Below are positions 1-64,000 of a stretch of DNA of 64,000 nt, one piece after another (positions within the stretch are counted from its first letter, which is position 1; each line of letters opens with the position of its first letter). Both the position numbers and the translations under genes were made by a program. The notes under the pieces are model-generated. The model made no database searches. It had not been told where the DNA came from and saw only the letters and a program-made list of their open reading frames with translations. The stretch lies in the NCBI GenBank assembly GCA_025056455.1, contig JANWVY010000002.1:172737-236736 (forward strand), in the 5' to 3' direction. This DNA is from Bryobacteraceae bacterium. Its GTDB lineage: Bacteria > Acidobacteriota > Terriglobia > Bryobacterales > Bryobacteraceae.

Positions 1-692
1 TCGGAGAGAAATTGGGGAACGGCGCGGCCTGAGCGCTTCTCTTCCTCTTCGAGCTTTTGAAAGAACGTCGCCATTTCAATCGGGTCGTAGCCCGCCTTCG
101 CCATCATGCGCGCCCCCAACAGATCGGCATCTGTTTCGGCGCCTCGCGAAAACTTGAGAAGCAGAGAATTGGCGCCCAAGCCAGCGCCGATTTGCGCTAG
201 TTGGCCCAGCAAGCCTCCGCCCAGCATGGCTCCGCCAAACCCCGCCAGCAACTGGGTCGCATTGGCTTTCGTCACCTGGGAAGTGCCGTGGCGCAAGGCG
301 ACGTGGGAAATCTCGTGCGCGATGACGCCCGCAATTTGCGCCTCGTTTTCCGCCGCTAAAATCAAACCCGTGTGGATGTAGGCTGGCCCGCCTGGTAACG
401 CGAAGGCGTTGATCGTTTTGTCATACACCACTTTAAAGGTGTACGGATATTGATCCGCCTCCGGCTGGGCGACCAGCTTGGCTGCAATCCGGTTGACATA
501 ATCATGAACCTCGGGCTGGGTCACGACGGCAATTTGCTTTTCGATTTCCGCGGCCGCCTCTTTGCCCAGCTGAATGTCTTGTTCTTTCGAAAAGAAATTG
601 AAGCGGCTAGGGGCGATGTTGCGAGGCTTTTGGGCATAAGCCCCAGCCGCCAGCGCAACCAACGAGATCAAAAGAACGCCTTTGCGCAGCAT
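1..692 (-). CDS. M48 family zinc metalloprotease, C-terminus cut by window edge
   Basis: Reading leftward from an ATG at 692, the protein opens with a signal peptide ending near AQA-like residues (MLRKGVLLISLVALAAGAYA) and continues for about 230 residues before leaving the window. It carries the zinc-protease signature HEISH (about positions 320-334), preceded by a conserved stretch ending in EAQIAGVIA. The downstream glutamate of RGAETDADLLG is the expected third zinc ligand, with the aspartate four residues on. This is the arrangement of the periplasmic BepA/LoiP-like M48 peptidases, which degrade or chaperone misfolded envelope proteins. A GGAGGA ribosome site lies about 12 nt before the ATG. 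The 3' end is missing, so any C-terminal TPR domain (as in BepA) cannot be judged. The family call is firm; the exact subfamily is inference. Confidence 0.9.
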   Translation of the reverse strand, partial: MLRKGVLLISLVALAAGAYAQKPRNIAPSRFNFFSKEQDIQLGKEAAAEIEKQIAVVTQPEVHDYVNRIAAKLVAQPEADQYPYTFKVVYDKTINAFALPGGPAYIHTGLILAAENEAQIAGVIAHEISHVALRHGTSQVTKANATQLLAGFGGAMLGGGLLGQLAQIGAGLGANSLLLKFSRGAETDADLLGARMMAKAGYDPIEMATFFQKLEEEEKRSGRAVPQFLS

Positions 693-904
693 CCCGAATG
701 GCTTCCTCCGACGAACCTAGATGCAAACCCAGCGCGTCACGTTGCGGACAGCTGGCTAAAACTCTCTTCATGATGGCATAAAAACCGCGGAGGATAATTC
801 AGCCCATCACCTCGTGCGGAGACGCGGCTTCGGAGCTGCTTTCGATACTCGAAGGGTGGACTTTCGTCAAAAAGGATCTGGCGCTTGAGTTTGATTGTTG
901 CCGT

Positions 905-3900
905 TTAGAAGGCCAGCCGCAGCGCAAACTGCCATTGCCGTTGGACTGCGAGATTGAAAATGTCGAAGATCCGGCCCTTCACGCCCGGACAGTCTACGCA
1001 ACCGTTTGGCTGGGCGAGATTCACGTTATTGAAAAGATTAAACGTTTCAGCACGGAACTGAGCCGAAAGACGTTCCGTGACGGCGAACGTTTTGAACACC
1101 GAAAGGTCCGTTTGATAGAAACCTGGACCCACCAGCATATTCCGCCCGATATTGCCAAAAGACCCGCGCTCGGGGCGGCGCCACGGGCCGCTTTGCTGGC
1201 CGTTGGTAAGAAGAACATCATCGGCTGTGACAAACCAGCCGCGATGACTCGGCGAGGAGACCCGGGTCGTCGAGATATTGCCAACAATGTCTGGGCGGCA
1301 CGGTCCAGTGTCACGATCGCGTCCGCAATCGCGGTAGCTCGGCGTAAAGGGGAAACCGCTGGCCCAGCGAGTCAACGCGTTGAGCTGCCAGCCTCCGAGA
1401 ACAAAATCTATCGGGCGGGAGGCGCTTGACAACCACCGCCGGTTTCGGCCAAAAGGCAGCTCCCACTGGTTGATCATCACGAAGCTGTGTTCACGGTTCC
1501 ACTCCGTGCGGCCGCGATTCACCCGAGCGTCCTGGTTATAGTAGCTCCCATCAAAATTCGTGGCGCGGCTCCAGGTGTAGTGAGCAATCAGATTCCATCC
1601 CGCAGAGAACCGTTTCTCCGCCTTGAGCTGCAAAGAGTGGAAATGGTTTGATCCGTCATTCCCAAAGTAACTAATGCCTTGGGTCCAGCCATAAAGCGGG
1701 AAAAAGGGCCGGCGCTGGTTGGTGGTGAGAACTCCGAATCCATTGATCGTCGGCTGATTCACGTCATAATTGGCGCCCACTCCACCCGCGCTCACCATCG
1801 CGTAGGTGCCCTTGTTGGCAACGTATGCCGCCTCGACCGCCAAATCCTGGAACAGCTGTCGCTGTATGGTGAAGTTCCAGTTGTCGACGATGGGAACGCG
1901 CATCCGTTGCGGGCGCGCAAAAGCGGAAACGCCATTGGGTAAAATTGGCCTTCCTGTCGCGCCAAGCGGACGGTTCGCTAGCAACCGCGCCGGATCGAGC
2001 AAGGGGCCAGGCCCTTGCGATAGCGTAAAGACGCGATCAAACGCATTGGCCGGATTTTGCGCCTCGATAGCCAGCACAGGAGGATTCTGCGTGGCGGCAA
2101 AGCCAAACAGCGATCCGAACACGCCAACTGAGGAAGCTCCGGCCGTAGCCCGTGCGGATCACCGTCTTTGGATTGAGCTGATAAGCGATGCCCAAACGCG
2201 GCGCCAGAGTCGTGAAATTCGTTTCTACGTTGCCGCGGCGATTGACTCCATTGTCGCCGGCAATGAACAACTCTCCGGTCGCCAGCCGCAACCAAGAGCC
2301 CTTTCGATTTCCAGTCACGGTTTCCGGAAAATACAGCTCCCATCGCAGGCCGTAAGTGAGGGTCAACTTCGGGTTGACTCGGAAGGTATCTTGCCCAAAG
2401 AAAAACCACCGGTTCTGACGCTCCTCAGCGTCAAAGAACGAGCTCACGTAGCGCTCAAACGAGGACACATCGCCCAGCAGAAAACTGGCCAAGCCGAGGC
2501 CTCCTCCGGGCGGACCCGCCGTTCGCTCTGGGTTGAAATTCAGCTGGCCAGACCGGTGCCGGTCGCTCGGCACACGCAAATTCAAGGCGCGACGGATGTC
2601 GGCCCCAAACTTAAACGTGTGGTCGCCCCGAAGCTTGGACCAGTTGTTTACAACCTGGAATTGGCGTTCGTTTTGGTCGAGAGGGCAGTTGCAACGGTTG
2701 ATCGGAAGGGCGTAGCCAAACTGAAAGCCAGCAAAACCGTTGATGAACATTCCTGGCATGTCAGACGTGCGTTCATCGACGTTCAAGCCGGGAATCCCCG
2801 CTTCCTGGGCGGGGTTCGAGCCGAGTCCTTTGGGTCGCACCTGAACACCGTAGCGGAACCAACCAAAACGAAAGTCGGTCAACAACGTCGGGCTCACGGT
2901 ATAGTCGAAACCCACCGCAAGGCTCAAGTTGCGGACGTCGGAGAGTCCGGCAAAGGGGCTGGCAGCGTCAAAGCCACGCCCGCCACCGACCGGACCGAAA
3001 ATCGGAGGTGCATCCTTGCTGTAGTCCGCAAAGCTAAAGCGGCCGAACAAATGAAGCTTCGAGGTCACATAGCTATCGAAGCGGGTATTGAACTGATGCT
3101 CTGTGTTCCGCTCCGTGCCCGAGGCGACGTAGTTTGGCTGGTCGCCGATAGCAGTGGCGATGTTGGGTAGTGGAATGCGCGCCAAGAGACGTTGGGCTTG
3201 CGGCGAAAGGCGGGAAGCTGGAATACGGTTTCCAGGAAACTGCGCACGACGCTCGGGAGTGAGCGCTGCCCCTTCCGCCGAGAGCGGATCGAAGATACTG
3301 ACCGCCAGCGCGCTGAGATCTCCACTTCGCTCCGCAGCCGTCGGAACGCGCACCAGCGCCGAGCCCCCGACAAGGCGCCTCGTTCCCTAGTAATCGCCGA
3401 AATAGAACAGCCGGTTGCGCCGGATGGGCCCGCCAACCGAGAAGCCATACTGATTCCATATGCTCGTCGGGATGAACTTGTTCTGCGTGCCCGCGATCGG
3501 CGTGGCCTGCGTGAAAGGATTGCGCGCAAACTGCGCACTATTACGATGGAAGTGAAACAAACTGCCATGCAACTGGTTGGTGCCGGAACGCGTGTGGGCG
3601 CTGACCACGCCGGCCGCAGCTTGACCGAATTCTGCCTCGTAGTTGCTCGTCGTGATCTTCGCCTCAGTCACAGACTCAAGCGTAGGGTTCACGACAATTA
3701 GACCTAGGATTGCGTCATGGTTGTCTGTACCGTCCAACAGGTGAGCCGTGCCCGCAAAATGCTGGCCGTTGACAATCTTGCGATAGGATCCCTGGGGATC
3801 TTCCGAGGCCGCTGTCTGAAAGGACATCGCCTGGACACCGGGCGTGAGGATCTCAAACTGGGTAAAGCGGCGGTTGAGAATGGGGAGTTCGCTCACCACC

Positions 3901-4314
3901 CGGTCCTGGAAGACGATAGAAACATCCGAGCGGTCGGTCTTCAACACCGGTGCTTCCCCAGAAACTTGCACAACTTCGCTCGCCTCACCCACCCGCAAGG
4001 AGGCATCGACTCGTGTCGCTAGGTCTACCGACACAACCACATTGTCTTGCACAAAATTCTGGAAACCCTTCGCTTCGATTCGAACCCGGTAGCGGCCAGC
4101 GATGAGGTAAGGCTGCCGGTAATTGCCGGACTCGTTGGTGAAGGTCTCAGTTGTGACCTTGCCGGTCGAGGTCCGTGATCGTCACTTTCGCCTGCGGAAC
4201 CGCCGCTCCCGTAGGGTCCGTCACGGTACCATAGATCGTCCCGTAAACCACCTGGCCGTAAATCTGAGAACACGAGACAAAAAGCGCGAGAGCTAACACA
4301 AACTTCCCAAACAT
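905..4314 (-). pseudogene. Oar-like TonB-dependent receptor, disrupted by two frameshifts and one stop
   Basis: This is a decayed outer-membrane receptor of about 1,130 codons. It begins with ATG at 4314 and a signal peptide (MFGKFVLALALFVSCSQIYG), then a carboxypeptidase-regulatory-like beta-sandwich domain, a plug-like region (ELPILNRRFTQFEILTPG) and a beta-barrel ending in a C-terminal phenylalanine at 905. Three lesions break it. The first frame runs into TGA at 4147-4149 after 55 codons, with the shift at about 4164-4170. An in-frame TAG at 3387-3389 follows FYFGDY, where relatives usually carry Gln. A second frameshift lies near 2122-2135, between the GYGRSF and VFGSLFGFAAT segments. 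Translation resumes in a sensible sequence after every lesion, so decay looks recent. The other receptors in the window are intact, which argues against general sequencing error but does not exclude it. Confidence 0.85.
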
Positions 4315-4489
4315 ACGCAAAATCCCCGAAAGCGTTCATGAAAACGGATGGTTGGTGAGAAGCTACGAGAACACTTAGTGATTGAAAACTACCGCAAGCT
4401 GGCTAGTCTGTCAAGATCCTCCGAAACGCAACTGAGGGAAATTCCAACACCACCCCTAGGCTGAATCAAAGAAAAGGCGGAAAGAAACT

Positions 4490-4504
4490 GGACTCGCCGA
4501 GTCC
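4490..4504 (-). terminator. Possible terminator downstream of the PQQ beta-propeller gene
   Basis: A perfect inverted repeat GGACTCG-C-CGAGTCC sits 9 nt beyond the stop codon of the minus-strand gene at 4514-5950. On the minus strand it is followed by a T-rich stretch (AGTTTCTTTCC). The loop is very short and the T tract is interrupted, so termination is plausible but not proven. Confidence 0.35.
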
Positions 4505-4513
4505 TGGTCTGTA

Positions 4514-5950
4514 CTAGCGTTGCCGGATGCAGTAGAGCGTGTTCTGGCCTCGAAGATAGAGCGAACCGTCTGCAATGGCGGGACTTGCGATGAACATCTG
4601 GTCAGCTAAAGTATTCGTGGCCAAGACTTCATACTTTTCGCCGAGCTTAAGCACCACGACATCCTCATTTTCCGTCGCGATGTAGAGCTTGCCGTTCACC
4701 GCGACGGGCGAAGCCTTGATGTTATAGCTTTTTGGCAATCGCTGCTGAAGATAGTAGGGCTGGCCCGTCTTGGCATCGAGGCAGGAAACCATCCCGCTGT
4801 CGGTTACAAAATACAGCTTTCCGTCGACCAGCACAGGGGAGGGGGTGTAGGAGTTGCCGCGTTGATTTGTCCATAAGATGGCATCGCTTCCCGTCAGGTC
4901 ACCTTCGCGGCCCAGCTGAATGGCCATGAGGTTCGGGTCGCGGAAACCGCTCATCACATAAACCACCTTCCCGTCGGAAACCGGGGCTGGGATGACGTTC
5001 GCCCCGAGTCCTGCACACTCCCAAATCAGCCTTCCATCGGCCAGATCATAAGCACGCACTTTCTTGGTCGCCGAAACGATCACTTGCTTGCGGTCTCCAA
5101 CCTTGACCACCAGAGGCTGAGACCAAGAGCTCGCCTCATCGCGCGGCACTCTCCAACGCTGTTTGCCGGTATTTTTGTCCAGGACGAGCAGGAAGGACTC
5201 GGTCTCGCTGTCAAAGTTGAGGATTAAGCTCTCATCTTCGAGTACCGCAGCCGTGCCCTCGCCAAAGGCATTCCGCATGGAGATTTTTGGGAAGTCATCT
5301 TTTTTCCACACAAGCTCGCCTTGCGCGCTGTAGCAGAAGACCCCGTACTGCCCGAAAAAGGCCCAAAGGTGCTTGCCGTCCGTGACCGGACTGTTGGAGG
5401 CGAAACTGCCATAGATTCGGTGGTAGCCTTCATGCGGCCGGATGGTACGCGGCGACCGCTCCCAGAGGATTTTGCCAGTGTTCCGGTCGAGGGCCAATAC
5501 AACCAGCCGGTGCTCTACTCCTGCGGCGCTTCCGCCCGCAAAGCCCCCCGGACCTCGCCGTCCACGAAATTCCGAACCTCTCGCCTCCGCCGCCCTCGGT
5601 TCTCCGAGCGGTGGACCGGCGGCTGGGGGTTGGTCGGTCCCTGCGCTGGAAGCCGGGCCGGCTGGAGGCCGGGGCGGACTGGCTGGCTGCCCCCCGCCCA
5701 CGTCAGATACGGGAATGGCTGTTGTCAGATAGATGGTATTGCCGTAGATCACCGGAGAGGAATGACCCCGGCCGGGAATTGTCGTTTTCCAAGCCACATT
5801 CTTGTTGTCGCTCCACTCGGTGGGCACATCGCCTGGTGCCACGCCATTCTGGTGGGGTCCCCGCCACCTCGTCCAGTGCGCCAGATCGGTCCCGAACACG
5901 CTGAGGCTCACACTAAACACTGAAATTAGAATCGTTTTCCGTTTCTGCAT
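4514..5950 (-). CDS. Secreted PQQ-type beta-propeller repeat protein
   Basis: This 478-residue protein has a hydrophobic N-terminus consistent with a signal peptide. The mature start HWTRWRGPHQNG is the WRG-P-x-x-x-G opening typical of exported PQQ-like propellers in Acidobacteria and Planctomycetes. Propeller repeats with A-x-D-x-x-T/D-G-x-x-x-W spacing are visible: ALDRNTGKILWER near residue 155, VLDKNTGKQRWR near 265, AYDLADGRLIWE near 305 and CLDAKTGQPYY near 395. A Gly/Pro/Ala-rich low-complexity insert lies at about residues 85-150. There are no catalytic residues typical of quinoprotein alcohol dehydrogenases, so a scaffolding or ligand-binding role like BamB is as likely as enzyme activity. 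It lies upstream of the broken receptor on the same strand, 200 nt away. Family certain, function unknown. Confidence 0.85.
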   Translation of the reverse strand: MQKRKTILISVFSVSLSVFGTDLAHWTRWRGPHQNGVAPGDVPTEWSDNKNVAWKTTIPGRGHSSPVIYGNTIYLTTAIPVSDVGGGQPASPPRPPAGPASSAGTDQPPAAGPPLGEPRAAEARGSEFRGRRGPGGFAGGSAAGVEHRLVVLALDRNTGKILWERSPRTIRPHEGYHRIYGSFASNSPVTDGKHLWAFFGQYGVFCYSAQGELVWKKDDFPKISMRNAFGEGTAAVLEDESLILNFDSETESFLLVLDKNTGKQRWRVPRDEASSWSQPLVVKVGDRKQVIVSATKKVRAYDLADGRLIWECAGLGANVIPAPVSDGKVVYVMSGFRDPNLMAIQLGREGDLTGSDAILWTNQRGNSYTPSPVLVDGKLYFVTDSGMVSCLDAKTGQPYYLQQRLPKSYNIKASPVAVNGKLYIATENEDVVVLKLGEKYEVLATNTLADQMFIASPAIADGSLYLRGQNTLYCIRQR

Positions 5951-6056
5951 GGAAGCCGCTCAATAGATAAGACGGCGAATCGCGGTGCGCCCCGGTTACC
6001 CGGCTTGCCGGATTCGGCGTAGCGGACGCTAATCCAGACCGAATTCGTGACCTCTC

Positions 6057-6932
6057 TCAGGTGGGGAAGTTGAGAGTGTGGCGCCCGTCAACCAGCTGCC
6101 GCAACTCTGATTCTTCGTTTGGCGTCAATCTCCTTCGGGGCGGCGCCGGCGGGCCGCAGTCAATCCCTGACCAAGAGAGCAGGCTCTTGATTGCCGCAAT
6201 AAGGGGGAATCGCAACACGAGACGGACCAGGTCGTTAATTTCGTCTTGCAGCTGGCGCGCGAGCTGCCAGCGCCCCGCCCGAGCATGCTCATACAAGGCG
6301 ACAAATTTCCCTGGCACGAGGTTGTAGAAGCTGCCAATTCCGCCCTGCGCGCCCATGAGCAGTCCAGCCACCAGCACTTCATCGCGCCCGTTGAAAACCG
6401 TGTATCCCGCTCGATGAACCCACGACAGCCTATACAAGTCAAAGTCCGTGAATTTGAGCCCCACAACATTGGGAATCGAGCACAGCTCTAAGATCTGTTC
6501 GAGCGACGTAATTGCAGCAGAAAAATCCCCGTAGTAATACAGCAACACAGGCACATCGGAGGCTGCCGCAAGTGCCTGGTAGTAAGCCCGGATTTCTGCA
6601 AAGGAGAAACCTGGGCCTGGTGGCAAGCTGCTCACTGCATCCACTCCGGCCCGGCAGGCATGCTTCACGAGCTGGAGAGCATCCTGAATATCAGCGGCCC
6701 CAACGTGAGCTATGACGGCCCCAGTTTCCGGCTTGCTGGCCACGGCCACTTCAACCGTTTTCTGCCGCACCGATCGAGGAAGCTGAAAGCCCTCGCCCGT
6801 TTGACCACCAACGTAGAGTCCGTGCACGCCGGACCGGTAGAGGCGCTCAATCAGCTTCTCAAAACTTGGAATGTGGAGTTCGAGGTCTTCAGTAAGGGGG
6901 GTGATGACGGCAGGAAAAATGCCTTCTAACAC
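6057..6932 (-). CDS. Dihydrodipicolinate synthase / N-acetylneuraminate lyase family aldolase
   Basis: A 291-residue class I aldolase of the DapA/NanA superfamily, the usual length for the family. The phosphate/carboxylate-binding loop is GGQTGEG (residues 42-48), the catalytic tyrosine lies in the YYY run at 132-134, and the Schiff-base lysine is K160 in VVGLKFTDFD. The K-F-T-D sequence after the lysine is closer to N-acetylneuraminate lyases than to true DapA, so the substrate is probably a 2-keto acid such as sialic acid or a 2-keto-3-deoxy sugar acid. That is inference. The start is a GTG at 6932 with a weak GAGG upstream. The nearest genes are not lysine-biosynthesis genes, which also argues against DapA. 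It is soluble and cytoplasmic. Confidence 0.85.
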   Translation of the reverse strand: MLEGIFPAVITPLTEDLELHIPSFEKLIERLYRSGVHGLYVGGQTGEGFQLPRSVRQKTVEVAVASKPETGAVIAHVGAADIQDALQLVKHACRAGVDAVSSLPPGPGFSFAEIRAYYQALAAASDVPVLLYYYGDFSAAITSLEQILELCSIPNVVGLKFTDFDLYRLSWVHRAGYTVFNGRDEVLVAGLLMGAQGGIGSFYNLVPGKFVALYEHARAGRWQLARQLQDEINDLVRLVLRFPLIAAIKSLLSWSGIDCGPPAPPRRRLTPNEESELRQLVDGRHTLNFPT

Positions 6933-7075
6933 GTGATCCCACCTCGCGGCTTGGGGTGGTTATCTTGCTCGCTCATGACAGTTGCACCACATGCTCCCTG
7001 GCGGGGCTAGGGAAACTTAGAAGACCGGAGACCACCTTCTGAGGCCCCGCACGATACTCAGCGACTTTGGCCTTG

Positions 7076-7924
7076 TTACTTGGTTTCCTCTTGGACAATA
7101 CCCAAGTTGCCCGGCTGACGAGCTGCCTTGATCTTCTTAGTTTCGAGCGCCTTCTGAACCCAATTATCGGCAGTTTCGATATCCTTGTTGTACTCCTCCT
7201 TGGTCTCGGCTAAATCTGCCCGCTCGCGAATGAGGAGGTTCATGTAGGCCATGGCATCATCGTACTCTTTATCGATTTGCAGAGCCTTCTCCAAGTGTTT
7301 GATGCCCTCTTCAATCATCGGGCCATACTTCGCCTTCAGCTCTTCTCTTACCTTCTTATCTTTCAACGGGCCCGGATCGGAAGGCTTCATTCCAAGCTTG
7401 GCACGGGCTTCCATCAAGGCGGGATACCACTTGGCCCAGACAATGACCCCGAGCGAATAATAGGCTTCTTTGTTTTCGGGATCCACCTCAGCGAGCTTTT
7501 GGTACCATACCCGAGCCTCATCGAGTTTTGCCAGCTTGTCTTCTAACTTGGGGATGGCCTGGGCTTGGCTGTAGTGTAAGGAAGCAAGAGAGGCAACAGC
7601 GATCTTGTCGCTCGGATTCTGCTCAAGAACTTTGAGAAAGTTTTCCTTCGCGGAGCGGTGGAATTCGAGGTTTTCAGGAGATTCAGCACCGGGGATGTAC
7701 TGACTCATGTAGGCAGTGGCGAGGTAGAGGCGGGCCGTGGGAAAGGTGGGGTCCAGCTCCACGGACTTTTTGAAGTGCTCAACAGCTTCGGCATACTTGG
7801 CATTCTTGTAGGCTTGCACGCCTTTGTTGAGATGATCCCGAGCCTTGAGCTTCTCGCAGCTGGAGTTCACGATAGCCAGTGCGGTGACGAAGACCAGACC
7901 GGCGATTTGATTTCCCTTACGCAT
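7076..7924 (-). CDS. TPR-repeat (lipo)protein at the end of the ton cluster
   Basis: This 282-residue protein starts at ATG 7924, preceded by GGAG about 10 nt upstream; an alternative GTG at 7951 adds nine residues without a better ribosome site. A hydrophobic N-terminus ends at IVNSSC, a poor but possible lipobox, so it may be lipid-anchored. Tetratricopeptide repeats follow: LNKGVQAYKNAKYAEAVEHF, a second around ENFLKVLEQNPSDKIAVASLA, a third at ARVWYQKLAEVDPENKEAYYSLG and a fourth near GIKHLEKALQIDKEYDDAMAYM. The spacing fits 34-residue units interrupted by two insertions. TPRs mediate protein-protein contacts. Its place 47 nt behind exbD suggests a periplasmic partner of the Ton complex, but no direct sequence evidence shows that. 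Confidence 0.75.
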   Translation of the reverse strand: MRKGNQIAGLVFVTALAIVNSSCEKLKARDHLNKGVQAYKNAKYAEAVEHFKKSVELDPTFPTARLYLATAYMSQYIPGAESPENLEFHRSAKENFLKVLEQNPSDKIAVASLASLHYSQAQAIPKLEDKLAKLDEARVWYQKLAEVDPENKEAYYSLGVIVWAKWYPALMEARAKLGMKPSDPGPLKDKKVREELKAKYGPMIEEGIKHLEKALQIDKEYDDAMAYMNLLIRERADLAETKEEYNKDIETADNWVQKALETKKIKAARQPGNLGIVQEETK

Positions 7925-7971
7925 AGGACTCACGCTCCGTGTAAACAACACTCTTATATAAACTCCACTGG

Positions 7972-8403
7972 CTACTCGCCCGCTTCAATCTTCGGGGTCA
8001 TCAAACCCACCTTGTCGATGCCAGCACCCTTGGCGATGTCGATTGCTTTAGCAACTTCCCGGAATTCCAGATCAGGATCGCCTTTGACGAACACCACGCG
8101 CTCGGCGCGGGTTTTGAAAATGTCTTCCAACCGCTTGCCCAGATTGGCTTCCTCAACAGGCTCACTGTTGATCTTCAGAGAGCGGTCCTTCTCAATGATG
8201 ATCACAACAGTACGGTCTTGGTTGGGGGGCGGCGGAGGGGCATCTTTGGGTGGTGGCTGAGGAACGAGCGTTTCGAGACCCTTCGGAGTGAGAGGGGTAA
8301 TGACCATGAAGATAATGAGCAGAACAAGCAAAACGTCGATGAGCGGGGTCATGTTGATATCGGCACGGGGTCCGCTGCCCGGGCCGCCAACTGCCATTGC
8401 CAT
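7972..8403 (-). CDS. exbD: ExbD/TolR-type biopolymer transport protein (second copy)
   Basis: A 143-residue inner-membrane protein with one transmembrane helix. The pore aspartate is D23 in ADINMTPLIDVLLVLLIIF, the proton-carrying residue of the ExbB-ExbD and TolQ-TolR motors. A proline-rich periplasmic linker (PPPKDAPPPPP) and a C-terminal ExbD periplasmic domain with VVFVKGDPDLEF follow. A strong AGGAG lies before the ATG. It is the second of two tandem exbD genes, 112 nt after the first. Duplicated exbD copies are common where one ExbB serves several TonB systems, and they may form heteromers. Family certain; whether it pairs with TonB or a Tol-like partner is open. Confidence 0.93.
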   Translation of the reverse strand: MAMAVGGPGSGPRADINMTPLIDVLLVLLIIFMVITPLTPKGLETLVPQPPPKDAPPPPPNQDRTVVIIIEKDRSLKINSEPVEEANLGKRLEDIFKTRAERVVFVKGDPDLEFREVAKAIDIAKGAGIDKVGLMTPKIEAGE

Positions 8404-8515
8404 AGAATCATTCTCCTTCAGAAACCTGCCGCGCTAGCCAGTAGCTTTTAGAACCTACCGGCTAGGCTCAAACTCACCTGGCAGCGCCGTCGCCTTGATT
8501 CAGCACGAAGCTGCG

Positions 8516-8956
8516 CTAATTCTTCTTCTCCTCCTGCCTGCTCGATTGCTGGATCTGCTCGGTCAGAAGGCCCAAATTATCAACGCCCGCTGCACGAACC
8601 GTGTCCACCACCTCTACAACCTTCTCAAACCGCGCGCGGGAATCGGCTTTGATGTAAACCACTTTGTTCAGTTTGTTGGTCAGCATGTCCTTGACTTTTC
8701 CCGTGAGGGCGTCCAGCGTCATCTGCGTCGTGTTCAGATAAACACGGCCATCGCGGGTCACGGCCACCAACACTGCGTCGTCTTTGTCTGCATCGGCCAT
8801 GGCGATTGGATTCTTGGTCTTCACTAAATCGACGCTAACACCCTTCGAGAGCATCGGCGTGATGACCATGAAGATGATTAGCATCACCAACATCACATCA
8901 ACCATGGGGGTTACGTTGATATCAGCAACTGGAGGTGGAGCCTTATACTTTCCCAT
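8516..8956 (-). CDS. exbD: ExbD/TolR-type biopolymer transport protein (first copy)
   Basis: A 146-residue protein with the same architecture as its neighbour: a short cytoplasmic start, one membrane helix with the essential aspartate D20 (ADINVTPMVDVMLVMLIIF) and a periplasmic domain containing the conserved VVYIKADSRA strand. AGAGGA lies at suitable spacing before the ATG at 8956. With the ExbB-type protein at 9398-10135 it would form the proton channel that energises TonB. The two ExbD copies differ clearly in sequence, notably in the linker, so the duplication is old rather than recent. Confidence 0.93.
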   Translation of the reverse strand: MGKYKAPPPVADINVTPMVDVMLVMLIIFMVITPMLSKGVSVDLVKTKNPIAMADADKDDAVLVAVTRDGRVYLNTTQMTLDALTGKVKDMLTNKLNKVVYIKADSRARFEKVVEVVDTVRAAGVDNLGLLTEQIQQSSRQEEKKN

Positions 8957-9397
8957 CGGTGATTCCTCTATTATTTGCCTCGATCAAGCCTTGCGGCTTT
9001 CGCCACTGACTATCGCCTATGAGGTAGCTCTTCGTGGTCAAGCTTTCCTTAGCCGGTCCTAAGAACTACCGAGCGACTTACTCGCCTGCCCGTTCGAAAC
9101 CACGGCGCTAGATTTTTTCTCCTCTCCCCTGCCATGCTAGCCAGCTTGCTGGGATCCAGTTCCGGCTTTGTCCTCGGCGCGTTCTCTCGAAATCTCTCAG
9201 CCTGACGCTGTTCCTCGCTCGTGAACCGCTTGGCAGCTTGTTCCACGGCTTGCCAGTGCCCAAGGCTCGGCCAAGATTGGAACGGGGTGCGATCGTGCGA
9301 TCCTGACGCCTGGGGACCGGAGCATCGGTTATTACCGCCCCGCTCCGGCCCCAGTTCCGATCCACTCGCAACTGAGCCACACTCGGCAGTTTCCGGC
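8957..9397. other. 441-nt gap inside the ton cluster, with a possible small gene
   Basis: This gap between the exbB stop and the exbD start is unusually long for an otherwise tight cluster. On the minus strand one frame stays open from inside the end of exbB to 9049. The only plausible start in it is a GTG at 9246, giving 65 residues rich in charged amino acids (EEQRQAERFRENAP). No clear ribosome site precedes that GTG and I recognise no family. A minus-strand frame at 9108-9380 overlaps it and looks random. The gap could hold the small gene, a processing site or a separate exbD promoter. I cannot decide between these. Confidence 0.25.
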
Positions 9398-10135
9398 TTA
9401 CTTACCGGCGCTGGCCTTCTGCGAACGCTTTAAGAAGTAATCAATGAGCTCCGAGCTTGAATTGCCCATTTCGACGTCAAAGGCTTCCACCCGGTTGGTG
9501 AAGTAGTTAAACATCATCACCGCCGGGATTGCCACGAACAAGCCGAAGGCAGTGGTCACCAGAGCCTCGGAAATTCCGCCTGCCACTGCGCCCAATCCCG
9601 TGGACTTCTCCGTAGAGATTCCTTTGAAGGCGTTGATGATGCCGACCACCGTACCGAACAAGCCGACGAAGGGGCCGGTTGAGCCGATGGTGGCCAGTGA
9701 GGACACGCCACGCTTTAGCTCAGCATGAACGATCGCCTCTGCCCGCTCCAAGGCGCGACGGGAGGCCTCAATCTCATCGCCAGGTATATCGCTGCTCATC
9801 TGGTGGGCACGGAATTCCTGCAGGCCCGCTACCACCACCTTTGCCAAATGACTCTTCTTGTACCGGTCTGCGATCTTAATCGCCTCATCCAGTTTCCCTT
9901 CCCGTAGCGCACCAGCAACGGCTGGAGCAAATTGCCGGGATTGGTCACGGGCGGCCTTATAGGCCAGAAGCCGATCGATCATCACGCCAATCGACCAAGC
10001 CGACATGATGAACAGAATGATGACCACGGCCTTGGCCAGCCATCCCATCTGATTCCACATCGACACAAGGTCAAAGCTGATTGCGCCGCCTTCTTGCAGT
10101 AGCAGGAAGGCCCATACTTGCGTCTGAAGAAGCAT
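9398..10135 (-). CDS. exbB: ExbB/TolQ/MotA-family proton channel protein
   Basis: A 245-residue inner-membrane protein. The ATG at 10135 is chosen because AGGAG lies 12 nt upstream; an alternative start at 10174 would add 13 residues upstream of this site. Three membrane helices are evident: AKAVVIILFIMSAWSIGVMI near residue 33, then the pair in the C-terminal half starting LATIGSTGPFVGLFGTVVGII and ALVTTAFGLFVAIPAVMMFNYF. The TGPFVGLFGTVVGI and TTAFGLFVAIPAV segments are the family hallmark and line the proton path. It follows tonB by 69 nt and precedes two exbD genes, so it is the pentameric motor subunit of a Ton system. TolQ is an alternative label, but the TonB neighbour favours ExbB. 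Confidence 0.93.
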   Translation of the reverse strand: MLLQTQVWAFLLLQEGGAISFDLVSMWNQMGWLAKAVVIILFIMSAWSIGVMIDRLLAYKAARDQSRQFAPAVAGALREGKLDEAIKIADRYKKSHLAKVVVAGLQEFRAHQMSSDIPGDEIEASRRALERAEAIVHAELKRGVSSLATIGSTGPFVGLFGTVVGIINAFKGISTEKSTGLGAVAGGISEALVTTAFGLFVAIPAVMMFNYFTNRVEAFDVEMGNSSSELIDYFLKRSQKASAGK

Positions 10136-10204
10136 ACTCTCTTTTTTCTCCTGCGAGTTGAATCGGTGGACCATTTCGGGAGAAATCCGAAATGTCCGAA
10201 GGTC

Positions 10205-10978
10205 TTACGAGCTCAAGGTGAAGTTTACGTCGATCTGAGTCACCACCTCAACCGGTTCGCCGTTGAGCAAGGTGGGCTGATAAACCCATTGCTTGACCGC
10301 CTCCGTGGCGGCCGGCACCAGCAGCGGATGACCGGAGATCAACTGTAGATTCTGAATCGTGCCGTCCTTGCCAATAATTGCCTGGAACTTCACGGTCCCT
10401 TGAATGCGGGCTTGCTTGGCCAAAGGGGGATAAATCGGCTTGGGCTGACGAATCAGTTTCGCCGATTGAACGTTACCACCGACGCGAATCCTTTGGGGGG
10501 TGGCTGGCTTTTCCTCTTTTTTCACCGGCGGTGGAGGAGGCGGTGGGGGAGCCGCACTAGGAACCGCCCCAATAATGCCACCAATGACGCCGCCTGGGGT
10601 GCCGCCCGGAACACCGCCCGGTACTCCACCCACAACGCCAACGTTGGCGGCCATGGCCGGGGGCAACTCTTCCTCTTTAATCATCGCCACTTCTTTCGGG
10701 ATCTGCTTCGGAGCCAGCAGCTTACCGGCATCAAACTGACGGGGCGCCACTTTGACAATCTTGACCGGTTGCACGGCAGCTGGAGGTGGCGGCGGTGGCG
10801 GCGGAGGCGGAGGCGCCACGAGGAAACTCGTTAACTGAGCCTTGGGCAGTGTGTCTGTGTAGATCAACGGAATCAGGATCATCACGCCGACCAAGGCCAG
10901 CTGCGTAACAAACGACACAAAGACGGTCCAGGGCTTATTGGTTTTCCCTCTTCCGTCAACGAGGCTTTGCTCGAACAT
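10205..10978 (-). CDS. tonB: TonB energy transducer
   Basis: A 257-residue protein with one N-terminal membrane helix (about residues 18-40), then a periplasmic linker with an 11-proline run, a Gly/Pro repeat (GGVPGGVPGGTPGGV) and a second run of eight prolines. The C-terminal TonB domain starts near residue 180 (AKLIRQPKPIYPPLAKQARIQGTV), with the conserved Y-P-P-A/L-K and G-x-V/T elements, and ends at the final residues. GGGGAG precedes the ATG by 8 nt. It transmits ExbB-ExbD motor energy to outer-membrane receptors, of which this window holds three intact and one broken. It follows secF by 52 nt and precedes exbB, so co-transcription is likely. Confidence 0.93.
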   Translation of the reverse strand: MFEQSLVDGRGKTNKPWTVFVSFVTQLALVGVMILIPLIYTDTLPKAQLTSFLVAPPPPPPPPPPPAAVQPVKIVKVAPRQFDAGKLLAPKQIPKEVAMIKEEELPPAMAANVGVVGGVPGGVPGGTPGGVIGGIIGAVPSAAPPPPPPPPVKKEEKPATPQRIRVGGNVQSAKLIRQPKPIYPPLAKQARIQGTVKFQAIIGKDGTIQNLQLISGHPLLVPAATEAVKQWVYQPTLLNGEPVEVVTQIDVNFTLSS

Positions 10979-11030
10979 AGTTTCGTCTCCCCTAGGCCGC
11001 CAGGGTGAATCCCCCGACGGGCGCTAACAG

Positions 11031-12254
11031 CTACTTGACTGCCTTCATTGGTTCCCGGCCTGCAGCCCGTTTCTCTGCAACAGCCGATCCGCTGTCGCCA
11101 GAAGTTCTGCGGGACCGCCTTTCGGTCCAATCCTTCCAAAAAATCAAAATCGGACTGGCGATAAAAATCGAAGAGTACGTGCCAACGATAATACCCACGA
11201 CCAGAGCAAACGCAAACCCGTTCAACACCTGGCCCCCAAACAGCCACAACGCGAACGCGGACAGAAAAGTAAGCCCCGAGGTGAGCACAGTGCGGCTAAG
11301 CGTCTGGTTAATCGACAAGTTCACCAGATTGGGAAATTTTTCCCGACGCATCAACTTCAGATTTTCGCGAATCCGATCAAACACCACAATGGTGTCGTTC
11401 ATCGAATAACCAACCAGCGTCAACAGCGCCGCCACGACTGTCAATGAGATTTCTTTATTAAAGATCGAAAACAATCCGATAGTGATGATCGTATCGTGGA
11501 AAACAGCAATCACCGCCGCCACACCGTAGATGGTTTCAAACCGGAAAGCAATGTAGACCAGCATCCCGGCCAGTGCGTACAGCGTGGCGAGAATCGCCTG
11601 ATTCCTCAGTTCGGCCCCAATTTTCGGCCCTACGATCTCTACGCTTCGAATTGCAAACGGCGACAGCGCCACTTCCTGTTTGATGACATTGAGAATGGCT
11701 GGGGTGACGCCCGGCACGGCGCTTAGTTGGTCCAGGGACGAGAGGATACCAAAGTTCGGCCCTCCGTCGCGGAAATTCATAATCGCTTTTGCCAGGTCCG
11801 CCAACTGCTGGTCGCTGAGGCCTACCGAAGCCCGCTGGAGCGGATCCCGCAGCCGCGCCGCCAACTCGCCTGCACCCGTGTTGTGTAGATCTAGCTTGCC
11901 CCCGGTCTGGCCGAAATTAGCCGCCAAGGTCTCCACCACCAGCCGGCGGGCGCTGTCCAAATCCTTTTCTTGCTTCTGCTCAACCCCAATAATCACTTCC
12001 TGGGTCCCAGGAATTTCAACGACTGAAATTTCTCCGGGAATCTTTTGACTCAGCGCGGAGCGGAGCTTTTCAACCGGCGGGGTCTGGGCAAACTTGACAT
12101 ACATGTTCACCCCACCAGCGAAATCAATGCCGTATTTCGGACCGCCTTTGACGATGAGACTAACCACCCCCGCCGCCGTCAACAAAAGCGACGCGATGAT
12201 AAAAGGCCACTTCTTGCCAAGGAAGTCAAAATTCGCGTTCTTAAATAACTCCAT
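11031..12254 (-). CDS. secF: Protein translocase subunit SecF
   Basis: A 407-residue RND-type Sec accessory protein with six predicted membrane helices. The first helix (FIIASLLLTAAGVVSLIV) is followed by the family motif YGIDFAGG. A longer than usual periplasmic domain (about residues 55-215) precedes the C-terminal helix bundle with YIAFRFETIYGVAAVIAVFHD and GYSMNDTIVVFDRIREN. SecF works with SecD to use proton motive force to pull proteins through SecYEG. A C-terminal arginine/lysine-rich tail of about 30 residues extends past the last helix. Gene order yajC-secD-secF is the classical one; here it runs straight on into tonB. Confidence 0.96.
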   Translation of the reverse strand: MELFKNANFDFLGKKWPFIIASLLLTAAGVVSLIVKGGPKYGIDFAGGVNMYVKFAQTPPVEKLRSALSQKIPGEISVVEIPGTQEVIIGVEQKQEKDLDSARRLVVETLAANFGQTGGKLDLHNTGAGELAARLRDPLQRASVGLSDQQLADLAKAIMNFRDGGPNFGILSSLDQLSAVPGVTPAILNVIKQEVALSPFAIRSVEIVGPKIGAELRNQAILATLYALAGMLVYIAFRFETIYGVAAVIAVFHDTIITIGLFSIFNKEISLTVVAALLTLVGYSMNDTIVVFDRIRENLKLMRREKFPNLVNLSINQTLSRTVLTSGLTFLSAFALWLFGGQVLNGFAFALVVGIIVGTYSSIFIASPILIFWKDWTERRSRRTSGDSGSAVAEKRAAGREPMKAVK

Positions 12255-12374
12255 GCAGCTCTTATTTCCGGCAGCCTACACCGATAGACACCAGACCCCT
12301 CCGATCGGTTCCCGGAGCGACGAACTTGCCGATTTGAGATGACCCAACAAAACTACCACAATCCCGACGCAGAC

Positions 12375-13991
12375 TCAAATACTCAAACTCGTTACATTCT
12401 TTTTTCCGGCCAAATCCCAGTCAAATAGGAAACGGGACACGAAAATCGAAGTGAAGAGGTTGGCAATCAGACCAATGACCAGGGTCACGGCAAACCCCTT
12501 GACGGGACCCGTACCGAAGATAAACAAAAACGCACAGCTCACCACTGTGGTCACGTGGGTGTCAATGATCGTGACGAAGGCTTTGTTAAAACCCGCGTCA
12601 ATAGCCGCTAACACGCCCTTGCCGGCCTTGAGCTCTTCCCGAATCCGTTCAAAGATCAGAACGTTAGAGTCTACGGCCATACCGATCAGCAGAATGATGC
12701 CAGCAATCCCCGGCAGCGTTAAAACAGCGCCTGAGTAAGCGAGCACGCCAATCAGAATCAAGGCGTTTAGAACCAGAGCCACAGTCGCGTTCACACCGGC
12801 GCGCCGGTAGTAAACCAGCATCACCAGCACCACAGCCAGCAACCCGACAATCCCGCTGATGATTCCCTGGCGAATGGAATCGGCGCCGAGGGAAGGGCCC
12901 ACGGTTCGCTCTTCCAAGTAAGTGACCGAGGCGGGAAGCGAGCCGGCTCGCAAGATCAAAGCGAGGTCGCTGGCCTCCTGCTGGTCATTGGCGCCCGTAA
13001 TGCGGCCGCTATCGCTGATGCGGTTCTGAATGACCGGAGCGCTGCGAATGTTGTTGTCCAGCACAATTGCTAGCCGCTTGTTGATGTGTGTTTCGGTGAA
13101 GCGCTCAAAACGTCGCGCCGCATCTTGGTTCAACGTAAACGCCGTTTCCCACTTGCCAAACTCACCCTGCTGGGCCCGGGCGCTGCGCAGGTCACGTCCC
13201 GTAATGACTGGCGTACGGGCCACCACAAAGTAGGCTTCCGGTTCGCCTGCACGAGCGCTTTGCCGAAGGATTTTGGAATTGAGCGGCAACACCCCCCCGT
13301 AGTTCAACCGCGCCTGCTCGGCGGTGGCAAAAGGACCATCCTTAACTTCGTACAACTCCAACAGGGCGGCGGTACCAAGAATCTGCTTTACCCGGGCCGG
13401 ATCATCCACGCCCGGCATCTGAATCAGCAATTCCGCTTCGGCGTCGCTGCGGCCCCGAGGCTGCACCGTGGATTCGGTTAATCCCAATCCATTGATCCGG
13501 CTCTCGATCGTCGCCATGGAGCGCGCCAGCGTATCGCGGCGCAACTCCAGCGCCTTGGTCGGTTTCATGGTCAAGCGGTAATCCGTCGAGTTGATCGCAG
13601 TCAGTACCCAGGCATCGAACTTTTCGCTCACTAGAGACCGGATGGCGCCCGTTTTGTCAAGCGGAACACCCTTGATGACAATCTCAATTTTGTCCGCTTC
13701 TTCGAGAGTGGCCGGATCGTTGCGCTCAATTGAACTGAAGACGATATTCTGCCGGTTTAATTCGTCTTTCAGGCGCTCAATATCGGCATCCGCTTCGGCC
13801 TTAAAAGCGTCCTGCACCTGGACCTGCAGCACGAGGTGAGATCCTCCTCGCAGATCCAGACCGAGCTTGATGTTGTTGCGAAGATTTCGGAGCAGCTCGT
13901 CTTTGGACTTCGGCAAGCCAACGATGCCGTATAGACAGACCAAGATCGTGGCCAGAATAATCAGAAACTTGGTTCTTAGCTTACTTTGCAT
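12375..13991 (-). CDS. secD: Protein translocase subunit SecD
   Basis: A 538-residue protein beginning at ATG 13991 (MQSKLRTKFLII), with AAGG about 11 nt upstream. A longer frame from a GTG at 14063 would overlap yajC by 32 nt and add a Pro/Ser-rich tail before the first helix, which is less likely. Visible landmarks are the first helix, the LGLDLRGGSHLVL motif just after it, the large periplasmic domain (about residues 60-345) and the C-terminal six-helix RND bundle with GIAGIILLIGMAVDSNVLIFERIREEL. It forms the SecDF complex with the next gene. The 120-nt gap to secF is modest and I see no terminator in it. Confidence 0.96.
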   Translation of the reverse strand: MQSKLRTKFLIILATILVCLYGIVGLPKSKDELLRNLRNNIKLGLDLRGGSHLVLQVQVQDAFKAEADADIERLKDELNRQNIVFSSIERNDPATLEEADKIEIVIKGVPLDKTGAIRSLVSEKFDAWVLTAINSTDYRLTMKPTKALELRRDTLARSMATIESRINGLGLTESTVQPRGRSDAEAELLIQMPGVDDPARVKQILGTAALLELYEVKDGPFATAEQARLNYGGVLPLNSKILRQSARAGEPEAYFVVARTPVITGRDLRSARAQQGEFGKWETAFTLNQDAARRFERFTETHINKRLAIVLDNNIRSAPVIQNRISDSGRITGANDQQEASDLALILRAGSLPASVTYLEERTVGPSLGADSIRQGIISGIVGLLAVVLVMLVYYRRAGVNATVALVLNALILIGVLAYSGAVLTLPGIAGIILLIGMAVDSNVLIFERIREELKAGKGVLAAIDAGFNKAFVTIIDTHVTTVVSCAFLFIFGTGPVKGFAVTLVIGLIANLFTSIFVSRFLFDWDLAGKKNVTSLSI

Positions 13992-14031
13992 CAATCCCAA
14001 ACCTTTCGGTTGCGACGGCGGTGAAGGCTCA

Positions 14032-14364
14032 TCACTTCGAGGAGGTTGTGGCCGCATCGTCACTCAAACGGCTTGAAACCGCGTGGCGGGCCACTTGAAT
14101 CTTGATGTTATCGGGTTTGACTCGAAGAATGATGGAATCCTCCGTGAGCGAAACGATCGTCCCAATGATTCCCCCCGTGGTCAGCACGACATTGCCCGAT
14201 TGCAGCTCAGCAATCATGCGCTGCTGTTCCTTGCGCTGCTTGGCCATGGGACGCAACATCAGGAAGTAGAAAATGGCGAAGATTAAAATGAGAGGCAAAA
14301 AGCTCAGCGCCGGGTGAGGCGCCGGGCCGCTTGCTGCCTGGATGAGAAACCACGCTGGAACCAC
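14032..14364 (-). CDS. yajC: Preprotein translocase subunit YajC
   Basis: A 110-residue inner-membrane protein started here at GTG 14364. GGGAG lies 8 nt before it, and the resulting N-terminus (VVPAWFLIQAASG) matches the short periplasmic leader normal for the family. An upstream TTG at 14412 would add 16 non-conserved residues. A single helix (FLPLILIFAIFYFLMLRPM) ends in the conserved FYF-x-x-x-RP-x-x-K pattern, followed by a cytoplasmic domain with GNVVLTTGGIIGTIVSLTED. YajC associates with SecDF-YidC. It is the first gene of the minus-strand cluster and is divergent from the aminotransferase at 14634, so the 269-nt space between should hold both promoters. Confidence 0.93.
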   Translation of the reverse strand: MVPAWFLIQAASGPAPHPALSFLPLILIFAIFYFLMLRPMAKQRKEQQRMIAELQSGNVVLTTGGIIGTIVSLTEDSIILRVKPDNIKIQVARHAVSSRLSDDAATTSSK

Positions 14365-14633
14365 TCCATCCACTCCCGCATCCGCTCTCAAGCTCTCTAA
14401 CGCCCGGCTCAAAGGGTGAGGACGCTGGCGGGAAATTCACACCGCAAGCGCCCTGGTGTACGGCTTGTGCCGCGCGCTAGCCAATCGCTTTCCGAGGCCC
14501 TAAGCAACCGAGTCTCGCCTATTCGGGACGGGAAGTCAAGCGCACCCGATTCGCAGCGTCGTATCCCAGCTTGCTCGATCGTCAAAACCGTTGGCCTCGG
14601 CGCTTGCCAACGCTTCCAACGTATACTGAAAGA

Positions 14634-15569
14634 ATGTTGACGCCCACCGAAAAGATCTGGCACAACGGGAAATTCATTCCGTGGAGCGAGGCCACGATTC
14701 ACGTGCTGGCCCACACTGTCAGTTATGCCAGCGCCGTCTTTGAAGGCATCCGTTGTTATAAAACTCCCTCTGGCCCCGCGCTGTTTCGCCTCAAGGAGCA
14801 TGTCCGCCGCATGCTGGACTCAGCGAAAATCTACCGCATGGAAGTCCCCTACGATCTCCCCACGCTAGCGGCAGCGATGGTGGAGTTGGTGCGAGTCAAC
14901 AAGCTGGAATCCTGCTACCTGCGTCCCATTGTCTTGCGCGGTTACGGAGAGATGGGCGTGCTCGGTCTCAAAAACCCAATCGAGACCTATATCGCCTGCT
15001 GGGAATGGGGAAAGTATCTGGGCGAGGAAGCCTTGGCTGAAGGCGTGGATGTTTGCGTCTCCAGCTGGAAGCGCATAGCTCCGAACACCCTGCCCGCCCT
15101 CGCCAAGGCGGCCTGTAATTACATGAACTCGCAGTTAATTCGCATGGAAGCGCACATCAATGGCTATGCGGAAGGCATTGCGCTCGACGAGCAGGGCTAC
15201 GTCAGCGAGGGCTCTGGCGAGAACATCTTTGTGATCCGCGATGGCAAACTCCACACTCCTCCGCTCGGCGCCTCCGTCTTGCCCGGCATCACCCGCGATT
15301 CGGTCCTTCAGATCGCAAGCTGGCTCAATCTTCCTGTGATTGAAACAATCATTCCCCGCGAGATGCTCTATATTGCCGACGAAGTCTTCTTCACGGGTAC
15401 GGCGGCAGAGGTGACACCCATCCGCTCAATTGATCGAATCCCGGTCGGCAACGGCCGCCGCGGTCCCATTACCGAGAAAATTCAAAGAGAATTCTTCGCC
15501 ATCATTCAAGGTACTTCGCCAGATCGATGGAACTGGTTGACGCCCGTCCCCGTGGCCGTTGGGGCCTAA
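14634..15569 (+). CDS. ilvE: Branched-chain amino acid aminotransferase
   Basis: A 311-residue fold-type IV PLP enzyme that transaminates leucine, isoleucine and valine with 2-oxoglutarate. The PLP lysine is K158 in LPALAKAACNYMNS. The cofactor-binding glutamate lies in the EGSGENIFVIRDG segment, and the opening KIWHNGKFIPWSEA plus VFEGIRCYKT are diagnostic of the IlvE group. ATG 14634 is chosen because it gives the conserved N-terminus; an upstream start at 14571 would add 21 residues unlike the family. The ribosome site is weak (GAAAGA). The C-terminus extends about 15 residues past the family core. No other ilv gene is near, so it stands alone divergent to yajC. Confidence 0.93.
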   Translation: MLTPTEKIWHNGKFIPWSEATIHVLAHTVSYASAVFEGIRCYKTPSGPALFRLKEHVRRMLDSAKIYRMEVPYDLPTLAAAMVELVRVNKLESCYLRPIVLRGYGEMGVLGLKNPIETYIACWEWGKYLGEEALAEGVDVCVSSWKRIAPNTLPALAKAACNYMNSQLIRMEAHINGYAEGIALDEQGYVSEGSGENIFVIRDGKLHTPPLGASVLPGITRDSVLQIASWLNLPVIETIIPREMLYIADEVFFTGTAAEVTPIRSIDRIPVGNGRRGPITEKIQREFFAIIQGTSPDRWNWLTPVPVAVGA

Positions 15570-15691
15570 GCTGCCAAAGTCGCGATACGCCGCAAGCAAG
15601 CTCTGCACCCCAGATTCCGTTTTGACGCTGTCAGGCAGGGAATTAACTCGAGAAAGACCGAACTGGGAAAACCAAAGATCTCAACTTCAGA

Positions 15692-15710
15692 TTTAAGATT
15701 ATCTTCTAAA
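15692..15710. promoter_or_regulatory. AT-rich operator-like palindrome upstream of the ATP-grasp-like gene
   Basis: Within a strikingly AT-rich patch (about 15671-15738) the sequence TTTAAGATTATCTTCTAAA forms an imperfect palindrome with a perfect core AAGAT-T-ATCTT. It sits about 100 nt before the gene at 15814 and after ilvE, where a promoter for the next gene is expected. This is positional evidence only. Confidence 0.2.
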
Positions 15711-15813
15711 CATCAGATTCTTAAATACTTAACTAGCGAATTGGCTGGCGCCGGCAACTGCTCATTTGCAATTATGTGTCATACTGAAAGAAGGGAGCGC
15801 TGCCGCTAAAGCC

Positions 15814-17169
15814 ATGACGCAATTGAGCGAGGCCATCGCCCGCTACCATAAGATTCTCGAATCGGAACCCTACCGGGACCTTTCCTGGACGGATGAACTC
15901 CGAAAGCGAATGCAGGAATCTGGCCTGGTAGTTTCCTCTCGCCCTGTTTGTCCTGTTCTTCGCCCTCACTTTCTCACCACCCGCCAGTATGCGAATTTGG
16001 TGAAAAGCTCAGAAGTGTTAATGGCGGCGATCGACCGCATCAAGCGAATGGCGCTGGCCAACCCCAGTCTTCAAAACCGGATGGAACTGTTGCCAGCGGA
16101 AAAAATGCTCGCCGCCATCGATCCGGGCTATCACTTTCTTTCTGTCTCGTCCCTGCTTGAAACGAGCCTTTCGAACGGGCACATGCGCTTCCTGGACTAT
16201 GAGGCCGATGCTCCGATGGGTTTGGCCTATTCGGAATTGCTCACTCAGCTGTTTCTGGAGACGGGCCCGGTCAAGGAATTTCGCAAGCGTTATAACCTGA
16301 CGCGCATGCCGGGCCCGAAAGCTTTACTCAATTCTTTGTTGAAGGCCTACAAGGACTTTGGTGGCAGCAAACAGCCGAACATCGCGATTGTGGAGCTCAA
16401 ACAACCTTTCCAGACCACCGAATCGGCCGAATACGGGCTGCTAGCAGAGGCCTTCCGGAAGCTCGGTTACCTCACCGAGGTGGTGAATTTAGATCAGTTG
16501 GAGTACAAGAACCGGGTTTTACGCCGCGGCGACTTCTCTATCGACCTGGTCTATCGCTGCGTCCGCGTGTCGGACTTTCTGCTCCGTCATGACCTTAGCC
16601 ACCCGCTGGTGCGGGCCTATCGGGACCGAGCGGTGTGCATGGTGAATAGCTTCCGCGCAGAATTGGCTCGCAAAAAGGCTATTTTCGACCTGCTGACCGA
16701 TGATGCGCTGACACAGAGTTTTCCTCCTGCGGAGCGGAAAGTCATTCGGGAATCTATTCCCTGGACTCGGGTCGTGCATGAGACCACAACGACTTATGGC
16801 GACCAGCGGGTAGACCTCCTGGACTTCATCCAGCGTAACCGCCAGACTCTGGTTCTCCGTCCCAATGATGACTCTTCCGATTTACACGAGTATCGCGGCT
16901 GGGAAACCGATGATGCGGGATGGGAACGAGCCCTGAAAACCGCCCTCCGTCATCCTTACGTCGTACAGGAGAAAACCGAACCCTCAACGGCAGTTTTTCC
17001 CGTGATGCAATGGGGGTCGGTAGAGATGAAGACGGTCCGGGTGGATGTGTTACCTCACCACTTGATCGGGCGAGTACAAGGGGCAACGTCGTGGATTTCA
17101 GCGGTCGATTCCGGCCGGTTCTCTACTCTCAGCGGCGTAGTTCCCACCTTTCTTGTGGAGCCGAAGTGA
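15814..17169 (+). CDS. Circularly permuted ATP-grasp-like protein of unknown function
   Basis: A 451-residue soluble protein. The C-terminal part (about residues 345-451) resembles the circularly permuted ATP-grasp / glutathionylspermidine-synthase group: LRPNDD, then GWETDDAGWERAL, then PYVVQEKTE, then a C-terminal DSGRFSTLSGVVPTFLVE. In that group the LKPNDD motif is normally followed by a glycine-rich YGGKG-type loop. Here the loop reads SSDLHEYRG, so nucleotide binding may be altered or lost. ATG 15814 is preferred over an upstream TTG at 15766, although GGGAG lies rather far (about 20 nt) from it. It is followed after 62 nt by the DUF4198 gene. Family resemblance is by eye; substrate unknown. 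ATP-grasp ligases of this kind join carboxylates to amines. Confidence 0.6.
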   Translation: MTQLSEAIARYHKILESEPYRDLSWTDELRKRMQESGLVVSSRPVCPVLRPHFLTTRQYANLVKSSEVLMAAIDRIKRMALANPSLQNRMELLPAEKMLAAIDPGYHFLSVSSLLETSLSNGHMRFLDYEADAPMGLAYSELLTQLFLETGPVKEFRKRYNLTRMPGPKALLNSLLKAYKDFGGSKQPNIAIVELKQPFQTTESAEYGLLAEAFRKLGYLTEVVNLDQLEYKNRVLRRGDFSIDLVYRCVRVSDFLLRHDLSHPLVRAYRDRAVCMVNSFRAELARKKAIFDLLTDDALTQSFPPAERKVIRESIPWTRVVHETTTTYGDQRVDLLDFIQRNRQTLVLRPNDDSSDLHEYRGWETDDAGWERALKTALRHPYVVQEKTEPSTAVFPVMQWGSVEMKTVRVDVLPHHLIGRVQGATSWISAVDSGRFSTLSGVVPTFLVEPK

Positions 17170-17231
17170 GCGTTCTCGACGGTCCAGGAGCGCGTGCCCA
17201 CTTCGTGCAGGAAACAACACGGAGACTGACC

Positions 17232-18056
17232 ATGACGAGTCGCTCTCGCTCTGTGGTCACTAGGGGCTTGGTTGCGCTGCTGCTTTCCGCCACGCCTGCT
17301 CTTTCCCATGTACTCTACTTGATGCCCCAACCGTTTGTCACCGAAGCTGGCGCGGTGCTAAAAGTCCACTTCGAAAACGGCGACTTTTTCCCGCTTGGGG
17401 GTTCGCCAGTGGATCCTGCACGCTTGCGCAACACGCATCTGATTTGTAAGTCAGGCCGGGTGGCGCTTGAAAATTTCCAGGCGGGAAAATCTCGTACCGA
17501 GGCCACGGTGCGCACACCTTCGTCAGGGCTCGGGACGCTCACTGCGGAAACCTTGCCCCGCTTTATTGAACTTGCCCCGCCCAAATTTCTCTCCTATCTC
17601 AAACATGAGCACCTGACTCATGTCATCAATTGGCGGATGAAACATGGGGAAAGTCAGAAACCAGGCCGCGAACAATACAGTAAATACGTGAAAGCAATCG
17701 TGCGGATGGGAGCCAGTGACGGCTTTCTGCCTCAGGCCGGCCTGGTGGTAGAGTTTGTTCCTCTGACGGATCCCTATAGCCTTCGCACAGGTGACGCCTT
17801 GCCTGTCCAATTGATCTTCCGCGGCCAGCCTGCCAGCGACGTAGCGGTTCACGCAGCTTGGCTGGAGCGCGGAAAAGCCATTTACCGGATGGTTGGACGG
17901 ACGGATCCGCAGGGCCGGATCAGCGTTCCCATTCGAGCTGCCGGGCCGCACCGTCTACATGCCATTATCATGGAGCGCTGCCGGGAACAAGACGTGGCGG
18001 ACTGGGAGAGTTTTTGGGCTAGCCTGACGTTTGAGATTCCCGTCGTAAAGCGCTAG
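17232..18056 (+). CDS. Exported DUF4198-like protein
   Basis: A 274-residue protein starting at ATG 17232 with GGAG 7 nt upstream. The signal peptide ends near TPALSHV, so the mature protein begins with histidine, as in DUF4198 and NikM-like periplasmic proteins where an N-terminal histidine can bind metal. The body shows a beta-sandwich pattern: FVTEAGAVLKVHFENGDFFP early, and TDPYSLRTGDALPVQLIFRGQPASDVAVHAAW with VGRTDPQGRISVPI in the C-terminal half, the latter typical of DUF4198. No membrane segment beyond the signal is seen. A role in metal or small-ligand handling is inference from the family. It is probably co-transcribed with the ATP-grasp-like gene. Confidence 0.65.
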   Translation: MTSRSRSVVTRGLVALLLSATPALSHVLYLMPQPFVTEAGAVLKVHFENGDFFPLGGSPVDPARLRNTHLICKSGRVALENFQAGKSRTEATVRTPSSGLGTLTAETLPRFIELAPPKFLSYLKHEHLTHVINWRMKHGESQKPGREQYSKYVKAIVRMGASDGFLPQAGLVVEFVPLTDPYSLRTGDALPVQLIFRGQPASDVAVHAAWLERGKAIYRMVGRTDPQGRISVPIRAAGPHRLHAIIMERCREQDVADWESFWASLTFEIPVVKR

Positions 18057-18135
18057 CGTGACCGGACTTGGTCGCAGCAGGCGTGGGCACTCGGAGAAGG
18101 TTCGAGGGGCGAAAGGGGTGGACCGAAGAGCTTTC

Positions 18136-18582
18136 CTAGCGGAATAGCAGTGTCCGGCGTGCCGAGAAATTCCAAATTAACACCATGGCCGCGCTGCCCA
18201 GCTTGGCGTGCAAGTAGTGCATGTGCAGGCTGCCGACGGCTACCCATAGGATCGCCTCGTTCAGAGCCAGGCCGATCAGGCCCACGGCGGAAAACACCAA
18301 AAACTCCATCGGTGTGTGATTGAGCGTCCGCACGTCAAAGACCCACATCCGGCTCAGCGTATAAGTGAAGATGAGACCGGCTAGAAAGGAGGCAGCGGCG
18401 GCAGTGAGATAATGCAAGCGGGCGCTTTCGGTGAGAAAGTAAAGCAAACTGAAGTCGATGACGAAGGCTGCACCCCCCACTAGCAGGTAGCGTACAAATT
18501 GTTGGATGAGGTTCGCCCGCTGGCGCTGCGGCGCTGCAACTGCCCAGACGCCCGGGGCCGGATTGGGTGCGCCAGGCGTCAC
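18136..18582 (-). CDS. GtrA-family membrane protein (polyprenyl-linked sugar flippase-like)
   Basis: A 148-residue protein with four predicted membrane helices and the GtrA opening [22 protein letters not shown], followed by helices around [40 protein letters not shown] and the last near [20 protein letters not shown]. The conserved N-F-x-x-R-R ending is present. GtrA proteins are thought to flip undecaprenyl-phosphate-linked sugars for cell-surface glycosylation. The start is GTG 18582: its GTG overlaps the TGA of the upstream flavoprotein gene (GTGA), and a GAGGAG lies upstream, which implies translational coupling. A longer start at 18627 would lie inside the neighbour. Confidence 0.85.
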
Positions 18583-20150
18583 TGCTTCTTCTCCTCGTGA
18601 TATTCCATCTCGGTGTTGACCTCCCACAACCGCGCTTTATCCTTTTCGCCCGCCACAATGTTGTCCACCGCCATCATGGCTGTGAGCATGGAGTGGTCTT
18701 GGTTGTTGTAGCGATGCATGCCGTTGCGGCCCACTAGAAACAAGTTTTCGAATCGGTCAACGTAGTCGCGAATTTCTTGGAACCGGCTGTAGGTTCCGAA
18801 GTAGGCGGGGTAGGTTTTTTCCATGCGAATCACGGTCGAGTCGATGACTTCGCCAGTGTCTAGGATGCCGATTTGCGCTAATTCCCGGATGGCGAGCTCG
18901 GTCATTTCTGGATCGGTCATTTTCCAGATGGGGTCTGACTGCTGGCAGAAGTACTCCAGACCAAGCCAAACCGTGTTGGGATCGGCGACGAGGAAGGGGC
19001 TCCAGTTATTGAAGATTTGCAAGCGTCCCAGCAAGACGTCTGGTTCCTGAATGTAGATCCAGTTGTCGCGAATCAGCTTTTTGCCGTGGGGTGTTTCGTC
19101 ACTGATTTTGAGAGAACGGACGAGCAGTCCTACGGTGATGAAGTCCCGGTAGACGAGTCCGTCGGCAACTTCCAAAACATTCGCGGGCGGGGGTGTGACA
19201 AAGGCGCGCACAATTTCCGACACGGGCGCCGTGGAGAAGAAGTAATCCCCTTCCAGCAACTCCCTCTCCCCTGTAACCTCGTTCACGGCCTCGATTGCCG
19301 TCACGCGCCACCCCTCGGTGAAGATGCGCTCGGCGCGCCACTGGGTGCGGATCTCACCTCCGAGGCGCTGCACGCGGCAAGCCACCTCTTCCCACATCTG
19401 CCCCGGACCGTATTTCGGGTAGAGGAACTGTTCGATCAAGGAGGTCTCAACCTCCTTTTGCCGGATGTCGCCGCGAGTGTTTTCGATCAATTTCCGGAGG
19501 GCGTGTTTTAAGGTTGTCCAGACCGAGAGCCCTTTGATGCGCTGGGCTCCCCACTCAGCGCTGATTTCGCGACAGGGAACTCCCCAAACCTTCTCGGTAT
19601 AGGATTTGAAGAATGTCAGGTACAGCTCCCGGCCAAAGCGGTTGATGAAGAACTGCTCGAGGGTGCGCTCCGGCCGGATGGGAGCAAGCATGCTTCTGAG
19701 ATAGCTCAAGGCGATTTTGATCGTTCGCCACACTCCGAGCTTGCTTAACGTGTCCCAGCTCAAGGAAATCGGGTAATCAAAGAACCGGCGCAGGTAGTAA
19801 ATGCGAGATTTCCGGGGGCGCACGAGCATGACCCGGTCTGGATTTCTGGGTCGCTCGGAAGCGGGTGTGACCTGGGTGGTCATTCGATGGTAGTGAATGG
19901 TTTGGGTGTCTTGAGCCTCCAGGGGTAGAATCTCGAGCCACCACTTCATGACGCGGTCGGATTTGGAAAAGAAGCGGTGGCCCCCAATATCGATGCGGTT
20001 GCCTTTATAGTTTACGGTGCGTGAGATTCCACCCATATACTGGCTTTTTTCCAGCACCAGCGGGCGAATGGAAGTGCGCTTGAGGAGTTCGTAAGCGGCC
20101 GTCAAGCCGGCCGGGCCAGCGCCGATGATAATTGCGCGTTGCTGCTTCAA
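18579..20150 (-). CDS. FAD-dependent oxidoreductase, UDP-galactopyranose-mutase/amine-oxidase-like
   Basis: A 523-residue flavoprotein with an N-terminal Rossmann dinucleotide motif [17 protein letters not shown] (residues 7-23), the adenine-ribose glutamate of [10 protein letters not shown], and the GGIS-x-T + [12 protein letters not shown] signature shared by UDP-galactopyranose-mutase-like and protoporphyrinogen-oxidase-like flavoproteins. The C-terminal FAD-binding segment [23 protein letters not shown] is intact. It is longer than bacterial Glf (about 380 residues), so sugar mutase activity is only a possibility. Its coupling to a GtrA flippase gene, and a divergent GT-C glycosyltransferase 400 nt away, suggest surface-glycan assembly. 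Start ATG 20150. Confidence 0.75.
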
Positions 20151-20267
20151 GAACTTACCCTCTTCGCTGCCAGCGGGACCTACCGCCTGAATCTACCACC
20201 TCACCCGCGCGATCGCTCGCCGCCTTCATCCACCAAGTCGCGCCGCCAGCTACACCCCATCTGAATT

Positions 20268-20420
20268 CGCCACTTTCATTCGCCACTATGCGGCACCTTA
20301 ACCTGCCACTTTGATTCGCCACCTTCGCCCGCCACCTCCACCCGCCACCTTCACCCGCCACCTTCACCCGCCAAGTTGCCCTGCCACCTTGCCCCCCACC
20401 TTGAACTGCCGCCCCCCCCT
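20268..20420. repeat. Degenerate 13-bp tandem repeat array in a divergent intergenic region
   Basis: About 12 units align on a GCCACCTT core with starts at 20269, 20282, 20292, 20305, 20318, 20331, 20344, 20357, 20370, 20383, 20395 and 20408. Nine of the eleven steps are exactly 13 nt; the exceptions are 10 and 12. The best consecutive unit is CACCCGCCACCTT. Sequence on the left (20180-20260) carries looser relatives. The 13-nt period is not a multiple of three and the frames across it give nonsense, so it is not coding. The array lies in the 402-nt space between the start codons at 20150 (minus) and 20553 (plus). The minus strand is G-rich (GGTGGCGGGTGAA units), so folding into structured DNA or RNA is possible. 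Confidence 0.85.
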
Positions 20421-20552
20421 CAAAGGGAGATCGGCAGAGGGGATGGGAAACGTTAGGGGATTGAGGCCTGAAGAACAGCATCAGGGGGCAACCGCAAGTT
20501 GTCTTTGTCCACGCTCTATCTCAGTACGTTCAATCGGACGATTTTGCTCTCG

Positions 20553-22136
20553 ATGACCGTTCCGCGCAAGCTTTGGGTGGTGGTGGTAGTTCTTTTCGCT
20601 TGCCTGCCCTCGCTGTGGGTCGTGTGTTGGGACTGGAATGGAGCCAGCTTTGCGAGTCACTACGACGACGACATGGTTTATTACGTCAGCGCCAAATCTC
20701 TGGCCGAGAAGGGGAGTTACCGCTTGTTGCACTTGCCGGGTGAGCCGCCATCAACGAAGTTTCCTCCTCTCTGGCCGGCCTGGTTATCACTGGCCTGGCG
20801 AATCGAACCGCGCTTTCCGGAAAACTTAGTTGTCGCCAAGTGGCTATCCTGGCTGCTTGTTCCTTTCTATCTGGGCGGAATCTGCTGGTGGTTTTTGAAC
20901 TTGGCTTTGAGGCGGTGGGAGACGGCCATGCTGCTCGTTTTTGTGGGCTCAGCGCCTCTTTTTCTTCATCTTGCTGGATCCTTCATGTCAGAGATTTTGT
21001 TTGGGCTGCTGTTGTTTGCTGTTGTTGCGCTCAGCCGCGACCCAAGCTGCGAAAAACGCGCTCTGGCTGCTGGATTTACCAGTGGACTCTGCTTTTTGAC
21101 GCGAACCGCAGGACTCGCGCTATTGCCCGGTGTCGCTGCGTGGTACTGGTGGCTCGGACAGCGACGACAAGCCGCTGCATTCCTTGCTGGCATGGCTCCT
21201 GCCATTTTGGGCTGGACGCTGTGGTCCTCGAATCACCGGCCTGCCGACCTGGATGTTAGTTTGGCGTATTACTTCGGCTACAACGATTCTCTTCAGACCG
21301 TGGGGACACTGGCAGAGCGAGTGCAAATGGTTGGACAGAACGCCGCTGCGCTACCTCTTCAGGTGGGTCGAAATCTGATTTTTTATGCGGGCAGCGAAGT
21401 TCTGCCCACTTACCTCGTGCATCTGGTGGGGCTCGTGGCGCTGGTGGGTGCGGCTCAACTTGGCTTTACGGCATACACGGGCTTTGCGGTGTGTTTGCTC
21501 GCTATGCTTTCGTGTTGGACCTACCCTCCCATGGAACGCCTTGTGTTCCCTCTCCTGCCGCTAGCGGCAGTTGGCTTCTACCGAAGCCTTAAAAAGGGCT
21601 GTGAGGTTTTCTTGACTGCGGTGCGTAAGGCAGAATTCCTAGCCAAAGCGATTGGGGCTAGCGGTCTGCTAGCGATCGCGGGCGTTTTGGTCTTCGCTCT
21701 GCACTCTCAAATTGAGTTGCTTTCAAGCTACCCCGAGTTGATGCAACAGGCTCAGATCTGGCGGAAGAAGAAGGAAGAGGTCTACCAGTGGATTCAAGGC
21801 CAGCCAGCGGCCTTTTGGATTGCCACAACCGACGGTGAGCTTTATCTCTACACAGGACAAAAGGCGGTGAGCTTCCATCCGCCGACAACTGGATTCTACC
21901 GGGGCGATTTGCAGGCGGCGCGAGAGTGGGTGGCCAGTTTGCCCTTTCCGCGGGGCATGCCTCCGCCAACGCGCCTTTTCTGGACGCCGGGGGGCTTTGA
22001 ATTGGATCCGGAGGATATGCGTTGGGTGAGAAAGCGGCTGGATGAAAAGCTGGCGCCGCCGCTTTTGGATTGCGGAGAGATTGTGGTCTTTGGGCTCGAC
22101 CGGGTCAGGGGCTCAGCGGCGAGGGACGTTCGTTGA
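20553..22136 (+). CDS. GT-C type membrane glycosyltransferase (family 39-like)
   Basis: A 527-residue multipass membrane protein started at ATG 20553 (MTVPRKLWVVVVVLFACLP). A first helix is followed by the loop SHYDDDMVYYVSAKSLAEKG, whose acidic pair plus downstream helices match the catalytic first periplasmic loop of GT39/ArnT-type glycosyltransferases that use polyprenyl-phosphate sugars. About ten further hydrophobic segments run to residue 390, with a soluble C-terminal domain of roughly 130 residues. The gene is divergent from the flavoprotein-GtrA pair, and the three could build and attach a surface sugar. The family call is by topology and motif; no substrate can be named. Confidence 0.7.
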   Translation: MTVPRKLWVVVVVLFACLPSLWVVCWDWNGASFASHYDDDMVYYVSAKSLAEKGSYRLLHLPGEPPSTKFPPLWPAWLSLAWRIEPRFPENLVVAKWLSWLLVPFYLGGICWWFLNLALRRWETAMLLVFVGSAPLFLHLAGSFMSEILFGLLLFAVVALSRDPSCEKRALAAGFTSGLCFLTRTAGLALLPGVAAWYWWLGQRRQAAAFLAGMAPAILGWTLWSSNHRPADLDVSLAYYFGYNDSLQTVGTLAERVQMVGQNAAALPLQVGRNLIFYAGSEVLPTYLVHLVGLVALVGAAQLGFTAYTGFAVCLLAMLSCWTYPPMERLVFPLLPLAAVGFYRSLKKGCEVFLTAVRKAEFLAKAIGASGLLAIAGVLVFALHSQIELLSSYPELMQQAQIWRKKKEEVYQWIQGQPAAFWIATTDGELYLYTGQKAVSFHPPTTGFYRGDLQAAREWVASLPFPRGMPPPTRLFWTPGGFELDPEDMRWVRKRLDEKLAPPLLDCGEIVVFGLDRVRGSAARDVR

Positions 22137-22211
22137 ACGGCGGCGCAAGTTGGCCCGAAACGCTCGCCGCAAAGCCGTTTTTCGAAAGCTTCTAGCGGAC
22201 CCAAGCCCCAC

Positions 22212-23519
22212 TTAATTCGCGGGCTCTTTATAGGCGATTAGATGAACGCGGGAGTAAGTTTGCGGGGCGCGGTCCTGTCGCTCGCGCACATTCATGGTGT
22301 CTTCATAGCGGAGGATCCGGAGTCCGTCGAACAAGCGCACAAGCTGGTTGGTAGGATGGCCTGGCGGAATCCCCACCGTAACGCGGAAGTTCGTCGAGGT
22401 TCTCACGTCGGCGTGAAACCCCTCGACGACTAGGAGGCCACCTGGTTTGAGCGCGGCAATCAACCGCGGAGCGTTCTCCACGGTGAGGTCATGCATGTTG
22501 GCGGCGACAATCAGATCCCATTTCGCCTGACCCAGATCGTACTGGCGGATGTCGGCCAGCACAGCGTCGATTTTCAGCTGCTTCTCGGCGGCTGCTTTTT
22601 TTACCTTTTCGATGGCCACGTCGGAAATGTCAATTCCCGTCACTTCCCAGCCCTGCGAAGCCAGCCACAGCGCATTGCGCCCAAGCCCCATGCCGAAATC
22701 GAGCGCCTTGCCGGGACGGAGGCCTTGGACGGCTTGCACGACGATGGCGCTTGGTTCGCCCGCCAGCGGCGGATTAGGCCGGCTAAACGCCTCGTTCCAG
22801 ACCGTTCGTGGATCCGTCCCCGGACCTGGAATTCGGGTGAACACCAGAAAATTTTGGTGTGGGAGAAAGTCGTGCTGCTCAACCAAGCGGTAGCCAGCGC
22901 GTCCCATTTCGTTCTGAATTTGCTCGGGCGGGAAGCGGTGTGCGGCCGGCGGCCCCATAGGCGCATCTTTTTTCCAATCGATGATGGCGACCCGCGCTTG
23001 AGGCCGGAGAAGCGGCTCGAGCTTCTGAAAGTAGCCGATGCGATCCGCGATGTGATGGTAGGTATTCACGACGAGCACCAAATCCACTGCTTCCGGCAGA
23101 TTGGGTGAGGTTTCGCTCCCTTGAACCGCGTGCAAACGGTCGAGCTTTTCGTTTTGGGCTCGCTGGCGCAGAAACTCGACCATCTTCGGCGCAATATCCA
23201 CGGCGTAGACTATGGGCGCCGACTCATGCCGCGCGAGACGGACAGCGAAATAACCCGTACCTGCGCCGATATCGGCAATCTTCATGCCAGGCCCAAGCTT
23301 CAGGGTCCGCAAAACATCCCCAGGACGTTGCCAGGAATCGCGCTGAGGATCTTCAAGCCGCTCTCGGTCCCGCTGCGGGTCAAACTCCCGCATCATGTGC
23401 CGGCCTTGAGAAGGCAGGGACGTCGCCGGGGTTTGGCTTGCTGGTTGGGCCTTCAAACCAAGCACCCCGCACAAACCCGGCAACAAGGCGAGGAAGAGCG
23501 ATGAGGAGGGCAAGCGCAT
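22212..23519 (-). CDS. Exported protein with two tandem class I methyltransferase domains
   Basis: A 435-residue protein with an N-terminal signal-like segment (MRLPSSSLFLALLPGLCGVL) and a linker. The first SAM-methyltransferase domain has motif I DIGAGTG at residues 83-89 and the VDIAPKMVEF post-I acidic residue. The second has motif I DFGMGLG at 274-280 and GIDISDVAIEKV after it. The front of the first domain (DPQRDSWQRPGDVLRTLKLGPGMKIADIG) is a common acidobacterial and planctomycetal methyltransferase entry. Both domains look competent for SAM binding. The apparent signal peptide is puzzling, because SAM is cytoplasmic; the segment may be an anchor rather than a cleaved signal. The gene starts 17 bp from the divergent receptor at 23537. 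Confidence 0.8.
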   Translation of the reverse strand: MRLPSSSLFLALLPGLCGVLGLKAQPASQTPATSLPSQGRHMMREFDPQRDRERLEDPQRDSWQRPGDVLRTLKLGPGMKIADIGAGTGYFAVRLARHESAPIVYAVDIAPKMVEFLRQRAQNEKLDRLHAVQGSETSPNLPEAVDLVLVVNTYHHIADRIGYFQKLEPLLRPQARVAIIDWKKDAPMGPPAAHRFPPEQIQNEMGRAGYRLVEQHDFLPHQNFLVFTRIPGPGTDPRTVWNEAFSRPNPPLAGEPSAIVVQAVQGLRPGKALDFGMGLGRNALWLASQGWEVTGIDISDVAIEKVKKAAAEKQLKIDAVLADIRQYDLGQAKWDLIVAANMHDLTVENAPRLIAALKPGGLLVVEGFHADVRTSTNFRVTVGIPPGHPTNQLVRLFDGLRILRYEDTMNVRERQDRAPQTYSRVHLIAYKEPAN

Positions 23520-23536
23520 ACAGATATGATAATCGT

Positions 23537-26500
23537 ATGTTAGCAGTCTGTTCTCCTACCGTACGTCTTTGGTTGTGGACTCTTTGCCGGGGATTGAATA
23601 CCTGGCTTTTTCTGGCGGTTTGGAGCGGCTGCCTGTTTGGGCAACAAACGGCGGGCTCCATCCGCTTTCGCGTTCTCGATGCCTCGGGCGGGGCGATCTC
23701 TCAAGCCCGACTCCAGCTGATTTCGGAAGCCAGCGAACGGAGCTGGCAAGCCGTCACCAACTCACAAGGCGAGGCCATGGTCAGCTGGCTCCCCGTGGGG
23801 CTTTACCGAGCTCGTGTGGAAGCAGAGGGCTTTGCTGCGGTTGAGCGTGCGGGGCTGCCCGTGGCTGTCAACCAGGAGTTATTGGTCAGCTTCACGCTTC
23901 AGATCGGAGGTCGACGTGAGGTGGTTCAAGTGATCGCCGATGTCAGTGAAGTGAATTTGGCCAGCGGGCGCTCCGGTCAAGTCATGGAGCGGAAAGCTGT
24001 CCAAGAGTTGCCGCTGAATGGCCGCAATTTCCTCGAGCTCGCCACGTTGCAAGCCGGCGTCGCACCGCGCGGCCCTGCCGTGACCGAATCGACTCCGGTT
24101 CTGCCCGGGCAGCAAAGCTTCAGCGCGAACGGTCTGCGGCCGCAATCGAACAACTTCCTGTTAGATGGAGTGGACAACAATGAAGGGGGCCTTGGGGCGG
24201 CGGCCGCCGTACCTTCGCCCGACGCCTTACAGGAGTTCCGCATCTTGACGAACAGCTACTCAGCGGAATACGGCCGCGGTGGAGGGGCAGTAGTGAATGT
24301 GCTGACCCGCTCCGGCGGCAATCAACTGCATGGCTCTCTCTACAACTTCCTCCGCAATGACGCTTTTGACGCCCGCAATTTTTTCTCTGCGACGGTGCCC
24401 AACCTGACACAAAACCAGTTCGGCGCCACGCTCGGCGGGCCGCTACGAAAAGACAAAAGCTTTTTCTTCGTCTCCTATGAAGGATTCCGGCGCAAACAAG
24501 GACAAACCGCCAGCGCCACTGTTCTCTCCGCATTAGAACGCCAAGGCGACTTTCGCCAAAGCCCAGTGCGACCGCGGGATCCCTTGACCGGGCAACCCTT
24601 CCCCGACGGCGTAATCCCGGCGTCTCAACTCCATCCCATCAGTCAGAACATTCTGCGAAGGATTCCCCTGCCAAACGTGGGACGGAACCAGCTGATTTCG
24701 GTCGAAGATGGCATCCTGAACGCGAATCAAGGCTTAGCGAGACTCGATCACTGGTTGTCCTCACGGCACCGTTTGCAGTTGCGCTACTTCGGACAGGGAA
24801 GCGACATTGGGAAACCCTTCACCTTCCCGCCACCAGTAACCATTCCTGGGTTGCCTTACAACGACTTTGCGCGCACTCACAATGGCCTGGTCGCTTACAC
24901 GGGCGCCTTGTCGAGCGCTTTCCTTGTGGAAAGCCGCCTGAGCTACGGCCGTTTTGAGTCGCTCAACAACAGTCCGAACTTCCAAATTGACCCCGTTCCC
25001 CTCGGCTTCCGCTTCCCCTTCTCCGGCCCCGCTAACCTCCCTATGCTTGTGTTGTCTGGCCTGACCAGCTACGGAACCAGCACATCGACCGATGCGCGAA
25101 GGCGTGACAACCGGTACCAAGGGCAGAATCATCTCGCCTGGCAGCGCAAGAACCACTCCCTGAAATTTGGAGCTGAGCTTTGGTGGAATCGCTTCAGCAT
25201 TCGCGAGGATTCCAACGTGTACGGCTCGTTCAACTTCACTGGGGGAGTCTCTGGCAGTACGGCAGCTGACCTCGTCCTGGGCCTACCGAGCCGTTTTACG
25301 CAAGGCAAGGCCGGCACGGCCGCTTACTTCCGGTCTCCTTTTTTGCAATTCTACGTGCAGGACGACTGGCGGTTGACGCCAAGGCTCACGGTCAATCTCG
25401 GTCTACGCTACGAATGGAACCAAACGCCGCGGGAACAGCAGGACCGGCTCGTGGCTTTTCGGCCTGGCGCTCAGTCGCAACGTTTGAACGGTGCGCCGGC
25501 TGGGTTGTTGCTGGAGGGGGATCCGGGCGTAGAGCGAATTCTTCGCACCACGCGGACAAATTTCGGACCGCGTCTTGGCTTTGCCTGGGATCCCTTTGGG
25601 AGCACGCGGACCAGCGTTCGAGGCGGCTACGGAATCTTTTTTGACCCGCTCCTTCAGGTCTTATTCACGAATCTCGCCGTGAATGTGCCGTTCACGGTGA
25701 ATGCAGCGGGCACGACACCGCGCAATTTTGCCGATCCTTTCAGTGGCCAAAGCCCGTTCCGACCTGAGGCTCCATCGCTTTTCTTCCCCAACTTTCTGGC
25801 TTTGACAACCATCGATCCGGACTACCGGACTCCCTACACCCAGCACTGGAACTTGACCCTCGAGCAACAGCTCCCGACCGGGGTTGTGGTGGCGGCGGGC
25901 TATGTGGGCACGCGCGGTGTGAGACTGCCGGGAACCAACATTCTGAACACGGCCGAATTCCGCCCAGGCGCCAATGCACAGAACATCGACCAGCGCCGCC
26001 CCTTTGCGCCTGCCTTTGGTCCGATCCTCAATTTCCACTCACGTCTCAATTCGAGTTATCATTCCGCACAATTTAGCGCCAGCCGGCGGTATTCGGACAA
26101 CCTCACCTTGCTAGCCGCTTATACTTTCGCCAAAACCATCGATGAAGGTTCGTTCCCGACCGGACGGCTTGCCATCCGAATCGGTACTCTTCCGCAAAAC
26201 CAAAACGATTTTCGCGCTGAACGGGGACTGTCCAATTTCCACCAGCAACACCGGTTTACCTTTTCTGGGATCTGGGCCTTGCCCGTTTGGCGTTCTCCAA
26301 AGAATGGATGGCAGCGACTGCTTGGCGGCTGGCAACTGGCCTCGATCGTGACCCTAGCCAGCGGACAACCGTTTATCATTCAGGATGGGTCCGACCCGAA
26401 TTTAGATGGCGTCGCTTCGGACCGTCCCGACTTGATCCGCAATCCCAATCTCCCGAAGAGCGAACGCACGCTGGGCCGCTACTGGGATACCAGCGCCTTT

Positions 26501-26791
26501 GTGCGTTTGCCAACCGGGATCAACCGTTTCGGCAACGCCGGGCGCAATGTCGTGATTGGCCCGTCGCTCGCAAACTGGGATGGTGCGCTCAGCAAGCGCT
26601 TTGCATTCGGCGAGCGCTGGTCCGCTACCTTCCGCTGGGAAGTTTTTAATGGGTTCAATCACCCCAACTTCGCTAACCCGACAGGCGGTTCGCCGAGCAA
26701 CGATATTTCCTCGCCCCTGTTCGGACAGATTCAGTCAACAATTCCAGACAACCAGCGGATCATGCAGTTGAGCCTGCGGCTGTCGTTCTGA
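23537..26791 (+). CDS. Oar-like TonB-dependent receptor
   Basis: A 1,084-residue outer-membrane protein. ATG 23537 is used because the frame further upstream is antisense to the methyltransferase gene. After a signal segment (LFLAVWSGCLFGQ) comes a carboxypeptidase-regulatory-like domain (SIRFRVLDASGGAISQARL to EGFAAVERAGL). Next is the plug domain with QELPLNGRNFLELATLQAG, NNFLLDGVDNNEGGLG and the EYGRGGGAVVNVLTRSGGNQLHGSLYN-type segment. The beta-barrel contains FGATLGGPLRKDKSFFFVSYEGFRR and NLGLRYEWNQTP and ends in LSF, a terminal phenylalanine suited to barrel insertion. It probably imports a large or complex substrate. It is followed after 154 nt by a secreted hydrolase-like gene on the same strand, so it may belong to that locus. 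Confidence 0.92.
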   Translation: MLAVCSPTVRLWLWTLCRGLNTWLFLAVWSGCLFGQQTAGSIRFRVLDASGGAISQARLQLISEASERSWQAVTNSQGEAMVSWLPVGLYRARVEAEGFAAVERAGLPVAVNQELLVSFTLQIGGRREVVQVIADVSEVNLASGRSGQVMERKAVQELPLNGRNFLELATLQAGVAPRGPAVTESTPVLPGQQSFSANGLRPQSNNFLLDGVDNNEGGLGAAAAVPSPDALQEFRILTNSYSAEYGRGGGAVVNVLTRSGGNQLHGSLYNFLRNDAFDARNFFSATVPNLTQNQFGATLGGPLRKDKSFFFVSYEGFRRKQGQTASATVLSALERQGDFRQSPVRPRDPLTGQPFPDGVIPASQLHPISQNILRRIPLPNVGRNQLISVEDGILNANQGLARLDHWLSSRHRLQLRYFGQGSDIGKPFTFPPPVTIPGLPYNDFARTHNGLVAYTGALSSAFLVESRLSYGRFESLNNSPNFQIDPVPLGFRFPFSGPANLPMLVLSGLTSYGTSTSTDARRRDNRYQGQNHLAWQRKNHSLKFGAELWWNRFSIREDSNVYGSFNFTGGVSGSTAADLVLGLPSRFTQGKAGTAAYFRSPFLQFYVQDDWRLTPRLTVNLGLRYEWNQTPREQQDRLVAFRPGAQSQRLNGAPAGLLLEGDPGVERILRTTRTNFGPRLGFAWDPFGSTRTSVRGGYGIFFDPLLQVLFTNLAVNVPFTVNAAGTTPRNFADPFSGQSPFRPEAPSLFFPNFLALTTIDPDYRTPYTQHWNLTLEQQLPTGVVVAAGYVGTRGVRLPGTNILNTAEFRPGANAQNIDQRRPFAPAFGPILNFHSRLNSSYHSAQFSASRRYSDNLTLLAAYTFAKTIDEGSFPTGRLAIRIGTLPQNQNDFRAERGLSNFHQQHRFTFSGIWALPVWRSPKNGWQRLLGGWQLASIVTLASGQPFIIQDGSDPNLDGVASDRPDLIRNPNLPKSERTLGRYWDTSAFVRLPTGINRFGNAGRNVVIGPSLANWDGALSKRFAFGERWSATFRWEVFNGFNHPNFANPTGGSPSNDISSPLFGQIQSTIPDNQRIMQLSLRLSF

Positions 26792-26945
26792 AGTTTTCTG
26801 ATTTGAGACCCAATTCCCCCATCCTCGGGAAGAAGGCGCGGGCGCAGGGAAAATTTTTCGCTCGGGGCGCGGAAGGCGGATACAATCTGAGGGTGAGGAT
26901 GCCCAGCGATCTTGAGGGGTCAATGGCTCCCAGGGAGTTTTTGCC

Positions 26946-28220
26946 ATGACGCAAGCGGCGGGGATTCGATTGGTCCTGGCCAGCCTGCGGGCAATCTTGG
27001 CGGCCGGGATTTTGGCGCCTTTCGCCTTGGCGATGGCGCCCCCCGGACCTTATGACGGCGAAACGTTTCGCGGCCGGATCGCTTGGAGTTGCGATGGCAA
27101 TCACAACGACGAGGACGATTGGGCTGCCTCTCCGGTCGCCTTGGCGATCTTCGCCTTGGCGGGAGTCAAAGACCGTCTGGTTCACTTTCACTACAACAAT
27201 ATTCTTCCCAACACCAATCCGGCTTGGGAGAAGGAGCATGAACTCAGCATCTCGGGCGCGATTGAGCGCTACGGCTACAGCCGCTCCATTTTTTATGACT
27301 GCCGCCGTGATCTTGACGGCGCTGTAGCGGCCTTGATACACGCCATCAATCAATCATCCCCTTCGAACCCGCTCTATCTCATCCTGGCAGGACCGATGGA
27401 GGTTCCCTTCCTCGCGATTCAGAAGTCGGATCCGGCGAAACGAAAGTACGTTTATTGCATCTCCCACAGCCGCTGGAATGACGGCTTTGCGCGAGGCTAC
27501 CGTTTTCCCTATAACAAACGAGCTGTCATCCCCACGGGCATCCGCTGGATCCAAATTGCCGACCAAAACAAAGGATTGTCGACGGGACCCTTCGGCCGCC
27601 CTCACACCCCCGAGGAGTGGGCTCCGTGGCTGTGGATGCGAGACTCCAAGGGGGACAACGTGCGCTTCCTTTGGGAGCGGATGTGGGCAACCAAGCGCGC
27701 TGATTGCTCCGATGCTGGAATGGCCTACTTTTTGGTTACGGGTGATGAAGCGGCTTCGATCGACAAGCTGCGCGAGATGTTAGAACACGGGGTCAGGCCC
27801 CAGCGGGTGCGGTGGCGTCCTTGGGTGCGCCTCGAGGCCGAGAATTTTCTTGGCTTGGAAAATTTCGAGCTGGAGGACAGTCATCCGGAAGCTTCCCACC
27901 GTCTCAACCTTAAGCTTGTCTCCGGCGCCCGGACTGGCCGCATTTGGGTACCGTTTCACGAACCGTTCACCCCGGAGCGGGCTCGCTATGACGTGGAGGT
28001 GCGTTACTTACAAACGTCGGGACCGGCTTGCGAATTCACGCTGCTTGTCAACGGCTCACCTCGCGGTACGTCCTGGCATGCAGCCTGCACTGGCAGCTGG
28101 GCTGCGCAATCCCTCCCGTCGATTCAACTCAAGACCGAGGACCGCCTGGAGATTCGGACACAGTGCCAGCCCGGAGGCGAGCCCCGTCTGGATTATGTTC
28201 ATCTCACACTGAAGCGATGA
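26946..28220 (+). CDS. Secreted nucleoside-hydrolase-like protein with C-terminal carbohydrate-binding-like domain
   Basis: A 424-residue protein with a signal peptide (ending near APFALA) and GGGAG before the ATG. The mature start FRGRIAWSCDGNHNDEDDWAA holds an aspartate/asparagine cluster (D50, N54, D55, D57, D58) like the calcium-binding D-x-D-x-x-x-DD of inosine-uridine nucleoside hydrolases, but arranged as in the distant exported relatives found in Planctomycetes. The segment HFHYNNILPNTNPAWEKEHE follows. The C-terminal 130 residues (RLEAENFLGLENFELED onward, with YDVEVRYLQTSGPACEFTLLVNG) resemble a beta-sandwich carbohydrate-binding module. Its stop overlaps the next start (ATGA). The substrate is unknown; a glycan rather than a nucleoside is likely given the binding module. 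Confidence 0.6.
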   Translation: MTQAAGIRLVLASLRAILAAGILAPFALAMAPPGPYDGETFRGRIAWSCDGNHNDEDDWAASPVALAIFALAGVKDRLVHFHYNNILPNTNPAWEKEHELSISGAIERYGYSRSIFYDCRRDLDGAVAALIHAINQSSPSNPLYLILAGPMEVPFLAIQKSDPAKRKYVYCISHSRWNDGFARGYRFPYNKRAVIPTGIRWIQIADQNKGLSTGPFGRPHTPEEWAPWLWMRDSKGDNVRFLWERMWATKRADCSDAGMAYFLVTGDEAASIDKLREMLEHGVRPQRVRWRPWVRLEAENFLGLENFELEDSHPEASHRLNLKLVSGARTGRIWVPFHEPFTPERARYDVEVRYLQTSGPACEFTLLVNGSPRGTSWHAACTGSWAAQSLPSIQLKTEDRLEIRTQCQPGGEPRLDYVHLTLKR

Positions 28221-29968
28221 GACGCGCCTTGGCCATGTTTCTGCTTGCGGCGACAGTTAGTCCGGCTGCCTCTTCTTCTCGGCAGTTGCGCCTCGCTGTC
28301 GTGCAGTTGTCCCCGGGTCCGTCGTTGCAGGCGAACCTGGAGCGGATGCTCGAGTGGATCGGAGAAGCGTCTCGGCAGAGAGCCCGGGTTGTGGTTTTTC
28401 CCGAAGCCGCCCTTCACGCAACCGGCCGAACCGTTGATCACGATCTCCAAGCTGCTACGGAGGCCATTCAGCGGTCGGCGCAGCGCCACCAGCTGTATGT
28501 CTTGTACGGCGGACTGCACTGGTCTGGCCGGCGCCAGAAAGAGACAAACTGGATGAAAGTCATCTCGCCCGCTGGCGCTGAACTACTGCACTACGACAAA
28601 CTTTGGGAAATCCGGGACGCTCCGGCGCCAGAGCTTTTCCAAATTGACGGGATTCCCGCTGGCGCGATCTTGTGTGCCGATCGCTGGCTACGCGGGTTGG
28701 AGGATTTACCCGTGCAGCGAGGCGCTCAGATCCTCTTTGAGTTGTCCAACAATTTCGCTGTCGAGTGGGTCCCCGAGCTTCAATGGTATTGGTATGTGCC
28801 GCGAGCCCTTCGCAACTCGGTTTGGGTTGTGTTTGCCAACTCCGGTAATCGGATTCCGGGCCAGCCGGAACCTTGGAGCAAGGACGGGCCGCGGCATGGC
28901 CACAGCGCCGTGATCGCCCCGGACGGATCGCTGGCAGCGGCAGCGCACGATGATGGCGAGCAGTTGCTGGTTGCCGACATCGAGGTCAGTCGCGCAAGCC
29001 GTGCGGAAGCGCTGGCTCGCCGCCAGCATCCAGTTGTGGGCCGTTTCTGGCGCGCGGGCTTAGAGCAACTTCTCAATACGAGTTCATCGACTCCGATGCT
29101 GGCCCAAAAGGATTGTCCCAACACGGAGTTGACAGTCGCCACCGCGCAAATCGCGGAAACTTCCCAGCCAGATCGGAATGCCTTAGCGCTCGCGGAACGC
29201 ATCGCCGAGGCTTCCCGCCGCGGGGCAGACCTCATCGTCTTCGGTGAGCTGACCCTTACGGCAGGACGTGCCATCTCAAGCGAAAAGGTTCTGCCCCTCC
29301 TATGCCAAGCGGCCAAAGCCGGCCGGATCACGGTAGTCTTTGGCATGCCTTGGCAGCAGGATGGCAAGTGGCGGAATTCTGCCTTCGTTCTCGGTCCTGA
29401 CGGATCTCTTCTTACGCGATACGACCAAATGGTCGCCAGCCGGCCTTTCGATTCGGGCCGGCAACCAGCGTCCATGTGGTTTGAGGTGAGAGGCGTTCCC
29501 GCCGTGGTCACGATCGGGAAGGAAGTACTGTGGAATGAATTTGCGGAATTAGCGGCGGTGGCCGGAGCGCGTCTTCTGATCCATCTCGCCCGCCAGCCAG
29601 TGCCGGATCGCGCAGCGCACTTGCGCCGGCGTCAAACGGGCGCTGCCTTTGCCTCCTACGGCACCTTGACAGTGATGGCGAACGCAGCAGGCTATAGCGC
29701 GATCTGGGAAGACCTCAATGCTTCCGAAGAAACGCGTTCCGTATTACAGAAGCTGCCGCGTCCGGAGTTTGGCCCCGCACTCATCTTTTCACCGTTCTCG
29801 GCGAATTTGGTTGCCGAAGCTGGACAAGGGCCTTCTTTGATTCTGGCTCGACGGCGGATTCCCGGCCGGAATGACCATTACCCGCGACGGACGGCCCGCT
29901 TTCATCCTTCGATGGCCGCATGGTATGTTCGGGGAGCCTCAATCCTCATGGGACAGCCAGCTCAATAA
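28217..29968 (+). CDS. Exported tandem carbon-nitrogen hydrolase (nitrilase superfamily) protein
   Basis: A 583-residue protein with a signal peptide ([19 protein letters not shown]) and two nitrilase-fold domains. The first (about residues 24-285) has the full Glu-Lys-Cys triad: E63 in VVFPEAAL, K128 in HYDKLWE and C153 in AILCADRW. The second (about 305-575) keeps E344 (VFGELTL), but the lysine position reads RYDQ (Q404) and the cysteine position reads VTIGKEVLW (G434), so it should be catalytically dead. Nitrilase-family enzymes hydrolyse amides and nitriles and are usually cytoplasmic, so export is unusual. The ATG at 28217 overlaps the previous stop by 4 nt, implying translational coupling. 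The next gene starts 11 nt after its stop. Confidence 0.8.
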
Positions 29969-29979
29969 GCCTTCGGAAC

Positions 29980-31536
29980 ATGCAGCCTCTCTACATTCAA
30001 GTTCACGCGAGCGACAATGTGGCGATTATTGTGAATCCTGACGGATTGGCGGCCGGTACGGAATTCCCCAATGGTTTGCGCTTGCGGGAAGCTATCCCCC
30101 AATCCCACAAGGTGGCGCTACGGACAGTGGAGCAAGGCGAACCAGTTCGCCGGTACGGACAAGTCATTGGATTCGCGAAACGCAGAATCGAAGCGGGCGA
30201 CTGGGTTCGCGAGGAGCTGGTCGAGCTGCCAACGCCACCGCCTCTGGATCAACTGCCGCTGGCCACCGCGGTTCCTCCCGAACTGCCTCCGCTTGAGGGA
30301 TACACGTTTCAAGGCTATCGCAACGCTGACGGGACAACAGGAACGCGGAATATCTTGGGCATCACAACCACAGTACAATGCGTGGCGCCCACCGTTGAGT
30401 ACGCTGTACAGCGCATCCGCCAGGAATTGTTGCCCCGTTTTCCAAATGTCGATGATGTCGTGGCGCTCACTCACACTTACGGCTGTGGAGTCGCCATCGA
30501 TGCTCCGGGAGCCGAGATCCCCATCCGTACGTTGCGCCATCTCGCCTCCCATCCAAATTTCGGCGCCGCTCCTCTGGTGGTCAGTCTAGGCTGCGAAAAG
30601 CTTCAGCCGTCACGGTTGTTCCCCGACCAGCAGCTGCCCTCGGCGAGCGGGCCGCATTTGCCCGTCTTAAGCGCAGAAGCTTACTTGATTCGCCTTCAGG
30701 ACCATGAACTGCGAGGTTTTGCAGAAACTGTGGCGGCCATTTTGCGCTATGCCGAAAAACGGCTCGAAGAGCTGAACCGCCGCCAGCGCGTTGCGTGCCC
30801 TGCTTCGGAACTTTCAGTGGGTTTGCAATGCGGCGGCAGTGACGCTTTCTCAGGCGTAACCTGTAACCCCGCCGTCGGATTTGCTGCGGATCTATTGGTC
30901 CGCGCGGGAGCTACGGTGATTTTTGGGGAAGTGACCGAAGTTCGAGATGCCGTCCACTTGTTAACGCCTCGCGCAGCAACGGTTGATGTGGCCTTGGACC
31001 TGATCCGGGAAATGCGCTGGTATGACGAATATTTGGCGCGGGGCCGGGCCGACCGCAGCGCGAATCCCACACCCGGCAACAAGCGCGGCGGCCTGGTGAA
31101 CGTGGTGGAGAAAGCTTTGGGCTCCATTGCAAAATCCGGCACTTCCGCCCTACGGGCAGTGGCCGGGCCAGGCGAGCGCGTGCGAAGCAAAGGGCTGGTC
31201 TTCGCTGCCACGCCAGCCAGCGACTTCATCTGTGGCACGCTCCAGTTGCCCTCCATGAACCTTCACGTGTTCACAACAGGCGAGGGCTCACCCTACGGAC
31301 TTGCCTTAGTCCCGGTGGTCAAGGTTTCCTCCCGTACGGCTCTCGCAGAACGCTGGCCTGACCTGATTGACATCGATGCAGGCCGCATTGCCACGGGCGA
31401 GGCCACGATTGCCGAACTTGGGTGGCAAATCTTCCACTACTTGTTAGAAGTGGCTAGCGGGAGCAAAAAGCCCTGGGCCGAACGCTGGGGGTTGCACAAC
31501 GCCCTCGCCTTGTTCAATCCCGCCCCGGTGACCTAG
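29980..31536 (+). CDS. UxaA/GarD-family sugar-acid dehydratase (altronate/galactarate dehydratase-like)
   Basis: A 518-residue cytoplasmic enzyme begun at ATG 29980; an earlier start at 29920 would overlap the neighbour. The N-terminal SAF-like domain ([16 protein letters not shown] to [14 protein letters not shown]) and the C-terminal UxaA/GarD catalytic domain are joined in one chain, as in full-length altronate and galactarate dehydratases. Conserved elements are [53 protein letters not shown] and the ending [16 protein letters not shown]. These enzymes are iron-dependent lyases removing water from aldaric or aldonic acids to give 2-keto-3-deoxy products. The choice between altronate and galactarate cannot be made by eye. 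It is 11 nt behind the tandem nitrilase gene, so co-transcription is very likely. Confidence 0.85.
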
Positions 31537-31611
31537 AAGATCGCAACGCCTTTTCTGACCAGAAGTTGTTGTGGACCCGCCGGGAACGCCATCGTGAAAC
31601 AATAAGGCTCT

Positions 31612-32040
31612 ATGCGCCAATTTCTCTTGCTCTCCATCCTCGCCGTGGCAATAGTGTTCGCTCTTGGATTTTGGGCGGGCGTCCACCAGGGATACGCCGC
31701 GGCGGCCAACCGCGTTTATGAACTTCGCACCTACCATACACACGAGGGAAAACTTCCGGATTTACTTGCCCGGTTCCGCGATCACACAACCAAGCTTTTC
31801 GAAAAGCATGGCATGACCAATGTTGGATATTGGGTGCCAGTTGACAAGCCGGCCGCCGATTCCACGTTGATTTATGTGCTTTCCTACCCGAGCCGTGAGG
31901 CGGCCAAAAAAGCCTGGCAAGGATTTATGAATGATGAAGAATGGAAGCGGGTCAAGGCGGCCTCCGAGGCCGGCGGACCGATTGTCAAGAAAGTCGAGTC
32001 GGTTTATTTAGAGCCGACGGACTTTTCGCGTTTGAAATGA
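31612..32040 (+). CDS. NIPSNAP-family protein with N-terminal membrane anchor
   Basis: A 142-residue protein with a hydrophobic N-terminal segment (LLSILAVAIVFALGFWAGV) that may be a signal anchor. It is followed by one NIPSNAP domain: VYELRTYHTHEGKLPDLLARFRDHT, LFEKHGMTNVGYWVP and the closing ESVYLEPTDFSRL. NIPSNAP domains have a ferredoxin-like dimeric alpha-beta-barrel fold and are found in bacterial exported proteins of unknown role. AAGG lies at good spacing before the ATG. The gap to the dehydratase is 75 nt without an obvious terminator, so it may be the last gene of that operon. Confidence 0.85.
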   Translation: MRQFLLLSILAVAIVFALGFWAGVHQGYAAAANRVYELRTYHTHEGKLPDLLARFRDHTTKLFEKHGMTNVGYWVPVDKPAADSTLIYVLSYPSREAAKKAWQGFMNDEEWKRVKAASEAGGPIVKKVESVYLEPTDFSRLK

Positions 32041-32110
32041 CCGGGGTGGGCGGCAAGTGGCCTTTTTGCACACCTCCCGCCAGCGCCGTCTTGCCAACGA
32101 CTTCGGTTTC

Positions 32111-33355
32111 CTAGCGACTCACGCTGACAGCTTCTTCAACAGGAGCGCTCTGTTTCCGTCTCTGCCGCCAAGCGCGAAAACGCCGTAGAGTCAGGGCGAG
32201 GCCAGTCCAAACCAAGACAGCTGCTCCGGCAGAGACCACTCCAGCGATGGTTTGGCCTGCAAATCCCAGTGCCTCACCGGTGTGAATGAAGCGTAACCAC
32301 AATCGCCACTGCCGGCCGCGGGTCAAGCGATCAAATGTTTCGTGCTGAACCACCTGGCCTGAGGCGCGGTCCACGGTGAGCGTCGAACGAAGATCAACCC
32401 GGCCCCGGTGCGATCCGGCGATTGTCAAGCTGAGCCGCGGTCCCGGCGCGGCCCGCCAACTCATCGACTCCCAAGCTGGCACAAGCTGTTCGGCGAGTCG
32501 ACAGGCCTGGTCCAAACCTGCCGCTAGACCAGCATCCGACTCCCGCTGGTGCGCCGCAGCGGCGGATTCTTGCGGATGGCTTGCAGTGCCGTCCGGGCCG
32601 GTTTTCTGGACCGTCCTAGCTGGCCGCTGGCTTGAAAAGTTCTTCTGCGCACTTGCGCCAGGAGAAGCAGCAACGGGCCGTGGCGGAGGATTGTCGCCGG
32701 CTAGCCGATAAACTAGATCCGTGGCCCAGGGATAAGAAATCACGAGCGCGCCCAAAATGATGGCGATCAGAGGCAGCGCTGACCAGATGCCGATGACGTT
32801 GTGCCAGTTAAAATCTCGCGCTCTTCCCGACAGCCCTCTGCGAAAGAACAACACTGCCCGCACGTGTTGCCAGCTCCACCGGCGAGGCAGCCACAAATAC
32901 ATTCCAGTCAGAACGATGAATAGAAAAATGAAGTTCGCCGCACCCGTGATGGCCTTCCCCACGGGGCGCCGCGGACCCTCGAGTGCCAGCCAGCGGTGCC
33001 ACTCCACAACCGTTCGAAAAAATTTTCGCAGCTGGGGCGAGGGAACTCCGAGCAGCTTGCCCGAATAGACATCGAGATAAAACACGTCAGCGCCAGCTGC
33101 CACCTCAGCGGGCGCCGTGGGATCGGAACGCAAGGTTAGTGAGGAAGCTGGCCGCCCAGTCTGCTCCTGAAAGGCGCGGAGCAGCGCTTCCGGAGCCATC
33201 CGCTCGCCGAGCGGCGTGGAGCGGATGCCGCGGTCAGCCCAAGCTAGCATCTGCCGTTCGTACATGAGCAGGACGCCGGTCACGCACAAAATCAAAATAA
33301 CAACCGCGGCTGTTAGGCCAATCGTTAGGTGTGTCCAAAAAAGAATCTTGCGCAT
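32111..33355 (-). CDS. PepSY-associated TM helix membrane protein (PiuB-like)
   Basis: A 414-residue inner-membrane protein with four predicted helices: residues 10-30 (LTIGLTAAVVILILCVTGVL), about 135-155, about 195-215 and about 370-395. The sequence carries the PepSY-TM hallmarks VEWHRWLALEGPRRPVGKAITGAANFIFL, NWHNVIGIWSALPL and RFIHTGEALGFAGQTIAGV, with several conserved histidines. Related proteins are often iron-regulated and lie next to TonB receptors for siderophores. Here it is adjacent to the receptor at 33733-37137 but on the same strand downstream of it by 377 nt. A low-complexity Ala/Ser/Gln linker occupies residues 225-275. Iron reduction or transport is inference. Confidence 0.8.
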   Translation of the reverse strand: MRKILFWTHLTIGLTAAVVILILCVTGVLLMYERQMLAWADRGIRSTPLGERMAPEALLRAFQEQTGRPASSLTLRSDPTAPAEVAAGADVFYLDVYSGKLLGVPSPQLRKFFRTVVEWHRWLALEGPRRPVGKAITGAANFIFLFIVLTGMYLWLPRRWSWQHVRAVLFFRRGLSGRARDFNWHNVIGIWSALPLIAIILGALVISYPWATDLVYRLAGDNPPPRPVAASPGASAQKNFSSQRPARTVQKTGPDGTASHPQESAAAAHQRESDAGLAAGLDQACRLAEQLVPAWESMSWRAAPGPRLSLTIAGSHRGRVDLRSTLTVDRASGQVVQHETFDRLTRGRQWRLWLRFIHTGEALGFAGQTIAGVVSAGAAVLVWTGLALTLRRFRAWRQRRKQSAPVEEAVSVSR

Positions 33356-33732
33356 TCGCTGATTTCACTCCGCTGCACGAGGCGCACCCTTCGGGTCGTT
33401 TTCAGGGTAGTATTCTGAGCCTATCTTACTTGCAACGTAGTGTCAATAAGAGAGGCGACCCCAACCCTTGCCTCTCAGCCCTCATCACTATCCCGTTTTC
33501 TAGGGGAGTTTCTGCTGCGTGGCGCAAGAAAGGCGGAAGAAGCAGAGCGCGGGCTTTGCTGGCTGCGCTCCATATGATGCAATTGGATTGCGGTTGATAA
33601 TCGGGCGCGGCCGCTAGCGTTTTCGTGCTCTTGCAGGAGAATGACTCTCCTCGCAAGCTGATTGAGACGTCACCCGTTGACTAGGGGTTGGCGTCTCTGG
33701 CCTGGCTCGGGACAAACGGCAAAATGCTTCCC
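33356..33732. other. 377-nt gap with one imperfect hairpin
   Basis: No gene is visible on either strand. A stem-loop at 33630-33657 (CTTGCAGGAGA, loop ATGAC, TCTCCT-C-GCAAG, one bulge) lies about 76 nt beyond the stop of the minus-strand receptor. No T run follows on either strand, so a factor-independent terminator is doubtful. The right part should contain the receptor's 3' untranslated region and the left part the promoter of the PepSY gene. I see no Fur-box match by eye. Confidence 0.4.
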
Positions 33733-36700
33733 TCACCACTCCAGCCGAAACACGATCAGGTGGTTGGGTTGCGCCGTGCCAATATCGGAAAAGCCGCCCC
33801 GAGTGGCCGTTCCGATTCTCCCGAAATTGGCAAGATTCTGGCGGTCAAATACCGAGTTCGGTTGGCCGTAGTTCGGACTCTTAAAGGGATTATTCATATC
33901 CCAGCGCAGGATGAAGCGGGCCCGTTCATAGAAACTCCACTGCTTGGACAGTGAGAATTGCGGCCAGGTGAGTCCCGGCGCTTCAATGATGTTGCGTCCC
34001 ATCGTACCGGGGGTAAACTGCGCCGGATATTCAAAGGCGGCTGCATTGAGGTAAGGCACTTGGGCTTGGACCGGGAAGCGATGCGGACCAATGTTCCAGT
34101 TTTCTGTGACAGGCTTGACACCAGGCACAAGGTTGGGTCGCAGCGCACCCGGCAAATAAAGGTTGGGGCTTCCTGCAAAGGAAACCGTAAAGGGCGGCCC
34201 GGATTGAAAGGTTTGGGTGTAGGCAAGATCCCAGCCGCCGGCGAGATGGTTCAGAACGCCGCCGCGATTCATCCACGGCCTACCCTTTCCAAACGGCAGC
34301 TCATAGGTCATCACACTGACAAAGCGGTGGCGGATATCGTAGTTGGCGCGCGCTTTCTCGAGAGCCCGGTTGTAAAAGGTGATCCCGCTTACATCCCCGT
34401 CCGTGTCACCGTTGTTCAGAGATTTAGAGAACGTGTAGAAGGCGTTCATCAACAATCCGTGGGAATAACGTTTTTCCACGCGAAACGTGACGCCATGGTA
34501 GGAATTGTCGCCGTAATTCGAATAGTGGCGAATGGCTCCAAAGTGCGGATACGGCCGGTAATTCTGACTGGCCTGAAAAATCGTACGCAGCACGGCCGGG
34601 TCTGTGGAAATGTCCAGCGGAATTTGATTGATGTCCCAAGAATTCAGCAACCGCACGCCGCGTGAGCCTTGGTAGATGGTTTCAAGCAGCCAGTTTTGAG
34701 AGAAGTTCCATTGAAAACCGCCCGACCAGTTCATGATGTACGGCATCCGCATGTTGGGGTCAAACCAAGAAGCACTGCGGTTTGCAAAATTCGCTCCGGT
34801 AAAGGGCGCCGAGCCATCTGGATTGATATTGAAGCGGATGGGGGGCGGCCCCTGGCTCAGCTGAAAAACCGGCCGCGGATCACCTGGGGGCGCTTGTACG
34901 GAGGCGATGGCAAAATACTCCTCAAAATTTTGATTGAGGCCGTTGGTCATGAGATCTTGTGTAATCACACCAAACGCGCTGCGAAAAACGAGGGTGGGCC
35001 GCAGTTGCCAGGCCACGCCCACCCGCGGCTGGAAGTTGTTGAGGTCCTTGGAGGCCAAAGGCCCTTTTGGATGCGTGATCGCGCCCCGGCGGCCGGTCAC
35101 CGGATCCACAGCGTTCGGATCGAACTGCGACTGGAAGCCGTATTTGGTTCGGAACGGAGACTCATAGCTCCAACGCAGACCGAGGTTCAACGTCACAGTG
35201 CGGAAAATCTTCCAGTCATCCTGAGCGTAAAAGGCGTGAGAAGTCCAGCGGGGCAGCCACGTCGTGAGAGCCTGCGTGAATTCGGCGTTGCTCACTGAAC
35301 CGAGCAAAAACGCTGCAAACGAATTTCCCGTGTTCGGCCGGAAAGGGAAGTCCGTGCCACCAAAGCGATACGTTCCGGACGGCAGAGCGGGCGCAAGCGA
35401 ATTGTAGCGGGTCTTAATCAGCTCATAGCCAAACTTCGCCGTGTGGCGACCGATCACTTTCGTTAGGTTGTTCTGAAACGTCATGTCTTCGCCGACCTCT
35501 TGGGAAGCTGAAAGGCCAGCGTTATTCTGCCGGAAAAACGTGTTTCCGCTGGTGCAAATCGATTGGTTGTTGCAGTCTTGGAAATTGGGGAACGTTGCGT
35601 CGCTTACGTTGGGAATTCCAAGCTGTCGCGCCCAGCCCTGATTCAGTGTCGAAGGAAAGGCCGTACCGCGGCGGCGGTTGTACCCGACGCGGGCCTCGTT
35701 AATCAGCGTTGGAGTGATGGTATAGGTGTCCGACAACACCACGTTTCGCTGATCAATCGGAATCGGCACCGCACGCCAGTCATAAGCGCGCCAAGCAATT
35801 TCGGGGGACCATCGATCCCGCCACGCGCGATGCCGCACATGCGAGTAGCGTCCAAACATCTTGTGATTGGATGAGAACTGCTGGTCAATCTTGCCATCGA
35901 AACGCGTGCGATAGGAACGGTAGGTCGTCGGCGCGATCAAGTTATTCGTCGGCCCGAAGGCGCGATTAATGGCGCGATCCGGGTTATTCTCTGGCGTGTA
36001 GGGATTGCGGGCGAGAAAATTTCGTACGGCTGGGTCAAATCTTGACTGCGGCACCTGGTTGTTCGGAAAGGGTTGGCGCGTCCAGCAAGGCACTCCTGCT
36101 TGCGGGCAGTCTGAACTTAAGCCAAACGTCGTCGTTGCGGGATCGAAGATGGGATTCAAACCGCCGAAGTTAAAATTGCCAGCCAGCATCTCGGGCGAGG
36201 GCACCGCCACGGTCGCCGTCTCACCGCCTTTTTCGTGGTGGCGTTGAAAACCGAACAGCCAGAACGTCTTATCTTTGCCGTTATACAGTTTGGGGATGTA
36301 GACGGGCCCACTCATCATCCCCGAAAGCTCATGGTAGGTGAAGGGATTGTTCCGCGGCAGCTGTTCTAACCGGTTGCGGTGGATAAGCACTTTTTGGATG
36401 TATCGATCTTCCGCGGAACCGTGCCATTGATTGGTTCCGCTGCGGAAGACGGTTAAGAAAAGTCCTCCGGCCGAGTGTCCAAATTCTGCGGGCATGCCCG
36501 TGGTAAAGAGCTTCACTTCTTGCAGCGCATCGATGGACGTCGACATGACCTGATTGGTGGTTGCCACCATCGCCCTTACCGGCTCCTTGCCGCTGATGCC
36601 GTCCATGGTGTAACCCAGTGAGCGCTCGCGCTGACCAACTACGTGTTGGCCGTTGATGTTCGACGTGGACGGCAAATACAGCAAAATGCGAAAGGCGTAT

Positions 36701-37137
36701 TTTTGAAGCACGGGAATCTTAATGATGGTGTCGCCTTCAAGGATCTGGCCCGTCGCGGTCGTTTCGGTTTCGAGCAAAGGCGCCGCCCCCGCTACGTTGA
36801 TCGATTCGGTGACGGCTCCAATCTCCAGCTTGACGTCGATCCGTGGCTGCTCGCTGGTTCGCAGAATGATCCCTTCTCGTACGTAACGCTTGAAGCCTTG
36901 CGCCTCGATGGTCAGCCGGTAGTTGCCGGGAATCAGATTCGGCACATAGTAAGTCCCCTCGCTATTGCTTTGGCCCGTGTAGGTGAACTGGGTTTCCGTG
37001 TTCACCACGGTGACCATCGCCCCAGGGATCACCGCACCGGTGGTGTCGGTTAAGGTGCCGACCAGTGTCGCCGTACCCGTAGTTTGCGCAACAAGAGACG
37101 AGGTTGCTAGAAAAACCGCCAGAAACAGACTGCGCAT
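33733..37137 (-). CDS. Oar-like TonB-dependent receptor
   Basis: A 1,134-residue outer-membrane receptor. ATG 37137 is supported by GGGAGG 4-5 nt upstream. Signal peptide MRSLFLAVFLATSSLVAQ. The carboxypeptidase-regulatory-like domain (ATLVGTLTDTTGAVIPGAMV to EAQGFKRYVREG) is followed by a plug-like region with VAGAAPLLETETTATGQI and GYTMDGISGKEPV. The long beta-barrel includes GLFLTVFRSGTNQWHGSAED and NLGLRWSYESPFR and ends in FRLEW, a terminal aromatic. It is intact, unlike the relative at 905-4314. TonB-dependent uptake of a large or complex substrate is inferred from the family; the substrate is unknown. The nearest minus-strand gene is the PepSY protein. Confidence 0.92.
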   Translation of the reverse strand: MRSLFLAVFLATSSLVAQTTGTATLVGTLTDTTGAVIPGAMVTVVNTETQFTYTGQSNSEGTYYVPNLIPGNYRLTIEAQGFKRYVREGIILRTSEQPRIDVKLEIGAVTESINVAGAAPLLETETTATGQILEGDTIIKIPVLQKYAFRILLYLPSTSNINGQHVVGQRERSLGYTMDGISGKEPVRAMVATTNQVMSTSIDALQEVKLFTTGMPAEFGHSAGGLFLTVFRSGTNQWHGSAEDRYIQKVLIHRNRLEQLPRNNPFTYHELSGMMSGPVYIPKLYNGKDKTFWLFGFQRHHEKGGETATVAVPSPEMLAGNFNFGGLNPIFDPATTTFGLSSDCPQAGVPCWTRQPFPNNQVPQSRFDPAVRNFLARNPYTPENNPDRAINRAFGPTNNLIAPTTYRSYRTRFDGKIDQQFSSNHKMFGRYSHVRHRAWRDRWSPEIAWRAYDWRAVPIPIDQRNVVLSDTYTITPTLINEARVGYNRRRGTAFPSTLNQGWARQLGIPNVSDATFPNFQDCNNQSICTSGNTFFRQNNAGLSASQEVGEDMTFQNNLTKVIGRHTAKFGYELIKTRYNSLAPALPSGTYRFGGTDFPFRPNTGNSFAAFLLGSVSNAEFTQALTTWLPRWTSHAFYAQDDWKIFRTVTLNLGLRWSYESPFRTKYGFQSQFDPNAVDPVTGRRGAITHPKGPLASKDLNNFQPRVGVAWQLRPTLVFRSAFGVITQDLMTNGLNQNFEEYFAIASVQAPPGDPRPVFQLSQGPPPIRFNINPDGSAPFTGANFANRSASWFDPNMRMPYIMNWSGGFQWNFSQNWLLETIYQGSRGVRLLNSWDINQIPLDISTDPAVLRTIFQASQNYRPYPHFGAIRHYSNYGDNSYHGVTFRVEKRYSHGLLMNAFYTFSKSLNNGDTDGDVSGITFYNRALEKARANYDIRHRFVSVMTYELPFGKGRPWMNRGGVLNHLAGGWDLAYTQTFQSGPPFTVSFAGSPNLYLPGALRPNLVPGVKPVTENWNIGPHRFPVQAQVPYLNAAAFEYPAQFTPGTMGRNIIEAPGLTWPQFSLSKQWSFYERARFILRWDMNNPFKSPNYGQPNSVFDRQNLANFGRIGTATRGGFSDIGTAQPNHLIVFRLEW

Positions 37138-37318
37138 ATTCCCTCCCAAGTGGCATTTCTGTTTTTGTCCCCGATTTCGAATGGGTCGATTCTATTTAAG
37201 TCAGCCCTACGAAGCAAGCCCAGGGGGAAAAGCCGTCCCCCTTTGTGGTCAGGGCCAGCGCCCGGTCAATCCAGGTCCCCGCCCGGCAGGAAGATCGTTT
37301 GATGGGAAGATAGAAAGG

Positions 37319-38017
37319 ATGCCGGATGGTTTCAAGGACCACGGTGGCGTATACCGAGTGAGGGCTTTCCAAGCCCTGAATTGGCTGGACCACGGATTTG
37401 GCACTCGAAATTCTCCCGCTTTTGACGCGCTGCCCGCGACCCAAGCGAAACAGGTCCACTCGGACCGCGTACTCACCGTGCGCGAAGCATCAACCTGTGC
37501 TGGAGTCGGGGACGCGCTGGTGACCGATCGCCCTGGACTTCGCCTAGCGGTGAGAACTGCTGACTGCATCCCGGTCCTCCTCGTGGACCGAGAAAAACGC
37601 GTGGTGGCGGCGGTTCATGCCGGATGGCGAGGTACGCTCGCTGGCATCGCCCAGCGTACGGTGGAAACGATGACACAAAAGTTTGGTTGCGCTCCGGAAG
37701 ATCTCGAGGCTGCGCTCGGTCCGGGGATCGGGGCCTGCTGCTTTGAGGTCGGGCCAGAAGTCGCGAAGCTGTTCGATCCGCAACAGGAGACAAAGACCCG
37801 TCTTGATTTACACGGGCTGAACCGGCGCCAGCTCATCTCCGCTGGGTTACGGCCTGCCAAGATTCATCTCGTCGGATTGTGCACGCGATGCGCAGAGTCT
37901 GACTTCTACTCCTTCCGGCGGGATGGCGCCCGGGCCGGGCGGATGGTCAGCTCGATCGCCCTGCTCGAGACGCGTACCTCGCTGCAACAGCCCCGGCCAT
38001 GCGAACAAAAAAATTAG
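37319..38017 (+). CDS. pgeF: Multicopper polyphenol oxidase / purine nucleoside phosphorylase (YfiH/PgeF family)
   Basis: A 232-residue cytoplasmic enzyme of the DUF152/YfiH family. The metal ligands are H47 (KQVHSD), C83 (RTADCIP) and H100 (VHAGWRGT). Their spacing (36 and 17) is the same as His71, Cys107 and His124 of E. coli YfiH. The CFEVGPEV and GARAGRM segments complete the family pattern. Members hydrolyse or phosphorolyse purine nucleosides and can correct L-serine misincorporation in peptidoglycan. ATG 37319 has a GAAAGG just upstream; reading frames further upstream are antisense to the receptor. Its stop codon lies inside the glnA terminator hairpin. Confidence 0.9.
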   Translation: MPDGFKDHGGVYRVRAFQALNWLDHGFGTRNSPAFDALPATQAKQVHSDRVLTVREASTCAGVGDALVTDRPGLRLAVRTADCIPVLLVDREKRVVAAVHAGWRGTLAGIAQRTVETMTQKFGCAPEDLEAALGPGIGACCFEVGPEVAKLFDPQQETKTRLDLHGLNRRQLISAGLRPAKIHLVGLCTRCAESDFYSFRRDGARAGRMVSSIALLETRTSLQQPRPCEQKN

Positions 38018-38040
38018 CGCGGAGTGAGAAACTCCGCGCT
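38007..38040 (-). terminator. Intrinsic terminator of glnA
   Basis: A perfect 10-bp stem AGCGCGGAGT / ACTCCGCGCT with loop GAGAA (38016-38040) is followed, on the minus strand, by AATTTTTTT (38007-38015). This is a textbook factor-independent terminator 72 nt beyond the glnA stop at 38112. The stop codon of the convergent plus-strand pgeF gene (38015-38017) lies at its base, and pgeF reads into the stem without its own T run. Confidence 0.85.
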
Positions 38041-38111
38041 GAAGAAGTTCAGTCCAGCGACAGCCCTGAAGACCCTAGGTCTAGAGAACCGCTGGGGGAT
38101 CGATCCACGGG

Positions 38112-39521
38112 CTAAATATCGTAGTACAGCGCAAATTCGTAGGGGTGCGGGCGCAAACGCACCGCATCGGCTTCGTTCTTGCGCTTGTACGCAATATAGG
38201 TCTCGATCAGCTCTTCCGTAAACACATCGCCTTTCAAAAGGAAGGCATGGTCTTCTTCGAGACAGCTCAGAGCCTCTTCCAAGGAAGCTGGCATTGAGGG
38301 AACATTCTTCATCTCCTCCGGCGAAAGATCGTAAATATCCTTATCGAGAGACTCGCCGGGATCGATCTTGTTGATGACGCCGTCCAGTCCCGCCATCAGC
38401 ATCGCGGCAAAAGCCAGATAGGGGTTCGAGGAAGGATCCGGCGGCCGGAACTCGATGCGCTTAGCCTTGGGGCTGGAGCTGTACATGGGGATGCGGACAG
38501 CGGCCGAGCGGTTGCGGCGGGAGTAAGCGAGATTCACTGGCGCTTCATATCCCGGCACCAAGCGCTTATAGCTGTTCGTTGTGGGGGCGATGATCGCCGC
38601 CAGCGCCCGGGCGTGCTTCAGCAGTCCGCCAATGTAGTAGAGCGCCAGCTGGCTTAAGCCAGCGTAGCCATCGCCTGCAAACAACGGCTTGCCGCCCTTC
38701 CACAAGCTCTGGTGTGTGTGCATGCCGCTACCGTTATCCCCAAAGATGGGCTTCGGCATAAAGGTCACGGTTTTGCCATATTGGTAAGCCACATTCCGGA
38801 TGCAATATTTGTAAGTCATCATGTTGTCGGCGGACTTGACGAGCGTATTAAACCGCTGATCAATTTCGCACTGTCCGCCCGTGGCCACCTCGTGATGGTG
38901 ACACTCGATTTCAAGCCCGCATTCCATCATCGTGCGCACCATTTCGGCGCGGAGTTCCTGATAGTGGTCGGTAGGCGGAACTGGGAAGTAGCCCTCTTTG
39001 TAGCGCGGGCGGTAACCGAGGTTGTTTTCGGCACGGCCGGAATTCCACCGCCCCTCCTCGGCATCAATGAAGTAAAAGCCAGAGTGCTGGTTTTGGTCGA
39101 AGCGAATGTTGTCAAAGATGAAGAATTCCGCCTCAGCCCCGAAATAAGCCGTGTCGGCGACTCCCGTATTTTGCAGATAGGCTTCCGCCTTCATAGCGAT
39201 CCAGCGCGGATCACGCTCGTAGTGCTGCCTTGTAATCGGATCGATCGTCGTGCCGATCATCACCAGCGTTTTTTCTTCGAAGAAGGGATCAATGAAAGCG
39301 GTGTTGGGATCTGGAATCAACAGCATGTCGCTTTCGTTGATGGCGGCCCAGCCGCGAATGCTCGAGCCGTCAATCCCGAATCCTTCCTCAAAGGAATCTT
39401 CTGTGAGTTGATCAATCGGATAGGAGACGTGCTGCTGCACGCCCGGCAGGTCTGTGAAACGGATATCTAACTGCTTGATATCGTTCTTCTTAACAAATTC
39501 CAATACTTCTTTTGGAGTCAT
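38112..39521 (-). CDS. glnA: Glutamine synthetase, type I
   Basis: A 469-residue enzyme that makes glutamine from glutamate, ammonia and ATP. The start [22 protein letters not shown] and the signatures [58 protein letters not shown] and NRSAAVRIP are all present. The adenylylation tyrosine is Y397 in [10 protein letters not shown], the exact number used in E. coli, so control by GlnE-type adenylylation is likely. No glnB, glnE or ntr genes are in the window. The gene ends in a strong terminator at 38007-38040. A GAGAGGAAA lies upstream of the ATG. Confidence 0.97.
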
Positions 39522-39861
39522 CAGTGAGATCTTTCCTCTCTCGGGACCGTTTTAGAAACTTGGTCGAAGGGCGCTCGGGCAGCTACCAGCCTCGCGCAGG
39601 TCAGAGTGCACCTGACTGGGGGACCTAACTGTCGCGGGCGTCTCTTGCAACTGGAATAGTAGCGAACCGATTTCACAAGCGTCAAATAGAAAAACGTTAT
39701 GAGCCCGATAGGCCGGACGCCACTCCAAAAACTCCCTTTAGCGGCGTCAGGAGCAAGCGCAAACGCCTTGCGTTGAAGCTGGGCGCGCCTCTTTCCCTGC
39801 GGGCTGGATAGTACAATGAAAAATCTTGCCCAAGCTCTCGCCAATTCGGAAATCAAAAGAA
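39522..39861. other. 340-nt divergent intergenic region, glnA promoter side
   Basis: This space lies between the glnA start (minus) and the outer-membrane barrel gene start (plus). Open frames across it (for example minus 39521-39925) have no family resemblance and overlap both neighbours, so I treat it as non-coding. It should contain two divergent promoters, but I see no convincing sigma-70 or sigma-54 boxes. Confidence 0.4.
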
Positions 39862-40509
39862 ATGAGTCGATTGCTGCTACAGACAGCTTGCCTGCTAGGA
39901 ATTCTTCCAGGCGCCCTTCTGGCACAAAGGTACGAGATCTCGCCCTTGGTTTCTTACCCCCGCTGGGGTCGCGAGGGTTTGGGGTCTCTCAATGAGTCGA
40001 ATAATAAAGACACCGATACGCAGATCCGCGGCCGTCGCGGCTACGGTCTGCGATTGACTTGGAACACACCTGGCTACTACGGCCATGAGGTAGGCTACAT
40101 CCTGAGTGACGCCACAGTCCGGACGGATATTGTCACTACCCAGGGACGAACGACGATCACAACCCGCTACCAGGACGAGGTGAAAGTCCAGCAAGTCTTC
40201 TACAACTTCCTGATGTATATGATGCCCGCCGGCGAGCGCATCCGCCCATTTCTCGCTGTCGGCTTACAGGCTCATCAGTATGGCGCGCCTCGCTTCCCGG
40301 ACAAGGACGTCCGTCAAACACGAAATTACGGGGCCAACTATGGTGGCGGTTTGAAATTCAAAGTAATCGAACACTTCAATCTCCGGCTCGATTTCCGCCA
40401 CTACATCGGCGGTAAGCCGTATGACTTGAAATTTGCCGACCAGCGCTTGGCGGGAGGCGGTCTCATCAGCCAGTTTGAGGGCTCGGCAGGCTTTTCGATC
40501 ACTTTTTAG
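39862..40509 (+). CDS. Outer-membrane beta-barrel protein
   Basis: A 215-residue protein with signal peptide MSRLLLQTACLLGILPGALLA. Alternating strand patterns follow: YEISPLVSYPRWGREGLG, GYGLRLTWNTPGYYGHEVGYILSD, VQQVFYNFLMYMM, IRPFLAVGLQAHQYG, YGANYGGGLKFKVIEHFNLRLDFRHYIGG and the closing GSAGFSITF. The terminal phenylalanine and eight to ten strands indicate an OmpA/OmpX-like small barrel. There is no C-terminal periplasmic domain. It stands between glnA and the DUF3500 gene. Its role cannot be assigned. Confidence 0.75.
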   Translation: MSRLLLQTACLLGILPGALLAQRYEISPLVSYPRWGREGLGSLNESNNKDTDTQIRGRRGYGLRLTWNTPGYYGHEVGYILSDATVRTDIVTTQGRTTITTRYQDEVKVQQVFYNFLMYMMPAGERIRPFLAVGLQAHQYGAPRFPDKDVRQTRNYGANYGGGLKFKVIEHFNLRLDFRHYIGGKPYDLKFADQRLAGGGLISQFEGSAGFSITF

Positions 40510-40590
40510 AACTTTCTGTGGAGGCAATGTTGTTGCAGCTGCCTTGAAAGTGTATTCTTACGGTGAATCAAAAGTCAGAGAATCATAGGT

Positions 40591-41805
40591 ATGTTCATGT
40601 CGCGAGTGTCTCTCATCATCGGCTTCTCTCCGCTCCTTGCAGTGCTCTGTTTTCAGCTCGGGGGCGAAACTCAAGCCGGCCCCTCAAGCCGAGTCTCGAG
40701 ATTCGCGGAAATGTCACGCATGGCGGAGGCCAAGGGGCTGGCGGAGCCCTTCAAAGGCATTACTCGAAATGGTTCTGTGCAAACCGGTCTTTTCCTGATC
40801 CAGTCAACGGGAGTTTCGACGGAGCCCGTTCGCCGGGCAGCGGAGCTTTTCCTCAGGTCACTCGATGCCGAACAGCGCCGCCGAACGCAATTTCCCGTCG
40901 ACGACGAGGAGTGGCGCAAGTGGATGAACCAGCATTTTTATGTGCGGCAGGGAGTCAGTTTTCAGGAGATGACAGAGGCGCAGCGTCAGGCAGCCTTCGG
41001 TCTCTTGCGCGCCTCCCTCAGCGCCAAAGGGTTGAATCTTACGCGTGATATCATGAGGCTCAACCATACGCTCGGCGAGCTGAACCAAAATAACTTTAAC
41101 GAATATGGGGAATGGCTTTATTGGATCACCATCATGGGCCAGCCTTCCGCCACACAACCTTGGGGCTGGCAACTGGATGGCCATCACCTCGTGATCAATT
41201 ACTTTGTGCTGAAAGACCAGGTCGTCATGACCCCTTCCTTCTTCGGCTCCGAACCAGTGATCGCGCGCAGTGGCAAGTATAAAGGCACCTCGGTTTTACA
41301 GGCCGAGCAGGATCAAGGATTAGCGTTTATGCGTTCCTTGCCTGAGGCACAACGTCTACAGGCCACGCTTGAGTTCTCTAAGACAGGAAACAACAACCTG
41401 ACGGAGGCTTTCAAAGACAACGTCGTGCTCGATTACGCCGGTCTTCCAGCCAAGCTCCTCTCTCCCCACCATCAAGAGCAGCTGCTCAGTCTGATCCAGC
41501 TGTACGTCGACAACATGGACTCCGGCCATGCCCGCGTACGGATGCAAGAAGTGCGGCGCCACCTAGAGGAAACTTACTTTGCCTGGATTGGGGGCATTGA
41601 AACCAATAGCGTCTTTTACTATCGAATCCACAGTCCCGTAATCCTGATCGAATTCGACCATCAGAGACCGGTGGCCATGCGCCATTTGGTGGAAGATCCT
41701 CAAGCTCCCTTCCGCGAGCACATTCACGTCGTCATCCGAACGCCAAACGGCAACGACTACGGAAAAGATTTGCTGCGCCAGCATTACGCGCAGTCCAAAC
41801 ACTGA
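40591..41805 (+). CDS. Exported DUF3500 protein
   Basis: A 404-residue secreted protein with an N-terminal signal-like segment ([20 protein letters not shown]). Family landmarks are [12 protein letters not shown] followed by [15 protein letters not shown], the [11 protein letters not shown] segment, and the C-terminal [14 protein letters not shown] and [23 protein letters not shown]. Several conserved histidines (DGHH, HQ, HIH) suggest a metal or haem site. The function of DUF3500 is not established. The gene ends 10 bp before the convergent S46 peptidase. Confidence 0.88.
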
Positions 41806-41815
41806 CCAGCTCAGG

Positions 41816-43882
41816 CTAACTGCCTGAACTTTGCCGGATCTCCTCCAGAAGGCGTCTGGCGTCATAGATTTTCTCAAGCGCCTCGATCACAGCCGTGCTA
41901 TCCACCGCGACAGCGCGGTTCACTGCAGAATCGAAACCAAAATTCCCGCCCAAGGAATGGATGTTGCCGTCGAAGATCAGCCCAACAATTTCCCTTTTGC
42001 GATTGATCACAGGAGAGCCCGAGTTGCCTCCCACGATGTCGTTGGTGGTGACGAAATTAAAATGCGTTTCCAAGTTCAGTTGATTTCGCGCCTTCAACCA
42101 GCTGTCGGGAAGCGCAAAAGGTTCGCTCCCGGTGTGTCGCTCGAAAACCCCACCCAAGGTTGTGAACGGCGGAATGGGTTTGCCGTTTTCCACCCAGCCT
42201 TTGACGGAGCCGTAGGAGAGCCGCAGCGTAAAGGTCGCGTCGGGATAGATCGACGTTCCGTAAACGGCAAAACGGGCCTTCGCTAGCTTTTCGGCGAGGC
42301 TTTTCTGGGGGGACTCGACTTGCTCTTCATACTCCTTTCGCACGCGGCGCGAGAGCGCATCGAGCTTTGAAGCGAAGGCAATCATTGGATCATTCAGAGA
42401 ATCTAAAGCAGGCTTGCCTGCTTCCAGAAGCCGTTTGCGCACGTTCACGTCATCTAGGCGCGTCCCTTGAATCAAAGCCGTCGCCACTTCGCGTGGAGAT
42501 TTGCGTCCGAGAATCATCCGCACGTCCGGGTCATCCGGCCCGAGCGCCTCCACCATTTTGGTAAAAGAAAACGTCATTTTCTCGATTTCGAGCTCTTTGT
42601 GGATCGGCGCGGGACTTAGAATCAACTGGCGCAGCTGGGGCAACCGGGCGTCGGTATATTCCTCAAGGCGTTTCTCGTTGGGCTTGGCTAGTTCTTCCGC
42701 TAGGCGTAGCAGATGGCGGGCTTGCAGAAAGAGCGTACTGCGATAACCATTCGCGCTGTTCAGGTATAGGTTGCGGAGGAACAGCGCCCGCTCCTTCTCC
42801 ACCACCTTCTCCATGTCTCGCCAAACAGACCCCATCTCTTTTGCTAGTTTTGGATTGGCGAGGACACGCCGCTGGAAATCCTTCTCTCGGGCGCGTAGTT
42901 GTTCAAAAAAAGATTTCGACAGGAGGGCAGCATGTTCGCCGCGGTTGGCCTTCAAGCTGTTTTCCACTTGCAAGAGATAGGCTTGAGAGATGCGTTTTTG
43001 TTCCGGCCCGCGTTGCTGAAACTGCGTCAGGTTGCCTCGCAGCTCGCTGAGAACCATCACGATGTAGGGGCGAACAAAATCTCGATCAAGCTCAAGTTGC
43101 GCGATCGTGAGCTGACGGTCGGTTCCGCCCGGATGTCCGGACACAAATGTCAGATCTCCCTCCCGAACGCCAGTCGATGACCAAGGAAAATAATGAGGCG
43201 TTGAAGCCGGCTTACCTTGATCGTAGGCCCGCAGGAACGTGACATCCAAGTTGTAGCGCGGAAACATGAAGTTATCCGGATCACCCCCAAAAAAAGCGAT
43301 CGCGACCTCAGGGGCGAAGACAAGCCGGAGGTCTTGGAAACGCCGGTAACGGTAAAGTTCGTAGCGCCCGCCGCCATAGAGCGTAACAACATCGCAGCGC
43401 ACCTGCTCAGAGGTGGCGCACTCCTTTTCGAGTTTGGCAAATTCGGCTTTGCGCGCTTCGTTGGCCTTTTGATCCGAAAGCCCGGCCGTGGCTTTGCGAA
43501 TGCGGGCGGTGACATCAGTGATCTCAACCAGCTGGTTGGCCTCAAAATTCGGGCAACGGATTTCATCTCCCTCAATGCGGGCCAGATAGCCCGATTGAAT
43601 GTAGTTTTTTTGCGGCGTCGAAAGCGCCTCGAGACACTGCGTTGCGCAGTGATGGTTGGTCATGATGAGACCGTGAGGGGAAACGAAACTGGCCGAGCAG
43701 CCAAAAGCCAAACGCACGGAGCTGAGCCTGACGCTCTCAAGCCACGCTTCCGTCGGCAAGAAGCCGTATTGCGCCTTGACCTTCTGGCTGGGGAAATTGT
43801 TCAACAGCCACATGCCCTCTTCTGCCTGGACTCGAGAAAGTACGGCCCAAACAACCAAAAAAACAAGTTTGCCGAGCATCAT
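41816..43882 (-). CDS. S46-family dipeptidyl-peptidase
   Basis: A 688-residue exported serine exopeptidase of the DPP7/DPP11 family that removes dipeptides in the periplasm. After the signal peptide come the family start EEGMWLLNNFP, the catalytic histidine of TNHHCA (H78), an AFFGGDPDNFMFPRYNLDVTF segment expected to carry the aspartate, and the nucleophile S621 in GGNSGSPVINRKREIVGLIFDG. The long helical insert (about residues 330-560) is characteristic. The P1 specificity residue cannot be assigned with confidence. The ATG at 43882 is followed by a second ATG at 43879 that has better spacing from AAGGAA. It is divergent from larE. Confidence 0.94.
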   Translation of the reverse strand: MMLGKLVFLVVWAVLSRVQAEEGMWLLNNFPSQKVKAQYGFLPTEAWLESVRLSSVRLAFGCSASFVSPHGLIMTNHHCATQCLEALSTPQKNYIQSGYLARIEGDEIRCPNFEANQLVEITDVTARIRKATAGLSDQKANEARKAEFAKLEKECATSEQVRCDVVTLYGGGRYELYRYRRFQDLRLVFAPEVAIAFFGGDPDNFMFPRYNLDVTFLRAYDQGKPASTPHYFPWSSTGVREGDLTFVSGHPGGTDRQLTIAQLELDRDFVRPYIVMVLSELRGNLTQFQQRGPEQKRISQAYLLQVENSLKANRGEHAALLSKSFFEQLRAREKDFQRRVLANPKLAKEMGSVWRDMEKVVEKERALFLRNLYLNSANGYRSTLFLQARHLLRLAEELAKPNEKRLEEYTDARLPQLRQLILSPAPIHKELEIEKMTFSFTKMVEALGPDDPDVRMILGRKSPREVATALIQGTRLDDVNVRKRLLEAGKPALDSLNDPMIAFASKLDALSRRVRKEYEEQVESPQKSLAEKLAKARFAVYGTSIYPDATFTLRLSYGSVKGWVENGKPIPPFTTLGGVFERHTGSEPFALPDSWLKARNQLNLETHFNFVTTNDIVGGNSGSPVINRKREIVGLIFDGNIHSLGGNFGFDSAVNRAVAVDSTAVIEALEKIYDARRLLEEIRQSSGS

Positions 43883-43976
43883 TTCCTTCTAAGGATAGCC
43901 AACCAGCCGGCCCGAGGTTTCCCGCGCGGCCCCGACAAACGCCCAGCGCTGCTACCGTTGATATACTCGAAAGGGA

Positions 43977-44843
43977 ATGGCCGTTCTTGTCTCTTTGGGA
44001 AATTCCGCACCCGTTGACCGGGCGCGCTTGCTCGAAAAACAAGAGCAGCTGTTTGAAAATCTCCGTTCCTTAGGCCAGGTTCTGGTGGCTTATTCCGGCG
44101 GCGCCGATTCGGCCTATTTGGGTTGGGCGGCCCATCAGGTCCTTGGCGAGGGCTGCTTGCTGATCACGGCCGACTCCGCCTCACTCCCCCAATCCCACAA
44201 ACGGGACGCCGAAGAATTCGCTCGACGTTTTGGCATCCGCCACGAGTATATTCGCACCTACGAGTTCGATAACCCCAACTACGTGGCGAACAACCCGGAC
44301 CGCTGCTTTCACTGCAAGGACGAGCTGTTCCGGCGGATGGAAGAGGTGGGCCGTGAAAAAAAAGTCAAGCACATTGTCTATGGCGTAAATCTGGATGACC
44401 TCAGAGATTACCGCCCCGGCCAGCAAGCCGCCAAACTGCACCAGGTAAAGGCCCCCCTCGTTGAGGCGCAGCTGACCAAGGCCGAAATTCGAGAGCTCTC
44501 GCGAATGGCGGGTTTGCCAACTTGGGACCGGCCGGCTTCGGCCTGCCTCAGTTCGCGCGTTCCTTACGGAACAGCGGTCACAGCGCAAATTGTCCACACG
44601 GTGGACGCGGCCGAAGACGCTCTCCGTTCGCTTGGCTTCCGCCAGTTCCGCGTTCGTTTCCACGACAAACTGGCGCGGATTGAAATAGCCCGGGAGGAAC
44701 TGCCCAAGGCGCTCGATCTCGCTGTTTGCGACCGCCTTGTGGCCCTCTTCAAACCGCTCGGGTTTCTTTACGTGACACTGGATCTTGAGGGCTATCGCCA
44801 GGGGTCCATGAATGAAGTCTTAGGACTCGGCAAAAACGCGTGA
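43977..44843 (+). CDS. larE: ATP-dependent sulfur transferase LarE-type
   Basis: A 288-residue PP-loop enzyme that adenylates and then sulfurates the pyridinium dicarboxylate precursor of the nickel-pincer cofactor used by lactate racemase and related enzymes. The PP-loop is SGGADS (residues 40-45). Cysteines C110 and C113 (DRCFHCKDE) and C190 (SACLSSRVPYG) form the CxxC plus C set of the [4Fe-4S]-dependent LarE class, as opposed to the single sacrificial cysteine of the Lactobacillus type. No larB, larC or larA is in the window. The ABC permease follows after 49 nt. Confidence 0.9.
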   Translation: MAVLVSLGNSAPVDRARLLEKQEQLFENLRSLGQVLVAYSGGADSAYLGWAAHQVLGEGCLLITADSASLPQSHKRDAEEFARRFGIRHEYIRTYEFDNPNYVANNPDRCFHCKDELFRRMEEVGREKKVKHIVYGVNLDDLRDYRPGQQAAKLHQVKAPLVEAQLTKAEIRELSRMAGLPTWDRPASACLSSRVPYGTAVTAQIVHTVDAAEDALRSLGFRQFRVRFHDKLARIEIAREELPKALDLAVCDRLVALFKPLGFLYVTLDLEGYRQGSMNEVLGLGKNA

Positions 44844-44892
44844 ACATACCCGACACTGCGGAATGTTTTCCAGCCGGTCCAGCTAGCGGGTC

Positions 44893-46098
44893 ATGAACTT
44901 CCGAGAAGCGCTCCGCTTTAGCGTGCAAGCGCTACTCTCTAACAAAATCCGCACTGCGCTGACCGCCCTCGGCCTGCTCATCGGCAACGCATCGGTCATT
45001 CTCGTGGTGACCATTTCCCTAACCAGCCGCGAGTTCATTTTGGAGCAGATCAGCGGTGTCGGCAGCAACCTCATTACAGCCTACTTTGATTCCGGCAATC
45101 GCGAGGCTTCGCAAGTGGCGGGCGACTACGTAAAGATTGCCGACGTGGAGGCGGTAAAAACGGCTCTAGGGCCACGCATTAAAGCTGCCACCGGCGTGAT
45201 GTCTGACTTCGCTTCCATCGTCCTTGACGGCCGCCTGCGCGATGTCAAGGTCATCGGCTCGGATGAAGAGTATGCCAAGGTGCGCAACTTGGTGCAACTG
45301 TCGGGACGGCCCCTTGAAGCCTCCGACGTTCAACTGCGCCAGCGCGTAGCCCTGCTGACCGAGTGGCTGGCGAATAAGCTTTATGGCGCGCAGCAGGCCG
45401 CCGTGGGACAAACTCTCAAGCTCTATGGGCTCCAATTCACCATCATCGGTACGTTCAAGGAGAGAACCGACACATTTGGCCTATCGGAGCTTTCGCGTGA
45501 GTCGATCTTGATTCCAGTCACCGTGCTTCGCTACTTCACACCTTACGAGCGCATTGATCCGCTCTATGTGCAGGCAGTACGGCTCGAGGAAGTAGAGCCC
45601 CTGACCGAGCAAGTGCGCCTGATTCTAGAAAGCCGCCACCGTCCCGGCGCCAACTATTACGTGGGCAACCTCACGGGTATTCTCCAGGCAGCGAAAAACA
45701 TTGCCCTCGTACTCACCATTGTGCTAATACTCATTGCCGCCATTGCTTTGATTATTTCTGGCATCGGCATAATGAACATCATGCTGGTCACCGTGACCGA
45801 GCGAACGCGAGAGATCGGTATCCGGATGTCGATCGGAGCCCGGCGGCGCGACATTCTGGCCCAGTTTCTGCTCGAGGCGGTCTTGATCAGTCTCGGCGGC
45901 GGCTTACTGGGGGTATTGGTGGGAGTCGCCATCCCGCTGAGTGTTCCGTTTTTTGTGGAAGGCATCCGGATTGAGGTCTCGAAGCTCTCGATCGTAATCG
46001 CCTTCATCATCTCCTTTGCCGAAGGCCTGGTGTTCGGCTTACTTCCGGCCAACCGGGCGGCTCGCCTCAATCCTACCGAGGCACTGCGCTACGAATAG
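44893..46098 (+). CDS. MacB/FtsX-type ABC transporter permease
   Basis: A 401-residue inner-membrane protein. An N-terminal helix (FREALRFSVQALLSNKIRTALTALG start) is followed by a periplasmic MacB-core domain (about residues 50-265) and three C-terminal FtsX helices: NIALVLTIVLILIAAIALIISGIGIMNI, LLEAVLISLGGGLLGVLVGVAI and KLSIVIAFIISFAEGLVFGL. Conserved VTERTREIGIRMSIGARRRDI and the ending NRAARLNPTEALRYE are present. The cognate ATPase and membrane-fusion protein are not adjacent, so they must lie elsewhere. It probably exports a small molecule or lipoprotein. Confidence 0.9.
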   Translation: MNFREALRFSVQALLSNKIRTALTALGLLIGNASVILVVTISLTSREFILEQISGVGSNLITAYFDSGNREASQVAGDYVKIADVEAVKTALGPRIKAATGVMSDFASIVLDGRLRDVKVIGSDEEYAKVRNLVQLSGRPLEASDVQLRQRVALLTEWLANKLYGAQQAAVGQTLKLYGLQFTIIGTFKERTDTFGLSELSRESILIPVTVLRYFTPYERIDPLYVQAVRLEEVEPLTEQVRLILESRHRPGANYYVGNLTGILQAAKNIALVLTIVLILIAAIALIISGIGIMNIMLVTVTERTREIGIRMSIGARRRDILAQFLLEAVLISLGGGLLGVLVGVAIPLSVPFFVEGIRIEVSKLSIVIAFIISFAEGLVFGLLPANRAARLNPTEALRYE

Positions 46099-46111
46099 CC
46101 CCGACCTCCTG

Positions 46112-46131
46112 TCCTCGTCTCGAGGCGAGGA
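46112..46131. terminator. Palindrome after the ABC permease gene
   Basis: TCCTCGTCTCGAGGCGAGGA forms a 20-bp near-perfect palindrome with one T-G wobble, 14 nt past the permease stop. There is no loop to speak of and no T run, so it is a weak candidate terminator or a protein-binding site. Confidence 0.25.
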
Positions 46132-46262
46132 TTGCGTTGCCCTGCCGGCTGCAATGAATTCATCCGGTAGCTGATGGAGCAAGACCCGCAAAATCCGCAT
46201 ATGGGAGTAGCCTGCTTCGCTCTGACAGAGCGCAGGTGAAAACAACAATGGAGGAGAAAACA

Positions 46263-47825
46263 ATGACTTGCCGATTTCAGCTGGCTATTTCCGCCGGTTT
46301 TATGCTCACCATCACCAGTGGCCAGGCCCAAGTGTTTCAGGACCGCACGGTCCCCCAAGTGCCGGGCGAACGACGTGCCATGGTAACCGTACCCTTGAAC
46401 GGAATTCCCCGCTCGCGGGTGGAAGTTTGGCTTCACTATTCGGACAACCCCTCGGACCTCGCCAATCCCAACACAGTTCCCAGAGGCCGGGCCTCTTGCC
46501 GCACCATCAGTAACGGAAATCTACGCTGTGAATTCATCTTCCCGCACGGCGACCATCCCACCCCCAACATTCTGACCAGAACGGAAGTCAACGGCGGTGA
46601 ACCGCCTAGCGACCGGCCTACGTTGATCGAACACCAGATCGCTGTTACGCAGTTCCTTGCCGGCTTGGGGCCCGTCCCTGCCACCGTTTTAACCGACCAC
46701 AATCCGAAGAGGATCGGCTCGCCGGACACAGTCTATTACCGCTGGGTCCGCATCGTCACCGGACCGGGTAGCTCCACGACCAACGACGTCGAACGCAGCT
46801 TCCGCATGCCACGTCGTTACATCGTGGTCAACATCGGGGATTCTTATGCCGCGGGCGAAGGCTCGCCCAACCGGGATTTGACCGATACGGACAATGAGCC
46901 GATGTGGAACGACACGCCCTGCCACCGGTCCGAGGAGAGTGGTCAGGCGCGCGGCGTAAGAGCTGTCATCCAGAGAACTCCACAAGCGGCAATTACGTTC
47001 GCTAACTTTGCTTGTAGCGGCGCTATTTCACGAAACCTCACGCATGAGACACAATCCATCGATCCAACCCCGCTCGACCCCTTGAACCGGCGCACTCCAA
47101 ATGGGAGCGTACAACGCACCCCGCAACTCGATCGCTTGGAAACTTGGATGGCAGACAACAACCGCAACCACGTCGACGTCATGCTGCTTTCCGTTGGCGG
47201 TAACGACGCCGGCTTTGGCGAAGTGGCGCTACGCTGCTTGATTAATGTCACCTCAGACTGTCGAAACGACCCCCAGGTGCTTGCCAGGATCAGCTCAGGG
47301 CTCAGCACTCTTCCTTCGCGGCTCAATGCCGTCAAAAACGATATCGAGTCGCGGCCTTTCCGCGTCCACCGGGTGCTTCATTTTGGATACCCTGACCCGA
47401 CGCGCGACGCCACCGGATCGTTCTGCGGCCCGTCGGTTCCAGCATCCCAAACGTGCTGGGGACCGCTCGAACGCACCATCAGCACGGCCGATTTCGCTTT
47501 TATCTTCAATTCCTTCTTGGTCCCGCTAAATACGGCTCTGAGTCAGTTTGCAACCACCACAAATCAGAACCGGGTGGACCGGACGCCACGGTGGACCTTC
47601 ACAGAAACGGCGAGCCTGAGCCGCACGAGAGGCTTGTGTAACTGCTCCAACGGGTTCTTCCACACGGCTGGTCAATCCCTCAGCGTGCAAGGTGATCTGC
47701 TCGGAACAGCGCACCCCAATCGTCGAGGGCACCGAGAAGCCTATCAAGTCCGTACTGAAGACTTTTTGTCGAGTCAAATTCGTTCTCTATTGAGAGACTC
47801 AATCCTGGAACAAGTTGGCAATTAG
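46263..47825 (+). CDS. Secreted SGNH/GDSL-type esterase
   Basis: A 520-residue protein started at ATG 46263 with GGAGGAG 7 nt upstream. Signal peptide ends near TSGQAQ. An N-terminal beta-rich domain of about 185 residues precedes the hydrolase. The SGNH blocks are: block I serine S194 in VVNIGDSYAAGEGSPN, block III N314 in SVGGNDAGFGE, and block V histidine in TAHPNRRGH. The GDS-Y-x-A-G-E-G variant is typical of lipase/esterases like the Streptomyces suberin esterase. Several cysteines in the catalytic domain could form disulfides. A terminator follows at 47851-47893. Substrate likely an ester of lipid or polymer; not determined. Confidence 0.85.
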   Translation: MTCRFQLAISAGFMLTITSGQAQVFQDRTVPQVPGERRAMVTVPLNGIPRSRVEVWLHYSDNPSDLANPNTVPRGRASCRTISNGNLRCEFIFPHGDHPTPNILTRTEVNGGEPPSDRPTLIEHQIAVTQFLAGLGPVPATVLTDHNPKRIGSPDTVYYRWVRIVTGPGSSTTNDVERSFRMPRRYIVVNIGDSYAAGEGSPNRDLTDTDNEPMWNDTPCHRSEESGQARGVRAVIQRTPQAAITFANFACSGAISRNLTHETQSIDPTPLDPLNRRTPNGSVQRTPQLDRLETWMADNNRNHVDVMLLSVGGNDAGFGEVALRCLINVTSDCRNDPQVLARISSGLSTLPSRLNAVKNDIESRPFRVHRVLHFGYPDPTRDATGSFCGPSVPASQTCWGPLERTISTADFAFIFNSFLVPLNTALSQFATTTNQNRVDRTPRWTFTETASLSRTRGLCNCSNGFFHTAGQSLSVQGDLLGTAHPNRRGHREAYQVRTEDFLSSQIRSLLRDSILEQVGN

Positions 47826-47850
47826 AACCTGCCAACCCTTCTCGCGCCAA

Positions 47851-47893
47851 CGCCGGGCCTGCCTTTTCAGGCAGCGTCCGGCGATTCGTTTTT
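47851..47893 (+). terminator. Terminator of the SGNH esterase gene
   Basis: CGCCGG...CCGGCG with an inner CTGCC-TTTTCA-GGCAG stem forms a long hairpin (47851-47883), followed by ATTCGTTTTT. It stands 25 nt after the stop of the plus-strand gene and 28 nt before the end of the convergent minus-strand gene, so it may serve both. Confidence 0.7.
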
Positions 47894-47921
47894 GGACGGC
47901 CACTGCCGCCACCTGCCGGCG

Positions 47922-48809
47922 CTAGCGCAAGGCCTTCACGGGGATGTTGAAGGCTACCGTATTCACCTCGCCTCGACTTTGAAATTGCACCCACACGCGA
48001 TAGATGCCTTCTCGCGGAAAGATCATATTGAACTGCACCTGAGGACCTCCATCGGCAAGGAAAGGGTGCGTGTGGACGAGATCGATGAGGTCCTGACTGG
48101 CTGCAAGCATGTGTCCCCAGGCTCCCAAGAAGGGCTCGAGCTGAAATGGTTTGCCGTGTTTTGGCGACAAGCGGAAGAACATTAAGGTCTTGAATCCGGC
48201 CAGAGGTTCAGCCGGCTCCATGGTCAGTTCGACGTTGAGGTTGACAGATTGCTGCGGGCTTACATCCGGCTGGAGAGGCTTGGGCTTTTCCGCCTTGCCT
48301 GGCACGTAGAGTGTGCGGACGTGCATCTGGGGCACACTGCCGGCCGGGAAAAAATCGCTCAATACCCGATAGGCGCCCGCTTTCGGCAGGGACGTACGGA
48401 AGCGAAAAATCCCCTGCTTTTCGTCAAAATCCGGGTGCTCGTGCGCGAAATATTCAAGGTCCTCGCTGATCAGGAACAAATGAAATAGCTTTTCGTGCAC
48501 GATTTCGAATTGCCGCACTGTCTGGCCTGATTTCGGATCTTCTACCCGGAAGGCCATTTCCACCGGCGCACCGGGGCGCGCAGGCCGCGGCTTTAGCTCA
48601 AGATCAACGTGAAATTCGACTGGTTCGGGGATTCCAACCAGCAGCGCCATTCCACATCGCGGGCAGCGCCCAGGGTTTTTCTGCCGGATATCCTTGTCCA
48701 TGGGACAGTAGAAATCCGGTTCATCTTCCTTTTTCTCCTCGCTCAAAGGCTGCTGCTGGCCAGGCAGCAGCTGAGCGAGGACCAGTAGCACGAGCAGAAA
48801 TGACCGCAC
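47922..48809 (-). CDS. Exported protein with heavy-metal-binding domain
   Basis: A 295-residue secreted protein started at GTG 48809; there is no ATG nearby. After the signal peptide (MRSFLLVLLVLAQLLPGQ) comes a heavy-metal-binding domain, YCPMDKDIRQKNPGRCPRCGMALL (first Cys about residue 34), found in copper-efflux proteins. The rest is two immunoglobulin-like or cupredoxin-like beta domains rich in histidines: HLFLISEDLEYFAHEHPDFDE and GHMLAASQDLIDLVHTHPF. The two HxHP-type clusters look like metal sites. It starts 2 nt after the SDR stop, so it is translationally linked to it. A role in copper or other metal handling is inference. Confidence 0.75.
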   Translation of the reverse strand: MRSFLLVLLVLAQLLPGQQQPLSEEKKEDEPDFYCPMDKDIRQKNPGRCPRCGMALLVGIPEPVEFHVDLELKPRPARPGAPVEMAFRVEDPKSGQTVRQFEIVHEKLFHLFLISEDLEYFAHEHPDFDEKQGIFRFRTSLPKAGAYRVLSDFFPAGSVPQMHVRTLYVPGKAEKPKPLQPDVSPQQSVNLNVELTMEPAEPLAGFKTLMFFRLSPKHGKPFQLEPFLGAWGHMLAASQDLIDLVHTHPFLADGGPQVQFNMIFPREGIYRVWVQFQSRGEVNTVAFNIPVKALR

Positions 48810-48811
48810 AG

Positions 48812-49591
48812 CTATGCCTCAAAGGGCCAGTGAGCGGTGGTTGTATAGCCGCCGTCAACCGCAATGCACTGGCCCGTGATGTAGTCGGAGCCAGGACTGG
48901 AAAGGAAAACGGCAAGCGGGGCAACATCTTCGGGCGTACCCGTCCGCGGCATCGCCTGGCAACCCCGCAACCAGTCCTTCATAATTTGAGGTTCCCACAT
49001 TTTACGGTTCAGATCGGTAATGATGAAGCCAGGCGCGATACAGTTCACTTGAATGTTATGGCGGCCCCACTCGGCTGCGAGCGTGCGCGTGAGCCCGTAA
49101 AGTGCGCTTTTCGTCATGGCGTAAACCGTGAGGTAGGGTAATCCCAGCAGCGACATCAGGCTGCCGATCATTACAATCTTGCCGCCCTGGCCGCGCCTCA
49201 CCATGCGCTCTCCCACCAGCTGCGTCAGGCGGAAGATGCCGTGCATATTGGTTTGCATAAGCAGGTGGTATTCCTCTGGAGTGTATTTTTCAAAGCGCTT
49301 GCGGATGTTTGTTCCCGCAACATTGATGAGGATGTCCACGTCACCGGCTTGCTTGGCGCCTTCTTCGATGCTGACTGTATCGGCCATATCCAGGCGCAAA
49401 GCGGACGCCTCATGGCCGGCCCTCTGAAACTCCGCGGCCTCGGCTTGGAGTACCTCCAGTGAGCGCGAGGCGAGAATCACCTTGGCGCCTGCCGCAGCGA
49501 GGCCCCGGGCAATGGCTAGACCGATGCCACGGCTTGCGCCATTCACGAGTGCGGTCTTTCCAGTCAATGAAAAGGGGTTGGATTGGGTCAT
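48812..49591 (-). CDS. Short-chain dehydrogenase (gluconate 5-dehydrogenase-like)
   Basis: A 259-residue classical SDR that uses NAD(P). The cofactor motif is TGKTALVNGASRGIGLAIA, the catalytic tetrad includes the serine of VMIGSLMS and Y-x-x-x-K in YAMTKSA, and the ending ITGQCIAVDGGYT is the family C-terminus. The length and SDR subtype fit gluconate 5-dehydrogenase / 2-deoxy-D-gluconate dehydrogenase, but SDR substrates cannot be read from sequence alone. It is divergent from the dehydrogenase at 49657 and runs directly into the metal-binding-domain gene. Confidence 0.85.
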   Translation of the reverse strand: MTQSNPFSLTGKTALVNGASRGIGLAIARGLAAAGAKVILASRSLEVLQAEAAEFQRAGHEASALRLDMADTVSIEEGAKQAGDVDILINVAGTNIRKRFEKYTPEEYHLLMQTNMHGIFRLTQLVGERMVRRGQGGKIVMIGSLMSLLGLPYLTVYAMTKSALYGLTRTLAAEWGRHNIQVNCIAPGFIITDLNRKMWEPQIMKDWLRGCQAMPRTGTPEDVAPLAVFLSSPGSDYITGQCIAVDGGYTTTAHWPFEA

Positions 49592-49656
49592 AATAACTTT
49601 CCAATCTTACCCGCTCGCTAGGGTACAATTCTTGTTCAACCGCCGCAAGTCCAACC

Positions 49657-50745
49657 ATGAAGAGCTATCGTATTGACGTCCTTGCTGGGGACGGAATTGG
49701 CGTCGAAGTAACCTCCGCCGCATTGAAGGTCTTAACCGCCGCTGCGTCCAAGTTTGGTTTCGGCGTGAATTACCAGGAATACGACTGGGGCTCAGACTAT
49801 TTCTTTCGCAACGGCCGGATGATGCCGGTGAACGCCTTGGAGACGCTGAGCGGGGCTGATGCCATTTTGCTCGGCGCCGTGGGCCATCCCGATATCCCCG
49901 ATCACGTGACCTTACACGGCATGCTGCTGCCCATCCGCCGCGGCTTTGACCAGTATGTGAATTTGCGGCCAGCGGTGCTATACGACGGCGTCGAGTCGCC
50001 GCTTCGCGGCTACCCACCGCGAGAAATTGACATGGTGGTCGTGCGGGAGAATACCGAAGGCGAGTATGCTCCGGTCGGTGGCTTTGTTCACCATCACCAC
50101 TCCCATGAAGTGGCGGTGCAAACGGCAGTGTTTACCCGGCATGGCTGCGAGCGCGTCATCCGATATGCGTTCGAACTTGCGCGAAAGCGCGACCGGAAAA
50201 AGCGAGTCACCTCCATCACGAAATCGAATGCTCAGGCCTATGGGATGGTCCTCTGGGACCGCATCTTTCTTGCCGTCGCAAAAGAATTCCCTGACATTGA
50301 AACGGAATCACTGCTGGTAGACGCTGCGGCGATGAATTTTGTGCGGCGGCCAGAAAGTTTTGACGTCGTGGTGGCGTCCAACTTGTTTGGGGATATTTTG
50401 AGCGATCTTTCCGCGATCGTGACGGGCTCGATTGGACTCGCAGCCAGCGCCAACCTCGATCCCACGCGGAAGTATCCTTCGTTGTTTGAGCCCGTACATG
50501 GCTCCGCGCCGGACATTGCAGGCCGCGGCATCGCCAACCCCCTGGCGGCGATCTTGTCGGTGGCCGCTCTGCTCGAGCACTTGGGCGAAATGCAAGCGGC
50601 GAAGGCGGTTGACAGCGCTGTTCGAAGAGTTCTTGCCGCTGGTGAAGTGCGCACCCCGGACCTCGGCGGCAAGAGCACGACAGTTGAGGTACAGCAGGCC
50701 GTCGTTGACGCCCTGGAAGCTAGCGCCTCCGGAGACCAACACTAA
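49657..50745 (+). CDS. D-malate / tartrate dehydrogenase (isopropylmalate dehydrogenase family)
   Basis: A 362-residue NAD-dependent beta-decarboxylating dehydrogenase. It matches the E. coli DmlA pattern closely: VLAGDGIGVEV, GAVGHPDIPDHVTLHGMLLPIRRGFDQYVNLRP, VVRENTEGEYAPVGG, TKSNAQAYGM, VVASNLFGDILSDL and SLFEPVHGSAPDIAGRGIANPLAAI. The PDHVTLHG loop is that of D-malate/tartrate dehydrogenases and not of LeuB or Icd. It oxidises D-malate or tartrate to pyruvate or related keto acids with CO2 release. It stands divergent from the SDR, so the pair may work on sugar acids or hydroxy acids. Confidence 0.88.
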   Translation: MKSYRIDVLAGDGIGVEVTSAALKVLTAAASKFGFGVNYQEYDWGSDYFFRNGRMMPVNALETLSGADAILLGAVGHPDIPDHVTLHGMLLPIRRGFDQYVNLRPAVLYDGVESPLRGYPPREIDMVVVRENTEGEYAPVGGFVHHHHSHEVAVQTAVFTRHGCERVIRYAFELARKRDRKKRVTSITKSNAQAYGMVLWDRIFLAVAKEFPDIETESLLVDAAAMNFVRRPESFDVVVASNLFGDILSDLSAIVTGSIGLAASANLDPTRKYPSLFEPVHGSAPDIAGRGIANPLAAILSVAALLEHLGEMQAAKAVDSAVRRVLAAGEVRTPDLGGKSTTVEVQQAVVDALEASASGDQH

Positions 50746-50754
50746 GCCCTCCGT

Positions 50755-52278
50755 CTAGCGGGAGCCTTGCTGTTCCGGCGTGGTAGGCTCCACCTCTGTG
50801 ACCGGCTTGCGCTTGTGTTTGGCGAAGAAATCAAACATGGCGGGAATGTAGGGGACGACGATGTCAATGTGGTTGCCTCCCGCCACTTCGATGTACTCCA
50901 CCGTCGCGCCTGCCTTCCGAGCTGCCTCCACCATGTTGCGGGACTGGCTTACCGGCACCGTGCGGTCTTGGTCGCCATGGACGACAAATTGCGGGATGTG
51001 GCGGATGGCTGCCATACGGGCCGGGTTGCCTCCACCGGCAAACGGCGCTAAGGCCGCAAACAACTTGGGATGGTTCATCGCGATGCTCCACGAACCAAAT
51101 CCGCCCATGGAGTGGCCCATCACATAAATCCGGTCGGGGTCGATGGAATACGTTCGCCGTACCTCGGCAATTACGTCCAGAACGTCGCGCTCCGCGTCTC
51201 CGCGATACATCGAGGCGGGGCCTCGCCCCTTGGGCGCTACGACAAAGAAGTTGCGCTTTTCCGCCTCACGCTTGATGACTCCGTTGGCATACAGATCGAA
51301 CATGGAATTCTCATCGCCGCCCATGCCGTGCAGCGCTACCACCAGAGGCGCTGGCTGAGAAGACTGATAGCGTTCAGGAACATATAAACGGTAGGGTTGA
51401 AGGCTCTGGTCCACGGCCGAGCGGTAGGCCCGGTGGAAGTCACCCGTTTTGTTGGCAAAGGGGTCCTTACCCTGCTCCAAGGCATCGAGAATTTCGTTGG
51501 CAGTCGCAAAGGCACGCGCCAAGTCAGCTCGATGGGCATGCGTTTCTCCGCGGTCCACCCGTTCATAGAGGGCAAGTGCAAAGAGAGCCGTGGCCATCGC
51601 TGGATGTTTTTTCTCATCGAGGCCCCGAAGCCGCTTTTCGAGCTTGCTGGCTTCATCCGCCAGGGATTGGATTCGTAGCGGTACGGTCTTAACGAAAGCA
51701 TCCCGGGCTTTTGAATCCAATCGGCCCTCCCCATCGCGGAGACGCGCTTCTACGAAATAATTGCCCGCCACATCCGCTGGCAGGGTAATGTCGATCGACG
51801 CGGGCAGCTTGGCCGAAGAAATCGTGGAAGTGGCTAAGGGAAGTTCTTCCCCTTCCCCTTGTGCGGGGCGGAGCACAATCTCCGCTTGGAGCAGCTGTTC
51901 CACCGTGCCCAGCGAATAAAGCGGCCGGAGCGCCACGGTGATGGTCTGGCCTGGAGGGCTAAGGTGATGATTGAGCCGGGCCTGCAAGGAAGCTGCTAGC
52001 TCGAGCTGGGGCGTCCATTCCGCTCCGCGCATCAGAGCCATCCCTCGATAAAGATTCCGCAGGGCCTCTCCTGGTTTCCCCGAAAGACCGAGTTGCATCG
52101 CTTCGGCCCCGAGACGGTCGGCTTCCTTGCGTTGCTCATCGGTGAGCGGCAGGCTGGCTTTCATCGTGTTGTAGCGCACCGACGTGCTCAAAACCATCTC
52201 CGCGTCCTGCGCCGGCGAGAGCCAGCAAAAAGACAGTACCAGCAAGACAGCCCGAAGGCATGGGTCCATCCTCGTCAT
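50755..52278 (-). CDS. Secreted alpha/beta-hydrolase esterase (PHB-depolymerase-like)
   Basis: A 507-residue protein from ATG 52278 (a second ATG at 52269 is also possible; GGGAG lies near both). Signal peptide then an uncharacterised N-terminal half (about residues 25-285) with helical and beta-rich parts. The C-terminal alpha/beta-hydrolase has YRLYVPERYQSSQPAPLVVALHGMGGDE, the nucleophile in GHSMGGFGS, the acid in VVHGDQDRTVP and the histidine in VAGGNHIDIV. This matches esterases of the PHB-depolymerase/feruloyl esterase type. The N-terminal half has no family I recognise. Divergent from the epimerase gene at 52374. Confidence 0.8.
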   Translation of the reverse strand: MTRMDPCLRAVLLVLSFCWLSPAQDAEMVLSTSVRYNTMKASLPLTDEQRKEADRLGAEAMQLGLSGKPGEALRNLYRGMALMRGAEWTPQLELAASLQARLNHHLSPPGQTITVALRPLYSLGTVEQLLQAEIVLRPAQGEGEELPLATSTISSAKLPASIDITLPADVAGNYFVEARLRDGEGRLDSKARDAFVKTVPLRIQSLADEASKLEKRLRGLDEKKHPAMATALFALALYERVDRGETHAHRADLARAFATANEILDALEQGKDPFANKTGDFHRAYRSAVDQSLQPYRLYVPERYQSSQPAPLVVALHGMGGDENSMFDLYANGVIKREAEKRNFFVVAPKGRGPASMYRGDAERDVLDVIAEVRRTYSIDPDRIYVMGHSMGGFGSWSIAMNHPKLFAALAPFAGGGNPARMAAIRHIPQFVVHGDQDRTVPVSQSRNMVEAARKAGATVEYIEVAGGNHIDIVVPYIPAMFDFFAKHKRKPVTEVEPTTPEQQGSR

Positions 52279-52373
52279 ATCTCCCGATCGTAGCGGAAAT
52301 CCTCCAAAAAGGGATATCATGCGGAACGGCGCAGGCAAGAGAGCTCGCCCTTAGCCTGCGGCAAGGATCGCGA

Positions 52374-53198
52374 ATGAACTTATCGCTGTCGGTACGCATA
52401 GCAGAGGCCTTTGACAACAAAGAACGCAGCAATCTTCCGTTCCCTGAGATTCTTGCTCTCGCACGGAAATACGGCTTTCGCGCCGTGTGCATGCGGGCTT
52501 CCGTCGCCGGCGTGCACACCCCGGTGGAAGTTGTACGCGACTTACGCCGCCAGCTTGATGAGGCAGGATTGAGGGTGTCCATGGTCACAGGTGACTTCGC
52601 CGTGCCGAGCAATAACGACAGCGGCCCTGACCTGTTGCGCTACATTCGGCCCCACCTCGATCTGGCGACCGAGCTGAAAGCGACCTTAATCCGCGTCTGT
52701 ATGAAGCGGGAGGAAGATATCTACTGGGCGCAGCGCGCGGCGGATGAAGCTGCCGAACGCGGGATTCGCTTAGCTCATCAATCCCATATCGCGAGTTTGT
52801 TTGAAGTGCCAGAAAACGCTCTCAAAACCCTCCGCGCAGTAGGGCGGTCAAATTTTGGCCTCATCTATGAGCCCGCCAACTGGTTCATCTGCGGGCAGGC
52901 ATATGGCGCAGAAATTCTCAAACAGTTTGAACCCTACTTGTTTAATGTCTACGTGCAGAATCACCGCGTGAGGCCGCAAGGCGCTTCCCCGCTGCAAAGC
53001 TGGACCAAGGGCGAAATTCGCGTCGACCATATCGGCATCTGGGAGGCGGGCGGGGTTGACTATCCCGCCGTGTTAAGGGCGCTTAAGAACCTGAAGTACA
53101 CCGGCTATGTCACCGTGCATCAGGCCTTCGCCGGCGTGATGCCGGTGGAGGAGGCCGTGCGCCGGAGCGCGGAATACTTGAAACAGTTCTTATCGTAA
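52374..53198 (+). CDS. Sugar phosphate isomerase/epimerase (xylose isomerase-like TIM barrel)
   Basis: A 274-residue TIM-barrel protein started at ATG 52374 with AAGGA upstream; an open frame further upstream overlaps the esterase promoter and is not used. Barrel strands and metal-site segments are visible: ILALARKYGFRAVCMR, TLIRVC, GIRLAHQSHI, FGLIYEPANW (the glutamate is a likely metal ligand), YVQNHR, and a closing GYVTVHQAF. The AP-endonuclease-2/xylose-isomerase fold needs divalent metal. It is followed after 30 nt by a Gfo/Idh/MocA oxidoreductase, a pairing seen often for inositol and sugar-acid breakdown. Confidence 0.8.
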   Translation: MNLSLSVRIAEAFDNKERSNLPFPEILALARKYGFRAVCMRASVAGVHTPVEVVRDLRRQLDEAGLRVSMVTGDFAVPSNNDSGPDLLRYIRPHLDLATELKATLIRVCMKREEDIYWAQRAADEAAERGIRLAHQSHIASLFEVPENALKTLRAVGRSNFGLIYEPANWFICGQAYGAEILKQFEPYLFNVYVQNHRVRPQGASPLQSWTKGEIRVDHIGIWEAGGVDYPAVLRALKNLKYTGYVTVHQAFAGVMPVEEAVRRSAEYLKQFLS

Positions 53199-53228
53199 AG
53201 AGGATCAGCTGACAGGGAGAATGGCTTC

Positions 53229-54344
53229 ATGACGAGAAGAAGCTTTGCGGGCACCGCTGGACCGGCCCTCCTACTGCCAAGCGGTCAGATTGCCGGCTCG
53301 AAGGCCAACTCCGCCATCCGCATGGGATTAATCGGCTGCGGAGGGCGCGGTGTCGGCCTTGGGACCTTGCTTGCGCGCGAAGATCGGGTACGGTTCACGG
53401 CGCTATGTGACCTGCGGCCCGAGCAGATGGAGAAAGCTGCTCCTCACTTGAAAGCCGCCTCAGCCAAGCGCTACCGCGACTACCGAGAGTTGCTCAACAC
53501 CGACCTCGACGCCGTGGTGATCGCGACACCGGTCTATCAGCATCCCGAGCAGCTTGAGTCCGCCGTGCTCGCAGGCAAACATGTCTACTGCGAGAAGCCA
53601 GCCGCCGTGGATGTCGAGGGTTGCCGCCGCGTCATTCGAGCGGGCAGCCGCGCCTCGGCCCGCCAGTGCATCGTCTTCGGTTTTCAAAATCGCTACGGCC
53701 CAGGCTATCGGAAAGCCGAGACGTTGATCCGCTCCAACGCCATCGGAGCCATCAAACTCGCACGCAGCAATTGGATCGCTAGCACGGGAATTGGCAAACG
53801 CAGCCGGGCGCCGGTTCCACCTGACCAAGAGAAACTCATCTACTGGAATGTGTGGCGGCAGTACAGCGGCGACATCATTGTTGAGCAAAACGTGCATGGC
53901 GTCGACGTGCTCAACTGGTTTCTGGGCAGTGCGCCCATCAAGGCCTATGGCACCGGCGGCCGCATCTTGCGCACCTATGGCGATAACCTCGATCACTTAA
54001 ATGTCACCTTCGTTTATCCCACTGGCGTTCACGCCGTGCTCACCGCTTCGCAGTTCGGGCCGAACGGCTACCGCGTAGTGAGCGAGACGTTTCTCGGCGT
54101 CGAGGGGGTTATTGAAACCCAGCGACAATCGCTGTCGATTTACCGCAATCCCAAGGAGGTTTCGCTGGAAAAGATCGAAAAGGACATTACCGAGACCGCG
54201 CTGGAAGAATTTGTGCAAAGGATCCTTGATCACCAGCCAGAGAACACGGCAGCGCGCGCCGCCGAGTCCACGCTCACCTGCATTCTCGGGCGCATGGCGA
54301 TTGATCAAAAGCGGGAAGTGAACTGGAAGGAGCTCGGGGTGTAG
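53229..54344 (+). CDS. Tat-exported Gfo/Idh/MocA-family oxidoreductase
   Basis: A 371-residue NAD(P)-dependent enzyme. The N-terminus MTRRSFAGTAGPALLLP has a twin-arginine motif (TRRSFAG) plus a hydrophobic stretch, so Tat export is likely, with a cofactor folded in the cytoplasm. The Rossmann motif is MGLIGCGGRGVGLG, followed by DAVVIATPVYQHPEQLESAVLAGKHVYCEKPAA, whose EKP is the catalytic hallmark. A C-terminal domain of the family carries GDIIVEQNVHGVDVLNWFLG with the conserved histidine. It is 30 nt downstream of the epimerase. Substrate unknown; likely a sugar or inositol derivative. Confidence 0.9.
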   Translation: MTRRSFAGTAGPALLLPSGQIAGSKANSAIRMGLIGCGGRGVGLGTLLAREDRVRFTALCDLRPEQMEKAAPHLKAASAKRYRDYRELLNTDLDAVVIATPVYQHPEQLESAVLAGKHVYCEKPAAVDVEGCRRVIRAGSRASARQCIVFGFQNRYGPGYRKAETLIRSNAIGAIKLARSNWIASTGIGKRSRAPVPPDQEKLIYWNVWRQYSGDIIVEQNVHGVDVLNWFLGSAPIKAYGTGGRILRTYGDNLDHLNVTFVYPTGVHAVLTASQFGPNGYRVVSETFLGVEGVIETQRQSLSIYRNPKEVSLEKIEKDITETALEEFVQRILDHQPENTAARAAESTLTCILGRMAIDQKREVNWKELGV

Positions 54345-54393
54345 CCATTCGGACTGGGCGGAGAGCCGCCGCCTATGTCATGATCGTGAAACC

Positions 54394-56517
54394 ATGTCTC
54401 TGGTTCGTTATTCTCGTTCGGGCGCAGTCGCCACCATCACCATCGACAATCCTCCCGTAAATGCGTTGAGTCCCGGAGTGCCGGAAGGGATTTCCGAGGG
54501 ATTACAAAAAGCTATTGCAGATCCGGAGGTCGTGGCCGTTGTCTTGATTGGAGGGGGCCGGACGTTCATCGCTGGCGCCGACATCCAGGAGTTCCGCAAG
54601 ATTCATCAGGGGCAGGCAGGCAGTTTAAAACCCCTCCTGCGTCTGCTGACCGACTTGGAGGAAAGTCCCAAGCCCGTCGTGGCCGCGATTCATGGCACAG
54701 CTCTGGGCGGAGGCTTAGAGGTGGCCATGGCCTGTCATTATCGAGTGGCTGTGGCCTCTGCGCAGCTCGGCCAGCCAGAGGTAAAACTTGGCCTGATTCC
54801 CGGCGGCGAAGGCACGCAACGGCTGCCGCGGCTGGTTGGCGTCGCGAAGGCCCTCGAGATGTGTGTCTTTGGCGAACCCATTGGCGCCAAGGAGGCTTTG
54901 CAGGCAGGAATCCTCGACGAGATTGTCGAGGGCGAACTCCTCGATGCAGCCGTTGCCTATGCTCAGCGCGTGGCCCATTTGCCGCCACCCAAAACCAGCG
55001 CCCGGACCGATAAGCTCGGCGACCCGGAAGCAAATGCTGCCGCCATTGCCACCGTCCGGGAAGCGGCTCAAAAACGGATGCGGGGACAAACTGCGCCACT
55101 TGCCGCCATTGAGGCTATCGAGGCGGCGACAAAACTTCCTTTTCGCGAAGGCTGTCAGCGAGAGCAGGAATTATTCGCTGCCTGCCTTGCCAGTGATCAG
55201 TCAAAGGCGCTCGTCCATGTCTTTTTCGCCGAGCGAACCGTGGGCAAGATTCCCGGGCTTGGCAGGGACGTTCAGCCCCTTGCGCTTCATCGGGCCGCCG
55301 TCGTGGGCGCAGGCACCATGGGCTCGGGAATCGCGATGGTGTATGCCAACGCGGGCATTCCGGTGCTACTCAAAGACAGCACGGAGTCAGCCCTCACGCG
55401 TGGCATGAACAGCATTCGCACCAACTATGCGAATTCTGTTAAGAAAGGCCGCTTTAGCCAGCAGGATGCCGACAAGCGACTGGCTTTGATCACCCCCACG
55501 CTGAGCTATGACGGGTTTGAACAAGCGGACGTGATCGTCGAGGCGGTCTTCGAGAACATGGCCTTAAAAAAGCAGGTCTTTGCTGAAATCGACGCCGTCG
55601 CCAAACCGGACGCCGTACTCGCTTCAAACACCTCGACTCTAAACATCGACGAAATTGCCTCGGCCACGCAGCGGCCAGAGTCGGTGATTGGCCATCACTT
55701 CTTTAGTCCCGCTCATGTCATGCGGCTGCTTGAGATTGTTCGTGGCCGGGCCACGAGTGATCGGATCATTGTCACCTCTCTTGAGCTCGCCAAGCGACTG
55801 CGCAAGGTGGGCGTCGTGGTGGGAAATTGTCGCGGCTTTGTGGGCAACCGCATGTTTGCCCCCTACTGCCGCGAGGCCATCTTTTTGGTGGAAGAAGGCA
55901 ATCCGCCCGAACAGGTAGACCAGGCGCTCTACGAATTCGGCATGGCGATGGGTCCGCTGGCAGTACAGGACTTAGCCGGCCTCGATGTGGGGTGGCGCAT
56001 TCGCAAAGAGTTCAAGCATACTGAGATCCCGGGCATCCGTTACCCCGAGCTCGATTCGCTGCTCTGCGAGCAAGGCTTTTTCGGCCAAAAGACCGGGGCC
56101 GGCTTTTATCGCTATGACGAAAACCGCAAGCCTTCACCCCATCCCCGCGTCATGGAGCTAGCTCGAGAGTATGCGGCCAAAGCTGGCATTCCGCAAACTC
56201 CGGCCACACCCCAAGAAATCCTCGAGCGCTGCCTCTATGCGCTCATCAACGAAGGGGCCGCCCTACTGGCGGAAGGAATCGCGCTGCGCAGCGTGGATAT
56301 CGACATCATCTATATTCACGGCTACGGTTTTCCTGCCTGGCGCGGAGGCCCCATGAAATACGCGGATCTGCTCGGGCTCGACCGCGTGTACCAGAAAGTG
56401 TGCGAATTCTACGGACGCTTCGGCTATCACTGGAGACCTGCGCCACTTCTCGAGCAACTTGCCAAAGAAGGATCGAGCTTCAGCGCCTATGACCAGAGCA
56501 AAGCCAAGGGGCAATAG
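54394..56517 (+). CDS. Bifunctional enoyl-CoA hydratase / 3-hydroxyacyl-CoA dehydrogenase (FadJ/FadB-like)
   Basis: A 707-residue multifunctional beta-oxidation enzyme. The N-terminal crotonase domain (about 1-200) has [10 protein letters not shown] and the oxyanion/glutamate region [19 protein letters not shown]. The NAD domain starts at about residue 305 with [19 protein letters not shown], followed by [19 protein letters not shown] carrying the catalytic histidine. The C-terminal HCDH domain is duplicated, ending in the [20 protein letters not shown] segment. Length is close to E. coli FadJ (714 residues). A partner thiolase is not in the window. It oxidises fatty-acyl-CoA in the cytoplasm. 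Confidence 0.93.
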
Positions 56518-56535
56518 GCAGAGACGCCGCTCATT

Positions 56536-57270
56536 CTAGGCTCGGATTTTTTGAAGACCCGCGTCGGACGTTCCAGACTTCCGTCTTGTTCCGTCAAGGT
56601 GAATTTCTCGCCATTGGCCGGGCGCAAGGCCCTCAAGACGCCAGTCGCCGATCGCCACCCGAATTAAGCGCAGCGTGGGATGGCCCACCGCGGCTGTCAT
56701 CCGGCGCACCTGGCGGTTGCGGCCTTCTCTAAGCGTCATCTCAAGCCAAGCAGTCGGCACCGACTTGCGATAGCGAATTGGAGGATTGCGAGGTGGCACG
56801 GGCGGTTCAGACTCGAGCAACCTCACTTCACAGGGACGAGTCCGTACCCCCTGAATCACCACTCCGCTCCGCAAGGCCGCCAGCGCGTCTTCGCTAGGCA
56901 CTCGCTCGACCTGCACCCAGTAGGTGCGGCGATGGCCGTAGCGCGGATCGGTCAGGCGGTGTTGCAAACGCCCGTCGCAAGTTAGCAACAGCAGGCCTTC
57001 GCTGTCACGGTCGAGCCGGCCCGCCGGATACAAATCAGGATATGGAATGTAAAGCGCAAGCGTGGGATGTCCGCGGCCATCCCGGTCGCTGAACTGGCTC
57101 AGCACGCCATAGGGCTTGTAGAACAGGATGTGCCGCGGCGTGTCCAGCGCTGGCGCGAGCTTGGTGTCCCGGGCCGGATGGGTAGAGGAGGACGCTCCTA
57201 CCGGGATCGCCTGAAATTTCGTCGGCTTGGCTTTGCGTGCTGAGCTCTTCACTGTGCAACTGCGCCTCAC
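56536..57270 (-). CDS. 23S rRNA pseudouridine synthase (RluE/RsuA family)
   Basis: A 244-residue enzyme. Catalytic aspartate in [17 protein letters not shown], with the [11 protein letters not shown] start, the [18 protein letters not shown] segment and the R[27 protein letters not shown] ending. These are diagnostic of the RsuA/RluE group, which modifies ribosomal RNA and lacks the S4 domain in RluE-type members. There is a basic, probably disordered, N-terminal extension of about 45 residues; the GTG at 57270 is the first start, and a second GTG at 57252 is possible. It is convergent with fadJ-like gene, 18 nt from its stop. Confidence 0.9.
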
Positions 57271-57371
57271 GAGCAGTTTCTTTCGTTGCCGTTATAGCAC
57301 TCGCAAGCCGTCAGTGGACAACTCGCCTTGCCAGCGGCCCCAAATCATGTTTCAACGAGAGGATCGCTAAG

Positions 57372-59732
57372 ATGGAAAAGAAGGGATCGGAGCCGCCGGT
57401 GATCACAGAGAAGAACAAGCGGAGGGCGCCCGGCGAAATAAACCTCAGCTCCCTTGCGAGTAGAAGGCTCCTCCGGACTTGGCAAGTTGCGGCGCGCTTC
57501 GCTTTCGCCGTCCTGGCGTGTGTTACTCCCCTGGCCTCCCAAGTCCGGGAAATCCGCGGTCAAGTCGTGGACGCAAACACCGGCCAGCCCCTTGAAAAAG
57601 TTTTGATCCGCAACTATCGAGGCGAAGGCAGAACGGAAACGGATGCGCTGGGCCGGTTCCGTATCGAAGTTTCTCCGGAGGCGGAACTGCTGTTCTCGAG
57701 CGTCGGCTACCGCCCCTACCGCCTACCCCTTTCCGCAGAAGAAAATCAAGAATTCGAAATCCGTCTGGTTCCAGATACGTTGCGCACCTCGCAGAAGCTT
57801 GACGTATATGCAGGACCCTTTGCACTCGAGCCAGCAGCAGCGGGCAACGCACTCAGTTTGGCCGGGACCGAGCTGCGCAATCTGTCCAGTGTACTTGCAG
57901 AAGATCCGTTGCGCGCCGTCCAAGCGCTTCCTGGGGTGAATGCCAATGACGATTTTCAAAGCCAGTTGTCTCTACGCGGGGCGGGATTTCAACGCATTGG
58001 CGTGTACGTGGATGGCCTTTTGCTCCATTCTCCCTATCACACAGCCCAGGGCGATCCTTCCAATCCGTCGCTTACGGTTCTTTCCAGCGACTTGATGGAA
58101 AGCGTCGTACTCTTTCCTTCCGCGCCCCCGCCCCAACTTTCCGACCGCACGGCGGCCGCCGTGGATCTACGGCTGCGCGATGGGGATCGAAAAAAAGTCT
58201 CAGCGCGGGGTGCGGTGAGCGCCTCCAACGCCTCAGTCAGCCTGGAGGGACCCCTGGGACGCCAGGAGCGCGCCTCCTGGTTGCTCAGCGCACGCAAGAG
58301 TTACCTTCAATACTTGATCCGTTCCACCACCGATGAACCGGGCCTTGTGTTTGGCTTCGGCGACGTGCAGGCGCGCCTGTCCTACGATTGGACACCGCGC
58401 CATACGGGCCGTCTTACCATCATCCACGGTCGCTCTGGCCTGGATCGCAGGGGCGCAGAAAACCGTGTGGGACTAAACGGCTTATTTGACACTGATTATG
58501 ACTTCACCGTCGCCCAGGCCTCTTCCCGCTGGTTCCCGCTGAGCGGGCTGAGTCTTCAAAATTCGTTTGCCTGGATGCGGGAAAGTCACCTCAACCGCAA
58601 CCGTAACTACGATCCACTGTCCGGCGGACAGTATGGAGAGTGGGTTTACAACGGGGATCACTTCTGGCAGTGGAAGGAACAGAGCACTCTATTTTTCGGG
58701 GCCACCTTGCGGCGTTTACGCGATTACGGCTTCTTGGACCGCCACAACGCCTCGCCTCCCTTCGTTGTTCATCTCGACCAGTGGCGGGGCGTGGGCTTTC
58801 GAAGCGGCGCTCACCTTTTCCAGCAAGTCACCCTCTGGAGTGGGAAGCTCCAACTGCGCGCCGGCGGACGTTACGATCACCATGACTCCAATCGCATCCA
58901 CTCTTGGAGCCCTATGAGCTCAGTCTCACTCACACTGAGCAATCGCACGGCGCTCTCTTTGAACTGGGGCATTAACGTCCAGTATCCGGAACTCTCGCAA
59001 AGCTACTCGCGCTTTGGGCGGCGGACGCTGTTGCCAGAGCGCTCTAACGCGGTCAATTTCGCCTTAGAACACCGCTTCGAGGAGCGGACCCGCGTCCGCT
59101 TCGAACTCTATCAACGGCTGGACCGGGATCTGATCTGGCGGCCCGATTTCGAGGCGCGCATTCGCAACGGCCGGATCTATCTCGGTAATCTCTTTGCGCC
59201 ATACGCCAATGTTGTTCGCGGCTATGCGCGAGGGGCACAGCTCTTTGTCCAGCGAAGAACCAGCAACGGGTTGGCTGGCTGGGTATCCTATGCCTGGGGC
59301 ACGTCTCTCTATCGCGACGGTTTCAGCGGCGTCAGTTTTCGCTCAGACTTTGATCAGAGGCACACCATCAACGTCTTCGGGAGCTATCGCCTTCGACCCA
59401 CCATCAATGTCAGCTCGCGCTGGTTCTACGGAAGCGGTTTCCCTGCTCGCGGATACCTCCGCGGAGGCAGCTTGAGCCAGGTCTTCCTGGCCAGCTCGCG
59501 CAATGAACTGCGGATGCCGGCTTACCACCGGCTCGATGTGCGCGCCAACAAAACTTTTGTTAAAAACGGCTGGCACGTGACGCTATTTGCGGAAATTCTG
59601 AATCTCTACAGGCGCCGCAACCTCCGTTTTGACGAGCTGCTTGGCGTCCAGCCCCAGACCGGGCTCGCGCGCCTGGCCGTAGATCCCATGCTGCCTTTCC
59701 TTCCTTCGGCGGGTCTGGCCGTAGAATTTTGA
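57372..59732 (+). CDS. TonB-dependent receptor with carboxypeptidase-regulatory-like domain
   Basis: A 786-residue receptor, shorter than the Oar-like ones. ATG 57372 gives 35 polar residues before the hydrophobic signal segment (FAFAVLACVTPLASQ), longer than usual; no better start is visible downstream. Then a carboxypeptidase-regulatory-like domain (EIRGQVVDANTGQPLEKVLIRNYRGEG) and a plug (LAEDPLRAVQALPGVNANDDFQSQLSLRGAG, RIGVYVDGLLLHSPYH) lead to the barrel, ending in LAVEF with a terminal phenylalanine. The LRGAG and VDG segments match classical TonB-dependent plug domains. It starts divergent from the pseudouridine synthase. Ligand unknown. Confidence 0.9.
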   Translation: MEKKGSEPPVITEKNKRRAPGEINLSSLASRRLLRTWQVAARFAFAVLACVTPLASQVREIRGQVVDANTGQPLEKVLIRNYRGEGRTETDALGRFRIEVSPEAELLFSSVGYRPYRLPLSAEENQEFEIRLVPDTLRTSQKLDVYAGPFALEPAAAGNALSLAGTELRNLSSVLAEDPLRAVQALPGVNANDDFQSQLSLRGAGFQRIGVYVDGLLLHSPYHTAQGDPSNPSLTVLSSDLMESVVLFPSAPPPQLSDRTAAAVDLRLRDGDRKKVSARGAVSASNASVSLEGPLGRQERASWLLSARKSYLQYLIRSTTDEPGLVFGFGDVQARLSYDWTPRHTGRLTIIHGRSGLDRRGAENRVGLNGLFDTDYDFTVAQASSRWFPLSGLSLQNSFAWMRESHLNRNRNYDPLSGGQYGEWVYNGDHFWQWKEQSTLFFGATLRRLRDYGFLDRHNASPPFVVHLDQWRGVGFRSGAHLFQQVTLWSGKLQLRAGGRYDHHDSNRIHSWSPMSSVSLTLSNRTALSLNWGINVQYPELSQSYSRFGRRTLLPERSNAVNFALEHRFEERTRVRFELYQRLDRDLIWRPDFEARIRNGRIYLGNLFAPYANVVRGYARGAQLFVQRRTSNGLAGWVSYAWGTSLYRDGFSGVSFRSDFDQRHTINVFGSYRLRPTINVSSRWFYGSGFPARGYLRGGSLSQVFLASSRNELRMPAYHRLDVRANKTFVKNGWHVTLFAEILNLYRRRNLRFDELLGVQPQTGLARLAVDPMLPFLPSAGLAVEF

Positions 59733-59746
59733 CCCCAAGTCTTTCG

Positions 59747-59773
59747 CTTGAAATTCTTGGCGGAGAATTCAAG
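59747..59773. terminator. Hairpin between two convergent genes
   Basis: CTTGAAATTCT / AGAATTCAAG with a 6-nt loop (one bulged A) spans the 36-nt space between the receptor stop (59732) and the S9 peptidase stop (59769-59771), overlapping the latter. No T run follows on either strand. It could act as a bidirectional 3' boundary. Confidence 0.35.
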
Positions 59774-62468
59774 GCTGGAGCTCCGCCGTAAGCGTGGCGC
59801 CGGGCACCTGCGGGATGGAAGCGAGCATTTTGACCGGCATCCTCGATTCTTTGGCGATCCACAGCTGGACTTTTCCTGCCGACCCGTCCGCTGGCGTCAA
59901 CTCGACACGAAAAGCGTCATAAGTGGCGCCGCCGACCGTCACACGCTCAGAGCCAGCCACCGCAACCCTGGTCAGCTTTTCTTTATGCTGCATCATGTCG
60001 AAGTTGCGAATGACGGTTGAGTAGCCCTCGGCAAGAGGCAGCGCGCCGACTGCCAGTGCAGAGCCTGCCCCATCTGCGAATAAGGGAGCACTGAGCGTCG
60101 CTCGAATCGGGCGCTGCTGACCGTTTAGGTTCATGGCGCCTGTCACTTGATTTCCATCCACGCTCATCTGGATGGTGAGCGGCCCTTGCTGGAAATCTCG
60201 TTTCAACACCACGAGCGATTCTTTATCAAGCGTTACCGTATCGGTCGCTTGGCCTGTTGCCGATTCGGTGGATTCGATCGCTACCCATCGGCCGTTTTCT
60301 TCTTTGAGCGTGGTGGAAATTTTTAAACTAAGCTCTCGGCCGCCTGCAGAGAGCTTGGCTTCATAGCGCAAGACGGTCGGTTTGAGCGTCCGAGCTGGTT
60401 TGGGAGCGGAGGAAGAAATCGCCGCCGGGTCGAGTTTGGCAGGCAGCTGAACAGTTTTCGGATCCACGGTAATTTCCTTGAGCCGCGCCACCACGTCCGC
60501 CGGCCCACCTTCCTGATAACGACCATCGAGGTGGCGCGCCAGGAAACGCTCAATTGCCATCAGCATCGCCATGTTGTTGACAGGGCGCGCAAAACCATGA
60601 CCTTCGTCGGGAGCAAGCAGATATTCGACCGCAAAACCGCGATCGCGTAATGCAACTACAATTTGATCCGCTTCTTGTTTGTTCACTCGCGGATCATTTG
60701 CTCCCTGTACGACCAAAAGCGGCGTCCGGATCTTAGAAGCATGGTTCAACGGGGAGCGCTCCGCAAGCCATGCCTTCCCTTCTGGCGTGTTGGGATCCGC
60801 CATGCGCGCATACATAATCTTTCGAAAGGCTTCCCAATAAGGCGGAACGGATTCAAGTAAAGTAATCAAATTCGAGGGCCCAACAATATCGACGCCAGCA
60901 CGGTAAAGCTCTGGTGTAAACGTCACCCCAGCCAGAGTTGCGTAGCCTCCATAGGAGCCTCCAAGAATGCCGATTCTTTTGGGGTCGGCCATCCCCTGGG
61001 CAACGAGATATTTCACGCCCCACGTCAGGTCGTCCTGCATCTTGCGGCCCCATTCCCCGTTGCCAAGGTTGAGAAACCGTTTCCCATAACCGGTCGAGCC
61101 CCGGAAATTGGGACTGAGCACGGCATAGCCGCGGTTTGCGAGAAATTGATGATAGGGATTGAAACCCCAAATATCTCGGGCCCAAGGACCTCCATGTGGA
61201 AACACAATGACAGGCAAGCTCTTGGGCGCCACTCCTTTGGGCAGCGTCAAATAGGCGGAAATCTCCAAGCCGTCGGAAGAGGGGTAACGCACGGTCGTCA
61301 TCGGAGCAAGCCATTCGCGGTTGAGTTTCTCACGCAACCGGTATTGCAGGGTGAGCTTTTTCGTCCGGCGGTCGAAGAGATAAGTCTCACCCGGCTCGGT
61401 GTCGCCCGTAAAGCTCACAACAAGGAGGTTCTCATCATCAGTGACACTGGCGAAGTTGACCTCGCGGTTGGGCTTTTGCTGGCGCAAATATTGATAATCG
61501 GCTTCCCATTGTTTGTTGCGGAAGTAAACACGTGGTTTGTCGTCGACGTAAACCGTGGCTATTAACTCATCAGTCAGATCGGAAAAAACAGACCCCCCAA
61601 AATCGACCCGTTTGAGAGGATCAGACTCCACGACCGAAACTGCACCGCTCACCGGATCCAGCAGTGCTAACGCGGTGAGGTCTGAATCCCGGTTGGTAAG
61701 AAGATAAACCTGCTTGCCATCCTTTTGAAACCGTACGGGTCCACAGCTGTCAAAAACGCCGCACCGGTAAATGGGCGTAAATTTGTCGGAGTCGACGCGG
61801 AGGATTTCCTGGTCGCCGTTATTCTGTGTCCGGGTTGCGAGGCGGAGCTTGCCATCGCGGTCAAAAAACCAAGAGGAGATCCGGTCCGTATTTTTCCGAA
61901 GAAGCGTCTTTTCCCCAGTAGCGAAATTGAGCTCGTAGAGGTCATGCCAGGCCTTGTCGCGGTCATTGATTCCGATATAGGCAATGTTGGGTCGCGACCG
62001 GGGCAGCGAGTAAAGCTGGATTTGAATGCCTTTGAGCCCGGTTAGATCCTTGGACTCGGGCGCGTCGCCGCCCGGCGGCGTGGGCCCCAAAGGATCTACA
62101 CTGTACAGATTGAAATTCTCGTCGCCGTCCTTGTCTTTGACGAACAAAATCCGCTTACTGTCTCGCGACCAAAAGTAGCCGCTAATGGGGCGTTTGGTCT
62201 CGCTTGTGAGCAGCCGTGCCGCCTCAAACGGCTCGTCCACTTTTTTCACCCAAATGTTCCGCGTGTCTTTCCACGGCTTGAGGAATGCAAGGTATTTGCC
62301 ATCCGGTGAAATCTGCGCTCCGGCGTACTCTGGATTGCCGAATAGCAGTTCGCGGTCAATCAACGGGGGCAACCCTGGAGACGGGCTGGAGCGAGTGGTT
62401 TGTGGCATCGCCACGCCGGTAAGCAGGGCGCATCCAAACAGGAGGGAAAGGCTTGCGGTGACGTTCAT
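59769..62468 (-). CDS. Exported S9-family peptidase with extra C-terminal domain
   Basis: An 899-residue serine peptidase with a signal peptide, a seven-bladed beta-propeller (about residues 45-385) and an alpha/beta-hydrolase with S505 (ILGGSYGGYA), D592 (VVQGANDPRV) and H624 (DEGHGF). This is a prolyl-oligopeptidase/dipeptidyl-peptidase-like acyl-aminoacyl peptidase. A third region of about 220 residues (about 680-899) follows. It has VLRYEAKLSAGGRELSLKI, QMSVDGNQVTGAMNLNG and VTVGGATYDAFRVELTP, and a WIAKESRMPVKML element as in DUF3108-like lipid-binding or outer-membrane domains. Such an extension is beyond normal S9 length (about 650). The pairing suggests the domain docks or binds the substrate, which is inference. 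Confidence 0.88.
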   Translation of the reverse strand: MNVTASLSLLFGCALLTGVAMPQTTRSSPSPGLPPLIDRELLFGNPEYAGAQISPDGKYLAFLKPWKDTRNIWVKKVDEPFEAARLLTSETKRPISGYFWSRDSKRILFVKDKDGDENFNLYSVDPLGPTPPGGDAPESKDLTGLKGIQIQLYSLPRSRPNIAYIGINDRDKAWHDLYELNFATGEKTLLRKNTDRISSWFFDRDGKLRLATRTQNNGDQEILRVDSDKFTPIYRCGVFDSCGPVRFQKDGKQVYLLTNRDSDLTALALLDPVSGAVSVVESDPLKRVDFGGSVFSDLTDELIATVYVDDKPRVYFRNKQWEADYQYLRQQKPNREVNFASVTDDENLLVVSFTGDTEPGETYLFDRRTKKLTLQYRLREKLNREWLAPMTTVRYPSSDGLEISAYLTLPKGVAPKSLPVIVFPHGGPWARDIWGFNPYHQFLANRGYAVLSPNFRGSTGYGKRFLNLGNGEWGRKMQDDLTWGVKYLVAQGMADPKRIGILGGSYGGYATLAGVTFTPELYRAGVDIVGPSNLITLLESVPPYWEAFRKIMYARMADPNTPEGKAWLAERSPLNHASKIRTPLLVVQGANDPRVNKQEADQIVVALRDRGFAVEYLLAPDEGHGFARPVNNMAMLMAIERFLARHLDGRYQEGGPADVVARLKEITVDPKTVQLPAKLDPAAISSSAPKPARTLKPTVLRYEAKLSAGGRELSLKISTTLKEENGRWVAIESTESATGQATDTVTLDKESLVVLKRDFQQGPLTIQMSVDGNQVTGAMNLNGQQRPIRATLSAPLFADGAGSALAVGALPLAEGYSTVIRNFDMMQHKEKLTRVAVAGSERVTVGGATYDAFRVELTPADGSAGKVQLWIAKESRMPVKMLASIPQVPGATLTAELQP

Positions 62469-62712
62469 AGGGCTGAGGTCCGTATCTTTTCAGAGTAACC
62501 GACGAAGGGACCGGCCCAAAAGTTCGCTCTAGAAAGCGTTTCCGAAACCGTTAGCTACTGCGCCGACCTGGCTACGATGGCGAACTGCCGCCGAGCGCTG
62601 GTTCACCGAGTTTCTGTGATCGGCTTACTCAGCCACCAAGCGGAACGCGCTGCGGGAGGACTTTCCCCCAGGCCAGAAACTTCGCTCGAGACTGGTCAAG
62701 GGCAGAGCCCGT

Positions 62713-63960
62713 TTAACCCCACCATTTTTCACCCGGCGCTAGGTGCGCTTCTACCACATCACGGTTCAATTCAATACCAATCCCAGGCTTATCGTTGAGT
62801 TCGATATAGCCACCCCGAATTGGGGGCTTATCTGAAAGAATCACCTTGTCCATCCAATCGCCCTTGCCCACCACCGTTTCGCAGGCAATAAAGTCGCGGA
62901 TCGACGCCGCCCACTGAACGGTTGCCATGGTGTGAACGAGACTGCCCGTGTTATGGGTCGCCATGGGAATACCCCACACCTCAGCCATGTCGGCAATGCG
63001 TTTGGTTTCTAGAAAGCCCCCGGAATTGCGCAAATCCGGATGCAGTATGTCGCAGGCCGAGTTGATGATCCAGTCCTTGAAGCCCTGCCGCCGGGTGAGA
63101 TTTTCGCCCATACAAATCGGCACTGGGGACATTTCGGTAAGACGCTTCCAGCTCTCGGAGTAATCGACAATCAGGGGATCTTCTAGCCACAGGGGTTTGA
63201 TGGGAGCAACTGCCTCGGCGATCTGGATCGCGGTGCGCACGTCGTATTCCCAGTGGCAGTGAACCATAATGTCGTGCTCGAATCCAATGGCTTCCCGGCA
63301 ATTCTCAAAGCCGCGGCGCAGCTGATCGAGCTCTTTGGTGGTGAGGACGCGGTTGGCAGGGTCCCGGAAACGGTCGGTGGCTGGGGTGGTCCGGGGGAAG
63401 CCAAACTTATGGCAGTGAAAACCGGCCGGGTCATTTTTCACCCGCTCCGCCCACTCCCGGCAAGATGCCTTGTCCAGCATGTTCCGGGGGGCGGCATGAT
63501 CGTACATGCGAACTCGATTGCGAAACCGCCCACCAAGCAGCTTCGCTGTGGGTTGATTCAGGATGTGACCTGCGAGATCCCATAAGGCCATTTCAATGCC
63601 GCTCACCGCCCGCATCAAACTGTGGGCTGAACCATCCGTTCGGCGTTCCAGCGTGGTATACAACACGTCGATTTCCAGTGGGTCTTTGTTGAGAAAATCC
63701 GGACGCAAAGCAAGAACCTGCTCCTTGACGCCGACACCTGGGCTGCCATATGCCTCTCCAATGCCGGAATGTCCGGAATCGGATTCCACCTTGACGAGCG
63801 TGTAGGTTCGAGGCCCTTGCAGAACCATCACCTTAATGTCGGTGATCCGGTACTGGCCCATTTTGCGCTGGGCCAGTGCGCGGTAGTGGGAAAGAAACGC
63901 CGGGGCGCTACACGCGGCGCCCGCAAGTCTCAAAAAGCCGCGGCGGCTCATGGAACGCAT
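62713..63960 (-). CDS. Tat-exported enolase-superfamily enzyme (galactonate dehydratase-like)
   Basis: A 415-residue mandelate-racemase/muconate-lactonising family protein. The start MRSMSRRGFLRLAGAACSAPA carries a Tat motif (SRRGFLR). The N-terminal capping domain (TDIKVMVLQGPRTYTLVKVESD) and barrel follow, with acids in WLEDPL and MGENL and a conserved histidine in ATHNTGSLVH. The first expected metal aspartate lies at IMVHCHWEYD, where the D-x-H of galactonate dehydratases reads H-C-H, so metal binding may differ. The sequence GIEMALWDLAGHILNQPTAKLLGG is the standard superfamily N-barrel segment. Export by Tat is unusual for this family. The 244 nt to its left (62469-62712) hold nothing I recognise. 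Confidence 0.82.
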   Translation of the reverse strand: MRSMSRRGFLRLAGAACSAPAFLSHYRALAQRKMGQYRITDIKVMVLQGPRTYTLVKVESDSGHSGIGEAYGSPGVGVKEQVLALRPDFLNKDPLEIDVLYTTLERRTDGSAHSLMRAVSGIEMALWDLAGHILNQPTAKLLGGRFRNRVRMYDHAAPRNMLDKASCREWAERVKNDPAGFHCHKFGFPRTTPATDRFRDPANRVLTTKELDQLRRGFENCREAIGFEHDIMVHCHWEYDVRTAIQIAEAVAPIKPLWLEDPLIVDYSESWKRLTEMSPVPICMGENLTRRQGFKDWIINSACDILHPDLRNSGGFLETKRIADMAEVWGIPMATHNTGSLVHTMATVQWAASIRDFIACETVVGKGDWMDKVILSDKPPIRGGYIELNDKPGIGIELNRDVVEAHLAPGEKWWG

Positions 63961-64000
63961 AGCGTTGTCATGCTATCTCAAACGCGACTCCAGTGCGCAA

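Follow-up and report, generated by a model that had tools for sequence, protein, structure and literature searches.

A tandem of one live and one dead nitrilase domain, conserved across bacterial phyla and linked to an undescribed exported-looking partner

Why should a soil-type bacterium keep, in a single exported-looking chain, a nitrilase domain with its catalytic residues next to a second one that has lost them? The question is raised by a gene in a stretch of 64,000 nucleotides of a Bryobacteraceae genome (contig JANWVY010000002.1), referred to here as the window. A first-pass annotation had described its product as an exported double nitrilase with one dead half and had suggested that this half binds substrate or fixes the oligomer.

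Two nitrilase domains and their catalytic positions

The gene is an uninterrupted reading frame of 583 codons before the stop (Table 1). Its start at ATG 28217 is credible because this codon overlaps the stop of the upstream gene by 4 bp (ATGA at 28217-28220) and because the ORF coordinates of a 57% homologue (L033) show the same overlap. By inspection, the N-terminus has a hydrophobic stretch after two arginines (RR), and to the extent of such inspection the export claimed for the protein is supported. Signal-like N-termini, whether hydrophobic, lipobox-like or twin-arginine-like, are recognized by eye in 12 of the 14 tandem proteins described below, two of which (L041 and L042) are counted only with an earlier start taken; the N-terminus of L036 is doubtful as a signal and L044 shows none.

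The Pfam family CN_hydrolase (PF00795) matches the protein twice (E 6.6e-37), and all six residues assigned to the two halves, E63-K128-C153 and E344-Q404-G434, lie exactly where the first-pass annotation had placed them. Profile-profile alignment of the two domains, with 14 sequences each, gives a probability of 99.7 and an E value of 1.2e-26 at 21% identity, and puts E63 and E344, K128 and Q404, and C153 and G434 in the same columns, which rules out an alignment error behind the catalytic losses. Domain 1 has the Glu-Lys-Cys triad of the nitrilase superfamily in 14/14 proteins. In domain 2, the cysteine and the lysine are lost in all 14 and the glutamate in five, where alanine or valine replaces it, so that E344, previously listed as retained, is not a conserved feature. 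The column of E131 (K128+3) is acidic in 14/14 in domain 1, and the matching stretch of domain 2 has no conserved acid. Judged by these residues, domain 2 is a member of the nitrilase fold but not an enzyme of the superfamily.

The α-β-β-α fold of the nitrilases is found in domain 1 by Pfam, by the AlphaFold2 model and by a close structural match to NitFhit (1ems; Z 29.9, rmsd 2.6 Å over 255 residues), and in domain 2 by the profile alignment to domain 1 and the order of the predicted structural elements. Modeled together with the 14-row alignment, the two domains form one compact body (pLDDT 89.8, pTM 0.89), in which the strands and helices of each half make up a separate nitrilase-like set. 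No PDB structure spans both halves among the 50 matches listed (query TM-score ≤0.38), and a sequence search of solved structures returned single nitrilase domains only; some single PDB chains align to domain 1 and also to part of domain 2, in the range of residues 508-578.

Domain 1 has features of its own around the nucleophile. The cysteine opens the motif CADRWLRG, as against CHDERYPE in its single-domain relatives, so Arg(C+4) and Glu(C+7) are absent. The spacing between lysine and cysteine, counted in alignments, is 25 residues compared with 36 in 3p8k and 41 in 2w1v; single-domain relatives also look shorter than the PDB proteins, and short spacing is thus not clearly a trait shared by the two domains alone. 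The eight NCBIfam families listed, which include Nit6803 nitrilase, deaminated glutathione amidase, AguB, Lnt and NAD+ synthase, all score below their cut-offs, the best being Lnt with 60.2 bits against 132.9.

Table 1. Coordinates of the features discussed, in positions of the window
Feature	Position	Strand	Remarks
TonB-dependent/Oar-like outer-membrane receptor	23105..26791	+	Pfam PF25183, E 9e-225; true start probably later
Partner gene	26946..28220	+	exported-looking; nucleoside-hydrolase fold (~40-283) and CBM35/36-like module (292-424); overlaps tandem by 4 bp
Tandem nitrilase-superfamily protein, exported-looking	28217..29968	+	583 aa; stop included
Signal-like N-terminal segment	28217..28276	+	hydropathy script and inspection; pLDDT <50 at residues 9-20
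Domain 1, catalytic-type CN_hydrolase	28283..29068	+	residues 23-284; PF00795 at 25-261; Z 29.9 to NitFhit 1ems
E63, catalytic Glu of domain 1	28403..28405	+	kept 14/14
K128, catalytic Lys of domain 1	28598..28600	+	kept 14/14
E131, candidate second catalytic acid just past Lys	28607..28609	+	D/E in 14/14
C153, nucleophile of domain 1, motif CADRW	28673..28675	+	kept 14/14
Domain 2, pseudo-enzyme CN_hydrolase	29123..29965	+	residues 303-583; hhalign to domain 1, probability 99.7
E344, vestigial Glu of domain 2	29246..29248	+	E 9/14, A 4/14, V 1/14
Q404, at catalytic Lys position of domain 2	29426..29428	+	Q 13/14, G 1/14
G434, at catalytic Cys position of domain 2	29516..29518	+	G 14/14
Galactarate dehydratase	29980..31536	+	11 bp downstream of tandem; NCBIfam TIGR03248, 878 bits vs cut-off 731

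Conservation, spread and origin of the tandem

Homologues were collected with exact peptide patterns from domain 1 only, in one genome per species across 84,980 species; domain 2 therefore played no part in choosing them. The scan led to 13 loci, every one of which encodes a full-length tandem, and with the window they make a set of 14 full-length proteins, assigned by the titles of their records to Acidobacteriota (including Bryobacteraceae and Solibacteraceae), Verrucomicrobiota (including Opitutaceae), Planctomycetota and a Latescibacterota MAG. The proposed pairing of a catalytic domain with a pseudo-enzyme is conserved across these four phyla: glutamate, lysine and cysteine of domain 1 are kept in all 14 and both substitutions of domain 2 persist, glycine for cysteine in every protein and glutamine for lysine in 13, with glycine in the remaining one. 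None of the 14 of this lineage has an intact second triad. A local mutation or a sequencing error in the window is ruled out, as the same losses are found at the 13 other loci.

The two domains are conserved to a similar degree, with a mean pairwise identity among the 14 proteins of 0.487 for domain 1 and 0.463 for domain 2, and with 43 and 28 invariant positions, respectively. Within domain 2, the loop of the former glutamate is the least conserved element (0/14 invariant, score 0.339), and in the helix past the lost cysteine 6 of the 15 residues are invariant. Simple NG86 counts for the two closest pairs, the others being nearer saturation, give dN/dS values of 0.114 and 0.153 for domains 1 and 2 in L042/L045, and of 0.120 and 0.109 in L034/L035. 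Some more distant pairs, themselves nearer saturation, change faster in domain 2, as in L033/L036 (0.41 vs 0.20 in domain 1). Pseudogene decay of domain 2 is ruled out by the low dN/dS and the near-equal conservation, and by these sequence measures domain 2 is a maintained pseudo-domain under purifying selection. The persistence of the one-live-one-dead design in distantly related bacteria suggests a separate function for the dead half.

Two paralogues depart from this design. An Opitutaceae genome that also encodes a full tandem has a frame of 376 residues (L106 7745-8872, minus strand; G633:C73) in which the catalytic part of domain 1, its E, K and C intact, is joined to no more of domain 2 than the final ~90 residues, so that the pseudo-active site is missing; the frame adjoins a gene of the partner type described below (a nucleoside-hydrolase-like/glycosidase fusion). 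Judging from this chimera, a single-domain form may be viable, and the C-terminal segment could be the part of domain 2 that matters. The other, in genome G032 (L031 5256-7235, plus strand), combines the N-terminal ~25 residues of domain 1 with the second half of domain 2, followed by a glycosidase-like domain, and lies just upstream of a partner and an intact tandem; it is either a relic or a fusion. Since both paralogues are without an intact second half, such a half, as far as these sequences indicate, is not universally required.

The tandem gene is rare and patchy. Full-length tandems are found in 3 of 101 relatives, 2 of 396 genomes of the phylum and 5 of 200 genomes of the family, the window's own genome counted each time, and the other tandems from the whole-genome searches look, by frame length and identical profile scores, like genes already among the 14. 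At E 1e-40 and with the search centre set aside, the tandem is seen in 0 of 386 Verrucomicrobiota genomes (the phylum of L038) and 0 of 391 Planctomycetota genomes (the phylum of L043), counts that are lower bounds with ~3 candidates per genome scored. In the tree of domain 1, one sequence from Bryobacteraceae pairs with one from Verrucomicrobia, their branches being short (0.077 and 0.14), and this cross-phylum pairing suggests that the gene has been transferred between phyla.

The trees are compatible with either origin of the tandem, an internal duplication or a fusion of two different nitrilases. Domain 1 and domain 2 each form one clade (100/100). They group with each other at 86/84, with one long-branch row inside the group, and at 70/83 in a tree of 55 rows that left out 17 of the 72 (five long-branch rows and 12 of one dense clade). 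Topology tests do not reject a grouping of domain 1 with the single-domain relatives (p-AU 0.396), nor one of domain 2 with them (0.28).

The partner gene and its genomic context

The gene that precedes the tandem has no Pfam family up to E 1. Its structural model (pLDDT 85.2, pTM 0.84) divides into two parts, of which residues 40-283 match nucleoside hydrolases (RihA 3g5i, Z 14.8, rmsd 3.5 over 210 residues) and residues 292-424 match CBM35/36 modules, including a CBM35 solved with anhydrogalacturonic or glucuronic acid. Foldseek ranked CBM and Cry-toxin domains first, matches that we read as concerning only the C-terminal β-sandwich of the model. True nucleoside hydrolases carry an Asp-rich motif of the kind seen in the partner, where DGNxNDxDDW is conserved in 9/9 and the family motif reads, in fuller form, GRIxxSxDGNxNDxDDW; fold and N-terminal Asp-rich motif are thus both those of a nucleoside hydrolase. 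Some homologues also carry a C-terminal glycosidase-like domain. On its predicted structure, the partner represents an undescribed exported-looking family with a nucleoside-hydrolase fold and a CBM35-like module.

The link between the two genes recurs. The partner lies within the tandem's own locus in 8 of the 14 loci (several of the rest are short contigs), and ORF coordinates give a 4-bp overlap of the two genes in the window, L033, L035 and L036, and in L039 if its partner starts at an internal methionine. Among the 200 family genomes, for which only some candidates per genome were scored, a nucleoside-hydrolase-type domain is found in five, exactly the five with a tandem; the 40 other genomes with a match have it only to the C-terminal glycosidase-like extension of some partner members. 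The chance of such a five-out-of-five coincidence is 1 in C(200,5), or ~4e-10, if the genomes are independent, which they are not. Across the tandem genomes the domain is found in 11 of 14 and unmatched in G339, G637 and G635, the last matching the C-terminal part only.

In the window the gene order is TonB/Oar-like receptor, partner, tandem, galactarate dehydratase and NIPSNAP. The neighbours at other loci include a GHL6-type glycosidase domain, sulfatase-modifying-factor/SMP-30 domains, a 2-hydroxyacid dehydrogenase and a class II aldolase, and we read the context as one of sugar-acid or glycan use. Another link between the nitrilase fold and carbohydrate cleavage is seen in Verrucomicrobia RA.bin74, where ~6 kb upstream of the tandem a CN_hydrolase domain is fused to an apiosidase-like/GH5 glycosidase domain (L035 12-2123, plus strand). 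The window also holds a second exported-looking tandem enzyme near the nitrilase locus, a protein of 435 residues whose single chain carries two SAM-methyltransferase domains behind a signal-like N-terminus (22212-23519, minus strand), which is odd, as SAM is not expected outside the cell.

A possible role for the dead half and its counterparts in known systems

A live/dead nitrilase tandem shared across phyla, together with an undescribed partner, is confirmed by these results, and a plausible mechanism can be proposed for it. Most likely, judging from sequences, models and analogy, the protein is an amidase of sugar-acid or glycan scavenging in which the dead half replaces a second subunit. 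To this reading as a whole, an exported C-N hydrolase with domain 2 as a built-in second protomer that acts with the partner in sugar or glycan scavenging, we give a probability of about 0.5. Domain 1 would perform the chemistry by the cysteine route with its Glu-Lys-Cys, the Asp or Glu just past the lysine being the probable second acid, and domain 2, with glycine for cysteine and glutamine for lysine, would be incapable of it. Domain 2 would pack on domain 1 in the place of an identical subunit and hold the entrance of the active site ordered, a service for which known nitrilases rely on the subunits next to them. As a secreted enzyme in dilute surroundings could not rely on self-assembly, a fused dead copy would be a solution, and the covalent pseudo-dimer would stay active though secreted and dilute. 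After the fusion, the second active site would have been free to decay with the contact surface still selected, a course that fits the conservation pattern. The substrate would be an amide-bearing sugar or glycan, scavenged together with the partner, the TonB receptor and the sugar-acid catabolic genes. That the second half fixes the oligomer, one of the two roles first suggested for it, is what we infer, and it agrees with the compactness of the predicted structure and with what has been published on nitrilases. Against the reading as a whole stand the single-domain form in the Opitutaceae genome, the missing Arg(C+4) and Glu(C+7), and the three tandem genomes without a nucleoside-hydrolase-type match. 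A further proposal, that these proteins are exported obligate pseudo-heterodimers whose dead copy fixes the active-site loops, giving concentration-independent activity in a two-component glycan system with the partner, is put forward tentatively.

The other role first suggested, substrate binding, would make domain 2 a ligand-binding module, whose emptied pocket captures substrate, product or, as a lectin would, polymer ends, and so feeds or regulates domain 1. The invariant W439, W497, W569, E441, E444 and D499 of domain 2, the above-average conservation of the segment from Q404 to G434 (0.481 vs 0.442 for the domain), the CBM35-like module of the partner and the setting of carbohydrate use all speak for it; yet a conserved site in the old pocket would hardly be expected to leave the loop of the former glutamate as its least conserved element, and we hold this role to be unlikely, if still worth serious attention. 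A leftover scaffold that serves the folding, stability or secretion of domain 1, with no part at the active site, would account for a chimera that retains just the end of domain 2, as though what domain 1 required were a C-terminal cap. Such a scaffold is nonetheless rather improbable, as glutamine and glycine at the catalytic positions are fixed rather than drifting and domain 2 is under selection almost as strong as that on domain 1. The nitrilase superfamily also includes transferases, and domain 1 might be no hydrolase at all, transferring an acyl or amide group on a glycoconjugate by Lnt-like chemistry. The unusual residues past the nucleophile and the sub-threshold match to Lnt (60 bits, cut-off 133) are compatible with this, but the model consists of two soluble nitrilase-type domains and the structures it resembles most are those of amidases and Nit proteins, which makes a transferase very unlikely.

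If the pseudo-heterodimer proposal holds, the reason why nitrilases oligomerise becomes testable inside one chain. With a live and a dead protomer in one natural chain, the structural role of a second subunit could be separated cleanly from its chemical one, and the tandem provides a cross-phylum case of a pseudo-enzyme in the nitrilase superfamily. The locus also draws attention to a partner family, undescribed and exported-looking, with ties to carbohydrate use.

Our literature search, in the collection of papers that it covered, found nothing on a tandem or dead nitrilase, and no paper pairing 'nitrilase superfamily' or 'carbon-nitrogen hydrolase' with 'pseudoenzyme'. The nearest known proteins are NitFhit (1ems), mouse Nit2 (2w1v), the S. 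aureus protein 3p8k and the Nesterenkonia amidase, which share the fold of each domain and the Glu-Lys-Cys of domain 1. Unlike the Nit/omega-amidase branch and the amidases, the window protein has two domains per chain, the second of them dead, is exported-looking, and combines CADRWLRG at the cysteine with a shorter spacing between lysine and cysteine. A protein of genome G160 (L047, G160:C80; a frame of 578 residues) likewise has two CN_hydrolase domains in one exported-looking chain, but with two triads that look intact and a first domain placed in a different clade it is an independent tandem.

Two systems show how a neighbouring subunit can serve a nitrilase active site. In DRT1, the nitrilase pocket is completed by C-terminal residues of the protomer next to it, and homo-oligomeric assembly is described as required for the activity of nitrilase-superfamily enzymes (PMC13275509). 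DRT1 resembles the window protein in that its nitrilase domain is part of a multidomain chain and relies on the C-terminus of a neighbour for its pocket; it differs in acting inside the cell against phages, in having an intact catalytic tetrad and a reverse transcriptase, and in lacking a dead nitrilase half. In β-ureidopropionase, assembly orders the entrance loops that bear the second catalytic glutamate, and a C-terminal helix provides a 'mutual hugging' between subunits (PMC10741476). The likeness lies in an activity tied to neighbouring subunits that order the entrance loops and the second glutamate. There, however, assembly is reversible and brings together identical active subunits, whereas in the window protein the neighbour would be a covalently attached dead copy.
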